Source: Marinobacter nauticus
GTDB lineage: Bacteria; Pseudomonadota; Gammaproteobacteria; Pseudomonadales; Oleiphilaceae
Assembly: GCF_003634635.1 (NCBI RefSeq)
Contig: NZ_RBJB01000002.1
Location: forward strand, 930,001-994,000
DNA: 64,000 nt
Direction of reading: 5' to 3'
The notes below the pieces were generated by a model. The model worked only from the letters and a program-made list of their open reading frames with translations, was not told the origin of the DNA and did no database searches. Position numbers and translations under genes: made by a program. Each line of letters opens with the position of its first letter. Position 1 is the stretch's first letter. Below are positions 1 through 64,000 of this stretch, piece by piece.

Positions 1-300
1 CGCAGCGCCTGGTCCGAACTGCAACAGCTTGAAACCAAGGCCCGGCCTGCGCCGGAATGGTTCGCGGCGCTCAATGCCCTGCTCAAACGAGCGGCGCGGC
101 AGAGTCATCCGGAAAAGCATCCAGAGGCCATGACCGGGCAGCAGTGGATCGACTTCCTCCTGGAAACCGCGCCGAAAGACCGCATCGCCGCCCGTCCCGT
201 CGTTGAGGCTATGGTCACAAGCACCTGGCAACCACGTCCCGGCGCACAGACTGAACAGGCGCTGGCGTTCGCCAGAACCTGGTTGGAGGCCCAGTCATGA
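1..300 (+). CDS. DUF4381 family protein, C-terminal part (5' end outside window)
   Basis: An open frame runs from the left edge to a TGA at 298-300 and encodes about 99 residues rich in Trp, Ala and Arg. The residues near WFAALNALLKRAARQ and TGQQWIDFL resemble the C-terminal part of DUF4381 proteins, which precede von Willebrand A (VWA) genes in Bat/aerotolerance operons. The stop overlaps the ATG of the next gene (ATGA), so the two are translationally coupled. The membrane segment expected near the N terminus would lie outside the window. The molecular role is unknown; family assignment rests on the fragment and on context. Confidence 0.7.
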   Translation, partial: RSAWSELQQLETKARPAPEWFAALNALLKRAARQSHPEKHPEAMTGQQWIDFLLETAPKDRIAARPVVEAMVTSTWQPRPGAQTEQALAFARTWLEAQS

Positions 301-1316
301 TCAGTCTGGCTTACCCGTGGGTGCTGTTACTGGCATTGCTGCCGCTGCTACTTGGTAACCGCAAGCGGCAGAGCGAACCGGTGGATGCTCCGGTCATTCC
401 GGTCGGGCACTGGTTGTCCGGAATGCCGGGCGTGAGCTCCCGGGGAAGATCAACGCCGCGCTGGCGCCAGCTTCTGCTATTGCTGGCCTGGCTATGCCTG
501 GTGGTCGCCCTGGCCCGCCCTCAGCATGTTGGCGAAGAAATCCAGATGCCCGTAACCGGCCGCGATCTGATGCTGGTGGTCGACATTTCTCCCAGCATGG
601 ACGAACAGGACATGGTGCTTCAGGGCCGCAGCATCAACCGCTTGCAGGCGGTGAAACGGGTGCTGGATGACTTCATAGACCAGCGTGAGGGCGACCGGCT
701 GGGGCTCATTCTGTTCGGCACCGAACCTTACGTTCAGGCTCCACTGACCTTCGACCGGGAAACGGTACGGACCCTGCTGTTCGAGGCAGGCCTGGGCATG
801 GCTGGCCGGGCCACCGCCATCGGGGATGCCATCGGGTTATCGGTGAAACGTCTGCGCGAACGCCCACAGGAACAACGCGTGGTGATCCTGCTGACAGACG
901 GGGCAAATACCGCTGGCCAGGTCAGCCCGGACAAGGCCACGGAAATTGCCCAGGCAGCCGGCGTGCGGCTTTACACCATCGGCATCGGCGCCGATACCAT
1001 GATCCAGCGCGGGCTGCTGGGTTCAAGGCGGGTCAACCCCTCAAGGGATCTTGATGAGGAACTGCTCACACGCATGGCAGAACAGACCGGTGGCCGGTAT
1101 TTCCGAGCCCGAAGCCTGCCAGAGCTGGAAATGATCTACGACAGCATCAATCAGCTCGAACCGATAGAACAGGATGGCCAGTTCTACCGGCCGGTGACAG
1201 AACTCTACGCCTGGCCGGCTGGCATCGCCGCCGGGCTTTGGCTGCTATTGACTGCCCTGCGACTGGCATCCAACCGATATCAGCAAAACACCGCTACGGA
1301 GGCTGGCCATGGCTGA
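297..1316 (+). CDS. batA: VWA-domain membrane protein, BatA type
   Basis: This 339-residue protein has two N-terminal hydrophobic segments (about residues 5-20 and 58-74), a VWA domain from about residue 90 and a C-terminal membrane segment near 310-325. The metal-ion-dependent adhesion site is intact: Asp96-Ser98-Ser100 in DISPS, with the later conserved Thr-Asp in LLTDGAN. This is the BatA layout, with the VWA domain outside the cytoplasm between membrane anchors. It overlaps its upstream neighbour by 4 bases and the next gene by 8, so the operon is tightly coupled. Bat proteins are linked to oxygen tolerance and envelope stress; the exact biochemical role is not known. Confidence 0.85.
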   Translation: MISLAYPWVLLLALLPLLLGNRKRQSEPVDAPVIPVGHWLSGMPGVSSRGRSTPRWRQLLLLLAWLCLVVALARPQHVGEEIQMPVTGRDLMLVVDISPSMDEQDMVLQGRSINRLQAVKRVLDDFIDQREGDRLGLILFGTEPYVQAPLTFDRETVRTLLFEAGLGMAGRATAIGDAIGLSVKRLRERPQEQRVVILLTDGANTAGQVSPDKATEIAQAAGVRLYTIGIGADTMIQRGLLGSRRVNPSRDLDEELLTRMAEQTGGRYFRARSLPELEMIYDSINQLEPIEQDGQFYRPVTELYAWPAGIAAGLWLLLTALRLASNRYQQNTATEAGHG

Positions 1317-3147
1317 CTTCCATTTTCTGCGCCCCTTGTGGTTAATTCTGTTGCTGGCGGTTCCGGTCCTGTTTATGGCCCGACATCAACTTCGCCAGGG
1401 TGAGACCGGATGGGCCCGATACATCCCCGCTCACCTGTTACAGCCCTTGATTCGTTCCCGGACCAACGAGACCACTGGCACCACCCGCTCGCCACTGCTG
1501 CCTCTGAGTCTGGCGCTGGTTCTGCTCGCGATTGCCCTCGCCGGGCCAAGCTGGCGACAGGCACCCACCCCCCTGAAACAAACCCAGGACAGCCTGGTCA
1601 TTCTTCTGGATCTGTCGCTTTCGATGCTGGCCACCGACGTAGAACCAGACAGGCTGACGCTGGCCAAGCGCAAGGTCCGCGACATCCTCACGCAGCGAAA
1701 AGGCGGTTTGACGGCGCTGGTGGTTTACTCCGGCGACGCCCACACGGTAACGCCACTTACCGGCGACACCCGCACCATTGAGGCCATGCTCAGCGTGCTG
1801 GACCCCACCATCATGCCTGCCCAGGGCAACCGCGCCGATCTGGCCGTGCGTCAGGCGGTCGACCTGCTGGACCAGGGCGCACCGGGCCAGGGTCGCATAC
1901 TGCTGATCTCCGAGGCGGTACCGGAACAGCAATACAGTTCAATCCGTCAGCAACTGGCAGATACTCCCTATCCCCTGAACACCTTCGTGGTGGGCACCAG
2001 CGAAGGCGGTCCCATTCCCCTGGCAAAACGCGGATTCATTCGGGACAACGGCAGGATTGTCATCAGCCAGGCCGAACCAGACTCCCTGGCCCAACTGGCC
2101 AGCATCAACGGCGGAACCAGCCACGAACTGACGCTGGATGACCGGGATATTCGCGCCCTGGCGCTGGAGCCATCACAAACCGATGAATGGCAGAACGAAC
2201 AGGACGGCATGACCGTTAATCGCTGGCAGGACGACGGTTACTGGCTGCTCTGGCTGGTGCTGCCGTTACTCATTCTGGGCTGGCGTCGGGGAGCCTTTGC
2301 CATTCTGGCCTTCGCGCTGATTCCGCTGGCAGGCGCTCCGCGCCCGGTTCAGGCTCTGGACTGGGGCAGCCTGTGGCTGCGAGAAGACCAGCGTGGGCCG
2401 GATCTTATCCAGCAGGATCCGGCCAGGGCCGCCACCGTTCTTGAACAGCCGGGCTGGCGCGGTTCAGCACTCTATCGCGATGGCCAGTACAGTGACGCCG
2501 CGGAAGCCTTTGCCAATCAACCGGGGGCCGCCGGCGACTACAACCGGGGCAACGCCCTGGCCCGGGCCGGCCAACTGGAACAGGCCATTGACGCCTATCA
2601 ACAGGCACTGGAACAGCAGCCGGATTTCGAAGATGCGCGCTTCAACCGGCAACTGGTAGAGCAACTCCTGAACCAGCAACAGAAGTCTCAGGGCGAGGGA
2701 GAAGGCGACAACAACCGGGAAAACAACGATCAGAATCCCGGACAGCTGAATGGCTCCAGAGGCCAGGGCCAGGGCAATGACAGCCAGGACAGCGCCGGGC
2801 AGGATTCTGCAAACAACAATGGCGAGAATCAGGATTCCCGGCCTGGCGAGCAACAGCAGCCCTCCGAGAACGGCGAAAATTCACAGGATAACGCCGGAGA
2901 GCCACAACCGGAGGATGGCTCACAGGAGCAACAGCGGAATGCCCAGGCAGGCCCGGACGGGCCTTCCGGAGAGCGACAGAGTGGTGCCAGTGCGCCCGCC
3001 GAAATATCAGAACAGCCCCTGAGCCAGGGCCAGGAACAGTGGCTGCGCCGTATACCGGACAACCCCGGCGGGTTACTGCAACGCAAGTTCCTGCAACAGT
3101 ACCAACAACGACAGACAACACCCGATGAGGGCGACACACCATGGTAA
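1309..3147 (+). CDS. batB: VWA-TPR fusion membrane protein (BatB joined to BatC)
   Basis: In this 612-residue protein, residues 1-80 carry two membrane segments. A VWA domain follows with an intact adhesion-site motif (Asp101, Ser103, Ser105 in DLSLS). Two more hydrophobic stretches lie near 308-350. Residues about 410-450 form a TPR-like repeat (YNRGNALARAGQLEQAIDAY). From about 455 to 580 the chain is low complexity, dominated by Gln, Gly, Asn, Asp and Ser. BatB supplies the VWA half and BatC the TPR half; in many bacteria these are separate genes, so this is a fused form. It overlaps batA by 8 bases and batD by 7. Confidence 0.85.
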   Translation: MADFHFLRPLWLILLLAVPVLFMARHQLRQGETGWARYIPAHLLQPLIRSRTNETTGTTRSPLLPLSLALVLLAIALAGPSWRQAPTPLKQTQDSLVILLDLSLSMLATDVEPDRLTLAKRKVRDILTQRKGGLTALVVYSGDAHTVTPLTGDTRTIEAMLSVLDPTIMPAQGNRADLAVRQAVDLLDQGAPGQGRILLISEAVPEQQYSSIRQQLADTPYPLNTFVVGTSEGGPIPLAKRGFIRDNGRIVISQAEPDSLAQLASINGGTSHELTLDDRDIRALALEPSQTDEWQNEQDGMTVNRWQDDGYWLLWLVLPLLILGWRRGAFAILAFALIPLAGAPRPVQALDWGSLWLREDQRGPDLIQQDPARAATVLEQPGWRGSALYRDGQYSDAAEAFANQPGAAGDYNRGNALARAGQLEQAIDAYQQALEQQPDFEDARFNRQLVEQLLNQQQKSQGEGEGDNNRENNDQNPGQLNGSRGQGQGNDSQDSAGQDSANNNGENQDSRPGEQQQPSENGENSQDNAGEPQPEDGSQEQQRNAQAGPDGPSGERQSGASAPAEISEQPLSQGQEQWLRRIPDNPGGLLQRKFLQQYQQRQTTPDEGDTPW

Positions 3148-4883
3148 CGCGCGTTCTCTCCCTTGCCGCGACATTCATTCTTTTGTTCCTGTCAGCCGTC
3201 AGTCACGCTGCCGACAGACTGGTAGTGGAACCGGATCGAACCCAGCTCTACGAAGGTGAGGTACTGACCCTGACCGTCAAGGGTTCCATGAAAATCGACA
3301 TTAATCTGAGCAATCTGTTCAGCTTCGATCTGTCACAGTTGCCGTCGCCAGATATCGAAAAGGTCGAGCCGGATTTCGAAATCCTGGCCCGCAACCAGCG
3401 CTACAGCGTGCAAACCGTCAACAACGAAATGGTAGGCGAAATAACCTGGACCTATCAGCTCGCCCCGACCAGCACCGGTACACTGACAATTCCCGAACTG
3501 ACGTTCAAGGATTCCATTTCCGACCCGGTCGACATCGAGGTTATTTCCGGCACCCCTCCGGATCAACCGGCGGCCAGCCGTGACAGCTTTATCGAGCTGT
3601 CCGCAGACAAGGCGGAAGTGTACGTTCAGGAACAGCTGGTACTGACCATACAGTTGTTCTTCTCCGGCAACCTGATCCGGGGAGAGCTGTCGGAGCCTGA
3701 GCACCCGGACGCCATCATCGAGTCACTGGGCAAACAGCGTGAGTTTACCCGCTATCGCGACGGAATCCGGTATCGGGTGGTTGAGCGGCGTTACGCCATC
3801 TTTCCCCAAACACCGGGCACTCTCAGCCTGGAGCCTATCCGGTTTGAGGGCCAGGCCAGGGATGCCTCGGGCCAGTTGCGCTTCCTTCGCGACCGGCAGC
3901 AACTCTATGACGTTCCGGTCAAACCCGTACCTGCCGGATATCCGGACAATCAGCCCTGGTTACCAGCACGAAGTCTGACCCTGAGCGACGAAGGCCTGCC
4001 CTCTACCCAGGAACTCGCCGTCGGCAGCAATCTCAGCCGGAAAGTGACCCTACAGGCGCTAGGATTGCCCGCCGAAGCCCTGCCGCCTATATCCCGGGAG
4101 CTACCGGACGCCATCCGCAGCTACCCGGAACAGCCCCTGCGCAATACCGAAACCACTCCGGAGGGACTTCGCGCCACACTGCAGCAGGTGACCGCCCTGG
4201 TGCCTGTCCAGGCGGGCGAAACCACCCTGCCCGCGCTTCGTGTACCCTGGTGGAACACCGACACCGACCAGTTGGAGCACGCCGTGTTGCCGGAGCGCCG
4301 TTTCCGGATTACTGGCGATAACGCCACCTCCGCGCCGCCCGCACAGATAACGGACGATTCAGCGGGGCCCACAGGTTCACCGGTAACCCCGGAGACAACC
4401 GAGGGCTCAGAACCATACGGAAACCGCCTCTGGCTTTGGGCTACGGTTGTGTTTGCGGCCCTTTGGTTGCTGACCCTGGCGCTCTGGTGGCGGGCTCGTC
4501 AAACCTCAGCACCGGGCTCCAAAGAACCCGTCGATGGCGGCATCGACAACGAACGTGAAGCGTTTGAAGCACTTCAGGCTGCGGTCAAACGAGGCTCCGG
4601 GGAAACGTCTACGCTGCTGCTGCGCTGGGCCCGACTGCGCTTCCCAAGGCTCTCATTTGATTCCGTTTCGGATCTGTTCAAACTGACAGAAGACCGCGCA
4701 CTGAAAACCGCCTTTGACCGCTTTCAGGCCGGACTGTATTCGGGCCAGCACCATACCCACGAAGAGAATGCGAGGCAACAACTGCAACAGGCACTGGATA
4801 GCCTGCGCCGGAACACCGCCTGGGACAACGAAGCGTCATCGCCAGACCTACCGCCGCTGTATCCCGCGTCTCTCTCGCGCTGA
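3141..4883 (+). CDS. batD: BatD family protein (oxygen-tolerance protein)
   Basis: This 580-residue protein starts with a clear signal peptide (hydrophobic core about residues 6-20, then SHAAD). A long periplasmic region of immunoglobulin-like beta repeats follows, then one membrane segment near 430-447 (LWLWATVVFAALWLLTLALW) and a cytoplasmic helical tail. This is the standard BatD layout. It is the last gene of the operon: it overlaps the BatB/BatC fusion by 7 bases and is followed 14 bases later by a strong terminator. BatD is thought to act with the VWA proteins at the inner membrane; no enzymatic motif is visible. Confidence 0.85.
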   Translation: MVTRVLSLAATFILLFLSAVSHAADRLVVEPDRTQLYEGEVLTLTVKGSMKIDINLSNLFSFDLSQLPSPDIEKVEPDFEILARNQRYSVQTVNNEMVGEITWTYQLAPTSTGTLTIPELTFKDSISDPVDIEVISGTPPDQPAASRDSFIELSADKAEVYVQEQLVLTIQLFFSGNLIRGELSEPEHPDAIIESLGKQREFTRYRDGIRYRVVERRYAIFPQTPGTLSLEPIRFEGQARDASGQLRFLRDRQQLYDVPVKPVPAGYPDNQPWLPARSLTLSDEGLPSTQELAVGSNLSRKVTLQALGLPAEALPPISRELPDAIRSYPEQPLRNTETTPEGLRATLQQVTALVPVQAGETTLPALRVPWWNTDTDQLEHAVLPERRFRITGDNATSAPPAQITDDSAGPTGSPVTPETTEGSEPYGNRLWLWATVVFAALWLLTLALWWRARQTSAPGSKEPVDGGIDNEREAFEALQAAVKRGSGETSTLLLRWARLRFPRLSFDSVSDLFKLTEDRALKTAFDRFQAGLYSGQHHTHEENARQQLQQALDSLRRNTAWDNEASSPDLPPLYPASLSR

Positions 4884-4894
4884 TTCCGGCCCAG

Positions 4895-4923
4895 AAAAAA
4901 GCCCGTCGAAGTGACGGGCTTTT
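4895..4923. terminator. Bidirectional rho-independent terminator between batD and ccmI
   Basis: A 7-bp stem (GCCCGTC 4901-4907 with GACGGGC 4913-4919, 5-base loop) is flanked by six A on the left and four T on the right. It can therefore end transcription from both sides. It lies between the convergent batD (stop 4883) and ccmI (stop 4929). Confidence 0.85.
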
Positions 4924-4928
4924 CAATT

Positions 4929-6203
4929 TCAGTTGGTCAGTTCCTGGTTAATCACCAACTCGACAGGTGGTTCCGCTTCCGCCGGGGGCAGCACCTCTGC
5001 CTCAACCCGGCCTTCCCAGTCTCCCGGCTGCGGATTAACACTGCCTGAGCGGCTCAAACGGGCGACCACCACCACATCTTGCTGTGCAGAAATCGCAGAT
5101 TCAGGGGACATGGCATAACGATCATCCAGCCGGATCTCGGCGGGCAAATCGCCGGCTGTCATCCTGGCAACAGCAACCGGCGCACCGCCCGCCGCAGCCG
5201 CTGGCCGCGCAAAGATGAACAGCACGGTATTGTCAGCCACTTGCTGGCGCAAACCTTCGTCCAGCGATACCCGTAAGGACACGCCCGGTCCAGCAGCCTG
5301 CTGAGGCTCGGAGGCAACTCCCTCAGGCGGGGTCTCGCCCAGGCGTCGGTAGGCCTCCTCGATACCTCCACGGATGGCCCCGAGCTGTGGATGGTCCGGC
5401 GCTACCTCGGTAATACGCTGCCAGTATTCAATGGCTTCCCGGTAGTTTTGCTGACCGAAGGCATTGATGCCCATCAGCCCCAGTGCATTGACCTCATCCG
5501 GGTTCAGGGCCCGGGCAGCCGCAATGGCATCGGTAACCGCCGGGGTCATCTCGCCTTCGCTGGCAAAATAGTTAGCCTGTGCAGCCAGCCCCAGGGCCAC
5601 CGCGCTGGCGTTTCGGTCCTCGGATACCACATCGGCAAGACGGCGATAGGCCTCGGCCGCTTGCTCATAGCGCTCAAGACGCATGTAGGTCTGCCCCAAC
5701 ATCGCCCACCCATCGGCATTGTCCGGGCTTTCTTCAAGTCGCTTGCGCAGTTGGTCGGCCAATGCCGCCATGCGGGCCGTCTGGTCGCCTTGCGTGGCAT
5801 TCATTTCCTGCATCGCAAGGAACTGCTCCACCTGATCCATGGAACCCCATTCCTGATACCCGAAATAGGTGCCCACCGGCAAGACCAGGATCGCCAGCAA
5901 GGCGACAACCATGGCGCTACGCCGCCCGGGTACTCGTCGCTGGGTAACGGGCTCCTCCGGTACATCATCGAGCATGGCGCCCGCCAGCTCTTCCTTCAGC
6001 TGCTTGTAGCTCTCGTCATCCAGTATGCCGGCCTCATGCTCGTTCTCCAGCTCTTTGAGCCGGGTGCGATAGGCCAGAAGATTCTGATTTCGCAGATCTG
6101 CCTCCAGGCGGGCCCGGGGTTTATGAAAAAAGACTGGATAAAGCACAAAGGCCAGGGCCACCAGAATGAGTACGGTCCCGGCAATCCAGAAGGTATCGGT
6201 CAT
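4929..6203 (-). CDS. ccmI: Cytochrome c maturation protein CcmI
   Basis: This 424-residue protein has an N-terminal membrane segment (about residues 6-24), a cytoplasmic coiled region rich in Glu and Arg (LLAYRTRLKELENEHEAG), and a second membrane segment near 93-113. A TPR domain follows (about 165-290; WAMLGQTYMRLERYEQAAEA) and a beta-rich C-terminal domain. This is the full-length CcmI layout: a chaperone that holds apocytochrome c for haem attachment together with CcmH and CcmF. It is the last gene of the ccm operon, 33 bases after ccmH. Confidence 0.92.
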   Translation of the reverse strand: MTDTFWIAGTVLILVALAFVLYPVFFHKPRARLEADLRNQNLLAYRTRLKELENEHEAGILDDESYKQLKEELAGAMLDDVPEEPVTQRRVPGRRSAMVVALLAILVLPVGTYFGYQEWGSMDQVEQFLAMQEMNATQGDQTARMAALADQLRKRLEESPDNADGWAMLGQTYMRLERYEQAAEAYRRLADVVSEDRNASAVALGLAAQANYFASEGEMTPAVTDAIAAARALNPDEVNALGLMGINAFGQQNYREAIEYWQRITEVAPDHPQLGAIRGGIEEAYRRLGETPPEGVASEPQQAAGPGVSLRVSLDEGLRQQVADNTVLFIFARPAAAAGGAPVAVARMTAGDLPAEIRLDDRYAMSPESAISAQQDVVVVARLSRSGSVNPQPGDWEGRVEAEVLPPAEAEPPVELVINQELTN

Positions 6204-6236
6204 GGAAATATCGTCACGTCTCGAAATGAATGGGAG

Positions 6237-6719
6237 TTATCGGCGATCAGCCTTGTCACTTTGACTGGCCAGAATCTGCTCTGCCCGGGCCCGGTCTTCC
6301 GCACTCAGGGGCGGTTCGTCTTCACGCCTGCGGGCACGCCACACCACACCGGCCACAATCAGAAAACCGCCAATGGTGGCAATCGCCGGAAAGGCCCAGA
6401 GGAGAATGGTGCGGTTATCCACCGGCGGTTTGTACTGAACGAATTCGCCAAAACGGTCGACCAGAGCACCCACGATCTGATCATTGGAGGCCCCCTCCTG
6501 CATCATGCGGTAGACCTCGTCCCGCATATCCTTGGAGATCGGCGCATTGGAATCGGCAATGTTCTGGTTCTGACACTTGGGACAGCGCAATTCTGAGATC
6601 AATTGCTGATAACGCTGTTCTTCAGCCCGGGTATCGAAGTCATAGACTTCTGACACCTCGGCAATTGCCGGGCCCGAGAGCACCATCAACACGGTTAAGA
6701 AAGCGGGTAACAAACGCAT
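6237..6719 (-). CDS. ccmH: Cytochrome c maturation thiol-oxidoreductase CcmH
   Basis: This 160-residue protein has a signal-like N terminus (cleavage likely after about residue 20). The family motif LRCPKCQNQ carries the redox pair Cys46 and Cys49, and a C-terminal membrane anchor lies near 104-126. CcmH reduces the cysteines of the apocytochrome CXXCH motif or resolves its mixed disulfide with CcmG. This is the short form without a fused TPR region; CcmI supplies that part separately. The stop-start junction with ccmG shares one base. Confidence 0.93.
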   Translation of the reverse strand: MRLLPAFLTVLMVLSGPAIAEVSEVYDFDTRAEEQRYQQLISELRCPKCQNQNIADSNAPISKDMRDEVYRMMQEGASNDQIVGALVDRFGEFVQYKPPVDNRTILLWAFPAIATIGGFLIVAGVVWRARRREDEPPLSAEDRARAEQILASQSDKADRR

Positions 6720-7255
6720 CAGCTGTTCCCCCGGGCCTGAGCGATAACCGGCAAGAGCACTTCTTCCCAGACTTTCTGGTTCACAACGCCTACGTGGCGA
6801 TAGCGCACCACGCCCTCTGCGTCGATAACAAAGGTTTCCGGCGCACCATACACGCCCAGGTCAAAACCCAGGGTTCCCTTCGGGTCGAAGATAATGGTCT
6901 CGTAGGGATTACCCAGCCGGTTCAGGAACCGGAAGGCACTTTCCCGCTGATCCTTGTAGTTCAAGCCCACAATGCGAACTCCCTGTTCCCGGGCCAGATA
7001 CATCAGGTATTCATGCTCATCCCAGCAAGAGGGGCACCACTCGGCCCATACATTCAACAAGGATACTTCGCCCTGGAACACTGAGGGATCCAACTGAACC
7101 TCCGGATTGTCCAGAGACTCCAGGCTGAATTCGGGAACGGGCTTGCCGATCAGCACGGATTCCAGTTTGGTGGGGTCCTTGCCCAGGCCGGCAAACAGGA
7201 ATATCCCCACGCCGACGGCAATCACCAGCGGCAGGAACAGCAATACCCGCTTCAT
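6719..7255 (-). CDS. ccmG: Thiol:disulfide interchange protein CcmG/DsbE
   Basis: This 178-residue periplasmic thioredoxin-fold protein is held by an N-terminal membrane segment (about residues 4-22). The active site is WCPSC with Cys74 and Cys77, and a cis-proline region follows near GAPETFVID. It keeps the apocytochrome haem-binding cysteines reduced, acting with CcmH. It overlaps the end of ccmF by 4 bases, so the two are translationally coupled. Confidence 0.93.
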   Translation of the reverse strand: MKRVLLFLPLVIAVGVGIFLFAGLGKDPTKLESVLIGKPVPEFSLESLDNPEVQLDPSVFQGEVSLLNVWAEWCPSCWDEHEYLMYLAREQGVRIVGLNYKDQRESAFRFLNRLGNPYETIIFDPKGTLGFDLGVYGAPETFVIDAEGVVRYRHVGVVNQKVWEEVLLPVIAQARGNS

Positions 7256-9249
7256 GAGGACGCCTCCGCCACTTTACCCGGCGCTGCCGGCTCGCCGCTT
7301 TTCACGGCTTCCTCATCGCGCACACGAATACGGTATCGCTTGTCGGCAATCGCCAGGAATCCACCAATGGCCATCACCAGGGATCCGAGCCACAGCCATC
7401 GCACTAACGGTTTATACTGCAGCCGGATAGCCCAGGCATCGTCACTGATACGCTCACCAATGGCTACAAATATATCCCGGAACAGGCCGGCATCAATGTC
7501 CGCTTCGGTCATCACACTCATGCCAACCGGATACTGCCGCTTTTCCGGATGCAGGTCAGTCACGAGCTCCCCATCCAGGTAAACATTGAAGCTGCCGTAC
7601 TGGGCGGTAAAGTTGGGGCCACGACGCTCACCGATGTCGGTGAATACAATCTCATAATCCCCCACCATAGCGCGGTCACCCGGCTGCATGCGCACATCAC
7701 GCTCAATCCCGTAGTTGGAAACCACCGTCGCACCGGCCATCACCATGGCAAGCCCCAGATGCCCGAGAACCATGCCCCAGTAACTGCGGGACTGGCGCTT
7801 CAGGCCATGCCAGCGCCCTTTGCGGGAGGCGGATTTATCCCAAAGGTCCCAGGCGGTGGCCACCGCTACCCACATGGCCGCAAACACACCCAGGAAGGCC
7901 CAGGGTGCAAACCCTCCGTAGCCGATCATCACCCCCGCGCTGGCAATCAGACTGACGGCCAGCGGCCACAGCAGCTTGCGGGCCAGCCAGCCGCCGTCGG
8001 TTTTCTTCCAACGCGAGAAAATGCCTGCGCCCAGCAGCAGGCCAGTTGCCACCGCCAGAGGACTGAAGGTGGTATTGAAGAACGGTTCACCAATAGACAG
8101 CTTGCCCAGATCCAGATAATCCAGCACCAGCGGGTAAAGCGTGCCGATGGCCACAAGCATCGTGGCCGATACCAGCAAGACATTGTTCAGGAGCAGGAAG
8201 ATTTCCCGGGACAGAGAGCCATAACGGGAGCGCACATGCACTACCGGCGCCCGGAAGGCATAGAGGGTCAGGCTGGCCAGAATGGTAATGCCCAGCAGCG
8301 CCAGCAGGAAACTGCCTCGCTCCGGATCCGACGCGAAGGCATGGACGGAGGTGAGCACACCGGAACGAACCAGGAAGGTACCCAGCAGGCTCAGTGCGAA
8401 AGTGACAATAGCCAGCAACACGGTCCAGCTCTTGAAGACCCCGCGTTTTTCCGTGACTGCCAGCGAGTGCATCAAGGCGGTACCCGAAAGCCAGGGCAAC
8501 AGGGAGGCATTTTCAACCGGATCCCAGAACCACCAGCCGCCCCAGCCAAGCTCGTAATAGGCCCACCAGCTGCCCAGAGCGATGCCCACCGTCAGGAAGG
8601 ACCAGGCAACCGTGGTCCAGGGGCGCGACCAGCGAGCCCAGGCCGCGTCCAGTCGGCCGTTGATCAGTGCCGCAATGGCAAACGCAAAGGCCACCGAAAA
8701 ACCAACATAACCCATATAGAGCATGGGCGGGTGCATGATCAGGCCAATGTCCTGCAACAGCGGATTCAGATCCTGCCCATCTGCCGGTACGTTCGGCAGC
8801 AGACGGTCAAACGGGTTGGAGGTCAGAATGATAAACAGAAGGAAGCCAACGGAGACCATGCCCAGAACCGACAACACCTGGGATACCATCACCGAAGGCA
8901 GTTTACGGCTGAAGATGGCAACGGCCAGCGTCCAGCCTATGAGCATCAGTATCCACAAGAGCAACGAGCCCTCATGGCCGCCCCAGACCGCGCTGAACTT
9001 GTAGTACCAGGGCAACATGCTGTTGCTGTTATTGGCCACATAGGCCACCGAGAAGTCATCCACCAGAAAGGCGTGGGTCAGGATCGCAAACGCCAGGGCG
9101 GTGAACACAAACATGCCGGACGCCAGTGGCCGGGCAAATGCCTGCAGGCTGTCACGCCCGGTCAGAGCGCCCGCAAGCGGCACCACGGAGAGAAGTACTG
9201 CCAGCAGCAACGAGAGAATCAGTGCAAGCTGTCCGAGTTCCGGATACAT
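7252..9249 (-). CDS. ccmF: Haem lyase subunit CcmF
   Basis: This 665-residue polytopic membrane protein carries the Trp-rich WWD haem-handling segment (LGWGGWWFWDPVENASLLPW, about residues 235-254) and the conserved periplasmic His residues of the CcmF/CcsA superfamily. Length and membrane profile match full-length CcmF. With CcmH and CcmI it joins haem delivered by CcmE to apocytochrome c on the periplasmic side. It sits 34 bases after ccmE. Confidence 0.95.
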   Translation of the reverse strand: MYPELGQLALILSLLLAVLLSVVPLAGALTGRDSLQAFARPLASGMFVFTALAFAILTHAFLVDDFSVAYVANNSNSMLPWYYKFSAVWGGHEGSLLLWILMLIGWTLAVAIFSRKLPSVMVSQVLSVLGMVSVGFLLFIILTSNPFDRLLPNVPADGQDLNPLLQDIGLIMHPPMLYMGYVGFSVAFAFAIAALINGRLDAAWARWSRPWTTVAWSFLTVGIALGSWWAYYELGWGGWWFWDPVENASLLPWLSGTALMHSLAVTEKRGVFKSWTVLLAIVTFALSLLGTFLVRSGVLTSVHAFASDPERGSFLLALLGITILASLTLYAFRAPVVHVRSRYGSLSREIFLLLNNVLLVSATMLVAIGTLYPLVLDYLDLGKLSIGEPFFNTTFSPLAVATGLLLGAGIFSRWKKTDGGWLARKLLWPLAVSLIASAGVMIGYGGFAPWAFLGVFAAMWVAVATAWDLWDKSASRKGRWHGLKRQSRSYWGMVLGHLGLAMVMAGATVVSNYGIERDVRMQPGDRAMVGDYEIVFTDIGERRGPNFTAQYGSFNVYLDGELVTDLHPEKRQYPVGMSVMTEADIDAGLFRDIFVAIGERISDDAWAIRLQYKPLVRWLWLGSLVMAIGGFLAIADKRYRIRVRDEEAVKSGEPAAPGKVAEASS

Positions 9250-9283
9250 CGGGTTTCTCCAACGTCAGAAATGAATTGGGCGC

Positions 9284-9763
9284 TCAGTACGCCGTGGTTT
9301 CCGCGGCTTTTTCCACATCAGCAGACTTGTGCTGCCCCTTGGAAGAACGCTCCAGCGCCTCGGCCACTTCCGGTGGCATATAGTTCTCATCGTGTTTGGC
9401 CAGAACCTGATCGGCCACGAACACGCCCTGTTCATTCAGCCGCCCCATGGCAACCACGCCCTGCCCCTCGGCGAACAGATCAGGCAGTATGCCCTCGTAC
9501 TGTACCGGCACCGACGCAGCATAGTCGGTCACCCGGAAGTTCACCTTCAGGCTGTCGGTATCCCTTGCCACACTGCCCTCTTCAACCATGCCACCGGCCC
9601 GGATCCGGACATCAACCGGCGCGTTACCCGCAGCAATTTCCGTAGGATCGTAAAACAGGTTGATATTCTGTCGGAGGGCATAGGTGGTCAGGCCTACCGC
9701 AATGGCAATACCGGCCACCAGAAAGAGCACAATGGTCAGTCGTTTTTTTCGGATCGGATGCAT
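9284..9763 (-). CDS. ccmE: Periplasmic haem chaperone CcmE
   Basis: This 159-residue protein has an N-terminal membrane anchor (about residues 10-28), then a beta-barrel domain. The haem-binding motif [10 protein letters not shown] places the covalent haem ligand at His124 and the axial Tyr at 128. CcmE takes haem from CcmC/CcmD under CcmAB control and passes it to CcmF. Start and neighbours are standard for the operon. Confidence 0.95.
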
Positions 9764-9777
9764 GGATTACCTGCTGT

Positions 9778-10011
9778 TTATTCCTGGGAAACTTCGACAC
9801 GGGCGAACGTAGCGGCCTGTTTCGGCCGGGCACTGGTGCTGCTTTCCTGCTGCTGGTAACGGCGTTTGCAGCTGGCCATAACCGCCTGATGATGCCGGGA
9901 CGACCAGATCATCAGGCCCACCAGCAGAACGGCGAACACGGAATAACAGGCCCAGACATAGGGACCATGGCCTTCCATTGCGATAAATGCTGAAAAAGAA
10001 TCAAACGCCAT
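9778..10011 (-). CDS. ccmD: Cytochrome c maturation protein CcmD
   Basis: This 77-residue protein has one membrane segment (about residues 15-33, ending near LMIWSSRHHQ) followed by a basic, Gln/Lys/Arg-rich cytoplasmic tail. That is the CcmD pattern. CcmD holds CcmC and CcmE together and is needed to release haem-loaded CcmE. Size and position between ccmC and ccmE fit; the sequence is poorly conserved, so position carries much of the call. Confidence 0.88.
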   Translation of the reverse strand: MAFDSFSAFIAMEGHGPYVWACYSVFAVLLVGLMIWSSRHHQAVMASCKRRYQQQESSTSARPKQAATFARVEVSQE

Positions 10012-10014
10012 CGG

Positions 10015-10758
10015 TCAGCCTCTCCCCGCCATCACCAGCTCTCTCACCCAGCGGGTTTTTTGCTCCCGCATGACAATTTCGGTTTTCATGCGCAGACACG
10101 CCAGCCAGCCAAACAACAGGTATAACCCGAGCACCGAAAGCAGCAGCGGAACCCACATCTCAACGGGCATAGAGGGCTTTTCGGTGAGTTTGAACGTGGC
10201 CGGCTGGTGCAGTGTATTCCACCACTCCACGGAGTATTTGATAATCGGGATATTTACCACCCCCACCAGCACCAGCACCGCTACCGCCCTGGCAGCGGAT
10301 TTTTCGTCATTGATGGCCCGATCGAGGGCAATAGTACCGCCATAGAGGAAAAGCAGAATAAGCATGGAAGTCAGCCGGGCGTCCCACACCCACCAGGTCC
10401 CCCAGGTAGGCTTACCCCAGACGGCGCCGGTGAATAGCGATAGGAAGGTAAAAACCAGGCCAACCGGAGCCACGGCTTTCACGAAGACATCCGCCAGTTT
10501 CATGCGCCAGACCAACGTAACGATGGCGGCGGACGCCATCATGATGTAAATGGATTGGGCGAGAAAGGCAGTGGGAACGTGGATAAAAATGATGCGATAG
10601 CTGTTGCCCTGCAGATAGTCTTTGGGAGCAAACGCCAGCCCCCAGACCAGGCCGGCAAGGAGCAGAATGATACCGATCGCCAGCAACCACGGCATAAACC
10701 GGGTTGCAATCCCGAAGAACCATTTGGGAGAACCCAGTTTGTGAAAGAATTGCCACAT
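10015..10758 (-). CDS. ccmC: Haem transport/handling protein CcmC
   Basis: This 247-residue protein has six predicted membrane segments and the family WWD motif in WGTWWVWDARLTS. Conserved His residues flank it in the periplasmic loops. CcmC attaches haem to CcmE outside the inner membrane. It lies 58 bases after ccmB and 3 bases before ccmD. Confidence 0.95.
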   Translation of the reverse strand: MWQFFHKLGSPKWFFGIATRFMPWLLAIGIILLLAGLVWGLAFAPKDYLQGNSYRIIFIHVPTAFLAQSIYIMMASAAIVTLVWRMKLADVFVKAVAPVGLVFTFLSLFTGAVWGKPTWGTWWVWDARLTSMLILLFLYGGTIALDRAINDEKSAARAVAVLVLVGVVNIPIIKYSVEWWNTLHQPATFKLTEKPSMPVEMWVPLLLSVLGLYLLFGWLACLRMKTEIVMREQKTRWVRELVMAGRG

Positions 10759-10816
10759 CAGTTGGTCACCATCTTCACTGTTATCGTTTGGTTGGTTACC
10801 GGCCCCAAAGAACCGA

Positions 10817-11542
10817 TCAGCTGTTCGAAAGACTGATTCTCAGGGCCGCTGCCGAGGCGAAAGGCGACAGGGTTACCGCCAGAACCAGAAACGCGCCCAT
10901 CAGAGCCAGGTATCCGCCAACCGGCGCGCCTTCAGCTGCCGCCGCTACCGTGCCGGTACCAAAAATCAGCACGGGAATGTACAGCGGAATGATCAGCAGT
11001 GACAAGAGCACGCCTGCCGAGCGCAATCCCAGGGTCAAAGCTGCGCCAATAGCTCCGATCATGCTCAGTACCGGGGTGCCGATCAGGAGCGTTAGACACA
11101 GAATTGCAATAGAGTTCCCGTCCAGGTGCACCATAACGCCTAAAACCGGCGCTAACAGCACCAGTGGCAGGCCCGTCAACACCCAGTGTGCGGCTGTTTT
11201 GGCCAGCACCAGCAGGAACAGAGGCTGAGGCTGAAGTACCAGTTGCTCCAGGGTTCCATCGTCAAAATCGTGACGAAACAGATGGTCCAGCGACAGCAAC
11301 ACCGACAGCAAAGCCGCTACCCAAAGGATACCGGCTCCGGACTGTTTCAGAAATGCCACTTCCGGGCTGACTCCCAGGGGAAAAAGGGTTACTACCATGA
11401 TGAAAAACAGCAACGGGTTCAGCAGATCCTGCCGCTGCCGGAAAGCCACCCGGACGTCCCGGGCAAAAACTGCCGCCATGGCGGCTATCGGGCCAACCGA
11501 TTCAGACACCGGCTTCAGTGCCGGCCGCCGATCAGCATTCAT
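10817..11542 (-). CDS. ccmB: Haem exporter subunit CcmB
   Basis: This 241-residue polytopic protein has the CcmB pattern (FARDVRVAFRQRQDLLNPLLFF near the N terminus, then six hydrophobic segments). A GTG at 11557 is open, but the ATG at 11542 is preferred because GGAGGT sits 4 bases before it. That start lies inside the last codons of ccmA (ATGAATGCTGA), which couples the two genes. CcmB is the membrane part of the ABC complex that powers release of haem-CcmE. Confidence 0.92.
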   Translation of the reverse strand: MNADRRPALKPVSESVGPIAAMAAVFARDVRVAFRQRQDLLNPLLFFIMVVTLFPLGVSPEVAFLKQSGAGILWVAALLSVLLSLDHLFRHDFDDGTLEQLVLQPQPLFLLVLAKTAAHWVLTGLPLVLLAPVLGVMVHLDGNSIAILCLTLLIGTPVLSMIGAIGAALTLGLRSAGVLLSLLIIPLYIPVLIFGTGTVAAAAEGAPVGGYLALMGAFLVLAVTLSPFASAAALRISLSNS

Positions 11543-12170
11543 GTACACCTCCGGCACCCAGGGTGATGCGTTTCATACCTGGCAACTGGAGTTCATGGTG
11601 GGTCGTCACCAGCACCGCCCCCCCTTCCGCGGCACGTTGCTGTAGCAGCGACTCAATCGCTCGGACACCGTCTGCATCAATCGCAGTAAAGACTTCGTCC
11701 AACAGCCAGAGTGGCTCGTCGGCAATCAGCAACCTGGCCAATGCCACACGGCGTTGCTGCCCGGCAGACAGATTCCGGCATGGTACGTTTTCAAATCCTG
11801 CCAGCCCGGTACCTGCCAGTGCCTGAACCAGCACCTCGTCGCTCACCTCCCGACGACCGGCCATCAGCGCTTTCAGGTTCTCGACCGGGGTAAGCAATGG
11901 TTTGATGCCGGGCCGATGGCCAATGTAAAGGGTGTTTCGAAGAAAAGACTCGCGTTGCCGGGCCCTGGGCTCGCCGCACCACAGCAATTGACCCGACCAG
12001 GCATCGTTCAGGCCAGCAAGGATTCGCAGCAATGTTGTCTTACCGGTACCGTTGGGGCCCTCGACACGGGTAACCGTACCGGGCAGTATGGAAAAGGACA
12101 GATTCTGGAACAACAGGCGCTCGTCCCGTTCACACTCAAGATCTATCGCCTGTAGTAACGGCTCGGACAT
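11532..12170 (-). CDS. ccmA: Haem exporter ATP-binding subunit CcmA
   Basis: This 212-residue ABC ATPase has Walker A GPNGTGKT (residues 38-45), the signature LSAGQQRRVALARLL, Walker B LWLLDE and the switch His in TTHHE. It is the first gene of the ccm operon and powers CcmB. A perfect TATAAT lies about 110 bases upstream at 12278-12283 on this strand. Length and motifs are typical. Confidence 0.95.
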   Translation of the reverse strand: MSEPLLQAIDLECERDERLLFQNLSFSILPGTVTRVEGPNGTGKTTLLRILAGLNDAWSGQLLWCGEPRARQRESFLRNTLYIGHRPGIKPLLTPVENLKALMAGRREVSDEVLVQALAGTGLAGFENVPCRNLSAGQQRRVALARLLIADEPLWLLDEVFTAIDADGVRAIESLLQQRAAEGGAVLVTTHHELQLPGMKRITLGAGGVHEC

Positions 12171-12277
12171 CAGGGCTCCGTTTCAGAGCGATGGATGCGC
12201 AGCAGGCATCAGGTGCATGTAATGAAGGACACACGGGTGCCAACATGAAATCAGGGCATTCACTGCCAGCGCGGCGT

Positions 12278-12283
12278 ATTATA
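12278..12283 (-). promoter_or_regulatory. Possible -10 element for the ccm operon
   Basis: On the minus strand 12283-12278 reads TATAAT, a perfect sigma-70 -10 hexamer, in the 160-base gap upstream of ccmA. No good -35 hexamer lies 16-18 bases upstream, so the call is tentative. It would imply a leader of about 100 bases. Confidence 0.35.
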
Positions 12284-12330
12284 ACGAAAGCGCCAGCATA
12301 TTACTCTTGCCCGACATCAAATCGACACCA

Positions 12331-13695
12331 ATGAAACTGAACGGCGGACCACCACCCTTACCCCCGAAACAGCCCGCGCCGGACCAGCCCCCCCGGAGTC
12401 CGGCCGCGGTTACTCCCGGCACCAGCACGGCGCCCGGGGCTGCGCTTTCGGCCAGACAACAACTGGCCCAGTTACAGCTGGCTGATCGGGAGACAGCGTT
12501 GGCCAAAGTGGCCGAGATCCTGAGGCAGAAAGGCGGGGGCCATGAGCTGTTGCTGGAACTGCGCGGACAATCCCTGAAAGTCGCTGCCGGCAACCAGCCA
12601 CCGGATCTGTCCGTGGGCGATCTGATCAAGGTCATGCGGGCCGGTAACGAATTGCAGCTGATAGGCAAGCTGGCGCCGGGCCAGGAGAGTGCCGTTGCCC
12701 GGGCCCTGGCCCAGCGACTACCCTGGCAACAGAGCCTTCAGGCTGGCCTGACGCAACTGTTCAGCGCCCTGAGCCAGGGCCTGAAACTGCCCCCCCCACC
12801 CGGGCAATTGCCATCTACCACCAGCGCACAGCCTCTGCCAGCGCCTGCACAGCAGGCCTTGCAACAGCTGATCAACCAGTTACCCAAGGCTGACGCCCTG
12901 GCGCCAGGCGCCGGCAAGACCGAATCCATGGCCACTCAGGTGCGGCAGTGGTTGTCTGAAAGCGGCCTGTTTTCCGAGGCTCGAGTGCTACAGACCGGCC
13001 CTTCCGCCGCCAGCCAACCGGATCTTAAACTGGTACTCGCAAAGGTGGTGTCGGCTTTGCTCACCAGCCAGAACCAGGGGCCGGAGCAATTCAACCGGCT
13101 GCCCCCCCTGGCCAGCCAGGATTTGCTAAAGGCGCCATTACAGTTTCCCAGGGCACCAACGCCCGCAGCCTCTCAGAACACCGGGGAACCTGCCACGGTC
13201 GGGCAGACCCTGCGACTGCTTGCAGGCATGTTGAACCGGATTACGGTAAACCAGTTGCACAGCCAGACCTTGAATGCCAGGGCCGGCGGCGAACCTGGCG
13301 TGCCCGTGAACACTCTGCTGATTGAACTGCCATGGTTAACGCCGCAACAGGAACCCCGAACGGCACAATTGCGACTGGAACAGTACTCACAGGAGAAAGA
13401 CGGCAACAAACGACCGGAACGGACCAGTGCCAGTGAGTGGCGACTGTCCCTGTCTATGGATCTGGACGATGCGGGCCCGCTGCATTTCGATGTCACCTTC
13501 CGGCCGCCGTCCGTGAGCGCTATGGTCTGGGCTGAAAATCAGGCCACGCTTAGAACCGTGCATCGCGAGCTGCCGCTGCTGCGCCAGAGCCTGAACGACC
13601 TCGGGCTGGAAGTTGCTGACCTGGATTGTCGCAGGGGCAGCCCTCAGCAGATGCAAACCCGGCTGGAGCACCGACTGGTGGATACCAAGGCATGA
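12331..13695 (+). CDS. FliK-like hook-length-control family protein (second FliK)
   Basis: This 454-residue protein starts with a Pro/Gln/Ala-rich region, has a long Gln/Leu-rich middle, and ends with a folded domain (about residues 350-445). The segment WRLSLSMDLDDAGPLHFDV and the following helices resemble the FliK C-terminal domain. A TTG start at 12307 is possible, but ATG at 12331 is preferred. The stop overlaps the start of an FlhB-like gene (ATGA). The main fliK of the flagellar cluster is at 39460-40644, so this is a paralogue. Its pairing with an FlhB C-terminal domain repeats the FliK-FlhB partnership of export switching, which suggests a modulating role; that is inference. Confidence 0.75.
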   Translation: MKLNGGPPPLPPKQPAPDQPPRSPAAVTPGTSTAPGAALSARQQLAQLQLADRETALAKVAEILRQKGGGHELLLELRGQSLKVAAGNQPPDLSVGDLIKVMRAGNELQLIGKLAPGQESAVARALAQRLPWQQSLQAGLTQLFSALSQGLKLPPPPGQLPSTTSAQPLPAPAQQALQQLINQLPKADALAPGAGKTESMATQVRQWLSESGLFSEARVLQTGPSAASQPDLKLVLAKVVSALLTSQNQGPEQFNRLPPLASQDLLKAPLQFPRAPTPAASQNTGEPATVGQTLRLLAGMLNRITVNQLHSQTLNARAGGEPGVPVNTLLIELPWLTPQQEPRTAQLRLEQYSQEKDGNKRPERTSASEWRLSLSMDLDDAGPLHFDVTFRPPSVSAMVWAENQATLRTVHRELPLLRQSLNDLGLEVADLDCRRGSPQQMQTRLEHRLVDTKA

Positions 13696-14012
13696 CCGAA
13701 AACGCACAGAACAATATCCCGGCCGCTGTCGCCCTCAAGTACGACGGTGAACGGGCACCGGTTATCTCGGCAACCGGCACGTGGGAACTGGCCGAGGAAA
13801 TCATCCGGATTGCCCGCGACAACAATGTTCCGTTGTACGAGAATGCCGAGCTTGCCGGCATTCTGGCGCGTCTGTCGCTGAATGAAGAGATTCCGGAAGA
13901 GTTGTACCGGGTGATCGCGGAGATTCTGGCGTTTGCTTTCCACATCCGGGGCCGGACACCCGGAGATGCCCGGCCAGAAGAAGATAACCCGTCAGTGGAT
14001 CAGGGAACGTAA
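13692..14012 (+). CDS. Stand-alone FlhB C-terminal-domain protein
   Basis: This 106-residue protein aligns by eye with the cytoplasmic domain of FlhB/EscU just after the autocleavage site: PAAVALKYDGERAPVISATG corresponds to AVALKYD in the true FlhB of this window. The rest (NNVPLYENAELAGILARL) also matches the domain. There are no membrane segments, and the autocleaved NPTH is absent, so it resembles the product left after FlhB cleavage. The start is fixed by the ATGA overlap with the FliK-like gene. Its 3' end overlaps the convergent AAA ATPase gene by 21 bases. Stand-alone copies occur in other flagellates and can stand in for the FlhB C-terminal domain; the role here is inferred. Confidence 0.85.
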   Translation: MTENAQNNIPAAVALKYDGERAPVISATGTWELAEEIIRIARDNNVPLYENAELAGILARLSLNEEIPEELYRVIAEILAFAFHIRGRTPGDARPEEDNPSVDQGT

Positions 14013-15095
14013 CGCCCAGGCCTGTTGCCAATGCTCACCTTTGCGTGGCGCCACAGTGGTATCGAAGTAATGCTTCAGGCGTCGGCGGTCCTCCGGCTGA
14101 TCCTTCAGGGCCGAGCCTATAACGTGGTGCATCATGTGTTCAACGGTCATGGCGCCGCCACCGTAATACCACGCATTCAGGCTGGCGGCGTGGGCCACGG
14201 ATACCGCCTCGGCGGTGGACAGGGCCGCCCCTGCCAGCCGGTCGGTGCTTCGCCCGTCCAGAGTCTGCCCGTTACGCAATTCGTGGAAGATGGTCACCAG
14301 CACTTCCACCACCGACTGCTCCAGCGCCACATCGATTCCGGCACGCCGGTTGGCTCTGGCCACTTCCCGAAGAACCACATCGATCTCATCGTTCAGGTGC
14401 CGTATCGGCCGGATTTCCTCAAAGTCCATCCGTCGTTTCAGGGCCGCACTCATGCTGTGAACACCCTCATCAACACTGTTTGAGGTGGCCACCAGGTTAA
14501 AGCCTTCCCGTGCCAGAATAACGCCGTCGTCCCCCGGCAATTCCGGGATCACCACGACCCTGTCGGAAAGTACAGACAGCATGGCATCCTGCAGCGCCTG
14601 CGGGCAGCGGGCGATTTCTTCAAACCGGACCAGCTGCCCCTCCATCATGCCCCGCAACAGCGGGGTTGGCACCAGCGCCTTTCGGCTGGGGCCCTCGGTA
14701 CGAAGCAGAGCTTCGTTCCAGCTATAGAGCAACTGGCTGACCTGGCTGATGGCGCCGCCCTGCAAGGTCAGCGTGGAATTACCCGAAATCGCCGCAGCGA
14801 GCAGCTCCGACAGCCAGGATTTGGCCGTACCCGGCTCCCCCACCAGCAAGCACCCCCGGGACGTACACAGGGAAATGATGATCCGGACCACCATGGCCCG
14901 GTCGGCGACAAACTTACGCTCTATACCCAGTTTTTCATCGCCCAGCAGAAACTTCTCGACGGCCCGGGGCGACATCAGCCAGCCAGGAGGCATCGGGCCC
15001 GAATCCATGGACATCAGTTTGTCCAGTTCCTCGCGATAGGTTACTTCTGCCGGCTCGCGCTGGGCTGCCTTGTTGTTGGATCTGGTATTTTTCAT
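13992..15095 (-). CDS. MoxR-type AAA+ ATPase
   Basis: This 367-residue protein has Walker A GEPGTAKS (about residue 81 onward), Walker B LVRFEEI and sensor 1 NLVATSN. The segment VHSMSAALKRRMDFEEI is typical of the MoxR/AAA family of chaperone-like ATPases. The C-terminal half is helical. MoxR proteins usually act with VWA proteins, but none is adjacent; the Bat operon is more than 9 kb away. It shares 4 bases with the upstream methyltransferase-GspE fusion, so the two are co-translated. The substrate is unknown. Confidence 0.85.
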   Translation of the reverse strand: MKNTRSNNKAAQREPAEVTYREELDKLMSMDSGPMPPGWLMSPRAVEKFLLGDEKLGIERKFVADRAMVVRIIISLCTSRGCLLVGEPGTAKSWLSELLAAAISGNSTLTLQGGAISQVSQLLYSWNEALLRTEGPSRKALVPTPLLRGMMEGQLVRFEEIARCPQALQDAMLSVLSDRVVVIPELPGDDGVILAREGFNLVATSNSVDEGVHSMSAALKRRMDFEEIRPIRHLNDEIDVVLREVARANRRAGIDVALEQSVVEVLVTIFHELRNGQTLDGRSTDRLAGAALSTAEAVSVAHAASLNAWYYGGGAMTVEHMMHHVIGSALKDQPEDRRRLKHYFDTTVAPRKGEHWQQAWALRSLIH

Positions 15096-17371
15096 CCGAT
15101 ACTCCTGCGGCCACCACGAACTTCCGGAGCCATGCGCTCCCTGGGCAGAATTCGGGGCAACTCAGCCAGCGGAATGATGCCCTCGATGACATGATCCAGG
15201 GCACTATCCCGCATGGTCACAAGGCCGGCATCCAGCGCTCGCCAGCGCAGCTCCCCGATGGGCGGCTGACTGGAGATGGCATTACGGATATCCGAGTCCA
15301 CCTCCATGTACTCCACAATCGCAACCCGACCCTGGGTACCCCGGCCGTTACACTTGTCGCAACCCTCCCCTTCAAAACACCGGAAATCCGCCGGCGCACC
15401 GTCCGGGAAAACCTCCGCCATAATGGCAGGATCGGGCCTGGCCGGCTTGCGGCAATGCTTGCAGATTCGCTTCGCCAACCGTTGCGCAATCACTGCCAAC
15501 AATTCGCCGGCGATGGAGTTGGGATGAACGCCCAGGTCGTAAAGTCTCTGCAGGGAATCCACGGCGTCATTACAGTGCAGTGTGGAGAGCACCACGTGAC
15601 CGGTCTGAGAGGCGCGAATGGCTTCCAGCGCGGTCTCCTGATCCCGGATTTCACCGACAAGGATGACATCCGGGTCTTCCCGAACAAACGCCCGCATGGC
15701 ATCGGCAAAACTGAACCCGATTTCAGAACGTACTCGGGTTTGCTGGATGTTGTCGATGGAGTACTCAATGGGATCCTCCACGGTAATCACCTTACGGCGA
15801 CCATCATCAGCCAGGGTCTGCAGGCCCGCATAGAGTGTGGTGGATTTACCAGACCCGGTCGGCCCGACCACCAGCACCAGTCCAGCCGGGTTATCCAGCA
15901 GGCGCTGATAACGGGAACCAATGGCCGATGACATCCCCAACTCAGCGATGGTCATTGCCCGACCGGTTTGCGGCAACAGACGGATAATCGCGTTCTCACC
16001 GTGCAGTGAGGGCTGGGTCTGGATCCGCAAATCGTAGGAGGTGTCTCCGAGCTGTAGCCTGGAACGCCCACCCTGGGGTAACCGGTGCTCGGCGATATTC
16101 AGCTCCGCCCGGAGCTTGATGACGTTGATAACGCCTCGAATTTCCCGGGCCGACAACTGGTATTGCGGTAAATCGTGCAGATCGCCATCCACCCGCAAGC
16201 GAATACGCACCCGGTTCTCATACTGTTCGATATGAATATCACTGGCCTTCTCGCTGACGGCATCCAGCAGAATAGCCTCATACACAGACACCAGATACGG
16301 GCTGATGTGTTTGTTGCTGTCCTTGCCGAGCAGATCCTTGCCCGATGTCTCCGGTTTTTCGGTGCTGCCCACCGACACGCCATGCTCCGCCACAAAGCGG
16401 CTGCCTTTGACAGTCAGATCCAGCGCCGACCAGATCCGCCGGAAGTCCGTCGGTGTCACCAGCAGACAGACAATTCGATGCTTGGGTGTCAGCCGTTCCA
16501 TCTGATCGGTGCGTGCATCCGGGTCGTCGGTGACCACGGTCAACGTGCTGTCCTCTTCCGACACCGGGATCACGCGGGAGAGATCCAGAAAGGTTCGGGA
16601 AAAACGCCGGAACAGGTCCGTATTCAGATGACTGAGTACGTCATCACCATCGGTAAACGTCATGCCCCGCTGCTGAGCAAGAGACCGGTAGAGATCAATC
16701 TCTTCCAGATTCAACCGGCGACGCAGGACATCCAGCACCCGTTCGTTTTTAGTCGCCGCCTCGGTGCGGGCATCCGCCAGTGCCGCTTCGGAGACCACGC
16801 CAAGATCAATCAGAATCTGTTCGGAGTTACGGTTGAAATCCACCCAGCCCAGAGTTCTGACCCGCTCCAGCTTGTCGCCTTTGCGCTGGAACATGGCGAC
16901 ACTGGGCACCGGCCCCGCCCGACCCTCCAGGCACACCAGATTCCCCCCCTCGCGCAGGTTCGGCAGAAGCGCCTTGGGATCCTGGATGAAGGTCGTACAC
17001 AGAATCAGGTCACAGGGCGAGTCCAGTTCCAGCCCGGTATCTGCCGAGGCCTCAATGACATCCACATTATGGACGCCGTGCTTGAAAAAGCGCTCGCGGG
17101 CTTTCTCCACCAGCGCCGGGTTGCGGTCAACATAGACCACCCGGTGAGCCAGATCCGCCAGCACGGCGGTCACATAACCTGAGCCGCCCCCAACGTGCAT
17201 GACGACCTGGTCAGGCTCGATCTCTGGCATCAGGCTCAGCAGGTGTCGAACCGTTTCTTCTCTGGGGATTGAGTGGCCGGTGATGGAGGGGACAAGATCG
17301 GCACCGGAAACGAAATCGGGGCGGGAAACAACAGCGAGGGCCTCAACGGCCCTCTGATAGAGCTTCTTCAT
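15092..17371 (-). CDS. Fusion protein: methyltransferase-like, MshEN and GspE/PilB secretion ATPase domains
   Basis: This 759-residue protein appears to combine three parts. Residues about 10-175 look like a PCMT-type (protein-L-isoaspartate) methyltransferase Rossmann domain, with motif I HVGGGSGY (59-66), acidic VYVDRNP and CDLILCTTF. Residues about 180-320 look like an MshEN/GspE N-terminal region (LGVVSEAALADARTEAA). Residues about 350-750 are a GspE/PilB ATPase: Walker A GPTGSGKS (503-510), Walker B VILVGEIRD, His in STLHC, and a metal-binding tetracysteine (637, 640, 671, 674). No pseudopilin, PilC or secretin gene is nearby. It follows DUF2802 by 26 bases and overlaps the AAA ATPase. 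Function is unknown; the ATPase half is certain, the methyltransferase activity is not. Confidence 0.85.
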   Translation of the reverse strand: MKKLYQRAVEALAVVSRPDFVSGADLVPSITGHSIPREETVRHLLSLMPEIEPDQVVMHVGGGSGYVTAVLADLAHRVVYVDRNPALVEKARERFFKHGVHNVDVIEASADTGLELDSPCDLILCTTFIQDPKALLPNLREGGNLVCLEGRAGPVPSVAMFQRKGDKLERVRTLGWVDFNRNSEQILIDLGVVSEAALADARTEAATKNERVLDVLRRRLNLEEIDLYRSLAQQRGMTFTDGDDVLSHLNTDLFRRFSRTFLDLSRVIPVSEEDSTLTVVTDDPDARTDQMERLTPKHRIVCLLVTPTDFRRIWSALDLTVKGSRFVAEHGVSVGSTEKPETSGKDLLGKDSNKHISPYLVSVYEAILLDAVSEKASDIHIEQYENRVRIRLRVDGDLHDLPQYQLSAREIRGVINVIKLRAELNIAEHRLPQGGRSRLQLGDTSYDLRIQTQPSLHGENAIIRLLPQTGRAMTIAELGMSSAIGSRYQRLLDNPAGLVLVVGPTGSGKSTTLYAGLQTLADDGRRKVITVEDPIEYSIDNIQQTRVRSEIGFSFADAMRAFVREDPDVILVGEIRDQETALEAIRASQTGHVVLSTLHCNDAVDSLQRLYDLGVHPNSIAGELLAVIAQRLAKRICKHCRKPARPDPAIMAEVFPDGAPADFRCFEGEGCDKCNGRGTQGRVAIVEYMEVDSDIRNAISSQPPIGELRWRALDAGLVTMRDSALDHVIEGIIPLAELPRILPRERMAPEVRGGRRSIG

Positions 17372-17397
17372 TCAGCAGCATCCGATAAAACGCCGGA

Positions 17398-17790
17398 TCA
17401 GGCCGCCTGTCGCCGCTTCAGGGCAGATACCAGTTCGGCCTCCGGACGGGAAATTCCGCAGGTATTCATAAGATCGTCGATATCCGCGCCAAGATCAACC
17501 AGTCGCGCGGCTTCGTCGTAGGAAATTCGCAACGGATCATTCTGCCGCATTTCTTCCAGAGTGTTCTTGAGCTCATGAATCTGCCGCTCACAGGCTACCA
17601 GGCGCTGCCCCACGCCGAGGCTGCCACTGGTAGTGGCATGCAGTTCACGGCCAAGGGTATCGCAACGTTGTTTGACAGAAGCCTGCAAGGCCCGGATACG
17701 ACGGCCATGGATAATGCCCTGAACCAGAACCAGGGTGATGGCTGCAGCGGTCAGGCCCCAGGGGAGCCAGGAGGGAATGGTGAAACTCAT
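17398..17790 (-). CDS. DUF2802 domain protein
   Basis: This 130-residue protein has one N-terminal membrane segment (about residues 8-26), then a coiled-coil-like stretch and a C-terminal helical motif (YDEAARLVDLGADIDDLMNT, then CGISRPEAELV). This matches DUF2802, found at the end of polar-flagellate chemotaxis operons after cheW. Its role is unknown; the C-terminal part looks like a small helix-turn-helix. It sits 62 bases after cheW and 26 bases before the secretion-ATPase fusion. Confidence 0.8.
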   Translation of the reverse strand: MSFTIPSWLPWGLTAAAITLVLVQGIIHGRRIRALQASVKQRCDTLGRELHATTSGSLGVGQRLVACERQIHELKNTLEEMRQNDPLRISYDEAARLVDLGADIDDLMNTCGISRPEAELVSALKRRQAA

Positions 17791-17852
17791 AGTGGACGTC
17801 TCCGTTGTTGGTGACCACGGGAGACGTCCATCACTGCGCTGTGAAAAGCCGG

Positions 17853-18341
17853 TTACAGCGACGCGATTTCAGCCCACTCGTGGTCTGACAGCATCTTGTC
17901 GAATTCGACGAGAATAATCAGCTCGCCGTTCTTGTTGCACACGCCCTGGATGAACTTGGCACTTTCCTCGTTCCCCACGTTCGGTGCAGTTTCAATTTCA
18001 CTGGCCTTGAGATAGACCACCTCTGCCACAGAATCCACCAGAATGCCCATCACCTGGCTGGACGACTCCATGACCACAATCCGGGTGGCATCGGTCACTT
18101 CCGCGTCCGCCAACCCGAACCGGCGACGGGTATCGATGACCGTAACCACGTTACCCCGCAGGTTGATGATCCCCAGCACATAATCCGGGGCTCCGGGAAC
18201 CGGCGCGATTTCCGTGTAACGCAGCACTTCCTGGATCTGCATCACGTTGATGCCATAGGTTTCGTCATCCAGGCGGAAAGTCACGTACTGCAGTACCTGA
18301 TCGTCCTGGGCCTGATTTTGCTGTCCGCTCGGGGATGCCAT
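17853..18341 (-). CDS. cheW: Chemotaxis coupling protein CheW
   Basis: This 162-residue protein is a single CheW domain. Typical segments are YGINVMQIQEVLRY, the ALI-like NLRGNVVTVIDTRRRFGL, and the C-terminal ILVEFDKMLSD. It couples chemoreceptors to the CheA kinase at the polar array. The start is supported by GGAGAGAG just upstream. A sigma-54-like element at 18423-18437 suggests it may also be transcribed on its own. Confidence 0.95.
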   Translation of the reverse strand: MASPSGQQNQAQDDQVLQYVTFRLDDETYGINVMQIQEVLRYTEIAPVPGAPDYVLGIINLRGNVVTVIDTRRRFGLADAEVTDATRIVVMESSSQVMGILVDSVAEVVYLKASEIETAPNVGNEESAKFIQGVCNKNGELIILVEFDKMLSDHEWAEIASL

Positions 18342-18422
18342 AGCACTCTCTCCTTCTCGGCTGCCCGGCGGGCAACCTGATCGTCAAAAATTCATCATCA
18401 GTGCCCAATACTATAGTTAAGG

Positions 18423-18437
18423 GCACAAACCGTGCCA
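18423..18437 (-). promoter_or_regulatory. Possible sigma-54 element upstream of cheW, within a hairpin
   Basis: The minus strand reads TGGCACGGTTTGTGC, with the -24 GG and -12 GC separated by exactly 10 bases, 82 bases before the cheW ATG. It overlaps an 8-bp inverted repeat (18427-18434 with 18444-18451) that could instead be the terminator of parP. The two readings cannot be separated from sequence alone. Confidence 0.4.
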
Positions 18438-18470
18438 GCCTCACACGGTTTCATTGAGTAACGGACCTGT

Positions 18471-19247
18471 TTAACTCAGATCCAGATGGTGTTCACGCTC
18501 TGCCCGCACCAGCAGATGCGCCATGGTGCGCACATCGATCAACGCACACATGTGGTCAACCACGGTGCCCGCCAGCCAGGGGCGCTTGCTGCGCGCTGTG
18601 CGCCAGCGCACTTCATCCGGCCGCAGCGTGAAAGACTGGGCCACATCGTCACAGGCCAGCCCCCACTCACTGTCATCCAGCCGGATCACAAACCGATAAT
18701 TGTCCCGGGCACCAGCCGGTACCCGGCCAGCCATAATCCACTCGGCGGTGTCCACAACCCGCAGGTTGTGGTCCCGATCCGGCCGTATCCCCATGTACCA
18801 CCGGGGACTGCCAGGAATTGGCCGGATCTCTTCTTCAATACGATGGATGGCGCCCAACAGAACCAGCGGCACCGCCAACTGCAGCCCGGCCACCGTAAAA
18901 ATCAGGCACTCGAACGGCTCTTCCGACCAGTCCGGGCGCGCCGGTGGCACCTCGCCATCGTTGCCCGGGGCCGTGACCGGCGCCTCCGTCTGAACCGGCT
19001 CCGGCGCTTTCTGTTCCACCACAGGTGCCTGAACGATTGGGCGAGGACGGGCTCTGGTGACAGGCTTTGCTTCGGTTTTTACCGGTTTCGGCGGCTCCGG
19101 TTCCGGTTGCGCCACTAACGGCTCCGGCTCAGGATGTATCTGTTCTTCCTGCAACGCAGTGCTGGTGGCGGTGTGCAGCAATTCATCCAGATAACTGGCA
19201 ATGGCCGCTTCCGGCGCTGCCAGTTGCGTCATTTTTCTGTCAGCCAT
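18471..19247 (-). CDS. parP: CheW-like polar-array protein ParP
   Basis: This 258-residue protein has a disordered Pro/Glu/Val-rich first half (about residues 40-105) and a CheW-like domain in the second half (FECLIFTVAGLQLAVPLVLL; GSPRWYMGIRP). That domain order and its position directly after the ParA-like gene match ParP. ParP binds CheA and ParC to keep chemosensory arrays at the flagellated pole. The start has AAGGAG at good spacing. It overlaps parC by 8 bases. Confidence 0.8.
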   Translation of the reverse strand: MADRKMTQLAAPEAAIASYLDELLHTATSTALQEEQIHPEPEPLVAQPEPEPPKPVKTEAKPVTRARPRPIVQAPVVEQKAPEPVQTEAPVTAPGNDGEVPPARPDWSEEPFECLIFTVAGLQLAVPLVLLGAIHRIEEEIRPIPGSPRWYMGIRPDRDHNLRVVDTAEWIMAGRVPAGARDNYRFVIRLDDSEWGLACDDVAQSFTLRPDEVRWRTARSKRPWLAGTVVDHMCALIDVRTMAHLLVRAEREHHLDLS

Positions 19248-20037
19248 GCTGACGCTCCTTCACCGAACCGGTTCGCTTCAGGAGGTCGTCCAACAGATGA
19301 TCATAGGCCCGGACACCGTGGGTTTCCGCATCCAGTTGCGAGGGAATAACCCCGGCCTGGCTGGCATCCCGGAATTTGGTATCAACCGGTACGGCGAAAC
19401 GCCAGAGGGTATCCTGATAGGTCTTGCGCAACAGATTAAGGCTCTTGACCGAAGCCTGCGTCCGGCGATCATAGAGTGTGGGAACGATCATGTACGGTAA
19501 TTCGTTCTTCTGGGAGCGCATGATCATTTGCAGGGTGTGCAGCATTCGTTCCAGGCCCTTGATGGCCAGAAACTCGGTCTGTACCGGAATCACCAGGTAC
19601 TGGGCAGCGGCCAGTGCATTCACCATGAGCACACCCAGTGACGGCGTGTTGTCGAGAATCACGTAGTCAAAATCATCCCACAACTGGGCCAGGGCACGGG
19701 AGACAATCAGCCCCATACCCTCAACGCCAATCATCCGACGCTCCAGGGTGGCCAGTGCAGTACTGGCAGGCAGCAGCGACAGCCCGGGGCAACCGGTATC
19801 GGTGATCAGTTGCGCCGGCAGGCCTTCAGGAACCTTGCCCTGATGCTGAAACAGGTCAAATACGCTGTGGGCGATGGTATCCGGGTCATAACCAAACCAG
19901 CTGGTCAGCGATCCGTGCGGATCCAGATCAACCACCAGCACACGCTTGCCGCGCTGGGCCAGCAGTCCGCCCAGGGCGACCACAGAGGTTGTCTTCCCCA
20001 CTCCACCTTTTTGATTGGCTACAGCCCAGATACGCAC
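19240..20037 (-). CDS. parC: ParA-family ATPase ParC (polar placement of chemotaxis arrays)
   Basis: This 265-residue protein has the deviant Walker A KGGVGKTT near residue 10, Walker A' VLVVDLDPHGS and Walker B YVILDNTPS of the ParA family. Set between motD and parP in the chemotaxis operon, it is the ParC type that distributes chemotaxis arrays to the cell poles. It is not a plasmid partition gene and not topoisomerase IV subunit ParC, despite the shared symbol. It overlaps parP by 8 bases. Confidence 0.85.
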   Translation of the reverse strand: MRIWAVANQKGGVGKTTSVVALGGLLAQRGKRVLVVDLDPHGSLTSWFGYDPDTIAHSVFDLFQHQGKVPEGLPAQLITDTGCPGLSLLPASTALATLERRMIGVEGMGLIVSRALAQLWDDFDYVILDNTPSLGVLMVNALAAAQYLVIPVQTEFLAIKGLERMLHTLQMIMRSQKNELPYMIVPTLYDRRTQASVKSLNLLRKTYQDTLWRFAVPVDTKFRDASQAGVIPSQLDAETHGVRAYDHLLDDLLKRTGSVKERQHG

Positions 20038-20228
20038 GTTTTGTTCTCCGGTAACGGCTCAGCCTGGCGTCATGCGCCGGCCTCTGTTCAACTTATCGGC
20101 AAGGATACGGGTAACTTGAAAGCCGAATCGATGGTTTTGCGGCAACCCCTTGCCGATTCGGACGATGAACAACAGGTAATACAGGAAGTGTGCCAGCTCA
20201 GCCATACGCATCTGCCACCGTCAGGTGA

Positions 20229-21011
20229 TCAGCGCACCGCCCCCCGGATGCTTGCATCCCGGGAGATCAGCAGAACCACCCGGCGGTTACGCCGCCGGCC
20301 CTCCTCGGTATCGTTGCGGGCCACAGGCTGGTATTGACCATAACCCACCGCTGCCAGGCGCTCTGGCTCGATGCCCTCCATCATCAACATCCGGGCGACA
20401 GCCGCTGCACGGGCGGTCGAAAGTTCCCAGTTGGACGGAAAGCGGCTGGTACGAATGGGTTGGTTATCGGTAAAGCCTTCCACCTTGACCGCATTGTCGC
20501 GGTTGCGCAGTACACTGGCGATCTTTTCAATGACTTCAAAAGAGTCGTAATGGGGCTCAGCATCACCACTGCCAAAGAGCATGCTGTTCGGCAGATTGAG
20601 TTCAATCCACTCGCTGCTGGTTTCCAGACTCACTACCCCCTGATTGATCAGTTCGTCGAATTCCATGGCAAGCTGGTTGGCCATGGTTCGCAAAGCCTCG
20701 GTGCGACCCTCTGCATCCAGTTCCGGATTACGGGGCGCCTCGGTAACCGGCGGCGGAATAACATCTTCATGCTGTTGTTGCGGCGCCCGGACCGGCTGGC
20801 CGCCTACGGTGACCGGTTGCAATGAGCGCTGGGGGGCGTTAAAGACACCGGTGAAGGTTTCCGACAGCACCTTGTACTTGCCCTCATTCACGGACGATAC
20901 CGAATACATCACCACGAAAAAGGCAAACAGAAGCGTGATGAAATCCGCGTAGGAAATCAGCCAGCGTTCCTTGTTGTGGAGATCATCCTGGGGTGGTCTG
21001 CGACGGCGCAT
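20229..21011 (-). CDS. motD: Flagellar motor stator protein MotD (MotB family)
   Basis: This 260-residue protein has an N-terminal membrane segment with the plug-proximal Asp (WLISYADFITLLFAFFVVMY), a linker, and a C-terminal OmpA-like peptidoglycan-binding domain (VEGFTDNQPIRTSRFPSNWE, then LSTARAAAVARML). The Asp in SYAD is the proton-binding residue of the stator. With MotC it forms the second, Pseudomonas-type stator. It follows motC by 19 bases. Confidence 0.92.
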   Translation of the reverse strand: MRRRRPPQDDLHNKERWLISYADFITLLFAFFVVMYSVSSVNEGKYKVLSETFTGVFNAPQRSLQPVTVGGQPVRAPQQQHEDVIPPPVTEAPRNPELDAEGRTEALRTMANQLAMEFDELINQGVVSLETSSEWIELNLPNSMLFGSGDAEPHYDSFEVIEKIASVLRNRDNAVKVEGFTDNQPIRTSRFPSNWELSTARAAAVARMLMMEGIEPERLAAVGYGQYQPVARNDTEEGRRRNRRVVLLISRDASIRGAVR

Positions 21012-21030
21012 AGGAAGCCCTGGCCCGGAA

Positions 21031-21771
21031 TTACTGCAGGAAGCCCCGCAGTCTCAATTCGATGGATTTCGGGTTTTCGCCCTCGGCAATGGCGATAATG
21101 CCATCGATCATCATGTCCTCATAACGGGTGCGTTCCTTGATGATGCCCCGCAATTTATTGGCCACCGGAAAGAACAACAGGTTGGCGAGGGCAACGCCGT
21201 AGATGGTCGCCACAAAGGCCGTGGCGATGCCGCCCCCCAGTGATTGGGGATCTTCCAGGTTCGTCATGACCTGAATAAGGCCCATCACCGCGCCAATAAT
21301 ACCGATAGTGGGGGAATACCCACCCATGGCCTCATAGACCCTGGCCGACTCCAGATCGCGCTGCTCCCGGGTTTCCAGGTCCACTTCCATGATACTGCGA
21401 ATGGACTCGGGCTCCGCACCATCAACCAGCAACTGCAGCCCTTTCCGGGCGAACGGCTCGGGCTCTCTCTCCGCAAGCCCTTCCAGGCCCAGCAGGCCCT
21501 GTTTTCGGGCTTTGACGCTCCAGTCGATGACCTTGCCAATGCCATCTTCCAGCGAGATATAGGGCGGAATAAACACCCAGCGAACCTGACCGAAGGCACG
21601 TTTGAGCATTGGCCAGGAGGTTTGCAGGATGGTTGCCGCCAGAGTTCCGCCCACCACGATCAACCCGGCCGGGCCGTTGAACAGTGAACTGACAGCACCA
21701 CCTTCCAGCAGATTGCCACCCAGGATGGCCACGAACGCCAGGATGATTCCGAGCAGGCTCAGAATATCCAT
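21031..21771 (-). CDS. motC: Flagellar motor stator protein MotC (MotA family)
   Basis: This 246-residue protein has four membrane segments, two near the N terminus and two near 150-205. A cytoplasmic loop between the pairs carries the charged residues that meet FliG. GGYSPTIGIIGAVMGLIQVM is the family core motif. It pairs with MotD directly downstream. It shares one base with cheB. Confidence 0.92.
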   Translation of the reverse strand: MDILSLLGIILAFVAILGGNLLEGGAVSSLFNGPAGLIVVGGTLAATILQTSWPMLKRAFGQVRWVFIPPYISLEDGIGKVIDWSVKARKQGLLGLEGLAEREPEPFARKGLQLLVDGAEPESIRSIMEVDLETREQRDLESARVYEAMGGYSPTIGIIGAVMGLIQVMTNLEDPQSLGGGIATAFVATIYGVALANLLFFPVANKLRGIIKERTRYEDMMIDGIIAIAEGENPKSIELRLRGFLQ

Positions 21772-22916
21772 CAGCTCACACCTTCAACCAGCCGCGCGCC
21801 AATATCTTCCAGCGCCAGAATTTCGTCGCTCAGTCCGGCTTTGGCCACAGCCATCGGCATGCCATAGATGACGGAGGATTTCTCGTCCTGGGACCAGATC
21901 ACGGAACCGGACTGCTTCATCATCCTGCAGCCTTCCTTGCCGTCGGAACCCATACCAGTGAGGATCAGACCCAGGGTTTTGCCTGGGAAGCTCCTGGCCA
22001 GAGAGCCGAAGGTAACATCCACACAGGGTTTGTAATTCAAGCGGTCATCACCCGGCAGAATCCGCACTTTCGCCTGCCCGCCGCGACTTTCAATCATCAT
22101 CTGCTTGCCACCGGGCGCCAGCAGGGCCAGTCCCGGACGAAGCACATCGCCGTCCTCGGCCTGACGCACCTCAATGCGACACAACTTGTTGAGCCGCTCA
22201 GCAAAGGCCGGAGTGAAGCTGGCGGGCATGTGCTGAACCAGCACAATAGGCGCGGGGAACGAAGCCGGTAACGCCGTGAGCACCTTTTGCAGCGCAACGG
22301 GGCCACCGGTGGAAGTGCCGATGGCTACCACACTGTAGTGCCTGGCGGCCGTTTTTCTGGCGGGTTTACGAACCGGCTCGGAGGTCGCAGGGTCTTTACG
22401 GGGTTCCGTCGTTACCGGGCGGTGCAGGCGCGAACCAGCGCGCTCGACAGGTTCACGGCGAGGTTCCGTAGCCGGTGCCGCCGGCCTCGGGGCCACAGGC
22501 GCCGATCGGGCACCCGGGCGGCTACCGGCCACATCCAGAATACGCTGGATAAGGATTTTCTGAAGTTGACTGGTGTCCCTGGCAATTTCCTCGAAGTTCT
22601 TGGGCAGGAAATCCACTGCACCGGCTTCCAGGGCATCCAGGGTAACGCGGGCACCTTCATAGGTCAGGGACGAGAACATCAAAACCGGGGTGGGATGTTT
22701 GCGCATGATCTCGCGCACGGCAGAGATGCCGTCCATCACCGGCATCTCGTAATCCATGGTGATCACATCGGGGCGCAGTTTTTCTGCCAGCTCGACACCT
22801 TCCCGCCCGTTGGTGGCGGCGCCTACCACTTTAATCTGGCCCGAGGCCGTCAGGATTTCCGTCAGCCGTTTGCGAAAAAAGCCCGAATCATCCACGACCA
22901 GGACAGAAACTGTCAT
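21771..22916 (-). CDS. cheB: Chemotaxis protein-glutamate methylesterase CheB
   Basis: This 381-residue protein has an N-terminal receiver domain with phospho-acceptor Asp55 (VITMDYEMPVMDG), a Pro/Arg-rich linker (about 135-190), and the C-terminal methylesterase domain. The catalytic Ser is in IGTSTGGPVAL, the His in VLVQHMPASF and the Asp in LILTGMGSDG. It removes methyl groups from chemoreceptors when phosphorylated by CheA. No cheR lies in this window. Confidence 0.95.
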   Translation of the reverse strand: MTVSVLVVDDSGFFRKRLTEILTASGQIKVVGAATNGREGVELAEKLRPDVITMDYEMPVMDGISAVREIMRKHPTPVLMFSSLTYEGARVTLDALEAGAVDFLPKNFEEIARDTSQLQKILIQRILDVAGSRPGARSAPVAPRPAAPATEPRREPVERAGSRLHRPVTTEPRKDPATSEPVRKPARKTAARHYSVVAIGTSTGGPVALQKVLTALPASFPAPIVLVQHMPASFTPAFAERLNKLCRIEVRQAEDGDVLRPGLALLAPGGKQMMIESRGGQAKVRILPGDDRLNYKPCVDVTFGSLARSFPGKTLGLILTGMGSDGKEGCRMMKQSGSVIWSQDEKSSVIYGMPMAVAKAGLSDEILALEDIGARLVEGVS

Positions 22917-22949
22917 CCATTTCTCCTACACAATCCCGGAAATTCCTGC

Positions 22950-25073
22950 TCAGCCGTAGTGCTGCAGGAGGCTCGGCACATCAATAATCAGGGCGATACG
23001 GCCATCACCGGTGATGGTGGCGCCGGCCATTCCTGGCGTCCCCTGCAGGGCCCGGCCCAGAGGTTTGATCACCACCTCTTCCTGGCCAATCAGCTGATCA
23101 ACGACAAAGCCGACTTGTTTGGTCCCCATGGCCACAATCACCACGTGCGCATTCTCCGGCTCGCCCTGACCTGCCGCACCGTGCACCAGCCAGCGCTTGA
23201 TGTGGAACAGTGGGAACACTTTGTCCCGCACGACAATGCACTCTTTGCCGTCGACAATGTTGGTCTTGGTCAGATCCAGGTGGAAAATCTCCACCACATT
23301 CACCAGCGGCAGCGCGAAAGACTGGTCACCGAGCATGATCATCAACGTTGGCATAATGGCCAGAGTCAGCGGCACCTTGATGATAATGCTGGTGCCCTTG
23401 CCCTGTTCGGACATGATATTGATCTGCCCATTGAGCTGGCCGATCTTGGTTTTCACCACGTCCATGCCGACACCCCGACCAGAGACATCGGAAATCTGGT
23501 CCTTGGTGGAGAAACCGGCCGCAAAAATCAGATTGAAGCACTCGTTATCGGTAAGGCGGTCTGCCGCATCCTGATCGTACAGGCCCTTCTCGACCGCCTT
23601 GCGGCGCAAGACATCAGGATTCATACCGGCGCCGTCGTCGACAATGGACAGCAGAATATGGTCGCCTTCCTGCTCCGCCGACAGAGTCACGGTTCCAGCG
23701 CGAGGTTTGCCGGCCTTTTCCCGTACGTCCGGTGCCTCGACACCATGATCCACGGAATTTCTCACCAGGTGCACCAGGGGATCGGCCAGAGCTTCAACCA
23801 GGTTTTTATCCAGGTCGGTTTCCTCACCGTGCATGACCAGATTCACTTCTTTCTTCAGACTGCGGGCCAGGTCGCGCACCACTCTGGGGAAACGGCCGAA
23901 AACTTTCTTGATCGGCTGCATCCGTGTTTGCATGACGGCAGCCTGCAGATCCGTGGTCACCACATCGAGATTGGCCACTGCCTTGTGCATGTGTTCGTCT
24001 TCGCTTTCGGAACCCAGACGCTGCAGGCGGTTACGCACCAGCACCAGTTCGCCCACCATGTTCATGATGTCGTCCAGGCGCTTGGTATCAACCCGAACCG
24101 TGGTTTCGCCCGCTGGTGCGGCCTCACGGGCAGGTGCAGGGGCCGGCTTGGCAGCGGCCTTGCTCTCGGCTTTGGCTTCCGCTTTCTTTGGTTCCGGGGC
24201 TGGTTCGGCCTTGCTTGATGGAGCCGGCGCAGGCTTGGGCTCACCTGCGGCAGCCCCCGCGCTTGGGCCTGCACCCTTGCCATGCAGTTCGTCCAGCAGG
24301 TTCTCGAATTCGTCGTCGGAAATCAGATCGGCGTCACCGGATGATTTCTCCGAGCCACCGCTGGTGTCGATATCTGCCTTGGGCGCTTCATCTTCCGCAG
24401 GCGCGCCGGCAAACTGGCCCTTGCCGTGGAGTTGATCCAGCAGGGCCTCAAATTCATCGTCGGTAATCTCATCACTGTCTGAGCCGCCGCCGGGTTCTGC
24501 CGGGGTGCTCACCTGCTCGTTGCCGACCGGTTTCTGGCCATCGGATTTTTCATCCGCCAACGCGTCCAGCAGCTGCTCGAACTCTTCGTCAGTGATATCG
24601 CCCTGATCCCCTTGCTGCCCGACATCCGCAGACGACGGCTCCTGTGCCGGGGTTGGCGCTTCCACCGCCGGTGCATCCTCGGACTCGGGTTTGGCGAGTG
24701 CATCCAGAGCTTCAATCAGTTCGTCCGGCGCGGGCGTCGGTTCTTCCCGGTTGCGGACTTCTTCGAACATGGCATTAACGTTGTCCAGCGCCTCCAGCAC
24801 CACGTCCATCAGGTCCGGTGTTACCTTGCGCTTGTGATTCCGGAGAATATCAAACACGTTTTCCGCAGAGTGGCAGCAATTAACCAGTGCCTCCAGTTGA
24901 AGGAAGCCTGCGCCCCCTTTCACGGTATGGAAGCCACGAAAAATGGCGTTCAGCAGATCGCTGTCATCGGGATGCTGCTCCAGATCCACCAGCTGCTCCG
25001 ACAACTTTTCGAGTATCTCGCCGGCTTCTACCAGGAAGTCCTGCAGGATCTCTTCATCAGCATCTAACGCCAT
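22950..25073 (-). CDS. cheA: Chemotaxis histidine kinase CheA
   Basis: This 707-residue protein has an Hpt domain with His49 (FRGFHTVKGG), a long linker (about 110-325), a P3 dimer helix pair (VRVDTKRLDDIMNMVGELVL), a HATPase with N box HLVRNSVDHG and G1 VDDGAGM, and a C-terminal CheW-like P5. I see no normal P2 fold. Instead the linker has acidic repeats at 159-173, 202-219 and 250-267 (core E-F-E-x-L-L-D-x-L), plus an Ala/Pro/Glu/Lys-rich stretch. The repeats resemble CheY-binding peptides of FliM and CheZ (see findings). It lies between cheZ and cheB. Confidence 0.95.
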   Translation of the reverse strand: MALDADEEILQDFLVEAGEILEKLSEQLVDLEQHPDDSDLLNAIFRGFHTVKGGAGFLQLEALVNCCHSAENVFDILRNHKRKVTPDLMDVVLEALDNVNAMFEEVRNREEPTPAPDELIEALDALAKPESEDAPAVEAPTPAQEPSSADVGQQGDQGDITDEEFEQLLDALADEKSDGQKPVGNEQVSTPAEPGGGSDSDEITDDEFEALLDQLHGKGQFAGAPAEDEAPKADIDTSGGSEKSSGDADLISDDEFENLLDELHGKGAGPSAGAAAGEPKPAPAPSSKAEPAPEPKKAEAKAESKAAAKPAPAPAREAAPAGETTVRVDTKRLDDIMNMVGELVLVRNRLQRLGSESEDEHMHKAVANLDVVTTDLQAAVMQTRMQPIKKVFGRFPRVVRDLARSLKKEVNLVMHGEETDLDKNLVEALADPLVHLVRNSVDHGVEAPDVREKAGKPRAGTVTLSAEQEGDHILLSIVDDGAGMNPDVLRRKAVEKGLYDQDAADRLTDNECFNLIFAAGFSTKDQISDVSGRGVGMDVVKTKIGQLNGQINIMSEQGKGTSIIIKVPLTLAIMPTLMIMLGDQSFALPLVNVVEIFHLDLTKTNIVDGKECIVVRDKVFPLFHIKRWLVHGAAGQGEPENAHVVIVAMGTKQVGFVVDQLIGQEEVVIKPLGRALQGTPGMAGATITGDGRIALIIDVPSLLQHYG

Positions 25074-25091
25074 GCGTCACCCTCTTTATTA

Positions 25092-25877
25092 TCAGAATCC
25101 GAGACTGGACAGCAGATCGTCCACATCGTCCTGTCCCGAAACCACATCTTCCCGCTCATCGGCCTTGATCTGGGGGCCTACACCTTTTTCGGCCGATTCT
25201 TCTTTTTCTTCAATCTGATGCACTGTGCCGGTCAGTTGATCCACGTGGCTGGCCATCACCACCAGACCAAGAAGGTTGTCTTCCACCTCTTTCACCAACG
25301 CGGTGACTTTCTGGATGACCTGACCGGTAAGGTCCTGAAAATCCTGAGCCAGAAGGATTTCCGACAGGTTCTGGTACAGACTGTCGGAGTCTGTCGTCAG
25401 GCCAGCGAAGAACTTGTCGATGCGACCGTAAAGCTCCCGAAACTCCGCAGGCTCCATTTCACGACGGCGCAGACGCTGCCACTCATCCCGCAGGGCAACC
25501 GCTTCATCCCGCATGGCGTGAGCCACCGGCATGCTTTCCTCAACCAGATCCATGGTGCGGTTCGCCGCCTGGCTGGTCATCTGAACCACATAGGCCAGAC
25601 GGTCAGAAGCGTCGCTCATCTTCGACAGGACTTCTTTCTGCTCGGCATTACGCGGGTCTATCTGGAAGTTCCGGATTGCCTCATGGAGGCTGCGGGTCAG
25701 TCGCCCCACTTCCCGATACAGACTCTGATCGCGAACCTCGCTCAGTTCATTGATCAGGGTCATCGCCTTGGCATAATTCCCGGCGTTTACATTCTCGGCC
25801 AGGTCGGAGGCCTGCTTTTGAAGCTTCTCCGCCACCTCCGGATCAAGGCCCTGATGGTTCTGTTTGGTATCACTCAT
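25092..25877 (-). CDS. cheZ: CheY-P phosphatase CheZ
   Basis: This 261-residue, mostly helical protein has the conserved phosphatase helix segment AQDFQDLTGQVIQKVTALV, which contains the catalytic Gln, and the C-terminal CheY-binding peptide DDVDDLLSSLGF. It removes phosphate from CheY at the pole. It lies between cheY (21 bases) and cheA (18 bases). Confidence 0.94.
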   Translation of the reverse strand: MSDTKQNHQGLDPEVAEKLQKQASDLAENVNAGNYAKAMTLINELSEVRDQSLYREVGRLTRSLHEAIRNFQIDPRNAEQKEVLSKMSDASDRLAYVVQMTSQAANRTMDLVEESMPVAHAMRDEAVALRDEWQRLRRREMEPAEFRELYGRIDKFFAGLTTDSDSLYQNLSEILLAQDFQDLTGQVIQKVTALVKEVEDNLLGLVVMASHVDQLTGTVHQIEEKEESAEKGVGPQIKADEREDVVSGQDDVDDLLSSLGF

Positions 25878-25898
25878 GGCGAGCCATCCGACCTCTGG

Positions 25899-26282
25899 TT
25901 ACTGGATTCGTTCGAAGATTTTCTCGATCTTTTCCTTCAGCACGGCTGCCGTGAAAGGCTTGACCACATAACCGTTCACCCCGGCCTGAGCCGCAGCCAC
26001 GATCTGGTCCCGCTTGGCCTCTGCCGTTACCATCAGAACCGGCAGGTTCTTCAGGTTTTCATCAGCACGGACAGCCTTCAGAAGGTCAAAGCCCGACATG
26101 CCGGGCATGTTCCAGTCAGTCACCAGGAAGTCATACTTGCCGCTTCGGAGCATGGGCAACGCGGTGTTGCCATCGTCTGCTTCATCCGTATTGGTGAAGC
26201 CGAGATCTCGCAGCAGGTTTTTGATGATGCGTCGCATTGTGGAGAAGTCATCCACAATGAGAATTTTCATGTTCTTGTCCAA
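25899..26282 (-). CDS. cheY: Chemotaxis response regulator CheY
   Basis: This 127-residue single receiver domain has phospho-acceptor Asp56 ([12 protein letters not shown]), acidic pair Asp11-Asp12, Thr in MVTAEA and Lys in VVKPF. The TTG at 26282 is chosen over the ATG at 26270 because GGAGG lies 5 bases upstream of it and 17 bases before the ATG. Phosphorylated CheY binds FliM and reverses rotation. A 160-base gap upstream separates it from fliA and probably holds a promoter that I could not identify. Confidence 0.94.
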
Positions 26283-26442
26283 TGGGACCTCCAGTCAGTA
26301 ACACCCGGAATTCATTCAGCCTTTTGGAAGTCTAGCAGGCTGCTACCTTAAGCGCTTATTGTGTGGTGTTTGCGCACGTTGTAAAGCATCGTTTACCAAA
26401 AGCTACACAGCTTGCTGAAAGAGAAACACAGCACCTGGCCGA

Positions 26443-27186
26443 TCAGTCGTTGTCACCATCCCGCCACTCGGCCAGCCGGCTGCGAAGTCGCAACGCCGCC
26501 TGGCTGTGAATCTGGCTTACCCGGCTCTCACTGACCCCTAGCACCGCACCGATTTCCTTGAGGTTGAGCTCTTCCTGGTAATACAGGCTCAATACCAGCT
26601 TTTCACGCTCAGGCAACTGCTCAATGGCGTCTGCGAGACTTCGCTGGAAAGCGCCTGAAGCAATACCGTCCAGCGGATTATCACTCGCTTCTGCTTCTTC
26701 TATCGGCAGCTCGCCGGATTCATTGAGTTCATCAAGACTAAAAAGTCTACCGCTGTTAGCGTCGGCGAGTGAGGCATGATACTCGTCCAGACCAATGCCA
26801 AGCTCTTCAGCTACTTCGGCATCCTGGGCCTCGCGCCCGGTACGATCTTCCACCTGCTTGATAGCACTGGCGATTCGCCGGGCGTTGCGATGCACTGAGC
26901 GGGGCACCCAGTCGCCTTTGCGGATCTCATCCACCATGGCGCCGCGGATGCGAATCCCTGCGTAGGTTTCAAAGGTGGCACCTTTGCCGGAAGAATAGCG
27001 CTGCGCGGCCTCCAGCAGGCCAATCATACCGGCCTGCATAAGGTCTTCCAGCTGCACTGATGGCGGCAGCCGGGCCATGAGATGAAGGGCGATTTTCTTG
27101 ACCAGCGGCGCATGCTCTTCAATCAGGGCTGAAGGGCTCCTGGCGCCGGCCTGATGGTAAATTCCCAGATGTTTCGCCAATGTCAT
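26443..27186 (-). CDS. fliA: Flagellar sigma factor FliA (sigma-28)
   Basis: This 247-residue sigma-70-family protein has region 2 (DLMQAGMIGLLEAAQRY; ETYAGIRIRGAMVDEIRKGD) and region 4 (LPEREKLVLSLYYQEELNLK; GVSESRVSQIHSQAAL), the FliA arrangement. It directs late flagellar and chemotaxis transcription and is held by FlgM (not in this window). It follows flhG by 32 bases. Confidence 0.95.
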   Translation of the reverse strand: MTLAKHLGIYHQAGARSPSALIEEHAPLVKKIALHLMARLPPSVQLEDLMQAGMIGLLEAAQRYSSGKGATFETYAGIRIRGAMVDEIRKGDWVPRSVHRNARRIASAIKQVEDRTGREAQDAEVAEELGIGLDEYHASLADANSGRLFSLDELNESGELPIEEAEASDNPLDGIASGAFQRSLADAIEQLPEREKLVLSLYYQEELNLKEIGAVLGVSESRVSQIHSQAALRLRSRLAEWRDGDND

Positions 27187-27218
27187 GTATCCGGTTTTCT
27201 TGTAGGACTGGATTCAGA

Positions 27219-28031
27219 TCAGACTTCGACGAGCCGCTCCACGAAGAATTCGAGATGCCCCCTGGGAGAGGACGGCAAAGGCCAGCTATCCACTTTTTCG
27301 GCCAGAGCCCGGATAGCCAGCGAGGCTTTCGCCCTCGGATAGGCATCCAATACCGCTTTCTGTCTTTGGACGGCTTTCTTGACGGCCTCGTCGTAAGGCA
27401 CGATACCTACATATTGTAGTGCCACATCCAGAAAACGCTCGGTGACCCGGGTCAGTTTTTCAAACAGATGGCGGCCTTCCTGCTCATTGCGGACCTGGTT
27501 TGCCAGGATACGGAAGCGGTTGGTGCCATAATCCCGGTTCATCAGCTTGATCAACGCGTACGCATCGGTAATGGAAGTAGGTTCGTCGCAGACCACCAGC
27601 AGAAGTTCCTGCGAGGCCCTGAGGAAGCTGACCACCGATTCAGAAATACCTGCGGCGGTATCCACAATCAGAACGTCAATCTGGTCGCCCAGCTCACTGA
27701 AAGCGTTGATCAGGCCGGCATGTTCCATGGCGCTGAGCTGGGTCATACGCTGGGTGCCGGAGGAAGCCGGTACAATCTTGATACCACCAGGGCCATTCAC
27801 CAGCACGTCTTTCAGATCACAATCGCCGCTGAGTACGTCTTGAAGATTTCGATTGGCGGTAATGCCGAGCAACACATCGATGTTGGCGAGCCCGAGATCC
27901 GCGTCCAGCAAGACAACCCGGCGCCCCTTCTGGGCCAGGGCGATACCGAGATTGACCGAAACATTGCTCTTGCCGACACCGCCCTTGCCGCCGGAAACCG
28001 CAATCACCTGAACCGGATGTGGTCTGCTCAT
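27219..28031 (-). CDS. flhG: Flagellar number regulator FlhG (FleN, MinD-like ATPase)
   Basis: This 270-residue MinD/ParA-family ATPase has deviant Walker A GGKGGVGKS (residues 14-22), DADLGLANIDVLLG and VDTAAGIS. It limits flagellar number by acting on FleQ and FlhF, and it follows flhF as in other polar flagellates. A C-terminal amphipathic segment near the end may contact membrane. Confidence 0.94.
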   Translation of the reverse strand: MSRPHPVQVIAVSGGKGGVGKSNVSVNLGIALAQKGRRVVLLDADLGLANIDVLLGITANRNLQDVLSGDCDLKDVLVNGPGGIKIVPASSGTQRMTQLSAMEHAGLINAFSELGDQIDVLIVDTAAGISESVVSFLRASQELLLVVCDEPTSITDAYALIKLMNRDYGTNRFRILANQVRNEQEGRHLFEKLTRVTERFLDVALQYVGIVPYDEAVKKAVQRQKAVLDAYPRAKASLAIRALAEKVDSWPLPSSPRGHLEFFVERLVEV

Positions 28032-28103
28032 ACTGTTATCAGTCTCTTACTACGTTCTTGTACGGGCACGCGTGCCGGTGTTTTATTCTGTCGCCAACGA
28101 GGC

Positions 28104-29417
28104 TCAGGCACCTTCGGCGACTGTCTGTGTGCTCTGCACGGCCTTAAGCCGTTCTACGCCCAGGCGCACTAACGGAATGGCCTCCGCCCTCTGGAGATCT
28201 TCCGGTATCTTCTGGCCATCGGTGTACCAGGCCACCGGTAAGCTGGTCTCCATAACGAACCCGAGCGCTTCGCCCAGGGTCAGGGCCTCATCAATCTTGG
28301 TCATGATGCAGCCTGCAAGGTTTGCCATCTTATAGCAATGCCACACGGATTTCATGATACGTGGCTGACTGGTGGCGGAGACCACCAGATGTGTACGGAT
28401 ATTGTGATCGCTGTGAGCCAACTCCGCCAGTTGTTCCTGGTAACCGCGGTCGGCACTGGTCAGGCCGGCAGTGTCAATCAGCACCAGGTGTCGATCCGAT
28501 AACTCATCAAGAATGTCATCCAGGGAATGGCTCTCATCCACCACTCGCACGGGCACATTCAGGATGCGGCCGAACACGAAGAGCTGCTCATGAGCGGCCA
28601 CACGATAGCGGTCGGTGGTCACCAGTGCCAACGAATCCGGACCATGCTCAAGGACGTAGCGGGCCGCCAGCTTGCCAATGGTGGTGGTTTTGCCAGACCC
28701 GGTTGGCCCAACCAGGGCATAGTTACCGCCGGCATCAAGCCAGTCTTCGCGACCGGTACGAACGCCGGTCGCCAGCATTTTCAGTGACTGCTTCCAGCCG
28801 TCCTCCAGACGCCCGGCCCGGTGCCGACGGGACAGAGAGCCGGCCAGCTCCGCGCCCAAACCGAACTCCTGCAGGCGCTCGGCCAATCGTTGCTGAACTG
28901 CGCTGTTGCCGGTCGGCGTGGCAGTTGCAGCCTTACCACTGACCAGATCACGCAGAGAGCTGATTTCGGCACGCATACTGGCCAGTTCATCGGCATAGCC
29001 ACCGGCGCCGGATTCGCTACCCGCAAACGGCTTTGCCAGCGCTTCATCACTGGGACGTGACGCCGGAAAATCGGCAGTCTCGAAAGACAAGGACGACGCC
29101 ACGCCACCTGAGGCGCCACTTCCTGCGCGCTTTTCCCGAACCTCACGAATGCGACTGCGGGACCGGTTCAGCTCCTCTTCCAGCCGACGATGCTGCTCGG
29201 CCTGCATCTCTGCCAGCCGGGAGCCGTTGGTGGCTTCAACCGCCCTATCGCCAAGACGCTGACGCGCCATGTTTTCGTCGTAGTCGAGTGCCGTCACGAT
29301 CTCAACACCACCATCAACCCGGCGGTTAGACAGAATAACGGCATCCGGCCCCATTTCGTGGCTTACCTGCTTCAGGGCCTCAGCCATGGACTGCGCAAAA
29401 AACCGTTTTACTTTCAT
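28104..29417 (-). CDS. flhF: Flagellar placement GTPase FlhF
   Basis: This 437-residue protein has a basic N-terminal B domain (about 1-130), a helical N domain, and an SRP-type GTPase G domain with P-loop GPTGSGKT (237-244), TTDRYRVAAHEQL and DTAGLTSADRGY. It is a paralogue of Ffh/FtsY that marks the pole for flagellar assembly. It lies 55 bases after flhA and 72 bases before flhG. Confidence 0.95.
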   Translation of the reverse strand: MKVKRFFAQSMAEALKQVSHEMGPDAVILSNRRVDGGVEIVTALDYDENMARQRLGDRAVEATNGSRLAEMQAEQHRRLEEELNRSRSRIREVREKRAGSGASGGVASSLSFETADFPASRPSDEALAKPFAGSESGAGGYADELASMRAEISSLRDLVSGKAATATPTGNSAVQQRLAERLQEFGLGAELAGSLSRRHRAGRLEDGWKQSLKMLATGVRTGREDWLDAGGNYALVGPTGSGKTTTIGKLAARYVLEHGPDSLALVTTDRYRVAAHEQLFVFGRILNVPVRVVDESHSLDDILDELSDRHLVLIDTAGLTSADRGYQEQLAELAHSDHNIRTHLVVSATSQPRIMKSVWHCYKMANLAGCIMTKIDEALTLGEALGFVMETSLPVAWYTDGQKIPEDLQRAEAIPLVRLGVERLKAVQSTQTVAEGA

Positions 29418-29472
29418 GCTGTTTCATCCTCCCACCGGCAAGCACTCTGGCTCCCCGCGATGCTCCGTCGGT

Positions 29473-31647
29473 TTATTGACCCACAGAAGCGACTATCGTG
29501 ATCTGTTTGTTATCCGGGATTTCCTGGTAAGAGAGCACATGCAAACGCTCTACCCCGTAGCTGGCAAACTTCGCCAGTACTGGCCGCAAGGGCCCCGAAA
29601 CCAGCAGGATGGCGGGCTTGCCGAGCATTTCCTGGCGCTGCACGCTGTCCTGAAGGGATCGTTGCAGCTTTTCCACCATGTTGGGCTCAAGCACCAGACC
29701 AATGTCATCCTGACCGCCGGATTGTTGACTCTGCTGAACAGACTTCAGCAATAACTGTTCCAGGTCTGGATCCAACGTGATAACAGGGATTTCGGCGTCG
29801 TTGCCACAAATACTCTGAACAATCATCCGGCGCAGCGCCTGGCGGGCTACCGTGGTCAGTACTTTCGGGTCCTGACTCTTTGGATGCACGTTCACGATGG
29901 CCTCGGCAATGGAGCGCATATCCCGCACCGGCACTTCTTCTTTCAACAGGTTCTGCAAAACTTTCAACAGGATGCTGATGGAAATCGTGGTCGGCACCAG
30001 TTCCTCCGCCAGCTTGGGCGAAATCTTCTCCAACTGGTCCAGCCACTTCTGGGCTTCTTCGTGGCCAATCAGTTCATGAGCGTGTTTCTGCAGGATCTGA
30101 TTCAGATGTGTCGCCACCACGGTACTCGCATCCACCACGGTGTAACCCAGGGTCTGGGCCTGATCCTTCCTGTCGGACTCAATCCAGATGGCGTCCAGGC
30201 CGAAGGCGGGGTCCTTGCCGGCAATGCCTTCAACTTTGCCAAACACCTGCCCCGGATCAATGGCCAGCTCCCGCTCCGGATGGATCTCGGCCTCGGCAAT
30301 GGTCACGCCCATCAGGGTAATCCGGTAGACGTTCGGCATAAGATCCAGGTTGTCGCGAATGTGCACCGAGGGCATGAGGAAGCCCAGATCCTGCGAAAGC
30401 TTCTTACGAACCCCTTTGATCCGGCTGAGCAATTGTCCACCCTGGGATTTGTCTACCAGCGGAATCAGGCGGTAGCCCACTTCCAGCCCGACAATGTCCA
30501 CCGTGGCCACGTCATCCCATCCGAGCTCGCGGGTTTCCCCCGGCGCCGGCAGTGCCTGCCCCTCGCCGCCCGGACGATCCGGAGAAATTTCCGCACCCTG
30601 CCGGGCCGCACCACCCGCCATGCCGCCACGACCAACAAAGCCACCTTCATCTTCAACCGTTTGCTGCTGTTTCTTCCAGATAAACCAGGCTGCGCCGGCG
30701 GCCAGCAAACCAAGGCCGAGAAACGCGATGTGGGGCATGCCCGGAATCAGGCCCAGCAGAATCAGGATACCCGCCGCAATACCCAACGCCTTGGGAGCGC
30801 TGAACATCTGCTGAATGATCTGGCCACCCATGTCCTGGCTGGACGTTACCCGGGTAACCATGATGGCGGCCGACGTGGAGAGCAACAGCGAGGGAATCTG
30901 GGCCACCAGACCATCACCGATGGTCAGCAGAGCATAACGCTCCATTGCCAGACCAAAATCCAACCCGTGCTGCATCATGCCGATAGCCACACCACCAACG
31001 ATGTTGATGGCCAGAATCAGCAAACCGGCAACAGCATCGCCTTTCACGAACTTCGAGGCACCGTCCATGGAACCGTAAAAATCGGCTTCCTGGGCGATTT
31101 CCGAACGGCGATGCTTGGCCTCGTCCTGATTGATCAGCCCGGCATTCAGATCGGCATCAATCGCCATCTGCTTGCCAGGCATGGCATCCAGAGTGAAGCG
31201 GGCACTGACCTCAGACACCCGGCCGGCACCTTTGGTGACAACCAGAAAGTTGATGATCATAAGGATGGCGAAAACCACCAGACCAACAGCGTAGTTTCCC
31301 CCAATCAGGACTTCACCAAAGGACTCGATTACCTTACCGGCAGCATCGCCGCCCTCATGGCCGTTCAGCAATACAATCCGGGTGGACGCCACGTTCAGGC
31401 CCAGCCGCAACAGGGTGGCCACCAGCAATACCGTGGGGAAGGAGGCAAATTCCATCGGCCGCATGGCGTACACGCAGACCAGCAGAATGACGATAGACAG
31501 AGTGATGTTGAAGGTGAAGAACACATCCAGCAGGAACGCCGGCATGGGCAGAATCATCATGCCAAGCAGCCCCATCAGCATCAGGGGGATGCCGAGGTTC
31601 CCCCGCGTCAGGGATTTGACGTTGTTAAGGACTAGAGCTCTGTCCAT
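29473..31647 (-). CDS. flhA: Flagellar export gate protein FlhA
   Basis: This 724-residue protein from the ATG at 31647 has eight N-terminal membrane segments, the FHIPEP-family signature near RVSEVSARFTLDAMPGKQMA, and a large cytoplasmic substrate-docking domain. A frame upstream to 31782 is open, but its residues lack FlhA character, and MDRALVLNNV fits the usual start. A sigma-54 element lies at 31733-31747, 86 bases upstream. FlhA forms the nonameric export gate with FlhB and FliPQR. It is divergent from upp. Confidence 0.95.
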   Translation of the reverse strand: MDRALVLNNVKSLTRGNLGIPLMLMGLLGMMILPMPAFLLDVFFTFNITLSIVILLVCVYAMRPMEFASFPTVLLVATLLRLGLNVASTRIVLLNGHEGGDAAGKVIESFGEVLIGGNYAVGLVVFAILMIINFLVVTKGAGRVSEVSARFTLDAMPGKQMAIDADLNAGLINQDEAKHRRSEIAQEADFYGSMDGASKFVKGDAVAGLLILAINIVGGVAIGMMQHGLDFGLAMERYALLTIGDGLVAQIPSLLLSTSAAIMVTRVTSSQDMGGQIIQQMFSAPKALGIAAGILILLGLIPGMPHIAFLGLGLLAAGAAWFIWKKQQQTVEDEGGFVGRGGMAGGAARQGAEISPDRPGGEGQALPAPGETRELGWDDVATVDIVGLEVGYRLIPLVDKSQGGQLLSRIKGVRKKLSQDLGFLMPSVHIRDNLDLMPNVYRITLMGVTIAEAEIHPERELAIDPGQVFGKVEGIAGKDPAFGLDAIWIESDRKDQAQTLGYTVVDASTVVATHLNQILQKHAHELIGHEEAQKWLDQLEKISPKLAEELVPTTISISILLKVLQNLLKEEVPVRDMRSIAEAIVNVHPKSQDPKVLTTVARQALRRMIVQSICGNDAEIPVITLDPDLEQLLLKSVQQSQQSGGQDDIGLVLEPNMVEKLQRSLQDSVQRQEMLGKPAILLVSGPLRPVLAKFASYGVERLHVLSYQEIPDNKQITIVASVGQ

Positions 31648-31732
31648 GCCGGGTCTGTCTCCACGTATCTGTGCCTGCGGGCATTTTCCGGGTCGAAAAT
31701 CTGACACCAGGGGTCGCTTTCCGGGTGGTATC

Positions 31733-31747
31733 GCAAGAACCGTACCA
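31733..31747 (-). promoter_or_regulatory. Sigma-54 promoter of flhA
   Basis: The minus strand reads TGGTACGGTTCTTGC: TGG and TTGC with GG and GC 10 bases apart, close to the TGGCACGN4TTGC consensus. It is 86 bases before the flhA ATG. FleQ or FleR would act on it. Confidence 0.7.
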
Positions 31748-31785
31748 GCCCTTGCAAAATTTGACGTCTGAGCACCGTTCAACGC

Positions 31786-31814
31786 CTGACGCAGCGGCCC
31801 AGATACGGTATCCT
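31786..31814 (+). promoter_or_regulatory. Possible sigma-70 promoter of upp
   Basis: CTGACG at 31786-31791 and TATCCT at 31809-31814 are 17 bases apart and each matches 4 of 6 consensus bases. The start of transcription would be about 50 bases before the upp ATG. No competing site was seen, but the match is weak. Confidence 0.3.
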
Positions 31815-31870
31815 TTCGCCATTTGCACTATCCCGATTCAAGCCAGAAACCCGAACACACAGGTGACCCC

Positions 31871-32509
31871 ATGCCGATCCACGAAGTGAAGCACCCTCTG
31901 ATCCGCCACAAGCTCGGCCTCATGCGCCGCGCCGACATCAGTACCAAAAACTTCCGAGAGCTGGCACAGGAAGTTGGCGCGCTGCTGACTTACGAGGCCA
32001 CCAAAGACTTCAATCTTCAGGAAAAAACCATTGAGGGCTGGGCAGGCCCGGTCTCCGTGGAGCAGATCCACGGCAAGAAGGTAACCATCGTGCCCATCCT
32101 CCGTGCCGGTCTGGGCATGCTGGACGGTGTCCTGAGCCTGATTCCGGTGGCCCGGGTGAGCGTGGTTGGCCAGATCCGCAACGAAGACACCCTTGAAGCG
32201 GAAACCTACCTGGAAAAACTGGTAGGCGAGCTGGATCAGCGCATGGCCCTGATCATCGATCCGATGCTGGCTACCGGCGGCTCAATGATTTCCACCATCG
32301 ATTTGCTCAAAAAGGCCGGTAGCACCGAAATCCGGGCTCTGGTTCTGGTGGCTGCGCCGGAGGGCGTGGAAAAGGTTCTGGAAAAACACCCGGACGTGTC
32401 CATCTACACCGCATCGGTGGATGAGCGCCTGAACGAGAAAGGCTACATTCTGCCGGGCCTGGGTGATGCCGGCGACAAGATCTTCGGCACCAAGCAGAAG
32501 GACGTCTGA
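31871..32509 (+). CDS. upp: Uracil phosphoribosyltransferase
   Basis: This 212-residue protein is typical in length. It has the PRPP-binding segment [14 protein letters not shown] and the uracil-binding C-terminal region [17 protein letters not shown]. It converts uracil and PRPP to UMP in pyrimidine salvage. The ATG at 31871 is chosen because it has AGGTGA just upstream and gives the usual [11 protein letters not shown] terminus; an ATG at 31823 adds 16 non-family residues. The permease gene starts 2 bases after its stop. Confidence 0.95.
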
Positions 32510-32511
32510 GC

Positions 32512-33768
32512 ATGCAGGACCATAACAACGATCCGGTCTGGAAACAGGCTATTGCCGGTTCCCAGATGCTGCTGGTGGCTTTTGGCGCCCTGGTACTGAT
32601 GCCACTGATTACCGGCCTGGACCCGAACGTCGCGCTGTTCACTGCCGGCCTGGGCACTCTTATCTTTCACATTGTGACCGGTGGCCAGATCCCGATTTTC
32701 CTGGCTTCATCGTTCGCGTTCATCGCGCCCGTGCTGGCCTCCAAAGGCCGCTTTGGCCTGGAAGAAACCCTCGGTGGCCTGATGGCCGCAGGCATTCTAT
32801 ATATCATTCTGTCCGGGGCGATTCGCCTGCGTGGCACCGGCTTCATTACCCGGCTGCTGCCTCCGGTGGTGATTGCACCGGTCATCATGACCATCGGCCT
32901 GGGGTTGGCTCCGGTAGCAGTGTTTATGGCTACAGGCAAAACCGGTGACGGCCAGACTCAGCTGGTGCCCTACAACACTGCCATATGGATTGCCATGATC
33001 TCTCTGGCCGTGACCATCATCATGTCGGTCTGGGCCAAGGGCATTTTCCGACTGATCCCGATCATGTTCGGTGTCCTCGTGGGTTACCTTCTCTCTGCCA
33101 TTATGGGCATTGTTGACACAACGCCGATCCAACAGGCTGAGTGGCTGGCAATGCCAAACTTCGTAGCACCGGCGTTCAGCTGGGGCGCTATCCTGTTCAT
33201 GATTCCGGTCGCCATCGCACCAGCCATCGAACACATCGGCGACGTTCTGGCCATCGGTAACGTTACCCGCAAGAACTATCTGGAAAAACCGGGCTTGCAC
33301 CGTACCCTGCTGGGTGATGGTCTGGCCACCAGCGCTGCCTCGCTGCTTGGCGGTCCTCCCAACACCACGTATTCCGAGGTAACCGGTGCGGTGATGCTGA
33401 CCAAGAACTTCAACCCGAAAGTTATGTGGTGGGCGGCGGTGGTTGCCATTGTTCTGGCGTTTGTCGGCAAGTTCGGCGCCGCGTTGCAGACCATTCCGGT
33501 ACCGGTTATGGGCGGCATCCTCTGCCTGCTGTTCGGTTCAATCGCCGTTGTGGGCCTGAATACCCTGATCCGACATCAGGTGGATCTGTCCCAGTCCCGT
33601 AATCTGGTGATCGTAGGCGTGACCCTGGTCTTTGGTATCGGCAACATGGCGCTGGGCCAACTGGAAGGCATCGCCCTGTGCGCAGTGGTTGCCATCATCC
33701 TTAACCTGATCCTGCCGGGCGAACGGGAAGCCTGGGGCAAGCGGATTCACGAGCACGAATCCAGCTGA
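32512..33768 (+). CDS. uraA: Uracil permease (NCS2 family)
   Basis: This 418-residue polytopic protein of the NCS2/UraA family has about 12-14 hydrophobic segments. Typical pieces are the SSFAFIAP stretch, PAIEHIGDVLAIGN (with the substrate-binding Glu) and GGPPNTTYSEVTGAV. It would import uracil with protons for Upp. It is followed by an inverted repeat at 33791-33817 facing flhB. Confidence 0.93.
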   Translation: MQDHNNDPVWKQAIAGSQMLLVAFGALVLMPLITGLDPNVALFTAGLGTLIFHIVTGGQIPIFLASSFAFIAPVLASKGRFGLEETLGGLMAAGILYIILSGAIRLRGTGFITRLLPPVVIAPVIMTIGLGLAPVAVFMATGKTGDGQTQLVPYNTAIWIAMISLAVTIIMSVWAKGIFRLIPIMFGVLVGYLLSAIMGIVDTTPIQQAEWLAMPNFVAPAFSWGAILFMIPVAIAPAIEHIGDVLAIGNVTRKNYLEKPGLHRTLLGDGLATSAASLLGGPPNTTYSEVTGAVMLTKNFNPKVMWWAAVVAIVLAFVGKFGAALQTIPVPVMGGILCLLFGSIAVVGLNTLIRHQVDLSQSRNLVIVGVTLVFGIGNMALGQLEGIALCAVVAIILNLILPGEREAWGKRIHEHESS

Positions 33769-33790
33769 CCCCGCGGAAAGCAATATCCTG

Positions 33791-33817
33791 CCTCTATTCC
33801 GATCCCCGGAATAGAGG
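33791..33817. terminator. Inverted repeat between uraA and flhB
   Basis: An 11-bp perfect stem (33791-33801 with 33807-33817; CCTCTATTCCG and its complement) has a 5-base loop between the stops of convergent uraA (33768) and flhB (33821). It lacks a T run on either side, so it may act as a terminator or a 3'-end stabiliser. Confidence 0.5.
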
Positions 33818-33820
33818 GCT

Positions 33821-34957
33821 TCAGATATCGCGCCGCATATCGGGCGGAATCGGGAAGTCCGGCATGCCGGGCTTCGGCCCACGGCCCTTGCGGAACTGAC
33901 GCAGCTGGAAGACGTAGGCCAGCACCTGAGCAATGGCCATGTACAGGCCGTCCGGAATCTCTTCACCAATATCGGTATTGTGATACACCGCCCGTGTCAG
34001 TGGCGGTGTTCGCAGGACCTCGACCTTGTTCTCCCTGGCAATTTCCATAATCTTGAAGGCCACCTCGTCTGCCCCCTTGGCCACCACCACTGGCGCGCCC
34101 ATGGTTTTCTGATCGTACTTCAATGCCACGGCATAGTGGGTCGGGTTAGTAATCACCACATCGGCCTTGGGAACGTCCTGCATCATCCGGCGCTGGGCCA
34201 TCTCCCGCTGGAGCTGGCGAATCTTGCCTTTGACCTCCGGCTTGCCCTCGGTGTCCTTGTACTCGTCCTTGACCTCCTGCTTGGTCATACGGAGCTTTTT
34301 CTGGTGATCGTAGATCTGGAAAGGCACGTCGATGGCGGCAATAGCAATGGTGGCGCAGGACAGGAAGAAGAAACTCCAGCCCAGCGTCCACAGCACGTGC
34401 TCCATGGCAGGTACGGTCGGTTCTTCCGCAATCGCAAGCAAGTCTTCGGTGCGAAGGTTCAGAATCAGGATGGCGACCGCCATCACCAGGCCCACCTTGG
34501 CAATCGCCTTGACCAGCTCGATCAGGGAGCGCATGGAGAACATTCGTCCCAGGCCCTTGATCGGATCCATCCGGTTGAATTTCGGTGCGATGGCCTTGGC
34601 ACTGAACAGCAGACCGCCGATGCCAATGGAGCCGGCAATGGCTGCAATCAGCAACATCACCAGTATCGGTGACAGCGCCCAGGCGGCCTCTTTGGCCGCC
34701 AGTATCAGTTGAACACTCATATGCCGGGTATCAAAAATCGCTGAGCGCTCGATTACGAAGGAGTCGCGCATGATGGACTCAATAGAAGCGCCAAGCGACG
34801 TACCAAAAATCAGAAGCCCGCCAGCACCGGCCAGCAATACCGCCATGGTGGCGAGTTCCTTGGAACGAGCCGTCTGGCCTTCCTCCTTGGCCTTCTCCAG
34901 GCGTCGGGGGGTAGGCTCTTCGGTTTTTTCCTGACTGTTGTCGTTCTCTTCGGCCAT
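33821..34957 (-). CDS. flhB: Flagellar export switch protein FlhB
   Basis: This 378-residue protein has a charged N terminus, four membrane segments (about residues 33-52, 90-115, 150-167, 188-210) and a cytoplasmic domain containing NPTH with Asn271 and Pro272. That is the self-cleavage site that switches export from rod/hook to filament substrates. It is the last gene of the fliL-fliMNOPQR-flhB run, 2 bases after fliR. Confidence 0.95.
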   Translation of the reverse strand: MAEENDNSQEKTEEPTPRRLEKAKEEGQTARSKELATMAVLLAGAGGLLIFGTSLGASIESIMRDSFVIERSAIFDTRHMSVQLILAAKEAAWALSPILVMLLIAAIAGSIGIGGLLFSAKAIAPKFNRMDPIKGLGRMFSMRSLIELVKAIAKVGLVMAVAILILNLRTEDLLAIAEEPTVPAMEHVLWTLGWSFFFLSCATIAIAAIDVPFQIYDHQKKLRMTKQEVKDEYKDTEGKPEVKGKIRQLQREMAQRRMMQDVPKADVVITNPTHYAVALKYDQKTMGAPVVVAKGADEVAFKIMEIARENKVEVLRTPPLTRAVYHNTDIGEEIPDGLYMAIAQVLAYVFQLRQFRKGRGPKPGMPDFPIPPDMRRDI

Positions 34958-34959
34958 GG

Positions 34960-35745
34960 TCAGGGTTGCCCTTGCAGAGCGCGCATGAAATCAAACGTTT
35001 CCCGCGTGTACTGATCGAAGTGTGGCAGGAAATTGGCGTGTAAGACCCAGATAGCAAACAACCCAAAAATCAGGCCAATCGGAAAGCCGAGGGCGAAGAT
35101 GTTCATCTGAGGCGCCGCACGGGTCATTACACCGAAAGAGATGTTCACAATCAAAACCGCAGTCACGGCCGGCAATGCCAGCAACATGGCAGAGGCAAAC
35201 ATCCATGAAATGCGATGGGCCAGCGCCCACACACCATCCTGCCCCAGCCCTTCCAGGCCAATAGGCAAGGTGTAGAAACTCTCGATGAACACCTCGAAGG
35301 CCACCAGATGGCCATTCATCACCAGAAACAGCAAAGTAATGGTGATGGTGTAGATCTGAGCCAGCACTGGCACGTTAACACCATTGGCGGGGTCTACCAT
35401 GGAGGCAAAGCCCAGGCCCATCTGCATGGCAATCATCTGCCCGGCGATCACAAACAACTGCCAGAGTGCGGTCAGCGCGAAGCCCAGGCCGATACCAATC
35501 AGGATCTGCTGCAGCGTGATGACGACCGCGTCGGCACTGAGCGCTTCCACCTGGGGAACGGGAGGGATCATGGGCACAATCAGGATGGTCATCAGTAACG
35601 CCAGTCCCAGCCGCACCCTCGCCGGCACCAGTTGAGTACCGAAAACAGGGATGACCATGAGAAAACTGGCCAGCCGGAACAATGGCCAGATATGCTGCCC
35701 CACCCACTGGCCGATCAGATCTGCACTGAACTCCGCCGGCAGCAT
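34960..35745 (-). CDS. fliR: Flagellar export apparatus protein FliR
   Basis: This 261-residue membrane protein has the FliR pattern (IWPLFRLASFLMVIPVFGTQ near the N terminus; SMVDPANGVNVPVLAQI in the middle). It joins FliP and FliQ in the export gate core. It is 4 bases after fliQ and 2 bases before flhB. Confidence 0.95.
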   Translation of the reverse strand: MLPAEFSADLIGQWVGQHIWPLFRLASFLMVIPVFGTQLVPARVRLGLALLMTILIVPMIPPVPQVEALSADAVVITLQQILIGIGLGFALTALWQLFVIAGQMIAMQMGLGFASMVDPANGVNVPVLAQIYTITITLLFLVMNGHLVAFEVFIESFYTLPIGLEGLGQDGVWALAHRISWMFASAMLLALPAVTAVLIVNISFGVMTRAAPQMNIFALGFPIGLIFGLFAIWVLHANFLPHFDQYTRETFDFMRALQGQP

Positions 35746-35749
35746 GGGC

Positions 35750-36019
35750 TCAGCCGATCAGATAGGGAATGCGGGAGATCAGCCCGTTGGCGTGGTCCAG
35801 CAAGGTGGTCAGCATCCAGGGCCCGGCGGCAATGATCACGATCAGTGTGATCAGGAGGCGAGGCAGGAAACTGAGGGTCTGTTCGTTGATCTGGGTGGCA
35901 GCCTGGAAGGTACTGACCACAAGACCAATCGCCAGCCCCGGCCCGATGATGACCGCAGACAGCAAAACAATCAGCCAGAGCGCTTCTCGCAGTATGTCGA
36001 TAACCGTTTCCGGAGTCAT
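35750..36019 (-). CDS. fliQ: Flagellar export apparatus protein FliQ
   Basis: This 89-residue protein has two membrane segments (about residues 15-38 and 52-74) and the FliQ pattern ALWLIVLLSAVIIGPGLAIG, followed by a QINEQTL loop. It forms part of the FliPQR export gate. Confidence 0.95.
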   Translation of the reverse strand: MTPETVIDILREALWLIVLLSAVIIGPGLAIGLVVSTFQAATQINEQTLSFLPRLLITLIVIIAAGPWMLTTLLDHANGLISRIPYLIG

Positions 36020-36027
36020 GATACCTC

Positions 36028-36789
36028 CTAGATCCCGTAACTGGCGGCCAGGGTTCCCATGATCAGGGCCCAGCCATCCACCAGCACAAACAGCATGATT
36101 TTAAAGGGCAGCGAGATGATAATGGGTGACAGCATCATCATACCCATGGCCATCAGAACACTGGCCACCACCATGTCGATGATCAGGAATGGTATAAACA
36201 GAATAAACCCGATCTGGAACGCCGTCTTCAGTTCACTGGTGACAAACGCCGGCATCAGAATCCAGAAAGACACGTCCTGCGGTGTTTCATACTGAACATC
36301 GGCAATCCTCATGAACAGCGCCAGGTCGTCTTCTCGAGTCTGCTCCAGCATAAACTTCCGAAACGGCTGGCTGGCCAGTTCCACCGCCTCCAGTGAAGTC
36401 ACCTCTTCCTGCAGGTATGGTTGCAGGCCCACCCGGTTCGCCTCTTCCAGCACCGGCTTCATGATAAAAATGCTCAGAAACAGCGCCAGCCCCAGCAAGA
36501 TCTGGTTGGAGGGTGTGGCCTGTAGCCCCAGAGCCTGACGAAGAATCGCAAAGACCACGATGATCCGGGTAAACGAGGTCATCATCATCAGCATGGCCGG
36601 CAGGAAAGTCAGCGCGGTCATCAGCGCCAGGATCTGCAGGGTTACCGAGTACTCCTCGGTGCCGTTCTCGCCGGGCTCAACCGTAAATGCCGGAATGCCG
36701 GGCAGATCAGCCTGGGCTAGGGCGGGAAGACAAAGGCCGGCAATCAGCGCAAGCCAGGGAAAACCGCGTTTGAGAATGGCCACCACCAT
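36028..36789 (-). CDS. fliP: Flagellar export apparatus protein FliP
   Basis: This 253-residue protein has an N-terminal signal sequence ending near ALAQAD and the family motif [20 protein letters not shown]. The start at 36789 is preferred: it has GAGAGGAAAG upstream, whereas the open ATG at 36831 lies inside fliO and adds residues outside the signal peptide. FliP is the main component of the export gate. Confidence 0.94.
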
Positions 36790-36793
36790 GACG

Positions 36794-37243
36794 TTAGTCT
36801 TTCCTCTCTGGCGCTGACCAGGATTTGCCAATCATGGACTGCAGCTTGCGGGCGAAGTCACTGGAGCCGGCATTGCCGGCATCCACCACCGGCTGATCAA
36901 ATACATGCAGGGTCCTGATCGTGCTGGGAGTAATGCCAAGCAGAATCTGCTGCTGCCCCACTTCCACCAGCGCAATACGTTCCCTGGCACCGATAGCCAG
37001 CACAGACACCACCTTGATGGCGTTGTTGTTCATACCGGTCATGCCGCCCATCCGACGGATCAGCCAGGCACAACCATAAATGATGGCCACCACCGCCAGC
37101 AGGCCCGCTCCCAGGCTCAGTATCGTCGCCACAGTATCCGGGGCACGCCCACCAGAGGTGGCGATTTCGCCCGCCGCTGCCGTTTCCTCGGCCAACAGCG
37201 GCAGCGGAGCCCACAACAGCAACCAGCCCGTCAGTCTTGCCAT
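36794..37243 (-). CDS. fliO: Flagellar biosynthesis protein FliO
   Basis: This 149-residue protein has a signal-like N terminus, one membrane segment (about residues 40-62; [20 protein letters not shown]) and a short cytoplasmic domain. The sequence [20 protein letters not shown] is typical of the family. The ATG at 37243 follows the fliN stop by 1 base. FliO helps assemble the FliP ring. Confidence 0.9.
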
Positions 37244-37244
37244 A

Positions 37245-37745
37245 TTATTTCTGCAGCCGTTTGATTCGCTCACCCGGACTGATCACGTCCGTCAACCGGA
37301 TACCAAACTTCTCATTGACCATGACCACCTCACCGTGGGCGATCAGGGTGCCATTAACCAGCACGTCCAGAGGCTCGCCCGCCAGTCGGTCGAGTTCAAT
37401 CACTGAGCCCTGGTTCAGCTGAAGCAGGTTTCGTATCGGAATCTGGGTGTTCCCCACTTCCATGGAAATGGTAACCGGAATATCCAAAATTACGTCAATG
37501 TCAGGAGACTCACCGCCACCAGGGCCCTGGTCCGCACCAAACTCTTCCATGGGAGCGGTGCGCACATCCTGGCGTTCGGCTTCAGGCTGGTCGTCGCCAC
37601 CTCCAGCCTCGGCCATGGCCGCTGCCCACTCATCTTCCCGGGAGCCTTCTCCATCGCCGGACTCGTCCATTGCCGCTTCCCACTCGGCCGCCAGCTTTTC
37701 GTCTTCGCTGAGTTCCTGCTCGTCTTTCTTGTCGTCGTCAGCCAT
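37245..37745 (-). CDS. fliN: Flagellar motor switch protein FliN
   Basis: This 166-residue protein has an acidic, Glu/Asp/Ala-rich N-terminal extension of about 75 residues. The conserved SpoA/FliN domain begins DIPVTISMEVGNTQIPI and ends GERIKRLQK. The domain is in the C-ring and also contacts FliH. It overlaps fliM by 8 bases. Confidence 0.95.
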   Translation of the reverse strand: MADDDKKDEQELSEDEKLAAEWEAAMDESGDGEGSREDEWAAAMAEAGGGDDQPEAERQDVRTAPMEEFGADQGPGGGESPDIDVILDIPVTISMEVGNTQIPIRNLLQLNQGSVIELDRLAGEPLDVLVNGTLIAHGEVVMVNEKFGIRLTDVISPGERIKRLQK

Positions 37746-38736
37746 TGCGTCCCACCTTCAGTTGTTTCTTTACCTTGGGCAACTTGGCCCGGTCGTGAAT
37801 CCTCAGCGCCAGCTTACCGTCGCGGGTGCCCAGCGTTGCCTTGTAGATTGGAATACCATTGGCGGTCACCGTCAGGTGCTCGGGAATCTCTACCGGAATC
37901 ACATCGCCAGCTTTCATCCGGGCAATGTCACGCAGAGAGATGCGGCGCCGGCAGACGGTGGTATTGATGGGCACATTGACCTCTTTGATGTCCTCCTGCA
38001 AGGCGTTTACCCAGCGTTCGTCGACATCATCAATATCACTCTGCACACCCGCATCCAGCACATCGCGGATTGGCTCGATCATGGAATACGGCAGTGCGAA
38101 ATGAAGTTCGCCGCCCCCCCCATCGAGTTCAATATGGAAGGTGCTGACCACGACCACTTCGCTCGGGCTGACGATGTTGGCCATGGCCGGGTTGACTTCC
38201 GAGCTGAGGTATTCGAATTCCACCTGCAAGACTGCGTGCCAGGCTTCTTTCATATCGTGGAAGACCTGATTCAGTACCATTTGCACAATTCGGGTTTCGG
38301 TCGGTGTGAATTCCCGACCCTCGATCTTGGCATGGCGGCCCTCACCACCGAAGAAGTTGTCCACCAGTTTGAACACCAGCTTGGCGTCCAGCACGAACAG
38401 GGATGTACCGCGTAACGGGCGAACCTTGCACAGGTTAAGGCTGGTGGGTACGTACAGGGTATGGATGTACTCACCGAACTTCATGATCTGGACGCCGCCG
38501 GTGGAGACATCGGCATTGCGGCGCAGCAGGTTGAACAGACTGATACGGGTATAGCGGGCAAAACGCTCGTTGATCATCTCGAGCGTTGGCATGCGGCCAC
38601 GGACGATCCGATCCTGGCTGGCGAGGTCGTAGTTCTTTACGCCGGTATCATCGGTCTCTTCATAGGTATCGATGTCACCATCATCCACCCCGTGGAGGAG
38701 GGCATCGATCTCGTCCTGTGACAGTAAATCCTGCAT
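37738..38736 (-). CDS. fliM: Flagellar motor switch protein FliM
   Basis: This 332-residue protein has the N-terminal CheY-P-binding peptide LLSQDEIDALLHG, the middle FliG-binding domain, and a C-terminal FliN-like domain. It is the C-ring protein that receives CheY-P. It follows fliL by 41 bases and overlaps fliN. Confidence 0.96.
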   Translation of the reverse strand: MQDLLSQDEIDALLHGVDDGDIDTYEETDDTGVKNYDLASQDRIVRGRMPTLEMINERFARYTRISLFNLLRRNADVSTGGVQIMKFGEYIHTLYVPTSLNLCKVRPLRGTSLFVLDAKLVFKLVDNFFGGEGRHAKIEGREFTPTETRIVQMVLNQVFHDMKEAWHAVLQVEFEYLSSEVNPAMANIVSPSEVVVVSTFHIELDGGGGELHFALPYSMIEPIRDVLDAGVQSDIDDVDERWVNALQEDIKEVNVPINTTVCRRRISLRDIARMKAGDVIPVEIPEHLTVTANGIPIYKATLGTRDGKLALRIHDRAKLPKVKKQLKVGRNG

Positions 38737-38777
38737 ACCTGTTCCTGCCCCTAATGTTGGTTATCCGCCCGGTATGA

Positions 38778-39278
38778 TTACTGAACCACAAAATTCCGGA
38801 ACAATACCCGGTCGATTGCCGGCTCCCCTTCCTGCTCCAGCACCTGATTCACAGTCTGCAGCATGCTGTCGGCCAGCGTCTGACGACCTTCCGGCGTTTG
38901 CAACTGCATGAAGTCGCTGCTGCCCAGCACCATCACCAGTTGGCTGCGGATAAGCGGCATATGAACGTCAGCGGCGGCCAGTGCAGCAGGATCTTTGGCT
39001 TCGAATGATACATAGACCTGGGCATAGCGCTGTCGACCCTGAGCCTGAACGGTGGTCACCAGGGCTTTCTCAATTTCGGTATAACTGCTGGCGACAAACG
39101 CGGGCTCTGCCGAAGTCGTGGTTTCGGCGTCATCTGCGCCGGGCAATCCTCCGCCCAGGAACCAGAGTGTCCCGACCACGGAAAGGCCCACCGCCAGGAT
39201 AATGATGATCACCAGCATGATGATCAGTTTCAGCTTGCCTTTTTTGGCAGGCGCTTCGGTCGCAGTATTTTCGGCCAT
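38778..39278 (-). CDS. fliL: Flagellar basal body-associated protein FliL
   Basis: This 166-residue protein has one membrane segment (about residues 16-38; LIIMLVIIIILAVGLSVVGT) and a periplasmic domain that ends with the usual hydrophobic tail. It surrounds the stator and supports motor torque. It is the first gene of a long operon and has a sigma-54 element 63 bases upstream. Confidence 0.93.
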   Translation of the reverse strand: MAENTATEAPAKKGKLKLIIMLVIIIILAVGLSVVGTLWFLGGGLPGADDAETTTSAEPAFVASSYTEIEKALVTTVQAQGRQRYAQVYVSFEAKDPAALAAADVHMPLIRSQLVMVLGSSDFMQLQTPEGRQTLADSMLQTVNQVLEQEGEPAIDRVLFRNFVVQ

Positions 39279-39340
39279 AACACTCGCTTGTCACTTTTTT
39301 GGCGTCCGGAAAGCTCCGAACAACCTTTCGCTGATGTGAT

Positions 39341-39355
39341 GCAAAGGCCGGGCCA
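39341..39355 (-). promoter_or_regulatory. Sigma-54 promoter of the fliL operon
   Basis: The minus strand reads TGGCCCGGCCTTTGC, with GG and GC separated by 10 bases, 63 bases before the fliL ATG. The next base is A, which fits the TTGCA end of the consensus. Confidence 0.65.
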
Positions 39356-39360
39356 GACAG

Positions 39361-39410
39361 CCCATCCCCTGTATTCAGAACCGCAGTTTAGCGTTGCCGG
39401 AGGGGATGGG
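39361..39410. repeat. Long-loop inverted repeat between fliK and fliL
   Basis: CCCATCCCCT (39361-39370) pairs exactly with AGGGGATGGG (39401-39410) across a 30-base loop. It lies between the fliK stop at 39460 and the fliL promoter, and has no T run. It may end the fliK transcript or bind a protein. Confidence 0.5.
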
Positions 39411-39459
39411 CAAAGAAGTCGGAAGACAGCAGGCTGAATTGGTCAGAAATCATCCGGAC

Positions 39460-40644
39460 TCAGGCAAAGACGTCCACTTCACCCCGCCAGCCCAGATCAA
39501 GCTGGCCGGTGCTCAACGACTCTGCATCAGCATCGTGGCTGGCCAGGGATGATCCACCAGAAGACCGACCATCGCCCTCACCGGCCTCACCACTCTCGCC
39601 ACCGGCCTGCTGACCGCCCTGGTCAGAGACATCAAACTGCCCCAAGGACAACCCCTGTTCACCCAGCATGTCGCGGAGCCGGTGGGAGTGCTGTTCGAGC
39701 TGCTCCCTCACCACCGGGTTGGCCGCATGCACGGTGACGCTGGCCTGATCGTTGTGGACTTTTACCTTGACTTCCATTGGCCCCATATCCGGAGGCGTGA
39801 GGTGTATTTCGGCAACCGACATATTGCGGGCGGTCAGCCAACTGAGCTTGCCCATGACCTTGTCGCCCCACTCCGCCTGTCCAACCGGCACATCCACCGA
39901 GGTGGTGTAGCCCCGGAGCGGAATGTTGGCGTCCGCAGCCAGTTTTCCGGGCTGTGCTGCCTGCTGCGCTGCGGTATCCATTACACTCTGGAATCTGGGA
40001 TTGGAGAGCAGACTGGTCGGATCAACGGGACGGGCGCTCTCAGCGCTTGTCGCACCGGCAAGCAGGTCGGTTAGCTGCATGCCCGGAGCCAGAGCGGTGC
40101 TGCCTCCCCCGGCAGATGTTTGCCCCGGCAGGCCCTTGATCAGTCCGGGAGTGGCCTGAGTTCCTGTGAGCGCCATATTTGATGCCAGGCTCTCAGGTCC
40201 GCCCGTACCGGATTGGTTGGCGGCTGCAGGATACAGCGACTGAAGATTGGCGAATGTCAGGGGCATCAGCGGTTCGGCAACGACCAGGGCATCGTCTGCC
40301 TCAGTATCGCCGGTATTGCTGGTGTCACTGGCCGAGGAAGGACGGGCCGGTGAATCGGAGTCCGCTACCTGCTTTTGGTCAGTGGGCGTATCATTTTTTT
40401 CTGGCCGGGTACCGGAGGCTTCGGCTTTCTCATCGGCCCGGTCGGCCGCCTTGCGTTCCTGCGCGGCATCAGCCTGATCCCGACGTTCGGCGCGCTTGGC
40501 ATCCATCCGCTTCTGCTCGGCCCTGGACAGCTCGTCAAAACGACTGTCACCGGCCTCCGGGTCCTTCCGGCCTTGCGATTTCGCTGCACCGACCTCTGGC
40601 TGACTCGTTTTCGCCGGTGCCTGGGGAAGTATGGTCTGTTGCAT
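39460..40644 (-). CDS. fliK: Flagellar hook-length control protein FliK
   Basis: This 394-residue protein is charged and Ala/Gln/Asp-rich in its first half (about residues 15-110). Its C-terminal domain (about 265-345) has NMSVAEIHLTPPDMGPMEVK and VKVHNDQASVTVHAANPVVR, the FliK switch domain. It measures hook length and triggers the FlhB switch. It has its own sigma-54 element and stands apart from the FliK-like protein at 12331. Confidence 0.92.
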   Translation of the reverse strand: MQQTILPQAPAKTSQPEVGAAKSQGRKDPEAGDSRFDELSRAEQKRMDAKRAERRDQADAAQERKAADRADEKAEASGTRPEKNDTPTDQKQVADSDSPARPSSASDTSNTGDTEADDALVVAEPLMPLTFANLQSLYPAAANQSGTGGPESLASNMALTGTQATPGLIKGLPGQTSAGGGSTALAPGMQLTDLLAGATSAESARPVDPTSLLSNPRFQSVMDTAAQQAAQPGKLAADANIPLRGYTTSVDVPVGQAEWGDKVMGKLSWLTARNMSVAEIHLTPPDMGPMEVKVKVHNDQASVTVHAANPVVREQLEQHSHRLRDMLGEQGLSLGQFDVSDQGGQQAGGESGEAGEGDGRSSGGSSLASHDADAESLSTGQLDLGWRGEVDVFA

Positions 40645-40705
40645 GGCAACCTCTTGCCGCTTTAGATCTCAGGTAGCCCCTGTTCGGAGCGTTTTCCTGA
40701 GAGCT

Positions 40706-40720
40706 GCAAAAGCGGTGCCA
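40706..40720 (-). promoter_or_regulatory. Sigma-54 promoter of fliK
   Basis: The minus strand reads TGGCACCGCTTTTGC, followed by A. It matches TGGCAC-N5-TTGCA exactly, 62 bases before the fliK ATG. Confidence 0.75.
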
Positions 40721-40741
40721 AACCTTCACACGGGCTGACGT

Positions 40742-41092
40742 TCAGGCCTCCTGGCCAAAGTTTTGCAAACGTCTAGCCACCTCCGAAAACTCGGCCTCAA
40801 TCCGTTCAAGCACTGCAGGGGCCTGTTCCAGAGTGGCGTCCTTGCCCAGTTGCTCGGCCTCAAAACACAGGCCTCCGAGCCTGGGAGCACCGATATTGAT
40901 GCAACTGCCCTTGAAGCTGTGCGCGGTCTTGGCGAAGTGCTCCGGGTCGGCCGTTGCCAGCGCCTCTTTCAGGCCGTCAATGCGTGAACGGGAGTCTGCC
41001 AGGTAGGTCTGGATCAGGACATCAAACTCGTCTTCCATCACATCCTGCAGTTCGGCCAGCGCCTCCACGTCAAGATGGGGTTTGTCGTTCAT
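40742..41092 (-). CDS. hptB: Histidine phosphotransfer protein HptB
   Basis: This 116-residue Hpt domain carries its phospho-histidine at His58 (AKTAHSFKGSCINIG). By neighbour and size it matches P. aeruginosa HptB, which takes phosphate from hybrid sensor kinases and passes it to the receiver of HsbR. It lies 23 bases after hsbR. The pathway role is transferred from P. aeruginosa. Confidence 0.85.
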   Translation of the reverse strand: MNDKPHLDVEALAELQDVMEDEFDVLIQTYLADSRSRIDGLKEALATADPEHFAKTAHSFKGSCINIGAPRLGGLCFEAEQLGKDATLEQAPAVLERIEAEFSEVARRLQNFGQEA

Positions 41093-41115
41093 TCGCTATC
41101 CTCGTTTGTCGGCAC

Positions 41116-42840
41116 TCAGGCGCCACTGATTATGGCCGCGTCGGGGAACCACCAATCATAGACGATTTCCACGCGATTGCCCCGGCCGTGAACCTTGAGA
41201 TTTCGCGTCATACGCCGGAGGATCTCAAGTCCCCGGCCCGCGTATCGGCCGGTTGAAGCCGCCTGCTGTTGCATCACTGTGTCAGAATATTCAGTGAAAT
41301 CAAAACCATCACCACTGTCTTCACAGACAACGGTAAGGGTACCTCCACCCTCCCTGGGCTGATGCTCAAGAGAAAACCGTATGAAATGCCCATCGGTGTT
41401 CCCCAGTCTGCGCGTTCGCTCCTGGTAATAGCGGCTGAAACCGCCAGGTGACGTTTTCCACTCTGAGGACAGGGCCAGAACACCGTGCTCAAGAGCATTG
41501 TTGTAGAGTTCCGACAACAGGGTGTAGACCTCGCCGCTTCGGCTCCTCAGTCCGGGCACCTCCATACAGATATGCAGTAAAAGCGGCAGGGGGTTGAAGT
41601 CTGCCAGTGTCTGTTCCCTCAGCTCATAGACGCAGCGCCAGTCCGCCGGGCCCGTCAACGCCGATTCAGGAATCTTGTCGGGCATTGCTTCTGGCGCCTC
41701 GGCCCGGACCATTTGCAGGCAGCAGAGCGTCAGGTCATCAGCCAGCTCTGGCTTCCCGGTGTGCTGCTGCATTCTCTCCAGCAGGGCCTCGAACGGCTCC
41801 TGCCCTGGTTCCAGACCCGCCAGAACGCTCAAGACACCTTCCTCGCCCAGGCTTTCACCGCCACTATTGGGCGCCTCGGGGAGCCCGTCGGTCATCATCA
41901 CCAGCCAGTCGCCCGGTGCCGCATCCAGCACGGTCATGGAGGCCGAAAACTGGTCCGGCTCCCGGACACCCAGCGGCAGATGCCGGGACGGAATGGCGAC
42001 ACGGTCGCCTCCGGCACGCAACAGCCAGCCATCCGGCAAGCCACCATTCCAGACACGCAGGCTGTTGTGTTTGAAGTCAGCCTCAACCATCAAACCACAA
42101 CAGAACATGCCTACCGGCAGTATTCGCCGAAGCTTGCGGTTAATTTCCCGGAGGACATCCGGGGCGCCAAAGCCTTTGGCCGCCATCCCGTAGAAGATTT
42201 CAGCAACCGGCATGGCGCCAATGGCGGCAGGTAATCCGTGCCCGGTGAAATCACCCAGAAACACCAGAGTGCCGCCCCCGGGGCGCTGAGCAGCAAACAA
42301 TACATCACCGTTGAAAACCGAGAGAGGGGATGCATGGTGGCGGATGTTGGGGGCATCCAGACAACCGGTATGGGCAATGTTATCAAACACCCGCCGCGCC
42401 GTGCGCTGCTCGTCCAGCATCTGCTGATTCTGGCGCCGAATATGGTCACGCTGGTCCGACAATGCCTGGTGCAACCCTCTCATACGATTAAACGCGTTAA
42501 TCTTCGCTTCCAGAATCACGCGATTGTAGGGTTTGACGAGAAAGTCGTCGCCGCCGGCCTCAAGACACCGGGCCAGATCACCCGCCCCCGACAGGGAGGT
42601 GAGAAAGATGAGCGGCACCAGGCGCTCGCCTGCCAGAGCCTTGATTTGACGAGCGGCCTCCATTCCGTCCATCCGCGGCATCAGGGCGTCCAGCAACACC
42701 AGATCCGGCTGGGTCTCCCGGAACAGATCCACCGCCTCGGTACCGTCTTCGGCTTCAATCACGGTATGGCCCAGGCGCTTTACCAGCCGCGCCAGAATCA
42801 ACCTGTCGCTGGCACTGTCCTCGGCAAGAAGTACCTTCAA
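41116..42840 (-). CDS. hsbR: Response regulator with PP2C phosphatase and HATPase kinase domains (HsbR)
   Basis: This 574-residue protein has a receiver domain (1-120, Asp51 in LVLLDALMPRMDG), a coiled coil, a SpoIIE/PP2C-type phosphatase (about 165-385; GDFTGHGLPAAIG) and a C-terminal RsbW-like HATPase (LLSELYNNALEHG; CEDSGDGF). This is the HsbR layout: HptB controls whether it phosphorylates or dephosphorylates HsbA. The TTG at 42840 is chosen because it has GAGGCG upstream; the open ATG at 42954 lies in hsbA and adds 38 residues without family character. Confidence 0.85.
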   Translation of the reverse strand: MKVLLAEDSASDRLILARLVKRLGHTVIEAEDGTEAVDLFRETQPDLVLLDALMPRMDGMEAARQIKALAGERLVPLIFLTSLSGAGDLARCLEAGGDDFLVKPYNRVILEAKINAFNRMRGLHQALSDQRDHIRRQNQQMLDEQRTARRVFDNIAHTGCLDAPNIRHHASPLSVFNGDVLFAAQRPGGGTLVFLGDFTGHGLPAAIGAMPVAEIFYGMAAKGFGAPDVLREINRKLRRILPVGMFCCGLMVEADFKHNSLRVWNGGLPDGWLLRAGGDRVAIPSRHLPLGVREPDQFSASMTVLDAAPGDWLVMMTDGLPEAPNSGGESLGEEGVLSVLAGLEPGQEPFEALLERMQQHTGKPELADDLTLCCLQMVRAEAPEAMPDKIPESALTGPADWRCVYELREQTLADFNPLPLLLHICMEVPGLRSRSGEVYTLLSELYNNALEHGVLALSSEWKTSPGGFSRYYQERTRRLGNTDGHFIRFSLEHQPREGGGTLTVVCEDSGDGFDFTEYSDTVMQQQAASTGRYAGRGLEILRRMTRNLKVHGRGNRVEIVYDWWFPDAAIISGA

Positions 42841-42850
42841 GGGAATCGCC

Positions 42851-43156
42851 TCAGCGAATGCTGAACAACTGCTCGAAGTTGGAAATGGAGAGAATTCGCC
42901 GGACATCGCTGTTGCAGTTCTCGATTGAGATGCGGGCGCCATCTCCGCCAGCATGATCCCTTAACAGAAGCAACATGCCCAGAGCAGAGCTGTCGAGGTA
43001 AGTGGTGTCTGAAAGATCAATGACGTAGTGGCTGACGGTGGGTTCGCTGTGCTCGTAGGCATCCCGAAAGGATTGATGGGTACTGAAATCGAACCGACCC
43101 TCCACGCAGATCGTGAGGGTCTTGCCGTCATCGCTCCGGCGTGTCTCTATAGGCAT
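42851..43156 (-). CDS. hsbA: Anti-sigma-factor antagonist HsbA (STAS domain)
   Basis: This 101-residue STAS protein has the phosphorylatable serine in TTYLDSSALG (Ser56/Ser57; P. aeruginosa HsbA is known to use Ser56). In that organism, HsbA binds FlgM and frees FliA, or acts on biofilm signalling when phosphorylated. The ATG at 43156 follows GGGAGG at 7 bases and is preferred to 43174. Confidence 0.82.
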   Translation of the reverse strand: MPIETRRSDDGKTLTICVEGRFDFSTHQSFRDAYEHSEPTVSHYVIDLSDTTYLDSSALGMLLLLRDHAGGDGARISIENCNSDVRRILSISNFEQLFSIR

Positions 43157-43293
43157 TCCTGAACCTCCCGGCACATTCCACCAATGACTTTCCTTCGCTG
43201 CCAGCCATTGATGGCAAGCTTATCTGGTAAAGGATAGTCAAATAAACGGAAATTGCATCCGGGTTATCTGATGCAGATCACCGGGGACTTCAA

Positions 43294-43737
43294 TTATCGC
43301 TGTCGCCGGGCAAAGGCCCGACCGGCAGCTTCGTCCGCCAGTTTCTGGTCTCTGAGATCCTGTTCCCGTTGTTCCTGTTGCCGGCAGGACTCAATGTATT
43401 TTTCCATACCACGGCGACGTTCCCAGGCCTGTTGCCACTCCCGGCGCCTGGCTTCAAACACCTGTTCAGCCTGTTGCAGCTGCCGCTGTTGCTGGGCAAT
43501 CACCTGGTCCAGCTGGGCGATAAAAGCCTGCCAGGCCTGCAGCCGCGCCACAGGAACAACACCCTGCTGGCTCGCGCGGATCTGGTCACGATACTCCTGC
43601 TGATAGCGTTCCAGGTTCTCCACCTGTTCGCGGTGCGCCTCCACCTGCTTACGGGCCTCACCAAGGCGTTCCAACGCTTCCTGTTCTTTCCGCTCTTCAA
43701 GGGAGAGGACAATTTCAAGCCGTTTCGATCGCAGCAT
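43294..43737 (-). CDS. fliJ: Flagellar export chaperone FliJ
   Basis: This 147-residue protein is a long alpha-helical coiled coil rich in Glu, Gln and Arg (KRLEIVLSLEERKEQEALER), the FliJ pattern. It binds the FliI ATPase ring and FlhA. It shares one base with the end of fliI and is 138 bases from hsbA. Confidence 0.9.
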   Translation of the reverse strand: MLRSKRLEIVLSLEERKEQEALERLGEARKQVEAHREQVENLERYQQEYRDQIRASQQGVVPVARLQAWQAFIAQLDQVIAQQQRQLQQAEQVFEARRREWQQAWERRRGMEKYIESCRQQEQREQDLRDQKLADEAAGRAFARRQR

Positions 43738-45128
43738 CAGACATTATCCCGATTGCCGGCGGGGTTCGGCACCGCCGTCTTTCTTCGTTCCGGTGAACGT
43801 CGTTCCGGCACTACCGCCATCAGTTGCTCAATCGCCTCCGTGAGGGGAGCGCTTTCATTCAGCCCCTGCTGCAGAAACTGGCTCATATTGCCTATGTGCT
43901 GAATGGCAAAGTCAGTCTCCGGGTCGGAACCTTTCACATAGGCACCCACACTGATCAGATCACGGGCCTGCTGGTAACGGGAGTAAACCTGCTTGAATCT
44001 CTGGGCCCGGGAGAAATGCTCAGAATCAGTCACCTGGGGCATTACCCGGCTGATAGAGGCTTCCACATCAATCGCCGGATAATGGCCTTCTTCCGCCAGC
44101 CGCCGGGATAAGACGATGTGACCATCAAGGATGGCCCTGGCTGCGTCGGCAATGGGATCCTGCTGATCGTCGCCTTCCGTCAGAACGGTATAAAATGCAG
44201 TAATGGAACCGCCGCCGGGACGGCCGTTACCTGTTCGCTCAACCAGTTGCGGCAGCTTGGCAAAAACCGAGGGCGGATAACCCTTGGTCGCCGGTGGTTC
44301 GCCAACGGCCAGGGCGATCTCCCGCTGTGCCTGGGCATAGCGGGTGAGAGAATCCATTAAAAGAAGAACGCGCTTACCCTGATCGCGGTAGTATTCGGCA
44401 ATTCGGGTGGTGAGCATGGCAGCGCGCAGGCGCATCAACGGCGAGTCATCTGCCGGAGCGGCTACAACCACGGAACGAGCCAGGCCTTCATCGCCGAGAA
44501 TGTCCTCGATGAATTCCTTGACCTCCCGGCCCCGTTCACCAATCAACCCAACCACGGTAATGTCTGCATCCGTGAACCGGGTCATCATTCCCAGCAGCAT
44601 ACTCTTACCGACACCACTGCCGGCAAACAGGCCGAGACGCTGCCCCTGCCCTACGGTCAGCAACGCGTTGATTGCACGGATTCCCACATCCATGGACTGG
44701 CGCACCGGAGCCCGGTTCAATGGGTTGATGATGTCGCCGGTCAGCTGCACTCTGGCCTCTGCCTGCAACGGTCCCTTGCCGTCCAGCGGGTCGCCGGCAC
44801 CATTCACCACTCGCCCCAGCATTTGCGGGCCAACCGGTACCCTGCTGGCCGAGGCCAGAGGAATCACCCGGGCTCCGGGCTTGAGACCTTCGATGGCAGT
44901 CAGCGGCATCAGGTAAACCTTATCTTCCTCAAACCCCACCACTTCCGCTTCCACACTGGTGGCGCTATCACCCTGAATCAGACAACGGTCCCCCACCACC
45001 ATCGGGCAACCCACGCACTCCAGCGTGAGACCCACCATGCGCGTAAGCCGTCCAGACAATTCTGGCGCCGGCTCGTCGCTGATGGCCCCCTGAAGCTGCC
45101 GTAACCGTTCAGCCAGGCGTGACGTCAT
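43737..45128 (-). CDS. fliI: Flagellar export ATPase FliI
   Basis: This 463-residue ATPase of the F1-beta type has P-loop GSGVGKS (170-176), Walker [21 protein letters not shown] and a family C terminus. It unfolds and delivers export substrates at the gate. It overlaps fliH by 20 bases. Confidence 0.95.
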
Positions 45129-45999
45129 CGTCCCGGCCCTGGTCGTTGAATTCGTCAGACTCGGATTCTGGCGGTGATGTCATGCCCGAATCACTCAGCA
45201 CATCCCGGTGAAAATCGGTCAGCTCCCCCATACTGGGTGCCAGCTCCTCCTGATCCGGACCGGCAGGCTCCGCCAGCTGTTCTTCCAGCATACCCTGAAC
45301 CACCCGCTGGAAGCGCTTCTCCACGGTGTAATCCACCAGACTATGGCGCGATTCCACTTTACAGCCACCAGGCATGAGAGAGTCATCCTCAATGAGAACC
45401 GCCGGTGATTCCAGGCGCTCTGTGACTTCCCGTACCGGCTCGATATCGTCGGGGTGAATATGAATGCGTAGATTGTCGGCGGTAGAGGGCAGTGACGACA
45501 GAGCCCGACGCACCACCTGGCGAATCTGGGAGGAATCAATGCTGAGCTCACGGAAGACCACCGCCCGGGCCAACACCGTAGTGAGGTTGACCAGCACCGC
45601 TTCCAGCTCGTCTTCATGGCGCTCGATGGGCAACAACAGCTCTCCCATCAGATGCTCCAGTCGTTCCATCCGGGAGGCAACTTCCTGACGCGTCTGCTCC
45701 GCTGCCTGCTGCTCGCCCTCGCTCCGCCCCTCCGCCTCGCCTGCGGCGTAGCCATCTTTGTGCCCGTCTGCGCGACCCTGCTCAAAGCCTTCCGCGTAAC
45801 CGGCCTGCCGGCCCTCCTGAAAACCGTCCTCGCGGGCAGCCTGGCGAATCTCTTCCAGGTCGGCCGCGGTCAGCGGCTTGACTTCCTCTTCCTCGACAAC
45901 CTGGTTTCCGCGCTCATCAAGCAGGGGCAATTCCCACCGTTCCCAGGCGGTCATCTGTTCTTTCGGTATGCGCTTGCTGTCCTGATCGGAATCTTTCAT
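45109..45999 (-). CDS. fliH: Flagellar export ATPase regulator FliH
   Basis: This 296-residue protein has a charged N terminus, a middle Gly/Glu repeat region ([20 protein letters not shown]; the GxxxG pattern of FliH), and a C-terminal domain that binds FliI. The ATG at 45999 shares bases with the fliG stop (ATGTGATG), so it is preferred to the GTG one codon upstream. Confidence 0.93.
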
Positions 46000-47042
46000 C
46001 ACATCATTTCTTCGCCACTACCACCCAGCGAGATCTCGCCGGCTTCAGCCATACGGCGAGCAACGGTGATAATGTCTTTCTGGGCCGCTTCGACTTCGCT
46101 GACCTTGACCGGCCCCTTGGCTTCCAGATCATCCTGCAGCAACTCCGCAGCACGCTTGGACATGTTCTTGAAGATCTTCTCCTTGACGGCTTCGTCAGCG
46201 CCTTTGAGCGCCACCACCAGCACCTCCGAGGACACCTCTCGAAGCAGCGCCTGAATACCCCGATCATCAATATCCTTGAGGTTATCAAACACGAACATGA
46301 GGTCTTCAATGGTGGACGCCAGATCCGGATCCATGTCTTTGATGGAATCCATCAACGAGCCCTCAATCCCCCGATCCATGAAGTTCATGATATCGGCCGC
46401 TCGCTTCACACCACCAATCCGACTGGTCTGAGAGGCCGCGCCACCGGAGAACTGCTTCTCAAGGATGTCGTTCAGTTCCTGCAGGGCCTGTGGCTGAATG
46501 CTTTCCAGCGACGCCACCCGCATCATCACGTCCAGTCGCACTTTCTCATCAAGTGTGCCAAGAATTTCAGCGGCCTGGTCCGGGTCTAGGTAGGAGATAA
46601 CAATGGCCTGAATCTGGGGATGCTCGTAACGGATAATATCGCCCACAGCCCGAGGCTCCATCCACTTAAGAGTATCCAGGCCGGTGGTATTGCCGCCAAT
46701 CAGGATTCGGTCAATCAGGCTCGCGGCCTTGTCATCACCCAGCGCCTGGGTGAGCATCGCCCGGATATAATCGTCATTACCAACCCCCAAACCGGTCTGG
46801 CCGCCGACAGCGTCCACAAACTGGTTAAGCACGTAGGTGACGTCGTCCTTGCTGACGTCTTTCATCTGCGCCATGGCGACGCCAACCCGCTGAACCTCTT
46901 TCGGCCCCATGTGCTTGAGCACCTCAGCAGCGTCCGCTTCACCCAGAGACATCAGCAGGATCGCTGCCTGCTCCACTCGCGGAATCTTGCGCTGCGGCTT
47001 TTTCGGGGCATCCCCCTGCAACTGGCCGTTTTCTTCAGTCAT
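45999..47042 (-). CDS. fliG: Flagellar motor switch protein FliG
   Basis: This 347-residue protein has the N-terminal FliF-binding domain, the middle EPRAVGDIIRYEHPQ segment, and the C-terminal torque helix with charged residues (LKDIDDRGIQALLREVSSE). It overlaps fliF by 8 bases and ends at the fliH start. Confidence 0.96.
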   Translation of the reverse strand: MTEENGQLQGDAPKKPQRKIPRVEQAAILLMSLGEADAAEVLKHMGPKEVQRVGVAMAQMKDVSKDDVTYVLNQFVDAVGGQTGLGVGNDDYIRAMLTQALGDDKAASLIDRILIGGNTTGLDTLKWMEPRAVGDIIRYEHPQIQAIVISYLDPDQAAEILGTLDEKVRLDVMMRVASLESIQPQALQELNDILEKQFSGGAASQTSRIGGVKRAADIMNFMDRGIEGSLMDSIKDMDPDLASTIEDLMFVFDNLKDIDDRGIQALLREVSSEVLVVALKGADEAVKEKIFKNMSKRAAELLQDDLEAKGPVKVSEVEAAQKDIITVARRMAEAGEISLGGSGEEMM

Positions 47043-48741
47043 CGACGTTCACCCACTGGCGCATAACCTGTGCAACCCTGGCGGGATCTTCCGCAATCAG
47101 GCCTTTGAGTGCATTCAACTGTCTATCATAGCTGTCTGTGGCGCCCGGCAAAAGCAGGTCATCCTGAGACGACATGGCATCGCGTAGTGCCTGCCCGCCT
47201 TCGATATCAGCAAGGCCACCATACTCCCCCTCTTCTCCGCCTTCACCACGCTCGCGGCGGCCGCCACCGGACAGCGTCTTCAGGGTGGGGCGCAGCAAGC
47301 CAAGAACCAGAATCAGAATGACCAGTCCTGCCAATACCTGCTTCATCAAATCCCAGAACCAGGGCTGCTCCCAGAAGCCCGGAGCTTCAAACTCCACCGC
47401 TTCCTCTGGGGCAAACGCCGTATTCATGACGGTAACGCTGTCTCCGCGGGACGCGGAATAGCCAACCGCATCACGCACCAGCATGCTCAGCCGTTGCAGT
47501 TCGGCCTCTGGCCAGGGTTGATAGCTCACCTCGCCGGTTTCCGGGTCGACCACTTTCATGTCATCCACGGCAAGGGCCACGGTCACCCGCTTGACCGCAC
47601 CCAGCTCCTGACGGGTGTAGCTGACGGTACGATCCAGTTCATAGTTCCGGGTGGATTCACTCCGGACATTCACCGGCGGAGCTGCAGGAGCGCCATCTTC
47701 CCCTGGGGCGGCAGTGGCCTGCTCCGGAACCGTCGCAGCCCCTGGCGGCTGATTGGCCAGCGCACCGGGAATGCCACCCTGGGCTCCCGCCACACGCTGC
47801 TCAGACAACTCGCGCTCACTGCGCACCGCCTGTTGCTCCGGATTGTATAACTCCTCGGCACGCTCGACCGCAGAGAAGTCGAGGTCGGCGGTGACTTCCG
47901 CGCGGTAACGCCCTTCCCCGACAATCGGGCCAATCAATGAGGCGACACGGCGGGTCAGCCGCTCTTCAACCCTGGACGTGTATTCATACTGGTCTTTCAT
48001 CCGGTCTGTTTCGGCCTGAACCTCATCGCCCGTCAACAGATTGCCGTTCTGGTCAACCACGGTCACCTGATCCCGGTTCATCATCGGAATGCTGCCGGCC
48101 ACCAGGTTGACGATGGCCCGAATCTGTTCAGGCTCAGGGCGACGGCCCGCAAACACTTCAAGGAATACCGAGGCGGTCGGTTCACGGGCATCCCGGATAA
48201 ACACCGAACGCTCGGGAATGGCCAGGTGCACCCGGGCATTTCGAACACCACGCATGGCGGCGATGGTCCGGGCCAGTTCGCCCTCCAGTCCGCGCCGGTA
48301 GCTGATGGTTTCCATGAACTGGGACGTTCCCAGACCACGTTCCTGGTCCAGCAACTCATAACCCATGGTCTTCTGGTCGGTTACGCCTTCAGCAGCAAGC
48401 TTGAGGCGCGCGCTATAGACCTGTTCAGACGGCACCAGCAATGCTCCGGTGCGGGGGTCCATCTTGTAATCGATACCGTTGCTGTCGAGGATGGTGGTCA
48501 CGTCCTGCGGGTTGTAGGCAGACAGATCCCCCACCACCGGCTGGTAATTGGGCTCCTGGGCCCAGAGCACCACAGCCACACCCAGTGCCACGCTGGCGGC
48601 CAGCCCGACCATAAGCCCGACCTGGCGAAGCAGATTCAATCGGTTGAATCCGAGCAAAAGATTGCTACGGCTCTCCGGAGTATCAGACTCCTGAGTAGCC
48701 GGCAGGTCAGAGGCGGCGGTTTCCGCAGGTACGCTTGCCAT
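47035..48741 (-). CDS. fliF: Flagellar MS-ring protein FliF
   Basis: This 568-residue protein has an N-terminal membrane segment (about residues 44-64), two periplasmic ring-building motifs (RRGLEGELARTIAAMRGVRN; ELDRTVSYTRQELGAVKRVT), a second membrane segment near 465-487, and a C-terminal tail that binds FliG. Length is typical. It follows fliE by 15 bases. Confidence 0.95.
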   Translation of the reverse strand: MASVPAETAASDLPATQESDTPESRSNLLLGFNRLNLLRQVGLMVGLAASVALGVAVVLWAQEPNYQPVVGDLSAYNPQDVTTILDSNGIDYKMDPRTGALLVPSEQVYSARLKLAAEGVTDQKTMGYELLDQERGLGTSQFMETISYRRGLEGELARTIAAMRGVRNARVHLAIPERSVFIRDAREPTASVFLEVFAGRRPEPEQIRAIVNLVAGSIPMMNRDQVTVVDQNGNLLTGDEVQAETDRMKDQYEYTSRVEERLTRRVASLIGPIVGEGRYRAEVTADLDFSAVERAEELYNPEQQAVRSERELSEQRVAGAQGGIPGALANQPPGAATVPEQATAAPGEDGAPAAPPVNVRSESTRNYELDRTVSYTRQELGAVKRVTVALAVDDMKVVDPETGEVSYQPWPEAELQRLSMLVRDAVGYSASRGDSVTVMNTAFAPEEAVEFEAPGFWEQPWFWDLMKQVLAGLVILILVLGLLRPTLKTLSGGGRRERGEGGEEGEYGGLADIEGGQALRDAMSSQDDLLLPGATDSYDRQLNALKGLIAEDPARVAQVMRQWVNVDD

Positions 48742-48756
48742 GCTGTTGCTCCGTTA

Positions 48757-49125
48757 TCAGATCGGCATATTCATGATGTCTTCATAGGCTCGCACAACCC
48801 GGTTACGCACCTGGGTCAGAGCCTCAAAAGACACCGAAGATTTCTGGGCAGCAATCATTACCCGGGTAATGTCCACGTTCGGATCGCCCATTTCGTAGGC
48901 CGTCCTGAGTTCACTGGCCTGACTCTGGACCTCGTGTACATTGTTGACGGCCTTGCCCAGCATATCGCTGAAGCTGGGAACTTCCTGGGTTTCCTGAACC
49001 TGTCGTGGGCCATCGATGCGGCCACGTACGGACTGATCCTGTTCAATCCTCTGGTTCTGCATCATCTGGGTACGCAGATTCCGGATCTCAGACAGAACAT
49101 TGTTTATGTCGGCACGTTGAACCAT
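48757..49125 (-). CDS. fliE: Flagellar hook-basal body protein FliE
   Basis: This 122-residue protein has the family C terminus (SFEALTQVRNRVVRAYEDIM, ending NMPI). The ATG at 49125 is preferred: it has GGGAGAG at 4 bases and gives MVQRADINNV. The longer frame to 49206 would begin with a Cys-rich stretch that lacks FliE character. It is the first gene of the fliEFGHIJ operon and sits under a sigma-54 element. Confidence 0.93.
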   Translation of the reverse strand: MVQRADINNVLSEIRNLRTQMMQNQRIEQDQSVRGRIDGPRQVQETQEVPSFSDMLGKAVNNVHEVQSQASELRTAYEMGDPNVDITRVMIAAQKSSVSFEALTQVRNRVVRAYEDIMNMPI

Positions 49126-49184
49126 CACACTCTCCCGGCGGCCCCGTCGGGCCTGTACTTGTTGCTGACTCAAATGAACTGAAA

Positions 49185-49199
49185 GCAAGCAACAGGCCA
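49185..49199 (-). promoter_or_regulatory. Sigma-54 promoter of fliEFGHIJ
   Basis: The minus strand reads TGGCCTGTTGCTTGC, with GG and GC exactly 10 bases apart and TTGC preserved, 60 bases before the fliE ATG. FleR acts on this promoter in Pseudomonas. Confidence 0.7.
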
Positions 49200-49319
49200 G
49201 AAACAATTAAAGCATTTATTTCAACGGGTTAATAAAGAATTTTACAGTGGAAGGCGTCTACGTGACAAAGAATTGACAGGAGTGAAACCAGACCGAAAAA
49301 GAAGACCAGGCAGGCGGGT

Positions 49320-49345
49320 AAAAAAACGGCACCCCGAAGGGTGCC
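49320..49345 (-). terminator. Rho-independent terminator of fleSR
   Basis: A 7-bp stem (49328-49334 with 49339-49345, CGAA loop region) is followed on the minus strand by seven T (49320-49326), 35 bases after the fleR stop. Confidence 0.8.
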
Positions 49346-49380
49346 CGAAGGAGTATAAGGTCGACAACAAAGGCCCTGAC

Positions 49381-50826
49381 TCAGGCCATGGCCAGCTCCG
49401 CCTCAAGATCGATACCGGCATCTCGCATCTGGGCCAGTTTGTAACGAAGCGTTCGCGGGCTGATGCCCAACTGCTCCGCTGCCCGGTTGCGCCTGCCACG
49501 CTCTTTCTTGAGGGTCTGGATAATAATACGGAACTCCTGTTGGCGCAGATCATCTCCGAGTGAGCCAATCGCCTCATCAGCCGCTGAATCCGCTTCCAGC
49601 CCGGCCTCGGGGTCTGGCACGTCAGCCGCAGGGACCTCCATGGACCTGGCGGAAATGGCCGGCTCGGCGGGTGCACCAAAGTCAGCGGCACCGGTAATCC
49701 CAAGCTCCAGACAAAGATCGCCGGCGTGGATTACATTACCCTGATGCAACACCAGCGCCCGCTGAATGGCATTGTCCAGTTCCCGGACATTACCCGGCCA
49801 GGCATGAGCCATCAGTGCCTTACGGGCATCCTCGGCCAGGGTGATGCCGGTCAGCTTCATCTTGCGGCAATGTTTTTTCAGCAGTGAGCGGGCCAGGGGC
49901 AGAATATCCAGCGGCCGCTCCCGCAGGGGCTGCCACCGCATCGGGAACACCGTCAATCGATAATAAAGGTCTTCGCGGAACTTGCCCTCGCGCACGTAGT
50001 CCGCCAGATCACGGTTTGTGGTCGCCAGCACACGAACATCCAGCTGAATGGTCTTGCGACCACCGACGCGCTCCACTTCCCGCTCCTGCAACACTCGCAG
50101 CAGCTTGGACTGCAAACCAAGATCCATTTCGGAAATCTCGTCCAACAGGATGGTTCCGCCATTGGCCTGCTCGAATTTACCTGGGGAGGCTGCAACGGCA
50201 CCCGTGAATGCACCTTTCTCGTGACCGAACAGAATGGCTTCCAGCATATTCTCCGGAATAGCGGCACAGTTGATCGCGACAAACGGCTCATCCGCTCGGG
50301 GTGACTGCTGATGGATATAGCGGGCCAACACTTCTTTACCGGTACCACTCTCACCGGAAATCATCACTGTGGAATCACTGGCCGCCACTTTCGCGGCCAA
50401 CTGGAACATGCGTTTGCTGACAGGATCCTCAGCCACCGGCTCATCGCCAGCCTTCTGGCGGCTTCCGCCCACGACCCGACTGACCGCTTCCACCAGAACC
50501 TGAGGCTCAAACGGCTTGACCAGATAATCGATGGCACCGGATTGCATGGCAGACACCGCGTGGCTGATCTGGCCGTACGCGGTAATCAGCATCATGGGCA
50601 GCCCCGGATACAAGCGCTGAACTTCCGCCAACAACTCATGGCCGGACATGCCGGGCATATTGACATCGCTGACCACCATATCGACCGGCGCCCGGGCCAG
50701 GCTTGCCAGCGCATCTTCAGCGCTGGCCGCTTCCCGCACCTGGAATTTCGCCAGTTCCAGCGTCGTTACCAAAGCTTCGCGCAGGTCGTGGTCATCTTCC
50801 ACAATCAGAATCTGGGCCTTTGCCAT
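49381..50826 (-). CDS. fleR: Sigma-54 response regulator FleR
   Basis: This 481-residue protein has a receiver domain with Asp54 ([12 protein letters not shown]), an AAA+ domain with P-loop GESGTGKE and the GAFTGA sigma-54 loop, and a Fis-type helix-turn-helix at the end ([18 protein letters not shown]). The start at 50826 has GGAGG upstream and is preferred to a TTG 15 bases earlier. It activates mid-hierarchy flagellar promoters after phosphorylation by FleS. Confidence 0.94.
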
Positions 50827-50849
50827 GCTATGCACCTCCAACCTGTTCT

Positions 50850-52085
50850 TTAAAACCGGGCTGTCAGAATAGGCAGCCGAACTATCGCGTCGGCGCCTTG
50901 CTGTCCGGGGGATGAAATCGAAAACTCGCCCTGATGGGCCTTGACCACAGCCTGCACCACGGCCAGCCCGAGGCCGGTGCCATGGGACTTGGTGGTGTAG
51001 AAGGCTTCCATAATCCGACCTGCCTCACCAGGCTCGAACCCGGGCCCATTATCGGAAACCCGGATTTCCAGGCGGCCAGAGGTAGCGGAAACGACGATTG
51101 AAACGTCGGCTGCCCCCGCCTCCAGACTGTTATTCACAAGATTGGTACAGGCGCCGACCAGGGCATCGCGATTGCACATCAGCCGGCAAGGCGTCTGCAC
51201 CTGGTTGTCCAGGGTCACCTGCACGCCTGGCGCAAGCTTGAGTCCATCAACAGCAGACTCGAGCGCTTCCACCAGGCGCGACGAATCCAGCTCTTCCGCC
51301 AGTCGGGTTTCACCGCGGGCGAAGATCAACATGTCGCGAACCTGCTGTTCCAGATGGGTCAGGCGGGACATCAGCCGGGAAGCGCAACGTTGACGTAGCT
51401 CCTCATCGAGATCCGGCTGGCTCAGATGACCACCATAGAGAATGGCGGCGGACAGCGGTGTGCGAATCTGGTGGGCCAGGGACGCAACCATCTTACCCAT
51501 GGCAGAGAGGCGCTGGGCATGAGCCAGTTGCGACTGGAGCTGGCGCGTTTCAGTCAGATCGGTCAGCAGGATCAACTGACCCGGCTGATTCTCCATGGTA
51601 CGGATCTCAATGCTGACCCGGCGACCATCCTTCAGGGACACCTCATGGCCATCGTCGTTACGGGGCGCGAAACAGCGGCGGATAACGTCAATCCAGCGCT
51701 CGCCCTCAAGCGGCTCGCCGAGCAAGGCAATGGCGGCCGGGTTGCTCTGGCTGACAGTGCCATGCTTGTCCAGCACCACCACACCCGCAGGCAGGGCATT
51801 GAGCAAGGTAGACAGGCGATCTGCCAGCTGCTCTTTCTGCTCCAGCTCCTGCTGGCGCTGCCGCGATTCATAAGACAGCTCACCCGACAGCTGGTTCACC
51901 CGAGACTCGAGTGTGCGATAGGAATCGGTAATCTGCCGAGACATGCGATTGAACAGTTCCAGCGCAGAATCTACAGCCTCATCGTCCTGCTGCGGAAACA
52001 GTGCTGTCACCTTGTCGTTGACATCAGCCGCAGCGTTGGCATCCGGCTGGTGGCGGGACTCCATAACGACATGTGCGTGGCTCAT
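50850..52085 (-). CDS. fleS: Flagellar sensor histidine kinase FleS
   Basis: This 411-residue protein has a coiled coil (about residues 50-95), a PAS domain (about 95-180), a HisKA domain with His205 (ASLAHQIRTPLSAAI), and a HATPase domain (NNSLEAGAADVS; DNGPGFEPGEAG; GTGLGLAVV). I see no membrane segment, so it is cytoplasmic. The ATG at 52085 follows GGGGGAAAGG. The fleR start is 23 bases after its stop. Confidence 0.94.
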   Translation of the reverse strand: MSHAHVVMESRHQPDANAAADVNDKVTALFPQQDDEAVDSALELFNRMSRQITDSYRTLESRVNQLSGELSYESRQRQQELEQKEQLADRLSTLLNALPAGVVVLDKHGTVSQSNPAAIALLGEPLEGERWIDVIRRCFAPRNDDGHEVSLKDGRRVSIEIRTMENQPGQLILLTDLTETRQLQSQLAHAQRLSAMGKMVASLAHQIRTPLSAAILYGGHLSQPDLDEELRQRCASRLMSRLTHLEQQVRDMLIFARGETRLAEELDSSRLVEALESAVDGLKLAPGVQVTLDNQVQTPCRLMCNRDALVGACTNLVNNSLEAGAADVSIVVSATSGRLEIRVSDNGPGFEPGEAGRIMEAFYTTKSHGTGLGLAVVQAVVKAHQGEFSISSPGQQGADAIVRLPILTARF

Positions 52086-52144
52086 AACCTTTCCCCCTGA
52101 CAGGCCCGGCGGGGCCATCAATACTTTTGTTCGGAAAGGTCAAA

Positions 52145-52159
52145 GCTAACAGCGTGCCA
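52145..52159 (-). promoter_or_regulatory. Sigma-54 promoter of fleSR
   Basis: The minus strand reads TGGCACGCTGTTAGC: a perfect TGGCACG -24 region with GC 10 bases on, 60 bases before the fleS ATG. FleQ should activate it. Confidence 0.75.
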
Positions 52160-52242
52160 ATTAGTATTTATTGTTTATTTTCAAATAGTAACGAAACCAA
52201 CGATACCCGGGGTGACGGATTACCGTCGGCCAGAAACAACAA

Positions 52243-52273
52243 TGGCGTCGCAGGTTACAAACCTTTGACGCCA
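52243..52273 (-). terminator. Likely terminator of fleQ
   Basis: TGGCGTC (52243-52249) pairs with GACGCCA (52267-52273), and an inner AGGTT/AACCT pairing extends the hairpin. On the minus strand it is followed by TTGTTGTTT. It lies 26 bases after the fleQ stop. Confidence 0.6.
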
Positions 52274-52298
52274 CCTTTTACCGGCCACCCCGGTGTCA

Positions 52299-53747
52299 TC
52301 AGGCTTCTTCTGAGTCGTCCCTCAGACCATACTTTCGCACTTTCTCCACCAGCGTCGTGCGCCGTATCCGCAGCTTCTCGGCAGCGCGGGCGACTACGCC
52401 GCTGGCTTCATCGAGAGCCTGCTGAATCAATTGCTTTTCGAGATTGGAGAGATAATCCTTCAGATCAATGCCGTTCACCGGAAGCAACGCTGGCGCATCC
52501 AGCCCCACCAGGCCTGGTATGGAAGAGGGCATACCTGAATCCTCTACCGGGCGATTCTCGTCGTAATCATCCACATAGCGGAACTTCTTCGGCAATTCCT
52601 GCACTCCGATCACGCCATAGGGATGCATGATGGCAAGACGCTCCACCAGGTTCGCCAGCTCACGGACATTGCCCGGCCAATCATGACGACACAGGCTCAT
52701 GATGGCCGCCGAGTTCATCCGCAATGAACCACGCTTCTCTTTCTCCATCCGGGAAATCAGCTCGTTGATCAGCAGTGGAATGTCTTCGACTCGCTCCCGG
52801 AGTGCCGGCATTTCGATGGGGAACACGTTCAGCCGGTAGTACAGATCCTCCCGGAAATCACCGGATTCAATCATGTCCTCAAGATGCTTGTGGGTCGCCG
52901 CAATCACCCGTACGTCAGCGGTCTGGGTGCGGTTACTGCCCACTTTTTCAAAGGTGCGCTCTTGCAGAACCCGCAGTATCTTCACCTGCATGTTCAGGGG
53001 CATATCGCCAATTTCATCCAGGAACAAGGTGCCGCCTTCCGCCATCTCAAAGCGCCCTACCCTCGCCGTAATGGCACCGGTAAACGCGCCTTTCTCATGG
53101 CCAAAGAGCTCGCTTTCCAGCAGCTCTGCCGGAATAGCACCACAGTTCACCGGCACAAAGGGCTTATCGCGGCGGGAAGAATGGTAATGCAGATTGCGAG
53201 CAACCACTTCCTTCCCAGTACCGGACTCTCCGGTAATCAGCACGCTCACATCCTTGTCGGCCACCTGCTCCATCAACTGGCGCACTTGCTGGACTTTACG
53301 ACTGGTTCCCACCAGGCTGCGGAACAGCTGCACACCACGCTGCTGGCCGCGCTGCTGGTTGCGGCTGAACTGGTCACGATAGATCTGTGCGCGGTACAGG
53401 GAATCCACGAACTTGGTGTAGTTCAGCGGCCATTCCATCCGTGCAATCACTCGTGCCGCATCGTCCTCTGACAAACCCTTGAGCTCAGGGTCGCCAACCA
53501 GCAACACTGGCACACCGGTCATGGCTCGGCATACCTGCTCTATGGCGGAACAGGCGCCGGATTCGGTGCCGTTGACGACCGCCACTGAAACACTATCCCA
53601 GGCCTGATCATCGTCACTCGCCAAAAGCGCCAAAGCCTCGTCGCCGGAAATCACCTGCTCTTCACCGACAAACTCCAGAATGGTGACCAGATCTCGTCGC
53701 CTGGTTTCATCCTCACTCAGCACCAGCACTTTGTTATTTTTGGACAT
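52299..53747 (-). CDS. fleQ: Flagellar master regulator FleQ
   Basis: This 482-residue protein has an N-terminal receiver-like FleQ domain without the usual phospho-Asp ([10 protein letters not shown]). The c-di-GMP-related LFRS motif is at 141-144, P-loop GESGTGKE at 173-180, Arg184-Asn185 follow, and the GAFTGA loop is in [15 protein letters not shown] Fis-type helix-turn-helix closes it. FleQ drives fleSR and other early genes with sigma-54, is checked by FlhG, and switches target with c-di-GMP in Pseudomonas. Confidence 0.95.
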
Positions 53748-53817
53748 TCACAGGAATCTCTTCATGGATTTGTGCGGTATTTAAGACCGTATGTCGGCCC
53801 GAGTCAATTTTATGACG

Positions 53818-54147
53818 CTATCTTTGACGATTCGAGGAGACGTTCTGATAGGTTTTGGCGGCGTTACGGTTCTGGCTGACCCCCTTCAATGAGGCTTTCG
53901 CCTCGTCGCGGGCCTTCACAGCGGCGGCATCGGCCTCGGCCACAAAACGATTCAGCGCTTCCAGTCGCTCTCGCACCAGTGTGGCATCAAGGCAGCCCTT
54001 CTCGAGCTCAGCCATCAACGGTTCCACCGTCGGTCGAACCCGGGCATTAAGCTGGCCCAATCGTTCCCAATCCTGGTTGTCCAGGGCCAGGGTTAATTCG
54101 TCTTGAAGCTGATCCAGATCGGAAAGGAGGTTTTCAGGGTTGGCCAT
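53818..54147 (-). CDS. fliT: FliT-like flagellar export chaperone
   Basis: This 109-residue helical protein (DLDQLQDELTLALDNQDWER; ALNRFVAEADAAAVKARDEA) has the length and helix pattern of the FliT-type protein next to fleQ in Pseudomonas. The ATG at 54147 has GGAG upstream and is preferred to 54219. FliT binds the cap protein FliD. No fliD or fliS is present in this window. Family call is by pattern and context. Confidence 0.55.
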   Translation of the reverse strand: MANPENLLSDLDQLQDELTLALDNQDWERLGQLNARVRPTVEPLMAELEKGCLDATLVRERLEALNRFVAEADAAAVKARDEAKASLKGVSQNRNAAKTYQNVSSNRQR

Positions 54148-54188
54148 CAGCAATCTCCGTGGTCTGCGGGACAGACTGGCCAACGAAA

Positions 54189-54214
54189 GGGCGCCACCGG
54201 AAACAATGGCGCCC
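54189..54214 (-). terminator. Terminator of the DUF1329 gene
   Basis: GGGCGCCA (54189-54196) pairs with TGGCGCCC (54207-54214). On the minus strand the stem is followed by TTTCGTT. It is 14 bases after the stop at 54228 and separates that gene from fliT. Confidence 0.65.
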
Positions 54215-54227
54215 CGCAAGCGGACGG

Positions 54228-55586
54228 TTAACGCCGTGCAGCGCGACGGGCCGCAGAGGCGGTAAACTCGTTACCACGATACCCCGGCGCGAAATCATAG
54301 GCGGGGTAACCATTGTCCAGACCATCAATGTAATAACGGTTTGCCTTCAGATCATACGTCATTTCCATGGTGGTCCAGAAGACCGGCTCGCTGTAGTAGC
54401 TGATATTGTGAGCCTCGGAAACGCGCCATAGCTCGCCCTTCTCGTTGTACTCCTCAGAAACCAGAATCTGCCAGCTATCTTCGTCAATGTAGAACACACG
54501 GCGCTCATAAATGTGGCCGATACCGGTACGACGCTTGGCCTCTACCACCCACACCCGATGCAGCTCATAGCGAGCAAGACTCTGGTTGATGTGGTTGGGG
54601 CGGATGACGTCCTCAGGGCGAACACTGGAATCGTGAAGCTTGTATCCGTTGTAGGGAACCAGCAGCTCCCGTTTACCTTTGAGTTCCCAGTCATACTGGT
54701 TTGGAGCGCCGTTATACATATCTTTCTGGTCTACCGAACGCAGAGAGGACGAATTCGGCAGGTCTGTCTCGTAGGCCAGGTTCGGAGAACGGCGCAGGCG
54801 TCGGGAACCGGCGTCATAACGCCATGCAAGGCGAGGTGAACGAACCTGGTCCAGAGTCTCGTGTACCAGGGTGATGGTGCCCGCCAGCGTGGTTGGGGCG
54901 ATCGTCTCGGTTTTCAGGTAGAAGATCTTGTTGTCGATATCGGCAAGATCCGCGCCTACCTGACTGTACGCGAGGAAATAATCATAGTGATTGACCACCG
55001 GGTTGAAGGAACCGTCTTCCTGAGGGGTGGCTGAAGCACTACGGAAGGACACTTCCTCACCACGATACCGGAGAATGTGGTTCCAGATCGCTTCCAGACC
55101 ATTCTGTGGAATGGGGAACGGACTGGTCATGATGGTGTCTCTTACCCCGTTACCATTATCCAAAAGCTCGGCGGTCAGGGCATTCTGGCGAAACTTCTCG
55201 TATACATGTTCGGGAAACGCCGCTGTCCGACGGGTTTCATACACCGGCATGAAAAATGCCGGACCATATTGCTCCAGCATCCGGATGTGGCCGTCCGACA
55301 ACTTATCCCGGTAAAGATCAAGGTTATCCCCCGTCACCACATACAGGGCGTCATCGCCAGGGAACGGATTGATTTCTACAGACCCCTCGCGCCAATTCGC
55401 CGGTGGCGTGGCAAGCCCGCCATCCCAGGCTGGAATGGTGCCCGCCGCGTTGCCCGCGCGCTCGGCACCAACCGGTGTCAGCTCATTGTTCAGGCGCGCG
55501 GCTTCAGCCTGTGTTACCTTTGCCAGCAGCGGACTGGACGCCCCCATAACAGCAACTGCGATGGCAGCAATAAATCGGTTTCGCAT
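54228..55586 (-). CDS. DUF1329 outer-membrane-lipoprotein-sorting-like protein
   Basis: This 452-residue protein has a signal peptide (about 1-22, cut near SPLLA) and an extended beta-rich body with DUF1329 features (AGTIPAWDGGLATPPANW; DRYRDKL-like region; RVWVVEAKRRTGIGHIYERR). DUF1329 proteins are LolA/LolB-fold periplasmic or outer-membrane factors often found with RND exporters. None is next to it here. The ATG at 55586 follows GGAGG; an open frame to 55658 precedes the signal peptide. Substrate unknown. Confidence 0.85.
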   Translation of the reverse strand: MRNRFIAAIAVAVMGASSPLLAKVTQAEAARLNNELTPVGAERAGNAAGTIPAWDGGLATPPANWREGSVEINPFPGDDALYVVTGDNLDLYRDKLSDGHIRMLEQYGPAFFMPVYETRRTAAFPEHVYEKFRQNALTAELLDNGNGVRDTIMTSPFPIPQNGLEAIWNHILRYRGEEVSFRSASATPQEDGSFNPVVNHYDYFLAYSQVGADLADIDNKIFYLKTETIAPTTLAGTITLVHETLDQVRSPRLAWRYDAGSRRLRRSPNLAYETDLPNSSSLRSVDQKDMYNGAPNQYDWELKGKRELLVPYNGYKLHDSSVRPEDVIRPNHINQSLARYELHRVWVVEAKRRTGIGHIYERRVFYIDEDSWQILVSEEYNEKGELWRVSEAHNISYYSEPVFWTTMEMTYDLKANRYYIDGLDNGYPAYDFAPGYRGNEFTASAARRAARR

Positions 55587-55805
55587 CCTCAACCTCCAGC
55601 GTGAGTCACATGAGTGGTCAATACTCACCCAATTTGACGCTCTTTGTGCCAGTTTCAAACGCCCGTTTCAAGTGGTTGTTTGTAGTTTCTTGTGACAAGA
55701 GCATTTCCACAAAGCGGATAGAGCGAGAAATAAACAGCCAAAAATGGTAGACTCCCAAAGTTTTACCGGCCCTGTTTCTCTGATTTTTCGCTCGCAGGTT
55801 TCCTC

Positions 55806-56288
55806 ATGGCATCACAATGGCACACCCTGGTTTCGCAAAAGCTGTTTCTGGCCAAAACGTTACTAGTCCGGGTTGAGCAAGACGAAGCGGCGACTGCACC
55901 AGAACGAGAAGCCCAACTGCAAGGTGCCATTGAGTTGTTGCTGCGGGCTCGCGAACTCCTGCTGGTAATGATTGCCCGATGTCACCAGAACAAAGTCGAC
56001 AGACCGGCCTCCATTGACGAGCTGGAGGCGTTGTTTCCCTATGCGATTGCAGAAGGCGGGATGTTGAAGGAACTGGCTGAAACACCAGGGAGCTGGTGGC
56101 AACAGCTGAATCAGTTGGAGGCTGCCGCTGGAGAACCGCCCAAGACACGGAAAACCGTGACGGAAGAAAACATCATTGCGGTTTCGGCGGATCAGGGGCC
56201 AGATCGGTCCGTTCAGGCTCTGAACAAGATACTGGCTGCCATGACCGTATTGACCAGAGAGATAGACGAGCAACACAGCGAGTGGTAA
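55806..56288 (+). CDS. DUF6586 family protein
   Basis: This 160-residue, mainly helical protein (KLFLAKTLLVRVEQDEAATA; IELLLRARELLLVMIARCHQ) is a relative of the Pseudomonas family named DUF6586, usually found close to topA and lexA-sulA. Its place beside sulA-lexA here supports that. No catalytic motif was seen. Confidence 0.7.
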   Translation: MASQWHTLVSQKLFLAKTLLVRVEQDEAATAPEREAQLQGAIELLLRARELLLVMIARCHQNKVDRPASIDELEALFPYAIAEGGMLKELAETPGSWWQQLNQLEAAAGEPPKTRKTVTEENIIAVSADQGPDRSVQALNKILAAMTVLTREIDEQHSEW

Positions 56289-56345
56289 TCCGCCTGCCGG
56301 AGCCAATCCATTAACATACGCTGACAGCAGATAAAGGTTGAATGA

Positions 56346-56606
56346 ATGTCACCTTCGTTTTTTGAAATTGTACAACTCGCCGACGGCGACTACGCGCTTC
56401 GCCGGATTGATGACGACGCAGCTCCACTTGTGCGCATCTCATTCTCTGATGAGGCCAGAGAAATGCTGGAAGACCGGGACATGAACGTCGCCAAGGCGAT
56501 GATTGCCGCTGGCATCGAGGCCGCTGGCAACATCAGCCACGACATTGACTGGGAAGAGGACGAAAGCGAGTTCGCCGACAATCAGCCCCACTACACCTTG
56601 CATTGA
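56346..56606 (+). CDS. Small conserved protein of the sulA-lexA neighbourhood
   Basis: This acidic 86-residue protein (net negative, DIDWEEDESEFADNQ near the end) has a mixed alpha-beta core (SFFEIVQLADGDYALRRIDD). Similar short proteins lie next to DUF6586 and sulA in Pseudomonas. Its stop and the sulA stop are 7 bases apart. Role unknown. Confidence 0.7.
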   Translation: MSPSFFEIVQLADGDYALRRIDDDAAPLVRISFSDEAREMLEDRDMNVAKAMIAAGIEAAGNISHDIDWEEDESEFADNQPHYTLH

Positions 56607-56613
56607 GCACCCG

Positions 56614-57108
56614 TTATCTCTGGCGCAACACCACACCGTGGCTATTACCCTTGGCAGATGCCTTTTGCAACGCTTCCAGCGCCGCACGGCCCAGCTTGTG
56701 AGTCCAGAGCACAACGGCATGGCAGGTGCCTGCGCCCAGCGCCCGCTCAGCCAGCTCTTGTGCTGGGAATTCTGTCGTTGACCGCAACACCAGAATCTCA
56801 CTGGCCACAATGCCGTGCATTTTCTGCCACTTGGCCACCAGGGACTGGGGAGGATCAATCCACGCCAGCCAACGTTTCTCCTGGTTGAGTTGTGTGAGCA
56901 TTGGCAGCAGCAACTGGAAATTCTCCACCTGCTCCTCCGGAAGAATAATCTCGGTAACATTGCCACCGAAGCCAGACGCTGAACGTCGCTCCGAACCGGA
57001 CGCTGCTACCCTGGCCGCCGGTGCCCTTTGGCCAGAGGAAACCGCGCCAGCCGCAACAACAGCTGCAGGCTGAAATGCCATGTTCTGAGTGAAGCTCAAC
57101 TGTTCCAT
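56614..57108 (-). CDS. sulA: Cell-division inhibitor SulA
   Basis: This 164-residue protein has the SulA core (LLLPMLTQLNQEKRWLAWID; GTCHAVVLWTHKLGRAALEA) after a low-complexity Ala/Gly N terminus. It blocks FtsZ assembly during the SOS response. It lies 39 bases after the lexA stop with no LexA box of its own, so it is transcribed with lexA. Confidence 0.88.
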   Translation of the reverse strand: MEQLSFTQNMAFQPAAVVAAGAVSSGQRAPAARVAASGSERRSASGFGGNVTEIILPEEQVENFQLLLPMLTQLNQEKRWLAWIDPPQSLVAKWQKMHGIVASEILVLRSTTEFPAQELAERALGAGTCHAVVLWTHKLGRAALEALQKASAKGNSHGVVLRQR

Positions 57109-57147
57109 TACTCACCTACCTGCGCCATGCGCTGCCGAATACGGTAT

Positions 57148-57756
57148 TCAGTGAAGATCGGAGCGGCGGATAACGCCTACGCCGAGACCTTCAATAAACA
57201 ATTCCTGCTCCGCAAGATCGACCTCAATGGGAGCAAACTCCTCATTCTCTGCAATCAGCCAGACCTTGTTGCCTTCCCTGCGGAAACGCTTGACGGTGAC
57301 CTCCTCTCCGACACGAGCGACAACGATCTGACCGTTATGGACATCCTGGGTACTGTGCACCGCCAGTAAGTCACCATCCAGAATCCCGATGTCTTTCATG
57401 CTCATCCCCCGTACCCGCAAAAGGTAATCTGCTGAAGGAGAGAAGAAGCCCGGCTGCAGCGTGCAGTGATCTTCAATATGTTCCTGCGCCAGAATCGGGC
57501 TACCGGCGGCAACCTGCCCGATGACAGGGAGGCCCAGATCTTCTTCGGCCTCCGGCAGGCGAATGCCCCGGCTGGCTCCCGGGACCATCTCGATGGCGCC
57601 TTTCCTTGCCAGAGCCCTCAGATGTTCTTCCGCCGCGTTGGCGGAACGGAATCCCAGCTCTGCGGCAATTTCAGCCCTGGTGGGCGGGTAGCCGGTTTCA
57701 TCCACGTAACGTCGGATAATGTCCAGCACCTGGGATTGTCTTGCAGTCAGTTTCAT
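57148..57756 (-). CDS. lexA: SOS repressor LexA
   Basis: This 202-residue protein has an N-terminal winged helix ([20 protein letters not shown]) and a C-terminal S24 domain. The cleavage site is Ala84-Gly85 (QVAAGSPI), and the catalytic pair is Ser119 (RVRGMSMKD) and Lys156 (EEVTVKRF), in the same numbering as E. coli LexA. LexA boxes lie directly upstream. Confidence 0.97.
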
Positions 57757-57780
57757 CAGTCGGGCTCCGGAATTTCGATC

Positions 57781-57796
57781 CTGTTTTTTTATACAG
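57781..57796 (-). promoter_or_regulatory. LexA-binding site (SOS box 1) of lexA-sulA
   Basis: The minus strand reads CTGTATAAAAAAACAG, matching CTGT-N8-ACAG with an AT-rich middle. It lies 25 bases before the lexA ATG and gives autoregulation. Confidence 0.88.
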
Positions 57797-57798
57797 TG

Positions 57799-57814
57799 AA
57801 CTGACTATATACAG
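57799..57814 (-). promoter_or_regulatory. Second, imperfect LexA box
   Basis: The minus strand reads CTGTATATAGTCAGTT. The first half is perfect and the second half lacks ACAG at the right spacing. Two tandem boxes before lexA is the E. coli arrangement. Confidence 0.55.
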
Positions 57815-57925
57815 TGTTTTATCCAGTGTAAAGCCCTCTCCGTTTCGTTTCCTTCCTGTAACGGGCGACCAACAGCCTGTATGTTATGGTGACGCAAACC
57901 AGACACAGGGAAGCCACACACAACC

Positions 57926-58927
57926 ATGACCGTACACGACCGCTGCAAGATGCCGGAACAAACGACAAACCGGGACGGCCAAGAACGAAAAGTCGGGGTT
58001 GAGATTGAACTGTCCGGCCTGACCTACGAGGCCCTGGTCCAGCATGCTGCCCGACTGCTTGGGGGAGAGCCTGAGCTGACATCCCGTTATGTCACCCGAC
58101 TGGATACGGACGCCGGGGCTTTCACCATTGAGCTGGACTCTGATCCTATCAAAGACCTGGATCTTGCCGACGAGCGGCTCCCGGAATCCATTCGGGAACT
58201 CGGCAACCACGCCATGGACGTCATTGATTTTGCCGCCGAGAAGATTGTGCCATTAGAGATTGTGGGACCACCGCTCGCAATGTCGGCTCTGGGCATGATC
58301 GAGAATCTGGTAGACGAGCTGCGAGACCTTGGTGCTGAAGGCAGCCGGGAGGCCATCTACTTTGCGTTCGGGCTTCAACTTAACCCGGAACTGCCCGATC
58401 TTGAACCCGAGACCCTGGTACGTTATCTGCAGGCGTTCGCACTGCTGTATGACTGGCTCAAGTCCCGGCATCAGCTGGATATCAGCCGGAAGTTCACCAC
58501 CTACATCGAGCCCTGGAGCAGCCGCTACACAGACAAGCTGATGGCGGACGATTACCGTCCTGACCTGGACACACTGATGAGGGACTATCTGCACTACAAC
58601 CCTACCCGGAACAGGGCATTGGATCTTCTGCCACTGTTCGCTCATCTGAACGAATCGCTGTTGTCCGAATACGTTCAGGACCCCAGGATCAAAAGTCGTC
58701 CTACTCTGCACTACCGGCTGCCGGATTGTGATATCGACAATCCCAATTGGCACTTCTCCACAGTCTGGAACGATTGGGTAGTGCTGGAGCAGCTTGCCAA
58801 CAACCGTCAGGATCTTGATGCCCTGCGGGGCGAATTCCACGAATCCCGGAAGTTCAGCTTCCGCAATCTCACCCGCTCCTGGCGTGAGACCACCGATGAA
58901 TGGCTGCATCAGCACGGTTATGTCTGA
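57926..58927 (+). CDS. Amidoligase family protein
   Basis: This 333-residue protein has the amidoligase opening VGVEIELSGLT, then ELDSDPIKDLDLADERLPE, a helical ALLYDWLKSRHQLDIS region and FSTVWNDWVVLEQLANNRQD. This is the glutamine-synthetase-like amidoligase fold, which makes amide bonds with ATP. The ATG at 57926 is used; ATG 57950 is also possible. It overlaps the next gene (TATGTCTGA), so the pair is coupled. Substrates are unknown. Confidence 0.82.
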   Translation: MTVHDRCKMPEQTTNRDGQERKVGVEIELSGLTYEALVQHAARLLGGEPELTSRYVTRLDTDAGAFTIELDSDPIKDLDLADERLPESIRELGNHAMDVIDFAAEKIVPLEIVGPPLAMSALGMIENLVDELRDLGAEGSREAIYFAFGLQLNPELPDLEPETLVRYLQAFALLYDWLKSRHQLDISRKFTTYIEPWSSRYTDKLMADDYRPDLDTLMRDYLHYNPTRNRALDLLPLFAHLNESLLSEYVQDPRIKSRPTLHYRLPDCDIDNPNWHFSTVWNDWVVLEQLANNRQDLDALRGEFHESRKFSFRNLTRSWRETTDEWLHQHGYV

Positions 58928-59657
58928 CTGGGAAAGCGAAACGGACATCCCCGGCCTCACCATCGGCATCAGTGGCCCGGCCCGGCGAAGTATGGCCCAT
59001 CGGCTGATCAGTCTGGGCCTGCGCCTGCATGGCGCCAGAACACACTACATCCGCCCGGGCGACCGAACCAACGTCGAACTACTGGACGGGCTGGTACTCT
59101 CGGGCGGCACCCACGTGCATCCGTGCCGCTATGGTCAACAACCCCAGGTGACGGCCAGGTATGACCTGAAACGGGATGCAACCGACACCGAGCTTCTCCG
59201 CCAGGCGGAGGCGATTAACATTCCGGTGCTGGGTATCTGCCGCGGTGCACAGTTTATCAACGTCTTTCACGGCGGGTCCCTGTGCCAGAACGTTACCCCG
59301 TTGCGGGTACATACCCGACATCGACCTTTGTTATTACCCCTCCAAACGGTTCGCCTGGTCCGGGACAGCCGTCTGGGAGGCCTGATGTACAGCCACGTGA
59401 TTGGCGCCAACCGCATTCACAGCCAGGCCATCAAGCGCCTTGGACAGAATCTCAGAGTGACGGCCGTGGACAACGACCTGTTTGTGCAGGCCATCGAAAA
59501 CACCGGCCGACAATGGTTGATGGGAGTGCAATGGCACCCCGAATACCTGCTTTACCACACCGGGCACCGTCGCATCTTCAGCCACTTTGTGCACGCCGCC
59601 CGGGCCCGGAAACTGGAACGACTGGATAACCGGGAAGGCCCGGAGTTCCACTCATAA
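58920..59657 (+). CDS. Class I glutamine amidotransferase-like protein (peptidase C26)
   Basis: This 245-residue protein is PuuD-like: nucleophile Cys107 in LGICRGAQFINV, His206 and Glu208 in GVQWHPEY, and the oxyanion region SGGTHVHPCRYG. The full triad is present, so it is probably an active amidase or gamma-glutamyl hydrolase. The ATG at 58920 overlaps the amidoligase stop. It is likely to supply or remove amide nitrogen in the amidoligase pathway; that pairing is inference. Confidence 0.85.
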   Translation: MSDWESETDIPGLTIGISGPARRSMAHRLISLGLRLHGARTHYIRPGDRTNVELLDGLVLSGGTHVHPCRYGQQPQVTARYDLKRDATDTELLRQAEAINIPVLGICRGAQFINVFHGGSLCQNVTPLRVHTRHRPLLLPLQTVRLVRDSRLGGLMYSHVIGANRIHSQAIKRLGQNLRVTAVDNDLFVQAIENTGRQWLMGVQWHPEYLLYHTGHRRIFSHFVHAARARKLERLDNREGPEFHS

Positions 59658-59668
59658 GGAGAATGACC

Positions 59669-60352
59669 ATGATCAAACGTCGACTGCCACTTGCGCTCGC
59701 CGCCGCCGTCACCGTAATACCCGCGGCAGCCAGTGCCGGAGAAGTGAGCCTGAATGGAGAGGGTATTGTTCGTTACGAACCAGACAGCGCCAGACTGCAG
59801 TTCTCAGTCACGGCCGAGCACCCGGATGCCGCAAAGGCCTCTGAACAGGTGTCCGACACCATGGACGAATGGCGCCAGGCCATTGCGGCCTATCGTAATG
59901 AGCTGGACGACTATTCTGATGCCGATCTCAGTGTTTACACTCGCATGCTTCCTGTACGGGAACAAGGCCAGGATCCCAAGCGAGTATCGGTGGCAAGCCA
60001 GACCGTCAGCTTCTCGATCAACGATCTGGATCTGCTGAATCCGTTGATTGGTGAAGCCAACAAGCTGGGGCTGCAATATCATCTTGGCAGCCACCAGTTT
60101 TTCCACTCAGACGAGCAGGGGCTGGAACGCGAGGCTCTGGCAAGGGCCATCGCCGATGCCAGAAGCCGCTGCGAGTTTGTCGCCAAGCAACTCGAGCAAC
60201 GTTGTGGCGAAGTGGTCAGTCTGAATGTGAACGGCGGCCATCGTCCGGTACCGATGATGCAAGCGGAATCGAAAATGGTCGGTGACGCCGTTTCAAGCGT
60301 GGGCCCCAGGGAAATCCAGGCCACCGTCAGCGCCACCTTCGAGCTGGACTGA
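59669..60352 (+). CDS. SIMPL (DUF541) domain periplasmic protein
   Basis: This 227-residue protein has a signal peptide (RRLPLALAAAVTVIPAAASA) and the SIMPL pattern (EVSLNGEGIVRYEPDSARLQ; ALARAIADARSRCEFVAKQL). The ATG at 59669 has AAGGAG 7 bases upstream; an ATG at 59663 is too close to it. It follows the amidotransferase by 11 bases and closes the operon. SIMPL proteins have no settled function. Confidence 0.85.
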   Translation: MIKRRLPLALAAAVTVIPAAASAGEVSLNGEGIVRYEPDSARLQFSVTAEHPDAAKASEQVSDTMDEWRQAIAAYRNELDDYSDADLSVYTRMLPVREQGQDPKRVSVASQTVSFSINDLDLLNPLIGEANKLGLQYHLGSHQFFHSDEQGLEREALARAIADARSRCEFVAKQLEQRCGEVVSLNVNGGHRPVPMMQAESKMVGDAVSSVGPREIQATVSATFELD

Positions 60353-60361
60353 CCTGGCCAC

Positions 60362-63300
60362 TCAGAAGTTCCGTGTATAGAAAATATCCAGTGAGGCCGC
60401 CAGACCACTGGCGGCCTCCAGATAGAAGTAGCGGCCCAAATCGTAGCGCAGGGCTACCGTGGTAATGGGTTCAAATATGCCAACACCATAACGGAGGCTT
60501 AGTTCGTCTGTGATATAGCCGCTCGCCACCACGGACGCCTGCTCCCCTGAACCCTCCGCCTCCAATGTCAGGTTACGGATACCCAGCTCGTTTCCAATAC
60601 CTTGTGTGATCTTGCTGGCCTGGGTAAGACCCAGTGACAACGCAGCCCGGCTCATCTGCCCCTCATCCCCCTGGCCCCGGGGCGGACGGCCAAGAATAAC
60701 GTACGACAAGGCATCACTCTGCGGCATCGACGGTTCCGAGAACACTTCCGTTTCCGGCTCATCCACCGGGCCGGACAACCGGATCCCGGCGACCACCGTA
60801 TCAACTTCACGGACTGCCTCAATGTCCAAATACGGTCGGGTCAGCGCACCTACAAAGAGAATCCGTGCCCGGCGCAGGTCCAGTTCCTGGCCAAAGGCTT
60901 CATAGCGACCATTCACTAACTGCAGCGCACCCCGCGTATCCATGTTGTTGCCAATGCGCAACGTGCCTTCGAGGTTGCCGGTGACACCAAACGCGGCAAA
61001 CGACACCTCATCCTCACCGACCACCACAGTCACATCCATCAGCATCGACCGAATGGCAGGTTCTTCCCGTTCGACACCCACGATGACTTCATCCTCGGAA
61101 ACCGATACCGCCGATGGGGGGACGCTCTGGACTTCGATTTCGCCTCTGGGCACCTCAACGCGGCCGGAGACCGACAGCTCTCCAGATTTGAAGGCAATAT
61201 CCAGATCCGGCGCCACCTCCAACCGGGCATAAGGTTCCAGCGTCACCGGCAGCCGTTCGCCTTTCAGGTTGATCGCGACTTGCGGCGACTGTGCCCACTC
61301 CAAGCTCCCGGAGACCTGGCCCTTACTGCGATCATTGCTTTTCCAGCGCCCGCTGATATCGGCCGACTGCCCCCTAAACTCAAGCACTACAAGCAATTCC
61401 TCCAGTGGCAGGGGAAGGCCAGGATCAAACACTCGCCCTTCACTAAGCACCAGCTCGCCGGTGACGTCAGGCTTCATCAAGGGACCGTTCAAACGACCAC
61501 TGCCATTAACCCGCCCCTGAATGTCTTCAATACCGGTAAATGCCGAGAGGAAGGCAAGATTAAGGGCCTGGAGCCGGAATTCACCATCAACCGTGCGGTC
61601 ACTGGCCAGAGGATCCACAGCAAGATCCAGGTCAAACTGGCCAAGTTCCGGGCCGCTGAAATCCAGGCTGACATTGGCCTCATCCGGTTTAAGATTAGCC
61701 TCAACCACTAGCTGGTCATGAGTGATGGGCTGCCAGTCGTCCAGCACCAGAACCCCGAACTCGCCGGCGCCGGCATCAATCCGGATAGTGCCATCAGGAC
61801 CCGCATCCGTGAGAGTTACGGCAATGTCGGCGTCTATAGTCGATTGCCACCGAAAAGTCTCTGGAAACAACGGTGCCAAAGCACTGGCCGGGAAACCTCG
61901 CACTTCATAAGCAATGCGGGAGTCTGGCCACAGTCTCTGGTCAGCCGCACAGACCGAGCTTTGCTGCCAGCGCCAGCAGTGACTGCCAAGTTCAAGAGCC
62001 CCGGCCACGTAGGTGAGATCCGCTCTCGTATCCAGCTGCCAGATCTGCCCTGGCTCTGGTACGGAAATCCGGCCCCGGGTCAGCTGTCCGCGCCAACCCG
62101 GTAGTTTCTCTCCCAGCCCGCCCGCGAATTCCAGCTCAACCGAAGCTTCAGGATGATCGACTTGCAAAGCCAGGGTGTGGCGCTCCCGGGTGCCGCTGAG
62201 GGACGCTACAACCTTGTCGAGTTCCTGGCCAGCGAGACGCAGCTCAGTGCCCGACAGATCAAGGTCCAGCACCCCGTCACTATCAAGTCCCGCCTCAAGC
62301 TGCGCCTCGGTAACCAGGAATTGATCCTGCCAGGCCAGATTGCCCGCCGTCAGTGAGAGCTCAGCTTCCGGAGCTTCCGGCGAGCCAGCCAGCCGAAGCC
62401 GTCCGGCAGCCTCCCCACCCAGACCAGCCAACAGTTGTTGCGGTGCGGCAAGATCAAAGCGCAGGTCGCCCGCCAGAGATTCGCCATACCGTCCACTGCC
62501 CTCAAGCCGGTTATCCCCGACGGACAGGTTGAATTTTTGCACAACCCAGTCTCGCCCCTGGGTGGACAAGGTTCCTTTTGCCTGTGCCGGCTGCTGCCGC
62601 CATTGGCCGCTGAGATCCAGATCTGCGAATAATTCGGGCAGCGCCCCCTCCCGCAACTGGCCTCGGGTAGCCGCCGTTCCATTCAAACGCGCTTCCAGTT
62701 GCGGCACCCAAAAGCCCGGATTGAATCGATCGAGCTCAAACTGCGCCTCCCAGCTCAGCGGCCCGGAAAACACCAGTTCTGCCTGTCCGGAAAGCGCGCC
62801 GGCACCGGTGGTCATGTCCAGCTGGCTAAGGCTCACCGATTGCAGATCCCCTATCAGCCGGGATGTCAGTTCGGCTTCACCCAGGGGCCCCGCCACTGAA
62901 GCATCCAGCGCTGCCTGATAACGACCATTACCATACTGAACCTGGCCATCCAGACGTTTCAGCACAACCGGTGGCGGCTCCAGGCCCGGAATCAGGCCGT
63001 ACCAGGGAAACTCCTCCAGGGTTATGTCTGCGCTGGCATCAATACCGTCACGCCAGGATACCTTGCCGTTCGCACCGAAGCGGCCATCGGAATTGCCCTC
63101 CCGATCCCGCGCGATCATCGTAACCTCGACGCCGGAAGCGCCTTGGAGGGTCACCAGACCCTGAACTGACGCCTCCACTGGCCCGGTGGACGCCGGGAGC
63201 ATCGCCCGGGTTCGGGTATCGAAGCCCCGAGCCAGGCTACCATCGAGTTCCAGCCGCCATTGGCCCAGCGTCAGGGTTTCAGGCACGGCGCTGTGCGGCC

Positions 63301-64000
63301 GAAATTCCGGCGACTGAAGCTTCAGGGTAGCCGGCAGATCGACATCAAGCGGATCCAATTCCCCCTCAAGGCGGGCATCGAGGTAGCCGCTGCTGGCGCC
63401 TGCCAAACGAAGATCCCGGGCGCTGCCGGACAGATCCAGGGCAATCTGCCAGTCGTCTCCGCTCGGTGGTGGCAAGGTCACGTTGACTGAAAGAGTCAAT
63501 GGCCAGTCCCGACGCATCTCGGCTCGGCCATTGGCGGTCACCAGAATATCACCGCGTTCATACAGAAGGTGGTCAATGTTCAGGGTGGCACCCGACGCCC
63601 GGGCATCCAGCTCGACCCGATTCCAGACCAGGTTGTCATTTACCGTCAGTGCCCCGAGCCGGACTTCACGGATATTCACACCCAGGGGCAGATTGACTAA
63701 AGGCAACTGGATATCACCTCGTGGCTGATCAGCCTGGTCGGGGGATTCCTGCACAGTAACCGCGATACTGGCCGCCTTGAGCGTGTCCAGACATACCGTC
63801 AGCTCAAGAAGGCACGACGGTGACCAGTCAATTTCCGGTTCGCTCACCTGCACGCCAACACCATAGCCCTGCCAGACCAGGCCATCGGCCCGCCACTGCC
63901 CCAGCATCGAGCCCTCGGCAGCTTCCGTCCGCAGGCCTGGTACCTGTTCAATGACCCAGGCGGTTCCCGTCTCACTGCGCAGGGCCAGCAGAACTGCAAC
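60362..64000 (-). CDS. tamB: Translocation and assembly module protein TamB (5' end outside window)
   Basis: The frame continues past the ATG at 63907 to the right edge, with TamB-like residues (VIEQVPGLRTEAAEGS, then MLGQWRADGLVWQGYG), so the gene is cut at its N terminus. At least 1212 residues are present. The body is AsmA/TamB-like beta repeats, and the C-terminal DUF490 region includes MLMDVTVVVGEDEVSFAAFG and ends in F (FYTRNF). TamB carries lipid or supports outer-membrane assembly with TamA. It is convergent with the SIMPL gene. Confidence 0.92.
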   Translation of the reverse strand, partial: VAVLLALRSETGTAWVIEQVPGLRTEAAEGSMLGQWRADGLVWQGYGVGVQVSEPEIDWSPSCLLELTVCLDTLKAASIAVTVQESPDQADQPRGDIQLPLVNLPLGVNIREVRLGALTVNDNLVWNRVELDARASGATLNIDHLLYERGDILVTANGRAEMRRDWPLTLSVNVTLPPPSGDDWQIALDLSGSARDLRLAGASSGYLDARLEGELDPLDVDLPATLKLQSPEFRPHSAVPETLTLGQWRLELDGSLARGFDTRTRAMLPASTGPVEASVQGLVTLQGASGVEVTMIARDREGNSDGRFGANGKVSWRDGIDASADITLEEFPWYGLIPGLEPPPVVLKRLDGQVQYGNGRYQAALDASVAGPLGEAELTSRLIGDLQSVSLSQLDMTTGAGALSGQAELVFSGPLSWEAQFELDRFNPGFWVPQLEARLNGTAATRGQLREGALPELFADLDLSGQWRQQPAQAKGTLSTQGRDWVVQKFNLSVGDNRLEGSGRYGESLAGDLRFDLAAPQQLLAGLGGEAAGRLRLAGSPEAPEAELSLTAGNLAWQDQFLVTEAQLEAGLDSDGVLDLDLSGTELRLAGQELDKVVASLSGTRERHTLALQVDHPEASVELEFAGGLGEKLPGWRGQLTRGRISVPEPGQIWQLDTRADLTYVAGALELGSHCWRWQQSSVCAADQRLWPDSRIAYEVRGFPASALAPLFPETFRWQSTIDADIAVTLTDAGPDGTIRIDAGAGEFGVLVLDDWQPITHDQLVVEANLKPDEANVSLDFSGPELGQFDLDLAVDPLASDRTVDGEFRLQALNLAFLSAFTGIEDIQGRVNGSGRLNGPLMKPDVTGELVLSEGRVFDPGLPLPLEELLVVLEFRGQSADISGRWKSNDRSKGQVSGSLEWAQSPQVAINLKGERLPVTLEPYARLEVAPDLDIAFKSGELSVSGRVEVPRGEIEVQSVPPSAVSVSEDEVIVGVEREEPAIRSMLMDVTVVVGEDEVSFAAFGVTGNLEGTLRIGNNMDTRGALQLVNGRYEAFGQELDLRRARILFVGALTRPYLDIEAVREVDTVVAGIRLSGPVDEPETEVFSEPSMPQSDALSYVILGRPPRGQGDEGQMSRAALSLGLTQASKITQGIGNELGIRNLTLEAEGSGEQASVVASGYITDELSLRYGVGIFEPITTVALRYDLGRYFYLEAASGLAASLDIFYTRNF
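60393..60418. repeat. Perfect 11-bp hairpin in the tamB 3' end
   Basis: GAGGCCGCCAG (60393-60403) pairs with CTGGCGGCCTC (60408-60418) over a 4-base loop, 40 bases after the SIMPL stop and inside the last codons of tamB. It could slow or end plus-strand transcripts, but it has no T run. Confidence 0.5.

Follow-up and report, generated by a model that had tools for sequence, protein, structure and literature searches.

Anatomy of a minus-strand gene pair

The window analysed here is a 64,000-nucleotide stretch of the Marinobacter nauticus genome (contig NZ_RBJB01000002.1, positions 930,001 to 994,000). It contains a gene, here termed PGspE, in which a PIMT fold and an MshEN-like domain precede a PilB/GspE-type ATPase, and this gene overlaps one for a MoxR ATPase. 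Features are as follows.

15092–17371, minus strand: PGspE fusion gene, 759 residues (reading frame, Pfam, alignment)
16838–17371, minus strand: PIMT-fold N-terminal domain, residues 1–178 (Pfam PCMT; structure matches to 3lbf and 8qby_t)
17264–17266, minus strand: Pro36, where PIMT has its catalytic Ser (alignment to 3lbf)
17177–17191, minus strand: GxGxG (G61, G63, G65) of the SAM-fold motif
16382–16834, minus strand: MshEN-like domain without the c-di-GMP motif, residues 180–330 (Pfam, structure match, motif scan)
15158–16291, minus strand: PilB/GspE ATPase core, residues 361–738 (Pfam T2SSE)
15839–15865, minus strand: Walker A, GPTGSGKST, residues 503–511 (alignment)
15350–15463, minus strand: tetracysteine metal site, Cys 637/640/671/674
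15095–15145, minus strand: 17-residue C-terminal tail ERMAPEVRGGRRSIG, a putative docking tail (comparison of protein ends)
13992–15095, minus strand: YehL-type MoxR AAA+ gene, 367 aa (Pfam, identity, pairing survey)
17398–17790, minus strand: DUF2802 gene, bounding the site on one side in flagellated Marinobacter (Pfam, site comparison)
13626–14012, plus strand: FlhB-C-terminal-like gene, the other edge of that site (Pfam, site comparison)

The plus strand of 15092–17371 is interrupted by several stops. The MoxR ATG overlaps the fusion TGA by 4 nt, with an AGGAG at 15102–15106. An initial annotation of this DNA did not note the strand and overlooked both the MoxR gene overlapping the fusion, which is the strongest clue, and the platform genes that lie elsewhere in the genome.

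Pfam matches to PGspE comprised PCMT at residues 34–147 (E 6e-16; 59.2 bits against a cut-off of 20.3), MshEN at 250–317 (E 3e-12) and T2SSE at 361–738 (E 1e-109). An AlphaFold2 model of residues 1–342 had a mean pLDDT of 85.9; its PIMT-fold part matched E. coli PIMT (3lbf, Z 21.3, rmsd 2.6 over 174) and its MshEN-like part matched MshE (5htl, Z 14.9, rmsd 3.2 over 137). The three-part fusion described in the initial annotation is borne out, its first part being a PIMT fold. The full-length model was poorer (overall mean pLDDT 67.8, pTM 0.45), being weak over the ATPase with no usable detail there; judged from sequence, the identity of the ATPase is nonetheless clear.

PGspE belongs to the PilB/GspE assembly ATPase superfamily (PF00437), with Walker A, GEIRD/Walker B, the tetracysteine and the conserved His and Asp boxes. 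We aligned the window protein with 36 of its 73 relatives. GEIRD, the four cysteines and G61, G63 and G65 of HVGGGSGY (residues 59–66) were invariant in all 37 rows, as was Walker A except at one S/T position, so both the complete tetracysteine-bearing ATPase and the SAM-binding-like motif noted initially stand. Scores fell below the curated equivalog cut-offs for PilB (TIGR02538, 413.5 vs 675.65 bits), GspE (TIGR02533, 416.3 vs 630.25) and TfpB (NF053534, 346 vs 850). The behaviour of PGspE therefore cannot be read from those families, which counts against the accessory-motor reading proposed below.

The order and fold of the MshEN-like and ATPase parts are those of MshE, PilB and GspE proteins with an MshEN domain, from which PGspE differs by the extra PIMT fold in front, the lost c-di-GMP motif and an extra C-terminal tail. 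In that tail the motif MAPExRGG closes the protein in 64 of 75 rows, with variants in seven further MoxR-paired rows; five other PilB/GspE-type proteins whose ends were compared showed no such tail. It is possibly a docking tail. A flagellum-less Marinobacter (L156) also has a regulatory domain in front of a PilB-like ATPase: its response-regulator-MshEN-GspE fusion carries REC instead of the PIMT fold.

Residues lost from the head and the MshEN-like domain

In fold, the PGspE head is as near to a non-catalytic complex I subunit (8qby_t, Z 21.4) as to E. coli PIMT. Where PIMT has its catalytic Ser, all 36 rows that reach the column carry Pro (one row has a gap), and where it has the isoaspartate-binding Thr they carry Ser (31 rows) or Gly (5 rows); the Thr and Ser with which PIMT binds isoaspartate are thus lacking from the aligned fusion family. 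By contrast, the genome's own Pcm keeps TLS at the catalytic-serine place. Inspection of the SAM pocket, which the initial annotation had suggested, gave a mixed picture. The GxGxG motif is kept and residue 82 is acidic (D or E) in 37/37 rows, but the D-G pair that contacts SAM in PIMT, as described in PMC11522691, is S-A at residues 109–110 of the window protein. Across the 37 rows, Asp is kept in 23 and Gly in 15. The Wenzhouxiangella protein retains a larger share of the SAM site than that of Marinobacter.

The domain appears to be under purifying selection, with dN/dS at 0.09–0.20 in five comparisons, values that are only rough because dS exceeded 1 in every one. On these residues, the methyltransferase domain looks decommissioned, although loss of the PIMT serine may also be compatible with a methyltransferase acting on another substrate. 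A similar replacement of Thr/Ser and SAM-contact residues in a PIMT fold is described for CI-PIMT of Paracoccus complex I and for inactive RPA2580 (PMC11522691). Those are separate proteins, whereas PGspE joins its PIMT fold to a motor and has other substitutions (S34, P36).

The MshEN receptor for c-di-GMP is described as two RLGxx..LxxxLxxQ motifs (PMC5013675). The published relaxed motif was found in 0/37 aligned fusion sequences and matched once in a paralogue (L111), which leaves a c-di-GMP receptor role for PGspE unsupported.

Distribution of the pair and of platform genes

A search for the same domain order elsewhere, one of the checks proposed initially, yielded 73 relatives. In 71 of these a MoxR gene adjoins the fusion, with its start −6 to 66 nt downstream of the fusion match; one of the others has a deletion relic, and the last, from Myxococcales (L074), has no MoxR within the 8.3 kb examined, a point against a two-gene module. 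This Myxococcales fusion lacks the C-terminal tail as well. In one relative (L022) the fusion ATPase frame is broken. The architecture recurs at 46–89% identity in about ten genera, so the fusion is not a chance assembly, and the module is found in some marine and salt-loving bacteria. Among the papers listed by searches of open-licence PMC text, none names the fusion, or its pairing with MoxR, in a title or abstract.

The fusion and MoxR gene trees shared 22 of 33 splits over 36 pairs (permuted mean 0.18, maximum 2). The MoxR shares 48% identity with E. coli YehL-type proteins, including one annotated yehL, and in the gene tree the paired MoxRs form a group apart from five plasmid YehL-type MoxRs, with support 1.0. 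It is thus of YehL type by sequence relation and not by operon: YehL-type operons carry MoxR, DUF5682, VWA, SWIM and DUF4132, while here the fusion replaces the usual neighbours and lies directly upstream. DUF5682 was found in 0/26 carriers, nor was it found in this genome.

A model of the N-terminal region matched 53 of 100 Marinobacter genomes. Such patchiness means that the pair is dispensable, which also weighs against the accessory-motor reading. Neither gene is present at the corresponding site in any of the 20 Marinobacter non-carriers tested, one of which has a MoxR relic. A class-wide survey at 1e-25, with at most five candidates scored per genome, matched 83 of 369 genomes. Only two of these matches (this genome and G347) span both the PIMT and MshEN parts; the other matches listed reach no further than model position 181, which lies in the PIMT part.

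The flanks examined, which differ between genera and whose genes were run through Pfam in part, showed no recognisable platform or pilin gene next to the pair, another point against the accessory-motor reading. The initial annotation had called the motor an orphan with no PilC gene in the window, and this holds: the genome has three PilC/GspF-type platform genes, all outside the window and each beside an assembly ATPase, leaving two assembly ATPases without one, PGspE and a TfpB. PilC/GspF genes were present in all 26 carrier genomes examined, a subset of the 73 relatives, and in 13 of 14 control genomes too. Of 28 carriers, 23 have a PilB above the family cut-off, which also counts against that reading; the remaining five are MAG loci, whose incompleteness may explain the misses. 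Choosing among T4aP, T2SS and MSHA-like targets by co-occurrence failed, related genes being common among carriers.

The genome's TfpB (939 bits, a true member separate from PGspE) resembles PGspE in adjoining no platform gene. TfpB is not known to have a PIMT head or a MoxR partner. In Acinetobacter baylyi, TfpB is a PilB-family ATPase that works in the same cell as PilB (PMC8213720) and serves as a second motor for T4P extension (PMC8213720, PMC11656802), a precedent for an orphan motor.

Candidate roles of the pair

Our tentative preference, at a probability of roughly 0.45, is for a two-gene accessory motor module, made of an orphan PilB/GspE motor, a PIMT-fold regulatory head and a MoxR remodeller. 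The ATPase, presumably a hexamer, would act in trans and drive one of the type IV filament machines that the cell already has, be it T4aP, T2SS or an MSHA-like pilus. In its favour are the invariant motor residues, the platform genes in every carrier examined, the orphan precedent of TfpB, the MoxR pairing with its matching gene trees, the joint absence of both genes from the non-carriers tested, the persistence of the pair in Marinobacter without detectable FlhA and the Ser-to-Pro change in the head. The head, a PIMT fold without the isoaspartate-methylating residues, would probably bind or sense a partner, and may sense SAM in members that retain SAM contacts; this is in line with the initial suggestion that the methyltransferase part may act only as a sensor. 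The YehL-type MoxR would be a dedicated remodelling chaperone that loads, activates or removes the motor, perhaps by gripping its conserved C-terminal tail. MoxR ATPases are described as chaperone-like, and the YehL branch is named without a function in the available part of PMC3893208; MoxR/GvpN-vWA pairs occur with archaeal T4P (PMC4858521). If this accessory-motor reading is true, control of filament motors would extend beyond c-di-GMP and PilZ-type cofactors to chaperones and recycled enzyme folds, and the YehL branch would gain a concrete partner. One genus holds both carriers, among them the culturable Marinobacter daepoensis DSM 16072 (L009), and non-carriers with a clean empty site, so that what the pair does is directly testable.

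Near-obligate pairing with MoxR, together with the lack of recognised filament genes nearby, would also suit a soluble two-ring machine for quality control or remodelling of cytoplasmic clients, with no pilus or secretion involved and with the PIMT fold reading clients, for example their isoaspartyl damage. We consider this unlikely, though worth weighing. The degenerate catalytic site speaks for it, as do PIMT folds serving as binding modules in complex I CI-PIMT (PMC11522691) and in PCMTD1, which was solved with CUL5 in PDB 9oma and which is reported to lack detectable isoaspartate-specific methyltransferase activity (PMC11514484). Against it, PGspE proteins retain the motor core, the four-Cys site and the MshEN-like domain of filament motors, and every examined carrier has a platform gene, even if most controls do as well. 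A broader version, which we also rate unlikely, would have the PilB-type and MoxR rings act as one unit, in which the pseudo-PIMT head reads isoaspartyl damage, SAM level or a partner and gates either filament assembly or client remodelling. Such a two-ring machine is not described in the open-licence PMC papers that were searched.

The coupling of methylation to secretion proposed initially, in which an active methyltransferase would modify a surface or machine protein alongside a secretion motor, now seems improbable. The invariant GxGxG, the acidic residue 82, the frequent Asp at column 109 and the low, if rough, dN/dS are what such an enzyme might show, but the catalytic Ser has become Pro throughout and the SAM-contacting pair of the window protein is S-A. 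It is similarly doubtful that the motor is controlled by c-di-GMP enzymes encoded beside the pair. Of the 33 loci outside the main Marinobacter group, 10 have a GGDEF/EAL-containing family near the pair (6 of the 13 family members were checked), and in Alishewanella (L050) a GGDEF-EAL frame overlaps the longest frame of the fusion by 4 nt; however, the fusions lack the MshEN c-di-GMP motif. GGDEF/EAL genes are abundant in these bacteria, and we treat their count near the pair as a lead only.

A flagellar or chemotaxis accessory is very improbable, and we rejected it as the main reading: DUF2802/cheW and FlhB-like/FliK genes flank the fusion in the window, but the neighbours are others in other, unrelated genera and in Marinobacter segnicrescens (L048), and 12 of 26 carriers gave no FlhA match, among them five Marinobacter in which the pair is retained, so that the flagellar neighbourhood is incidental.

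Phage or plasmid origin was also rejected, since 64 pattern matches in viral_contigs gave no confirmed relative and none of 546 plasmid records matching at 1e-60 covers 80% of the fusion. So was a defence system. PADLOC gave nothing for MoxR at 0.01, and for the fusion a match to mad2 (60.9 bits, residues 30–154) and two weaker P-loop matches, which we read as shared methyltransferase and P-loop homology.

The fusion protein and its MoxR partner

The gene pair studied here comprises:
15092-17371, minus strand: fusion gene, open frame of 759 residues
13992-15095, minus strand: YehL-type MoxR AAA+ gene, 367 residues

Pfam matched PCMT, MshEN and T2SSE in N- to C-terminal order, confirming the MshEN-like region and GspE ATPase that the initial annotation had placed in this single frame. 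In a predicted model of residues 1-342 (mean pLDDT 85.9), the first 180 residues matched E. coli PIMT 3lbf (Z 21.3, rmsd 2.6, 174 residues) and 8qby_t, the PIMT-like subunit of Paracoccus complex I (Z 21.4, rmsd 4.1, 182 residues), so the proposed Rossmann methyltransferase fold is present at the N-terminus. Residues 180-318 matched MshE 5htl (Z 14.9, rmsd 3.2, 137 residues). This domain anatomy is firm.

Relatives were sought by scanning one genome per species with short conserved peptides, a scan that is therefore not exhaustive, yielding 74 loci. One (L080), 29% identical, proved to be a conventional secretion ATPase and was dropped. The fusion recurs in the remaining 73 except L073, where it is not visible because the sequence begins within the ATPase close to a contig end. 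Leaving aside L073, L079 and L022, the relatives are nearly full-length, at 46–89% identity. Record titles assign them to Marinobacter, Wenzhouxiangella, Alishewanella, Rheinheimera, Alkalimonas, Halopseudomonas, Pseudomonas, Halomonas, Parahaliea, Porticoccaceae, unassigned Gammaproteobacteria and one Myxococcales, though the many MAGs among them may be mislabelled. The Myxococcales protein (L074) matched PCMT and T2SSE, with no Pfam match to MshEN at 1e-5. The L022 frame is interrupted by a stop near codon 115, in the head, and genome G403 has one TAG within its fusion match; either may be a pseudogene or a sequencing error.

The MoxR gene lies downstream of the fusion with an ATGA overlap, preceded by AGGAG, and its product shares 48% identity with a YehL-type MoxR of E. 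coli. The pairing is firm: in 71 of the 73 relatives MoxR starts -6 to 66 nt past the point where the fusion match stops; 67 of these MoxR genes are complete and 4 are truncated by contig ends. No MoxR was found in the 8.3 kb of sequence around the Myxococcales fusion. In L079 (9001-9659), a MAG close to the window's genome, a deletion, either real or an assembly error, took the fusion end and most of MoxR, leaving the fusion front and the last 24 MoxR residues.

Three annotated plasmids group a YehL-type MoxR with DUF5682, VWA, SWIM and DUF4132 genes; on a fourth it is followed by DUF5682 and DUF4132 genes, where the sequence stretch stops. By contrast, DUF5682 was not found in the window's own genome or in 26 genomes carrying the fusion. 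FastTree separated 36 of the complete fusion-paired MoxRs from five plasmid YehL-type MoxRs (one, L154, without annotation) with support 1.0. The fusion-ATPase and MoxR trees have 22 of 33 splits in common (permuted mean 0.18, maximum 2), an agreement to which shared vertical descent contributes. The fusion is built of known parts; for its architecture and its partnership with MoxR our literature searches, covering titles and abstracts of open-licence text, found no paper.

The PIMT-fold head and MshEN-like part

The initial annotation had offered two roles for the head, methylating enzyme or sensor only. In alignment with 3lbf, Ser34 and Pro36 take the positions of the isoaspartate-binding Thr and Ser of PIMT. 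Among 37 fusions (the window protein and 36 relatives), column 36 is Pro in all 36 rows reaching it, which argues against a methylating enzyme; column 34 is Ser in 31 rows and Gly in 5. According to PMC11522691, loss of that Ser abolishes activity of Drosophila PIMT, and the complex I PIMT-like subunit and RPA2580, like the fusion, have both residues replaced. The same paper says that Arg59 of the complex I subunit obstructs the cofactor; column 33 is likewise Arg in 16 fusions, and His in 20, including the window's. The three glycines G61, G63 and G65 do not vary, and position 82 is acidic throughout (D or E, 37/37). The SAM-contacting Asp-Gly pair, placed at columns 109-110 by alignment with 8qby, is S-A in the window protein, with Asp kept in 23/37 rows and Gly in 15/37. 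Sequence reading and BLASTP identified a separate, normal Pcm in the own genome, with its TLS motif kept. Over five Marinobacter comparisons dN/dS was 0.09–0.20 for the head, 0.01–0.05 for the ATPase and 0.05–0.09 for MoxR, rough figures because dS exceeded 1 in all five; the head is under purifying selection, weaker than that on ATPase and MoxR. From its sequence we read the head as an enzyme that has probably been decommissioned and is retained as a binding or sensing module, in keeping with the sensor option.

Binding of c-di-GMP by the MshEN-like part is not supported. The relaxed MshEN motif, as published in PMC5013675, occurs in 0/37 fusions. Of the paralogues scanned with it (L111, TfpB and GspE), L111 has it once and the other two do not have it, so the fusion is not alone in missing it. 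Loss of c-di-GMP binding in the fusion is predicted from sequence.

A candidate accessory motor

All catalytic motifs of the fusion ATPase are kept. The initial annotation had proposed a search for distant PilC genes. Three platform genes lie elsewhere in the own genome, each beside another ATPase: PilB (852 bits, cut-off 676), GspE (712 bits, cut-off 630) and C5, which is below both cut-offs and is called MSHA-like because platform and pilin-like genes surround it. One further ATPase, separate from the fusion, has no platform gene beside it:
L112:3172-4977: TfpB-type orphan extension ATPase (C7), 939 bits, cut-off 850

The fusion likewise has none beside it, and forms a separate branch, since it scores below the PilB, GspE and TfpB cut-offs. 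PilC/GspF genes were present in 26/26 carriers, but also in 13/14 control genomes. PilB was above cut-off in 23/28 carriers, the five misses (G387-G391) all coming from MAG loci. TfpB is a precedent (PMC8213720, PMC11656802) for an extra PilB-type ATPase working beside PilB on the same pilus. Tentatively, at a probability of roughly 45%, the fusion would be an accessory motor on the platform of another system, with MoxR as the remodeller of that motor.

An ERMAPExRGG(R)R tail carries the fusions past the point where GspE proteins usually stop, and 64/75 rows match MAPExRGG at the C-terminal end of the protein. Seven of the 11 non-matching rows are MoxR-paired variants (L048, L063, L065, L068, L073, L075, L078); others are L022 (tail past the internal stop), L079 (deletion-shortened) and L080 (outside the family). 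The tail was not seen at the ends of four paralogues or of L156. Since L074, which has no MoxR, also lacks the basic tail, we guess from this one negative case that the tail is a docking element.

L156 (795-3041), from flagellum-less Marinobacter G373, is a response-regulator/MshEN/GspE fusion of 748 aa; G371, G372 and G374 have open frames of 748–751 aa with similar PilB-model scores.

Gain, loss and genomic site in Marinobacter

The N-terminal model matched at 1e-60 in 53/100 Marinobacter genomes, own genome included, and in 50/90 of good quality. Among 20 of the 47 non-carriers, picked by eye as good assemblies, none had an intact YehL-type MoxR; two had distant MoxR-type matches (26 and 29% identity). 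All 20 have DUF2802 and the FlhB-like gene side by side, with fusion and MoxR both missing; in G467 a 71-residue MoxR relic with stops sits between them. Fusion and MoxR behave here as a single unit of gain and loss.

This flagellar neighbourhood is not the pair's function, because carriers without it keep the pair. Five Marinobacter loci (L010, L028, L037, L039, L070) retain it beside ccmA with flagellar/chemotaxis neighbours missing, and FlhA was not found in their genomes; Marinobacter segnicrescens (L048) has it at 61% identity among different neighbours. FlhA was found in 14/26 carriers.

Just upstream of the pair in flagellum-less Marinobacter is a MinD/ParA-like gene (L028:8160-8966, similar in L010 and L037), possibly a flagellar number regulator that outlasted the flagellar cluster. 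Outside the main Marinobacter group, 10/33 loci have a GGDEF/EAL family near the pair (L044, L047, L049, L050, L051, L055, L069, L075, L077, L078; 6 of 13 family members checked with Pfam), and the GGDEF-EAL frame of L050 shares 4 nt with the longest frame of the fusion. In L047 the gene after MoxR (6469-7593) is of the baeRF (bacterial release-factor-like) type, and its family recurs in three further Wenzhouxiangella-type loci.
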